Assembly (NCBI GenBank): GCA_020741375.1
Contig: DYZF01000278.1
Location: 1-10,655 of the forward strand
DNA from: Tessaracoccus flavescens
Lineage (GTDB): Bacteria; Actinomycetota; Actinomycetes; Propionibacteriales; Propionibacteriaceae
Direction: 5' to 3'
Length of the DNA stretch: 10,655 bases
Position numbers and translations under genes: made by a program. Positions 1 to 10,655 of the stretch are shown one piece after another. How positions within the stretch are numbered: the first letter of the stretch is position 1; the number at the start of each line of letters is the position of its first letter. The notes under the pieces were generated by a model that was not told the DNA's origin, searched no databases, and was given only the letters and a program-made list of their open reading frames with translations.

Positions 1-314
1 CAGCCGTGGGCCAGTTCGTCGTCGGTGATCTGGTGGATGACCGCGGACTGGCCCACCTCGTGGCCGGGGTTGACGAGGAAGTTGACCGCACTGCCCATCG
101 GGATCCGGAGCCCGTCGACGTTGACCATGCCCACGGAGAGCACGTGGTCCGTGCCCGGGGTGAGCCCGGTGGTTTCAAAGTCGATGGCCAGCAGGGGAGC
201 CCGGTCCACCGGGGTGTTGCGCGCGGGCTGATCCGTGGTCAGGTATCGGCGCAGGCCGCCGTCGGGCACCTTGTCCGCGACCGATGAGTTGCTGCGCTTG
301 AACGGCCATTTCAT
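1..314 (-). CDS. 3'-5' exonuclease, DnaQ/DEDD superfamily (3' part off the window)
   Basis: Reading the minus strand from the ATG at 314 gives 104 residues that run off the left edge without a stop. The visible part is an N-terminal tail of about 40 residues followed by LLAIDFETTGLTPGTD (residues 41-56), the ExoI motif of the DEDD exonuclease superfamily. Its metal-binding Asp45 and Glu47 are present. Further on, IHQITDDEL (residues 93-101) matches the conserved stretch after the first strands of epsilon-type exonucleases. ExoII and ExoIII lie outside, so catalysis cannot be confirmed. The family removes nucleotides from 3' ends of DNA or RNA. The gene starts 10 bases after the DUF294 gene's stop, with GAGGCGG as ribosome site, so the two are almost certainly one transcript. 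DUF294 and epsilon-like exonuclease genes are known neighbours in other bacteria. It is more likely an accessory exonuclease than the replicative epsilon subunit. Confidence 0.85.
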   Translation of the reverse strand, partial: MKWPFKRSNSSVADKVPDGGLRRYLTTDQPARNTPVDRAPLLAIDFETTGLTPGTDHVLSVGMVNVDGLRIPMGSAVNFLVNPGHEVGQSAVIHQITDDELAHG

Positions 315-324
315 GACAGCCGCC

Positions 325-2148
325 TCACGAGATGTATTGCGTCTGGAACGCCACGAGCAGCGCGGACTGCGCCTTGCCGACGATGCTGAACGCTTCGCGG
401 AGGTTGCGCCGTTCGAATTCGGAGAGTTCCTCGGGATTGATGTAGTTGTTCGGTTCGTGCCCGACCGCGACCAATCCGCCTTGGTGCTGCAGCCGTCGGT
501 AACCCAAGTACTCGTGCGCGTCGAGCAGGTTCTCCACCTCGGCGCCGTGCTCCGCCGCCGCCAGCAGCCGTCCCCGGGTGGACACCTGCGGCAAGCCCCA
601 GCGCAGGGCGTAGATGCGCGCGATGTCGACGATGGGGTTGATACCGCCGAGCTTGATGTCCAGGCGGTCGCGGTGTTCGCCCTTCTTCTCGACGACGAAG
701 CCGCGGAGGAAGCCGATCGGCACCTCGGCGTCGTTGGCGTGCTTGGCCAGATGGCCGAGGAAGCGCGACGACGACGGTGCCGAGCGCAGCACGCGCTGCT
801 GGAGGGCCGTGAAGAGGGTTTGATCGCCATAGATGGGGCGCATGTCGAAGAAGATCGACGAGTTCAGCACGGCCTCCGACGTGGGCGCGCCCAGCCAGTT
901 GGAGAACTCCAACTGCCATTCGCTCAGCGGCTGCCGCCACGAGGGGTTGGTGGCCATCGCGTGGCCCTTGCAGCGGGGGAAGCCGCATTCCTCGAGCGAG
1001 GCCGTGATGAACTCGGCCAGATCCTCGAAGTACTGTGCGTGCTCGGGCTGGACGTCGTCGCTCAGGATCAGCGCGTGGTCCTGGTCTGAACCCAGCGCCT
1101 GCTCGTTGCGGGCCAGCGAGCCCAGAGCCACGAAGCAGTAGGGAACCGGGGGAGCGCCGAGCTTCGCCTCACCCATCTCGATCACGCGCTGGCACAGTGC
1201 CTCGGTGGTGCGGCTGACGATCCTGGTGATGTCTTCAGCGGTGGCGTCTTGCCGGAGCAGTCGGGCGACGAGCTTCGGCACTCGCTCCATGACGCGGGCC
1301 AAGCCGGCGATGTCGTCCTGCCGCGCCAGATCGCCGACGAGGTAGAGCGGGCTGGAGCGCTCGAGCCGCATGAGATCGCCCGAGGTGACCATGCCCAGCA
1401 CCTTTTCGCCGTCCATGACGGGGAGGTGGTGGATCTTGTTCTCCACCAACTTGAGCAGCACGTCGAGGGCCAAGGCATCCTTGTCGATGCGGAACGGATC
1501 GCGCGACATGGTTTCGGCCAGCGGTGAGCTGGGGGAGACGGAGCGGGCGACGACGCGACGCAGGTCGCGGTCTGTGAGGATGCCCACGAGCCGCTCGGCC
1601 TCGGTGACGAGGATCGCGGAGATGCGGTGCTCATCCATGGTTTGGGCGGCGTCGCCCACCGATGAATTCACGTCGATGGTGATGGGTTCGCGGGTGATCA
1701 TGTCGGAGACCGGCACCTGCAGGACGGGGCCGCCCTCGGGAACCGAGCGGGTGGCGTCGCTCAGGCGCGATTCGGTGAAGAAGCGGCGCACCTGTGGGTG
1801 GGCGACGAGTTCGCGCACCGTCTCCGGCGAGAAGGACCACAGCAGGGAGTCCTCGAGAGCCGTGAACGTGAAGCGGGAAGGGCGCTCCTCGATGATGGAG
1901 GACTGGCCGAAGCAGGTGCCCTTCTCGTCGTGATCCACCAGGTTGCCGTCGGCGTCGACGATCTCGATCGCGCCCGAGCGCACCAGATACATCGCCGTCG
2001 GTGCCGCGCCGGCGGACAGGACGACGTCGCCCCTCCGGACGTACTGGCCCACGGCTCGTTTGGCGAAACTGGCCACCTCGGCGGGCGGCAGCAGCGACCA
2101 CGGTTCGTAAGCGGAAAGAAACTGCGTCGTTTCAGCGAGCTCAGACAC
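325..2148 (-). CDS. cNMP-binding-like / CBS pair / DUF294 nucleotidyltransferase signalling protein
   Basis: A 607-residue protein with four regions. A Crp-like beta-barrel spans about residues 20-125. Two CBS motifs lie at about 148-200 and 210-262 (VSDMITREPITIDV, then ILTDRDLRR; MSRDPFRID, then MVTSGDLMRL). A DUF294 nucleotidyltransferase core spans about 330-400, with GSLARNEQALGSDQDHALIL at 343-362 carrying the G-S and D-x-D motif (Asp355, Asp357) of polymerase-beta-type transferases. A DUF294 C-terminal helical domain occupies about 440-590. The family resembles GlnD-like signalling transferases and is thought to link a small ligand, sensed by the barrel and CBS pair, to nucleotidyl transfer; the substrate is unknown. 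The barrel's phosphate loop reads CFGQSSIIEERPSR, with Gln where cAMP binders have Glu, so cAMP may not be the ligand. The start is GTG at 2148, with AAGGGGAT just upstream. The protein is cytoplasmic, with no membrane segments. The downstream exonuclease is in the same transcript. Confidence 0.9.
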   Translation of the reverse strand: MSELAETTQFLSAYEPWSLLPPAEVASFAKRAVGQYVRRGDVVLSAGAAPTAMYLVRSGAIEIVDADGNLVDHDEKGTCFGQSSIIEERPSRFTFTALEDSLLWSFSPETVRELVAHPQVRRFFTESRLSDATRSVPEGGPVLQVPVSDMITREPITIDVNSSVGDAAQTMDEHRISAILVTEAERLVGILTDRDLRRVVARSVSPSSPLAETMSRDPFRIDKDALALDVLLKLVENKIHHLPVMDGEKVLGMVTSGDLMRLERSSPLYLVGDLARQDDIAGLARVMERVPKLVARLLRQDATAEDITRIVSRTTEALCQRVIEMGEAKLGAPPVPYCFVALGSLARNEQALGSDQDHALILSDDVQPEHAQYFEDLAEFITASLEECGFPRCKGHAMATNPSWRQPLSEWQLEFSNWLGAPTSEAVLNSSIFFDMRPIYGDQTLFTALQQRVLRSAPSSSRFLGHLAKHANDAEVPIGFLRGFVVEKKGEHRDRLDIKLGGINPIVDIARIYALRWGLPQVSTRGRLLAAAEHGAEVENLLDAHEYLGYRRLQHQGGLVAVGHEPNNYINPEELSEFERRNLREAFSIVGKAQSALLVAFQTQYIS

Positions 2149-2180
2149 GGCGGATCCCCTTTGATCGTCGATGTGTGCCT

Positions 2181-2186
2181 AGCGTA
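2181..2186 (-). promoter_or_regulatory. Candidate -10 element for the DUF294 gene
   Basis: On the minus strand the hexamer TACGCT fits the TAnnnT pattern of sigma-70-type -10 boxes. It lies about 32 bases before the GTG start, giving a predicted short leader of roughly 25 bases. I see no good -35 box 16-18 bases upstream, where the sequence is very GC-rich. This call rests on the hexamer and its position only. Confidence 0.3.
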
Positions 2187-2293
2187 CCGGGGGAGTGCGC
2201 GCCGCGGAGCCTCGCGTGGGGACGAGGCAGCGATGTGACGGCCTCCTGCGCCGGAGCGTGCCACCCCCGTCCACGCGCTCGGGCGTGTCGTGA

Positions 2294-2305
2294 TCAGGTA
2301 CCTGA
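2294..2305. repeat. Perfect 12-bp palindrome upstream of the rpsJ promoter (possible operator)
   Basis: TCAGGTACCTGA is a perfect dyad ending 9 bases before the candidate -35 hexamer of rpsJ. The half-site TCAGGT recurs at 2345-2350, just after the candidate -10. A dimeric regulator could bind here, but no known regulator is recognised by this sequence as far as I can tell. Confidence 0.4.
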
Positions 2306-2314
2306 CCCCCGATT

Positions 2315-2342
2315 TTGCATGCGCCGCCGGCCGTGCCAGAAT
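2315..2342 (+). promoter_or_regulatory. Candidate promoter of the S10 operon
   Basis: TTGCAT at 2315-2320 and CAGAAT at 2337-2342 are separated by 16 bases. The -10 keeps the second A and final T of TAnnnT/TATAAT; the -35 keeps TTG. Transcription would begin near 2349, leaving a leader of about 210 bases before rpsJ. No better-matching pair stands out in this intergenic region, but the match is modest. Confidence 0.35.
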
Positions 2343-2430
2343 AGTCAGGTTGCTCCGCGAGGGGTTCGGGTCTTTTCGGGCCCAGAATCACTCAAGATGA
2401 GGTCGAGCAGACGCCCAAGCGCGAGATGTG

Positions 2431-2516
2431 GCCTTCGAAAGAAGGCGATCTTACCTTGCGGCTGAGGGCGCGACACTCCCGACCTCGGGGGTCGGAGTGA
2501 CAAGGGGTTTTACCCC
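2431..2516 (+). promoter_or_regulatory. Structured 5' leader of the S10 operon (three hairpins)
   Basis: Three hairpins lie between the predicted transcription start and rpsJ. The first is GCCTTC-GAAA-GAAGGC at 2431-2446, a 6-bp stem closed by a GNRA tetraloop. The second is CACTCC(C)GACC with GGTCGGAGTG at 2474-2499, 10 pairs with one bulged C and a 5-base loop. The third is GGGG-TTTTA-CCCC at 2504-2516. In E. coli, L4 represses its own operon through an S10 leader. I do not recognise this leader as that element, so an autoregulatory role is an inference from position and structure. Confidence 0.45.
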
Positions 2517-2559
2517 GCAGGAACTTGAAATTTCCAAAGGGCTAGAAGTAAGGAACGAC

Positions 2560-2871
2560 GTGGCTGGACAAAAGATCCGCATCAGGCTGCGGGCGTATGA
2601 CCATGAGGTCATCGACAGCTCGGCGCGCAAGATCGTCGACACCGTGACTCGCACGGGTGCCAAGGTGGCCGGCCCGGTGCCGCTGCCAACCGAGAAGAAC
2701 GTGTTCTGTGTGATCCGTTCACCCCATAAGTACAAGGACAGCCGCGAGCACTTTGAGATGCGCACGCACAAGCGTCTGATCGACATCCTCGACCCCACGC
2801 CGAAGACTGTTGATTCGCTGATGCGCCTCGATCTGCCTGCGGGTGTCGACATCGAGATCAAGCTTCCGTGA
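2560..2871 (+). CDS. rpsJ: 30S ribosomal protein S10
   Basis: The 103-residue product has the full S10 signature: [20 protein letters not shown] near the N-terminus, [20 protein letters not shown] in the middle, and the RTHKRLIDI segment. S10 sits in the head of the 30S subunit and, as NusE, also joins transcription antitermination complexes with NusB. The start is GTG at 2560, with AAGGA 5 bases upstream; translation from here gives the normal family length, whereas the upstream in-frame GTG at 2428 would add 44 unrelated residues. It is the first gene of the S10 operon. Its stop lies just before rplC, and the GAGG ribosome site of rplC overlaps the stop. Confidence 0.97.
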
Positions 2872-2882
2872 GGTCTGTGAAG

Positions 2883-3536
2883 ATGAACGAACGAATTGTG
2901 AAGGGCATCCTGGGCACCAAGCTCGGCATGACCCAGCTCTGGGACGAGAACAACAAGATCGTCCCCGTCACCGTGATCCAGGCTGGCCCGTGCGTTGTCA
3001 CGCAGGTCCGCACCCCCGAGGTTGACGGCTACAACGCTGTCCAGCTCGGTTTCGGCGCCGTCAAGGCCAAGAAGGTCACCAAGCCGGAGGCCGGGCACTT
3101 CGCCAAGGCCGACGTCACCCCCCGCAAGCACCTCGTTGAGCTGCGCACCGCTAACGCCTCCGAGTTCGAGCTCGGCCAGGAGCTGACCGCCGAAGTCTTC
3201 GCCGATGGCGACGTCGTCGACGTGACCGGCACCTCCAAGGGCAAGGGCACCGCCGGTGTCATGAAGCGTCACGGCTTCCACGGCCTCCGCGCCTCGCACG
3301 GTGTGCACCGCAAGCACCGTTCCCCCGGTTCCATCGGTGGCTGCGCGACCCCCGGTCGCGTGTTCAAGGGCCTCCGCATGGCTGGCCGCATGGGCAACGA
3401 GAAGATCACTGTCCAGAACCTCCAGATCCACGCCGTCGACGCTGAGCGCGGCCTGCTGCTCGTCCGCGGTGCGGTCCCGGGCAACAACGGCTCGCTCGTC
3501 GTCGTCCGGAGCGCAGCTAAGAAGGGTGCTATCTGA
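2883..3536 (+). CDS. rplC: 50S ribosomal protein L3
   Basis: The 217-residue product starts [21 protein letters not shown] after MNERI and carries the L3 core motifs [16 protein letters not shown] and [14 protein letters not shown], which reach the peptidyl-transferase centre. L3 is an early assembly protein of the 50S subunit that binds the 3' end of 23S rRNA. I chose the ATG at 2883 because it matches family length and has GTGAGG 9 bases upstream; an in-frame GTG at 2868 overlaps the rpsJ stop and would add five residues. The gene ends in TGA, whose last base is the first base of the rplD ATG, so rplC and rplD are probably translationally coupled. Confidence 0.95.
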
Positions 3537-4579
3537 TGAGCGACCTGACCGTTGACGTCGTCGACGCCAAGGGCAAGAAGGCCGGCAAGGCCGAGCTTCC
3601 CGAGGCTCTGTTCGACGCGCAGACCAACATCCCGCTGATCCACCAGGTTGTCGTCGCGCAGCTCGCTGCCGCCCGTCAGGGCACCCACGACACCAAGACC
3701 CGTGGCGAAGTCCGCGGCGGTGGCATCAAGCCGTGGCGCCAGAAGGGCACCGGCCGTGCACGTCACGGCTCGCGTCGCTCGCCGATCTGGACCGGCGGTG
3801 GCACTGTCCACGGCCCGACGCCGCGTGACTACTCCCAGCGCACCCCCAAGAAGATGATTGCGGCCGCTCTCCGTGGCGCCCTGTCGGACCGCGCCCGTGA
3901 GGGCCAGGTCTTCGTCATCTCGGAGATCGTCGCTGGCGACAAGCCCTCCACCAAGGCCGCTCTGGCCGCGCTCACCGCTGTTGCCGGTGACGTGAGCAAG
4001 GTGCTCGTCGTGCTGGATCGCTTCGAGGACGTCGCGTGGCTGTCGCTGCGCAACGCCGCCGACGTGCACGCCCTGGCCGTTGACCAGCTCAACACCTACG
4101 ACGTGCTCGCCAACGACAAGATCGTCTTCACCTCGGCTGCTCTGGCCGCGTTCGTCGCGGGCCCCGCCTCCGGCAAGTCCGCCAAGGCCGTCGCCACCTC
4201 GTCCGAGGCCGACGCCGAAGAGGCTGTTGTCAAGGCTGCTCCGGCCGCCAAGGCTCCCGCCGCCAAGGAAGAGGCTCCGGCCAAGCTCAAGGCTGCCCCG
4301 AAGGCTGAGCAGGAGAAGGCCGCCGAGGCTGCTCCCGCCAAGCTCGCCGAGGTCTCCGATGAGGCCGACGCCGAGCCCGTCGATGGCGTCTACCGCGGCG
4401 AGAAGCCGCCGGCTGGCTACGACATCAAGGGCAACGAGGATTCGGGCAAGTACCACACGCCTGACTCGCCGTGGTACGGCCGCACCATCGCCGAGGTGTG
4501 GTTCAACTCCACCGAGGCTGCTGAGGCTGCTGGCTTCGTCGCGGCCGTCGCACCGAAGTCTGAGGAGGACGACAAGTGA
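3536..4579 (+). CDS. rplD: 50S ribosomal protein L4 with long C-terminal extension
   Basis: Residues 1 to about 207 are a complete L4. They include the extended loop [20 protein letters not shown] (57-76) that lines the peptide exit tunnel, and the C-terminal fold ending [11 protein letters not shown]4 helps assemble the 50S subunit and in E. coli also represses the S10 operon. The product is 347 residues, against about 205-220 for typical L4. Residues 208-292 are a low-complexity Ala/Lys/Pro/Glu linker. Residues 293-347 form a small separate domain with [18 protein letters not shown] and [18 protein letters not shown]. No frameshift or stop separates the parts, and codon use stays the same throughout, so the extension appears genuine. 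The ATG at 3536 overlaps the rplC stop; GAAGGG lies 9 bases upstream. The acidic tail codons (GAGGAGGACGAC) also supply the ribosome site for rplW. Confidence 0.95.
4157..4576 (+). other. L4 extension: AKPE-rich linker plus small C-terminal domain
   Basis: The linker (about 4157-4411) contains repeated Ala-Pro-Ala-Lys-type units such as [18 protein letters not shown], so it is probably disordered and mixed in charge. The terminal domain (about 4412-4576) has the pattern IKGN-x5-YHTPxSxWY-x4-AEVWF-x5-EAAGF. This matches a short motif that I recall from actinobacterial proteins, including the ends of some ribosomal proteins, and that I believe is labelled a 'sunset' domain in some databases. 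It resembles the YHxPxCxxY motif attached to some nucleases, but with Ser (311) in place of Cys, so metal binding looks unlikely. Function is unknown; the family name is from memory and unverified. Confidence 0.7.
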
Positions 4580-4887
4580 GCACCGCGCTGAAGATCCGCG
4601 ACCACCGCGACGTGATTCTGCGTCCCGTGGTGAGCGAGAAGAGCTACAACCTGCTCGACGACGGCAAGTACACGTTCATCGTCGCGCCGGAGGCCAACAA
4701 GACCGAGATCAAGATCGCCATCGAGGCCATCTTCGACGTCAAGGTCACCTCCGTGAACACCATCAACCGTCAGGGCAAGCGCCGTCGGACCCGCTACGGG
4801 TACGGCAAGAAGGTCGACACCAAGCGTGCGATCATCACTGTCGCTGAGGGCCAGAGCATCGACATCTTCGGAGGCCCGGTCAACTGA
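4576..4887 (+). CDS. rplW: 50S ribosomal protein L23
   Basis: The 103-residue product has the L23 features [21 protein letters not shown] near the start, the [22 protein letters not shown] helix-strand segment, and a basic loop [14 protein letters not shown]23 lies at the exit of the peptide tunnel, where trigger factor and the signal recognition particle dock. The start is GTG at 4576 in a GTGA overlap with the rplD stop, and GAGGAGG inside the rplD tail codons serves as ribosome site, so translation is probably coupled to L4. It is followed by 33 bases before rplB. Confidence 0.96.
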
Positions 4888-4920
4888 CCGGCGAGCCGCT
4901 GAGAGAAGGAACGAACACTC

Positions 4921-5757
4921 ATGGGTATCCGTAAGTACAAGCCGACTACGCCGGGCCGTCGTGGCTCCAGCGTGTCCGACTTCGTTGAACTCACGCGCTC
5001 GACTCCGGAGAAGTCTCTCCTGGTGTCGAAGCCGAAGACCGGCGGTCGCAACAACACCGGACGCATCACCACGCGTCACATCGGTGGCGGCCACAAGCAG
5101 GCCTACCGCATCATCGACTTCAAGCGCTACGACAAGGACGGCGTGCCGGCCAAGGTCGCTCACATCGAGTACGACCCGAACCGCACCGCTCGGATCGCGT
5201 TGCTGCACTACTTCGATGGCGAGAAGCGCTACATCATCGCCCCCAACGGCCTGACCCAGGGCACTGTGGTCTCGGCCGGCGAAGGCTCCGACATCAAGCC
5301 GGGTAACAACCTCGAGCTGCGTCAGATCCCCGTCGGTACGACCGTCCACGCCGTGGAACTGCGTCCCGGTGGCGGTGCGAAGCTCGGCCGTTCGGCCGGC
5401 GCTTCGATCCAGCTGGTCGCTCGTGAAGGCAAGTACGCCACCCTGCGCATGCCCTCGGGCGAAATGCGCATGGTCGACGTCCGCTGCCGCGCAACCATCG
5501 GCACTGTCGGCAACGCCGAGCAGTCCAACATCAACTGGGGCAAGGCCGGCCGCAACCGCTGGAAGGGCATCCGCCCGACCGTCCGCGGTGTCGTGATGAA
5601 CCCCGTCGACCACCCGCACGGTGGTGGCGAGGGCCGCACGTCCGGTGGTCGTCACCCCGTGTCGCCGTGGGGCAAGCCTGAGGGCCGTACCCGCGACAAG
5701 AACAAGGCGAGCAACCGTCTTATCGTCCGTCGTCGCAAGACCGGCAAGAAGCGCTGA
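4921..5757 (+). CDS. rplB: 50S ribosomal protein L2
   Basis: At 278 residues this is the normal L2 length. It shows the RNA-binding OB and SH3-like domains, with [19 protein letters not shown] at 42-60. It ends with the conserved [20 protein letters not shown] segment (226-244), which includes the histidine near the peptidyl-transferase centre that corresponds to E. coli His229 (here His231). L2 is needed for subunit association and peptidyl transfer. The ATG at 4921 is preceded by AGAAGGA at 10 bases. The gene ends in tandem stops TGA TAG, and rpsS follows after 18 bases. Confidence 0.97.
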
Positions 5758-5775
5758 TAGGGAGCCTGAGGAACA

Positions 5776-6057
5776 ATGCCACGCAGCCTGAAGAAGGGCC
5801 CCTTCGTCGACGACCACCTGTTCAAGAAGGTGGAAGTTCAGAACGAAAAGGGCACCAAGAACGTCATCCGCACCTGGTCGCGCCGCTCGATGATCATCCC
5901 CGACATGCTGGGGCACACCATCGCGGTGCACGACGGTCGCAAGCATGTCCCGGTGTTCGTCACCGAGTCCATGATCGGTCACAAGCTGGGCGAGTTCGCT
6001 CCGACGCGTACCTTCAAGGGTCACGTGAAGGACGACAAGAAGGCCCGCCGCCGCTGA
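5776..6057 (+). CDS. rpsS: 30S ribosomal protein S19
   Basis: The 93-residue product begins [18 protein letters not shown] after Met and carries the S19 signature [21 protein letters not shown]19 forms a complex with S13 in the 30S head near the A site. The start ATG has GAGGAACA just upstream. Length and sequence are ordinary for the family, and the basic tail KDDKKARRR is complete. There are 27 bases before rplV. Confidence 0.97.
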
Positions 6058-6084
6058 GGCGCGAGATAAGGAACTGATTCAACT

Positions 6085-6486
6085 ATGAGCAACGAGAACG
6101 GCAACAGCCGTCGTCGCGAGGCCCTCCTGGGCGATCGCGACGGCTCGTACGCCATCGCGCGTCACGTCCGCATGAGCCCCACAAAGGTTCGTCGCGTCAT
6201 CGACCTCGTCCGCGGCATGGACGTCAAGGACGCCCTTGTCGCCCTCAAGTTCGCCCCGCAGGCCGCTTCCGAGCCGGTCTACAAGGTCGTGGCCTCGGCC
6301 GTGGCCAACGCGGAGACGGCAGAGGGCATGCGCGCTGATGACCTGTACATCTCCAAGGCGTTCGTCGACGAGGGTGTCACCCTCCGACGGATCCGCCCCA
6401 GGGCCAAGGGATCGGCCAGCCGCATCCTGAAGCGCGGCTCGCACATCACCGTGGTCGTCGAACCTCGCGAGACGAAGGGAGCCTGA
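6085..6486 (+). CDS. rplV: 50S ribosomal protein L22
   Basis: The 133-residue product has a short polar N-terminal tail (about 20 residues, common in actinobacterial L22). The L22 core follows: [20 protein letters not shown], then the long beta-hairpin [20 protein letters not shown] that reaches into the exit tunnel, where macrolide-resistance changes map in other species. The hairpin looks wild-type in outline, with no insertion or deletion that I can see. The ATG at 6085 has AAGGAA about 11 bases upstream. rpsC starts 3 bases after the stop codon. Confidence 0.96.
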
Positions 6487-6488
6487 CA

Positions 6489-7298
6489 ATGGGCCAGAAG
6501 ATCAACCCGAACGGCTTCCGCCTCGGCATCACCACCGACCACACCTCTCGTTGGTACAGCGACAAGCAGTACTCGGAGTATGTCGGTGAGGATGTCAAGA
6601 TCCGTGAGTACCTGACCAAGACCCTCGAGCGCGCAGGCATCTCGTCCATCGAGATCGAGCGTCGCTCCGAGCGCGTGACCATCTTCCTGCACGCCGCCCG
6701 CCCGGGCATCGTCATCGGCCGCAACGGCGCCGAGGCGGAGCGCGTCCCCGCCGAGCTCGAGAAGCTCACCGGCAAGCAGGTTCAGCTGAACATCCTCGAG
6801 GTCAAGAACCCCGAGATCGACGCTCAGCTGGTCGCCCAGGGCATCGCCGAGCAGCTCGGCGCCCGTGTCGCCTTCCGTCGCGCCATGCGCAAGGCCCAGC
6901 AGACCGCCATGCGTGCGGGCGCAAAGGGTATCCGCATCAAGTGCTCCGGTCGTCTCGGCGGCGCCGAGATGTCGCGCTCCGAGGGTTACCGCGATGGCCA
7001 GGTGCCGCTGCACACCCTCCGCGCCGACATCGACTACGGCTTCTACGAGGCCCGCACCACCTTCGGCCGCATCGGCGTCAAGGTGTGGATCTACAAGGGA
7101 GACGTGGCAGGCACCCGCGCCGAGCGTGCAGCCCAGAAGGCCGCCCGCAACAACGCGCCGTCCGGTCGTCAGCGTCCGGGCCGTCGTCCGGCCCGCGGCG
7201 ACCGTGGAGATCGTCCCGAGCGCGGCGGTCGCCGTCGCGCCGACGCAGCCCAGGCCGAGGCCCCGGCTGCGCCCGCAACTGAGAACGCAGGAGCATAA
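6489..7298 (+). CDS. rpsC: 30S ribosomal protein S3
   Basis: The 269-residue product begins [17 protein letters not shown], the S3 start. It has a type II KH domain with the GxxG loop [12 protein letters not shown] (about 74-85), then [15 protein letters not shown] and the C-terminal domain [15 protein letters not shown] through [15 protein letters not shown]3 lines the mRNA entry channel. Residues 211-269 form an Arg/Gly-rich, then Ala-rich tail, as is usual in actinobacteria. Two positions differ from the typical KH sequence: Asn79 (often Arg) in GxxG, and Pro87, where relatives usually have Arg in a helix. AAGGGAG lies 7 bases before the ATG. The stop TAA precedes rplP by 3 bases. Confidence 0.96.
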
Positions 7299-7301
7299 GT
7301 C

Positions 7302-7721
7302 ATGCTGATTCCTCGTCGAGTTAAGTTCCGTAAGCAGCACCACCCCAAGCGGGACGGCGCTGCCAAGGGCGGCACGAAGCTGGCCTTCGGCGACTACGGC
7401 ATCCAGTCGCTGGAGTCCTCCTACCTGACCAACCGTCAGATCGAGGCAGCCCGTATCGCCATGACCCGTCACATCAAGCGTGGCGGTAAGGTCTGGATCA
7501 ACGTGTACCCGGACCGCCCCCTTACCAAGAAGCCGGCCGAGACCCGCATGGGTTCCGGCAAGGGCTCGCCCGAGTGGTGGGTCGCCAACATCAAGCCCGG
7601 ACGCGTCCTGTTCGAGCTCTCCGGCGTCCCCGAGGACGTTGCCCGCGAGGCAATGCGTCTGGCCATCCACAAGCTGCCCTTCAAGGCACGCTTCATCAAG
7701 CGCGAAGCAGGTGACAACTGA
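7302..7721 (+). CDS. rplP: 50S ribosomal protein L16
   Basis: The 139-residue product begins [17 protein letters not shown] and contains the L16 signatures [20 protein letters not shown] and [21 protein letters not shown]16 organises the A-site tRNA region and the base of the L7/L12 stalk on 23S rRNA. Family length is normal. The ATG at 7302 has AGGAG 8 bases upstream, within the end of rpsC. The stop TGA shares its A with the ATG of rpmC (TGATG), so these two genes are likely translationally coupled. Confidence 0.97.
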
Positions 7722-7954
7722 TGAGTAAGTCTCTCGCCGCACACGACCTTCGTGGTCTGTCGCGTGATCAGCTCAACGCAAAGGTCGTTGAGCTGAAGGA
7801 GGAACTGTTCGGTCTTCGCTTCCAGGCGGCCACCGGCCAGCTGGAGTCGAGCAGCCGTCTGCGCAACGTGCGTAAGGACATCGCCCGCATCTACACCGTG
7901 CTGCAGGAGCGCAACCTCGGCATCGTGGACGAGCCCGCCGTTGAGGAGAAGTGA
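7721..7954 (+). CDS. rpmC: 50S ribosomal protein L29
   Basis: A 77-residue product with the two-helix L29 fold: [20 protein letters not shown], then the conserved [28 protein letters not shown] region. It has a short acidic tail (DEPAVEEK). L29 sits next to L23 at the tunnel exit. The start overlaps the rplP stop. Codons for the acidic tail (GAGGAGA) supply the ribosome site for rpsQ, the same arrangement as at rplD/rplW. Confidence 0.96.
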
Positions 7955-7956
7955 AC

Positions 7957-8235
7957 ATGAGCGAAGAGATCACCACCACTGAAGAGCGCAACCGTCGCAA
8001 GGTCCTCCAGGGCGTTGTCGTGTCCGACAAGATGGACAAGACGATCGTCGTGCTGGTCGAAGACCGCGTGAAGCACCCGCTCTACGGCAAGGTCATGACC
8101 AAGTCGGAGCGCCTGAAGGCCCACGACGAGAACAACGAAGCCGGCATCGGCGACCGCGTTCGCGTCATGGAGACCCGGCCCCTGTCGGCGCAGAAGCGCT
8201 GGCGCCTGGTCGAGATCATCGAGCGCGCCAAGTAA
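7957..8235 (+). CDS. rpsQ: 30S ribosomal protein S17
   Basis: The 92-residue product has the OB-fold of S17: [40 protein letters not shown] and [21 protein letters not shown]17 is a primary 16S rRNA binder in the body of the 30S subunit. I chose the ATG at 7957 because GAGGAGA at 7943-7949 is ideally spaced. A GTG at 7951 overlapping the rpmC stop would add two residues and is possible but less likely. It is the last gene of this operon, with a terminator 12 bases after its stop. rplN, which follows rpsQ in many bacteria, is absent. Confidence 0.96.
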
Positions 8236-8246
8236 GGCACCTTTTC

Positions 8247-8280
8247 GAGCGGCCCGTCCCTTTCAGGGGCGGGCCGCTTC
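8247..8280 (+). terminator. Intrinsic terminator of the S10 operon
   Basis: AGCGGCCCGTCCC at 8248-8260 pairs with GGGGCGGGCCGCT at 8266-8278 over 13 bases with one G-T wobble and a 5-base loop (TTTCA). The tract after it (TCGTCGTGTCGT) is only weakly T-rich, as is common in high-GC actinobacteria. It lies 12 bases after the rpsQ stop. The opposite strand has no T-tract after the hairpin, so it probably acts only on the S10 transcript. Confidence 0.85.
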
Positions 8281-8337
8281 GTCGTGTCGTGGGCTGACGC
8301 TCGTGGACGCGAGTCCGGACCCCCGCAGCTCTACGGC

Positions 8338-8486
8338 TCAGGCAGTCGGGGCGAGCCCGACGGAGCCGCGGCGGGCCAGTTCGACGGGGAGGCGGACCTC
8401 GGCGGCGCCTCAGCGCCGGAGATCTGCGCGAGCAGCGCGTCGACCGCGGCCTTTGCCTTCGCCGGACTGTCCTGGCGCACCGGCGT
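8338..8486 (-). pseudogene. C-terminal remnant of a LacI-family transcriptional repressor (frameshifted)
   Basis: On the minus strand, 8486 to about 8401 reads TPVRQDSPAKAKAAVDALL followed by AQISGAEAPP. After a one-base shift near 8401-8406 it continues EVRLPVELARRGSVGLAPTA and stops at 8338-8340. Together these match the end of LacI/GalR-family sugar repressors, where a VRQ segment is followed by a helix, then a V-LP-EL-RGS tail and stop. Only about 50 of some 330 residues remain: the DNA-binding domain and most of the sugar-binding domain are missing, and the frame is broken, so this is not functional. Family assignment is by motif memory; a similarity search would settle it. Confidence 0.65.
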
Positions 8487-8595
8487 GTTTCTCGCGGCGC
8501 TCGCCATCGCCACCCTGATCCCGGTCGCGCTCTTCCTCGCCTTCCAGCGCCTGTTCCTGAGCGGAGCCGGGCTCGGCGGGGCCGTGAAGGGCTGA
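8482..8595 (+). pseudogene. C-terminal remnant of a carbohydrate ABC transporter permease (CUT1/MalG type)
   Basis: The plus strand encodes GVFLAALAIATLIPVALFLA followed by FQRLFLSGAGLGGAVKG and a stop at 8593-8595. This is the typical end of MalG-like sugar permeases: a last membrane helix with a proline, then a FQR-F--G---GAVKG tail and stop. About 37 residues remain of some 280; the EAA loop and other helices are absent. The frame is open back to 8284, but upstream of about 8482 it is merely antisense to the LacI remnant. It ends 2 bases before the stop of the leftward holin-family gene. Confidence 0.65.
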
Positions 8596-8597
8596 GG

Positions 8598-8987
8598 TCA
8601 GCTGCGCGACTTCTCCTTGTCGACGTTCAGCAGGCCGCCGAGCAGCGAGCCGACGATCGAGATCACGATCGAGCCGAACAGGGCGGGCCAGAAACCGTCG
8701 ACGTGGAAGCCGAGACCGAACTGGGTCGAGAGCCAGGAGGTAAGCAGCAGCATCAGGGCGTTGATCACGAGCAGGAACAACCCGAGCGTCAGCACGACGA
8801 AGCAGGTGCTCACGACGGTGACGACGGGCTTGACGATGGCGTTGACCACGCCGAAGATCAGGGCGACCACGAGCAGCGTGATCACCTTGTCGCTCGTGTC
8901 GGCCGCGGTGAGATCGATGCCCGGGATGAGCCAGACGGCGGCGGCGGTGGCGATGGCGGTGACGATGAGCCGGGTGAGGAACTTCAT
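8598..8987 (-). CDS. Phage holin family protein (YvlD-like four-helix membrane protein)
   Basis: A 129-residue hydrophobic protein with four likely membrane helices at about residues 5-23, 35-53, 58-86 and 99-121. It ends in a short charged tail (NVDKEKSRS). The segment FGVVNAIVKPVV and the following long helix TLGLFLLVINALMLLL match the chromosomal phage-holin/YvlD family (Pfam PF04020 as I recall), which is widespread in bacteria and mostly uncharacterised. It need not come from a phage; no phage genes are nearby. I chose the ATG at 8987 because MKFLTRL is a typical family start; the open frame extends to 9050, but that addition is polar and not family-like. The ribosome site is poor (GGAAG one base before ATG). 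Confidence 0.85.
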   Translation of the reverse strand: MKFLTRLIVTAIATAAAVWLIPGIDLTAADTSDKVITLLVVALIFGVVNAIVKPVVTVVSTCFVVLTLGLFLLVINALMLLLTSWLSTQFGLGFHVDGFWPALFGSIVISIVGSLLGGLLNVDKEKSRS

Positions 8988-9020
8988 GCTTCCAGCATGC
9001 CAGCCGGCCAGTGGCTGCAC

Positions 9021-9039
9021 CTCAGGGGACGGCCCTGAG
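9021..9039. repeat. 7-bp inverted repeat in the holin / ABC divergent region (possible operator)
   Basis: CTCAGGG at 9021-9027 and CCCTGAG at 9033-9039 form a perfect inverted repeat with a 5-base spacer. On the minus strand it begins directly at a good -35-like TTGACT (plus positions 9038-9043), so it would lie between -35 and -10 of a promoter for the holin-family gene. I see no convincing -10 for that promoter. It could be a repressor site or an RNA hairpin in the leader. Confidence 0.4.
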
Positions 9040-9064
9040 TCAACCCCCATCCGGGGCTCGACCG

Positions 9065-9091
9065 TTGGCCTCCGGGGGCCCGACGTAGGAT
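9065..9091 (+). promoter_or_regulatory. Candidate promoter of the ABC transporter gene
   Basis: TTGGCC at 9065-9070 and TAGGAT at 9086-9091 are separated by 15 bases. The -10 is a good TAnnnT match; the -35 is partial and the spacing is slightly short. Transcription would start near 9098, about 45 bases before the GTG start codon. Confidence 0.35.
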
Positions 9092-9142
9092 TGCGTGGGC
9101 TCAGCCGACCCGGACCCGCGAGCCGAAGAGAGGGGGTACCAG

Positions 9143-10655
9143 GTGCTGCAACTCAGCGAGGTGCGCAAGTCCTACACGACGGGCGACTTCACGCAGGTCG
9201 CGCTCGATGACGTGTCGATCAGCTTCCGCGACAACGAGTTCGTGGCCATCCTCGGTCCCTCCGGTTCGGGCAAGACCACCCTGCTCAATGTCGTCGGCGG
9301 GCTCGACCACTACGACTCGGGAAACCTCGTCATCGACGGTGTGGAGACCTCCCGCTACCGCGACCGTGACTGGGACACCTACCGCAACAACCGGATCGGG
9401 TTCGTCTTCCAGAGCTACAACCTGATCCCGCACCAGACTGTGCTCGCCAACGTCGAGCTGGCCCTCACCCTCGCGGGCGTCTCGCCCGCGGAACGCAGGC
9501 GACGGGCGGTCGAGGCGCTCGAGCAGGTGGGCCTCGGCGACCACGTCCACAAGCGACCGAACCAGCTGTCAGGCGGGCAGATGCAGCGCGTCGCCATCGC
9601 CCGCGCGCTGATCAACGACCCGGAGATCCTGCTCGCGGACGAGCCGACCGGTGCGCTCGACTCGCACACAAGCGTCCAGATCATGGGCTTGCTGACCAGC
9701 ATCGCCCAGGACCGGCTTGTCATCATGGTCACCCACAATCCGGAGCTGGCCGAGGAGTACGCGACCCGGATCGTGCAGCTTCGCGACGGCGTCGTGTCCT
9801 CAGACAGCGACCCGTTCGTCCCCGATGACGCCGCCCAGGAGGAGAGATCGCAGGCACGGCGCACCTCGATGTCCTTCCTGACGGCGATAGCCCTGTCGTT
9901 CAACAACCTGATGACGAAGAAGGGTCGCACCCTGATGACGTCGTTCGCGGGCAGCATCGGCATCATCGGGATCGCCGCCATCCTCGCCCTCGCCAACGGC
10001 GTCAACGCCTACATCAAGGGGGTCGAGGAGGACACCCTCTCGATGTACCCGCTCACCATCGAGAGCCAGGGGTTCGACATCGGCTCGATGCTCGCCGCCT
10101 CTGCCGGGCTGATGGACGGCGGCTCCGATGAAGGCAGCACGCCCGAGGGTGACGTGCACGAGGTGCAACTGCTCTCCACCATGTTCGACGGCATCGGCAC
10201 CAATGACCTCCGCTCGCTGAAGACCTACCTCGACGGCGACGGGGGAGGGATCGACTCCTCGGTCAACTCGATCCAGTACTCCTATGACGTCACGCCGCAG
10301 ATCTTCGCCTCCGACGTCAGCGCCGGGGTGCGCCAGGTCAACCCCGACACCACCATGTCCTCGCTCGGCCTCGCGCCCTCGGGGGCTGGGGGATCGCTGC
10401 TCGGCTCGGCGGGAAGCTCGAGCGTCTTCTCCGAACTCGTCGACGACCTCTCCCTCGTCGACACCCAGTACGACGTCAAGGCGGGCCGCTGGCCGACCGG
10501 CCCCGACGAGACCGTCGTCGTGCTCAGCAACAACGGAGGCATCTCCGACCTCGCGCTCTACGCCATGGGCCTTCGCGACTCCGCCGAACTCGACGAGATG
10601 GTCAGGCAGGTCGTCAACGAAGAGGAGGTGAGCACCCCTGAAGAGGCGCTCGGCT
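9143..10655 (+). CDS. ABC transporter, fused ATP-binding and permease protein, MacB-like (3' end off the window)
   Basis: From the GTG at 9143 (GAGAGGGGG ends 6 bases upstream) 504 codons are open to the right edge. Residues 1 to about 220 are an ABC ATPase: Walker A GPSGSGKT (38-45), Q-loop Gln90, signature LSGGQ (142-146), Walker B ILLADE (162-167), and H-loop His198. The PTGALDS segment and the LolD/MacB-like overall sequence place it with the MacB/LolD/FtsE class. After a polar linker comes SFNNLMTKKGRTLMTSFAGS and a first membrane helix (about 265-288), then an outside domain rich in Ser, Gly and Asp, resembling a MacB periplasmic core. The remaining FtsX-like helices lie beyond the window. 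This class usually moves peptides or lipids, or acts mechanically, rather than importing solutes. The substrate cannot be told from the sequence. Confidence 0.9.
   Translation, partial: MLQLSEVRKSYTTGDFTQVALDDVSISFRDNEFVAILGPSGSGKTTLLNVVGGLDHYDSGNLVIDGVETSRYRDRDWDTYRNNRIGFVFQSYNLIPHQTVLANVELALTLAGVSPAERRRRAVEALEQVGLGDHVHKRPNQLSGGQMQRVAIARALINDPEILLADEPTGALDSHTSVQIMGLLTSIAQDRLVIMVTHNPELAEEYATRIVQLRDGVVSSDSDPFVPDDAAQEERSQARRTSMSFLTAIALSFNNLMTKKGRTLMTSFAGSIGIIGIAAILALANGVNAYIKGVEEDTLSMYPLTIESQGFDIGSMLAASAGLMDGGSDEGSTPEGDVHEVQLLSTMFDGIGTNDLRSLKTYLDGDGGGIDSSVNSIQYSYDVTPQIFASDVSAGVRQVNPDTTMSSLGLAPSGAGGSLLGSAGSSSVFSELVDDLSLVDTQYDVKAGRWPTGPDETVVVLSNNGGISDLALYAMGLRDSAELDEMVRQVVNEEEVSTPEEALG

Follow-up and report, generated by a model that had tools for sequence, protein, structure and literature searches.

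We suggest with high confidence that the slot between rpsQ and a Phage_holin_4_2 family gene carries the scar of a lacI / GH13 / sugar ABC transporter locus, most of which was removed by one deletion of ~5.9 kb. The analysed DNA (10,655 nucleotides, hereafter the window) is an entire contig from a bin of 296 contigs and 2.26 Mb, with an estimated completeness of 85% and contamination of 4.75%; those relatives in its genus that bear names belong to Tessaracoccus (Propionibacteriaceae). The slot is 362 bases long. The two remnants within it, which are joined directly, show homology to the two outer ends of a single locus, lacI on one side and the last permease gene of a sugar ABC transporter on the other. 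The scar is ordinary gene loss. Its parts and flanks are listed in the table.

Table. Annotated features of the rpsQ–holin slot and its flanks in the window
Feature	Position	Strand	Basis or comment
rpsQ (S17)	7951..8235	+	Left flank of the slot; open frame, 98% to T. flavescens
GC-rich hairpin 3′ of rpsQ	8246..8281	+	Putative terminator
103-codon frame spanning the scar (lacI antisense and malG tail)	8284..8595	+	Read as a chance frame
~50-base segment between hairpin and lacI stop	8286..8337	.	Common to the window and T. flavescens
lacI remnant, last ~47 codons	8338..8480	-	blastn/tblastn; frameshift near 8391-8412
Deletion junction	8478..8484	.	Alignment to G029, G016 and G008
malG remnant, last 37 codons and stop	8482..8595	+	Similarity to the C-terminus of MalG-type permeases
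Phage_holin_4_2 family membrane protein gene	8598..8987	-	Right flank of the slot; PF04020, E 1e-28

Two gene tails and their junction

The lacI remnant has its stop codon at 8340-8338 of the minus strand and extends to ~8480 in two frames, separated by a one-base frameshift. In blastn, window positions 8337-8477 match the lacI gene of genome G029 with 77% identity over 144 columns (E 1e-16). In tblastn the LacI of T. defluvii (G016) matches with 59% across 34 residues and 79% across 19 (E 2e-11) and that of G029 with 75% across 24 and 71% across 21 (E 3e-9), each time in two frames. On the other side, the malG part and the holin gene form one continuous blastn match (80% over 531). With the 103-codon frame as query, a search of ~5.8 billion proteins returns 21 proteins, three of which span the junction (P0001-P0003), while 18 are partial matches covering 35-40% of the query at 72-92% (best E 1.8e-10). 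A source names 8 of these 18 as multiple sugar transport system permeases, 11 carry PF00528, and in the two that were inspected (P0004 and P0013) the match is located in the permease tail.

Pfam alone is insufficient to reveal the remnants, since the tails are too short for a call. The hand-joined LacI tail gives Peripla_BP_3 as its best match (E 0.0025, 18.3 bits) below the cut-off of 26.5, the 42-residue malG tail has no Pfam match, and the 103-codon frame gives only Phage_holin_2_2, also below cut-off (E 0.14).

Hence, the translated search proposed in the earlier note bears out three of its claims, namely a LacI-type tail on the minus strand ending at 8338 (E 1e-16 to 3e-9 in blastn and tblastn), a MalG-type permease tail on the plus strand ending at 8595, and an extra frameshift within the LacI part. 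The tails also meet directly, as had been stated; the meeting point, however, was put at 8482-8486, and the LacI-like and MalG-like similarities change over within 8477-8482. The letters at the junction are CAC-C-GGCGTG. In the relatives the lacI side has GAC or GAT and then GGT or CGT, and the malG side has CTC or CTG and then GGG or GGC, which leaves at most about three bases of possible microhomology. We infer that the ends were joined by an illegitimate event with little or no homology.

The hairpin behind rpsQ is the probable terminator of this gene. A T-run terminator scan reports no terminator for it; a GC-rich inverted repeat, similar by eye, is found at the equivalent position in G029, G016 and G008. 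The last three genomes have only a few to ~20 bases where the window has the ~50-base segment. Among seven sequences compared, this segment has no match longer than 14 bases except to itself and the T. flavescens copy. It folds into a second hairpin.

The undeleted locus and its loss in Tessaracoccus

Besides the window's, ten rpsQ–holin slots were fetched and read; in the remaining genomes of the genus the coordinates show these two genes to be absent, not next to each other or located on different contigs. In three of the ten (G029, G016 and G008) the slot holds a ~6-kb locus of lacI and, divergent from it, a GH13 alpha-glucosidase gene, a binding-protein gene and two permease genes, so that the undeleted arrangement anticipated by the earlier note exists at this very place. 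The T. defluvii copy comprises lacI on the minus strand (336 aa), GH13 (550 aa), a binding protein (475 aa; SBP_bac_8 and SBP_bac_1), malF and malG. The best solved-structure matches of its GH13 protein are the alpha-glucosidases 8yif and 8yie (~515 bits), and the substrate of the lost locus was presumably an alpha-glucoside. The earlier list of lost parts (the N-terminus of the repressor, the binding protein and the permeases) is thus correct and incomplete, as the GH13 gene was lost too.

All five genes are present in the three reference loci, and in none of them are all five open as assembled. Frameshifts split genes of the locus in G008 (L064), G029 (L062) and G016 (L063): malF is broken in G029 and G016, malG is broken in G016 and, close to its end, also in G029, and in G008 lacI, GH13, the binding-protein gene, malG and rpsQ are all split. 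We suspect consensus errors of long reads here, since rpsQ itself is affected in G008. The locus is 83.5% identical between G008 and G016 and 78-79% identical between either of them and G029. These values depart from the tree of the ribosomal genes, and the locus may have been exchanged between species.

Relatives of the locus LacI and binding protein at ≥79% identity occur only in these three of the 39 genomes of the genus. The T. flavescens genome (G020; two contigs, estimated 100% complete) has no such relative of either protein, and the best LacI in it or in the window's bin is 33% identical. Relocation of the locus was considered and rejected, as neither T. flavescens nor the bin has a match to the binding protein at E 1e-20; of the two, T. 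flavescens is the telling one, because the bin is 85% complete and consists mostly of another species.

Among the fetched slots, only that of T. flavescens has the same scar, with identical junction, frameshift and ~50-base segment. Aligned with the locus ends of G029, G016 and G008, the window lacks 5880, 5867 and 5859 bases, respectively, and this concordance supports a single deletion of ~5.9 kb. The junction residues SWRTGVF recur in the proteins P0002 and P0003, which lack the frameshift of the window; the middle of their lacI part is in the frame that fits unshifted lacI, and P0002 is shifted closer to the lacI stop. Both are known as protein sequences only, P0002 from a contig of 1025 bases. 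As the junction is common to them and the frameshift is not, the frameshift probably came after the deletion. Judged from these sequences, the deletion probably occurred first and separate frameshifts followed, in line with the decay of the LacI part proposed in the earlier note.

The other slots differ. That of T. bendigoensis (G011, L066) is ~100 bases long and those of G021 and G034 are ~260 bases; none of the three has a lacI or malG match in blastn at E 1e-3. In the slots of G032, G038 and C206, a contig from the window's bin (L069, L070 and L071), a frame of 224, 225 and 216 codons, respectively, stands in place of the sugar locus; the three frames are hydrophobic and similar by eye, and blastn detects neither lacI nor malG in these slots. 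In a tree of the S10 genes (2692 DNA columns, 16 rows) the window and T. flavescens group together at 100/100 and form a clade with G029, G008 and G011 at 99/98, while G016 falls outside that clade with moderate support (82/83). By hand count, one gain and two losses (the scar and T. bendigoensis) are shorter than separate gains, so the undeleted locus appears to be ancestral to the scar. The short slot of T. bendigoensis is then probably a second, scarless loss, given the locus in its tree neighbour G008.

We infer that the locus went in one event. A stepwise loss, by separate deletions or excision of an insertion sequence with the present junction as the last step only, is very unlikely. Nothing speaks for it positively, though the ~50-base segment lies next to the lacI stop and T. 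bendigoensis offers a short slot with no detected scar; against it, both outer genes are kept to their stop codons and directly joined, and no mobile-element sequence was seen in reading the 362 bases of the slot. One internal deletion suffices for the junction shared with T. flavescens, the closest relative, as the earlier note had supposed.

The 103-codon frame and the mosaic contig

The T. flavescens annotation lists the frame spanning the scar as BW733_03010. When the window is compared with T. flavescens, 8 replacement and 2 silent changes are counted in this frame, whereas eight neighbours (rpsS, rplV, rpsC, rplP, rpmC, rpsQ, the holin gene and part of an ABC gene) together have 7 replacement and 25 silent changes in the same pair (Fisher p 0.0016, from 10 scar changes in one genome pair, 6 of which cluster in 8490-8520 and may not be independent). 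The scar frame is compatible with neutral evolution (p 0.74), which is rejected for the neighbours (p 4e-10). Hence, the remnant shows no sign of constraint and seems to evolve without it.

It is highly improbable that the frame is a young real gene, comparable to a fusion born by deletion. The frame does stay open at the same length in the window, T. flavescens and P0002, and P0002 and the window reach this length although their lacI parts are shifted at different places; moreover, deletion-born fusions are described across bacteria in a preprint (PMC12803068). However, neither donor gene contributes the start of the frame, its first half is antisense lacI, and the counts of replacement and silent changes are those of neutral drift. 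At a GC content of 74%, 1199 of 5000 letter shuffles of the stretch are likewise open. The rpsQ hairpin lies directly upstream, and a simple sigma-70 scan of 8200-9150 finds no promoter-like site. That the frame is translated and being kept, for which one could point to its nearly unchanged MalG membrane-helix tail, has likewise very little probability. The database protein BW733_03010 is therefore probably an artefact of the deletion and not a real gene, which matters for its annotation; the earlier note had called the 103-residue frame from 8284 an artefact of the fusion, and the frame is present with nothing that points to a protein under constraint.

The contig itself joins two species. 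From 5679 to 10655 it is ~99% identical to T. flavescens (47 listed differing positions), from 2501 to 5500 the identity is 84-94% per 250 bases, and for no part of 100-2331 does the T. flavescens genome offer a match at E 1e-3; the jump from 84-94% to ~99% lies inside rplB, at 5553-5679. The other bin contigs share 66-84% identity with two T. flavescens stretches, 17.5 and 15 kb long, in pieces of more than 300 bases; conversely, the long matching pieces between T. flavescens and parts of two bin contigs are 67-85% identical. Contig C206 of the same bin contains a second S10 end and rpsQ–holin region, without the scar. By these identities, the sampled other contigs of the bin are assigned to another species, and the right part of the window probably comes from a T. 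flavescens-like strain through misassembly in rplB, or possibly through real recombination there. At the left end (325-2148, minus strand) a cNMP-binding / CBS / DUF294 nucleotidyltransferase gene stands upstream of the S10 operon; genes of this kind lie no more than ~10 kb from S10 in several genomes, G019 and G031 among them, and T. flavescens has no match to it.

That the junction is an assembly artefact has next to no probability, for although the contig is a mosaic elsewhere, the scar lies entirely in the right part with the mosaic boundary at least ~2.7 kb away, and the same junction in a 3.6-Mb T. flavescens contig, with 9 of the 258 scar positions differing, rules it out.

Proposed history and comparison with known systems

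We suggest the following course of events for the single deletion. The ancestor of a Tessaracoccus subclade would have carried a lacI-regulated locus for alpha-glucoside uptake between rpsQ and the holin-family gene, with lacI on the minus strand and the GH13 alpha-glucosidase, binding protein, MalF and MalG on the plus strand. A single internal deletion of ~5.9 kb would then have occurred in the lineage to which T. flavescens and the right part of the window belong. By T. defluvii numbering, its lacI breakpoint would lie near codon 289 of 336, with 289 through the stop codon preserved and now abutting the final 37 malG codons. Lost with the deleted DNA would be the repressor's DNA-binding domain, the control region and the hydrolase, along with almost the whole transporter. 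What was left, presumably unused as a protein, would since have drifted, and the frameshift in lacI would have arisen after the deletion. The locus, the scar and a scarless absence coexist in one slot within one genus, which makes this a clean example of operon loss.

In bacteria, pseudogene remnants of internal deletions consist of the joined outer ends of genes, which then undergo point decay and frameshift. The scar is of the same kind; here the remnants point outward and do not make a coding fusion of both genes. Our search of the literature for Tessaracoccus pseudogenes, LacI remnants and BW733 locus tags found no published report of this scar in the library covered.

Confirmed spontaneous rearrangements in Salmonella are reported to have short repeats at their ends (PMC3411829); in contrast to these, short terminal repeats are not evident at this scar. 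Deletion-born fusion genes, as presented by Kaul et al. (2026 preprint, PMC12803068), join the beginning of one frame to the end of a second one. The scar resembles them in that a deletion yields a new open frame that is listed in databases as a protein. It differs from the fusions described there in its pieces, both of which are 3′ ends, with the lacI piece antisense to the frame, so that the frame is no such start-to-end fusion.

Last but not least, the lost locus has the gene order of lacI / GH13 alpha-glucosidase / CUT1 loci of Propionibacteriaceae. Each of the three loci examined in other genera has GH13, binding protein, malF and malG in this order. Only one of them also shows a divergent relative of this lacI, namely that of G187, whose LacI and GH13 are 72% and 64% identical to those of T. 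defluvii and whose MalG is 74% identical to that of G029; the LacI of G177 is 30% identical, and in G229 the contig ends. Compared with these loci, the window keeps the two tails only.
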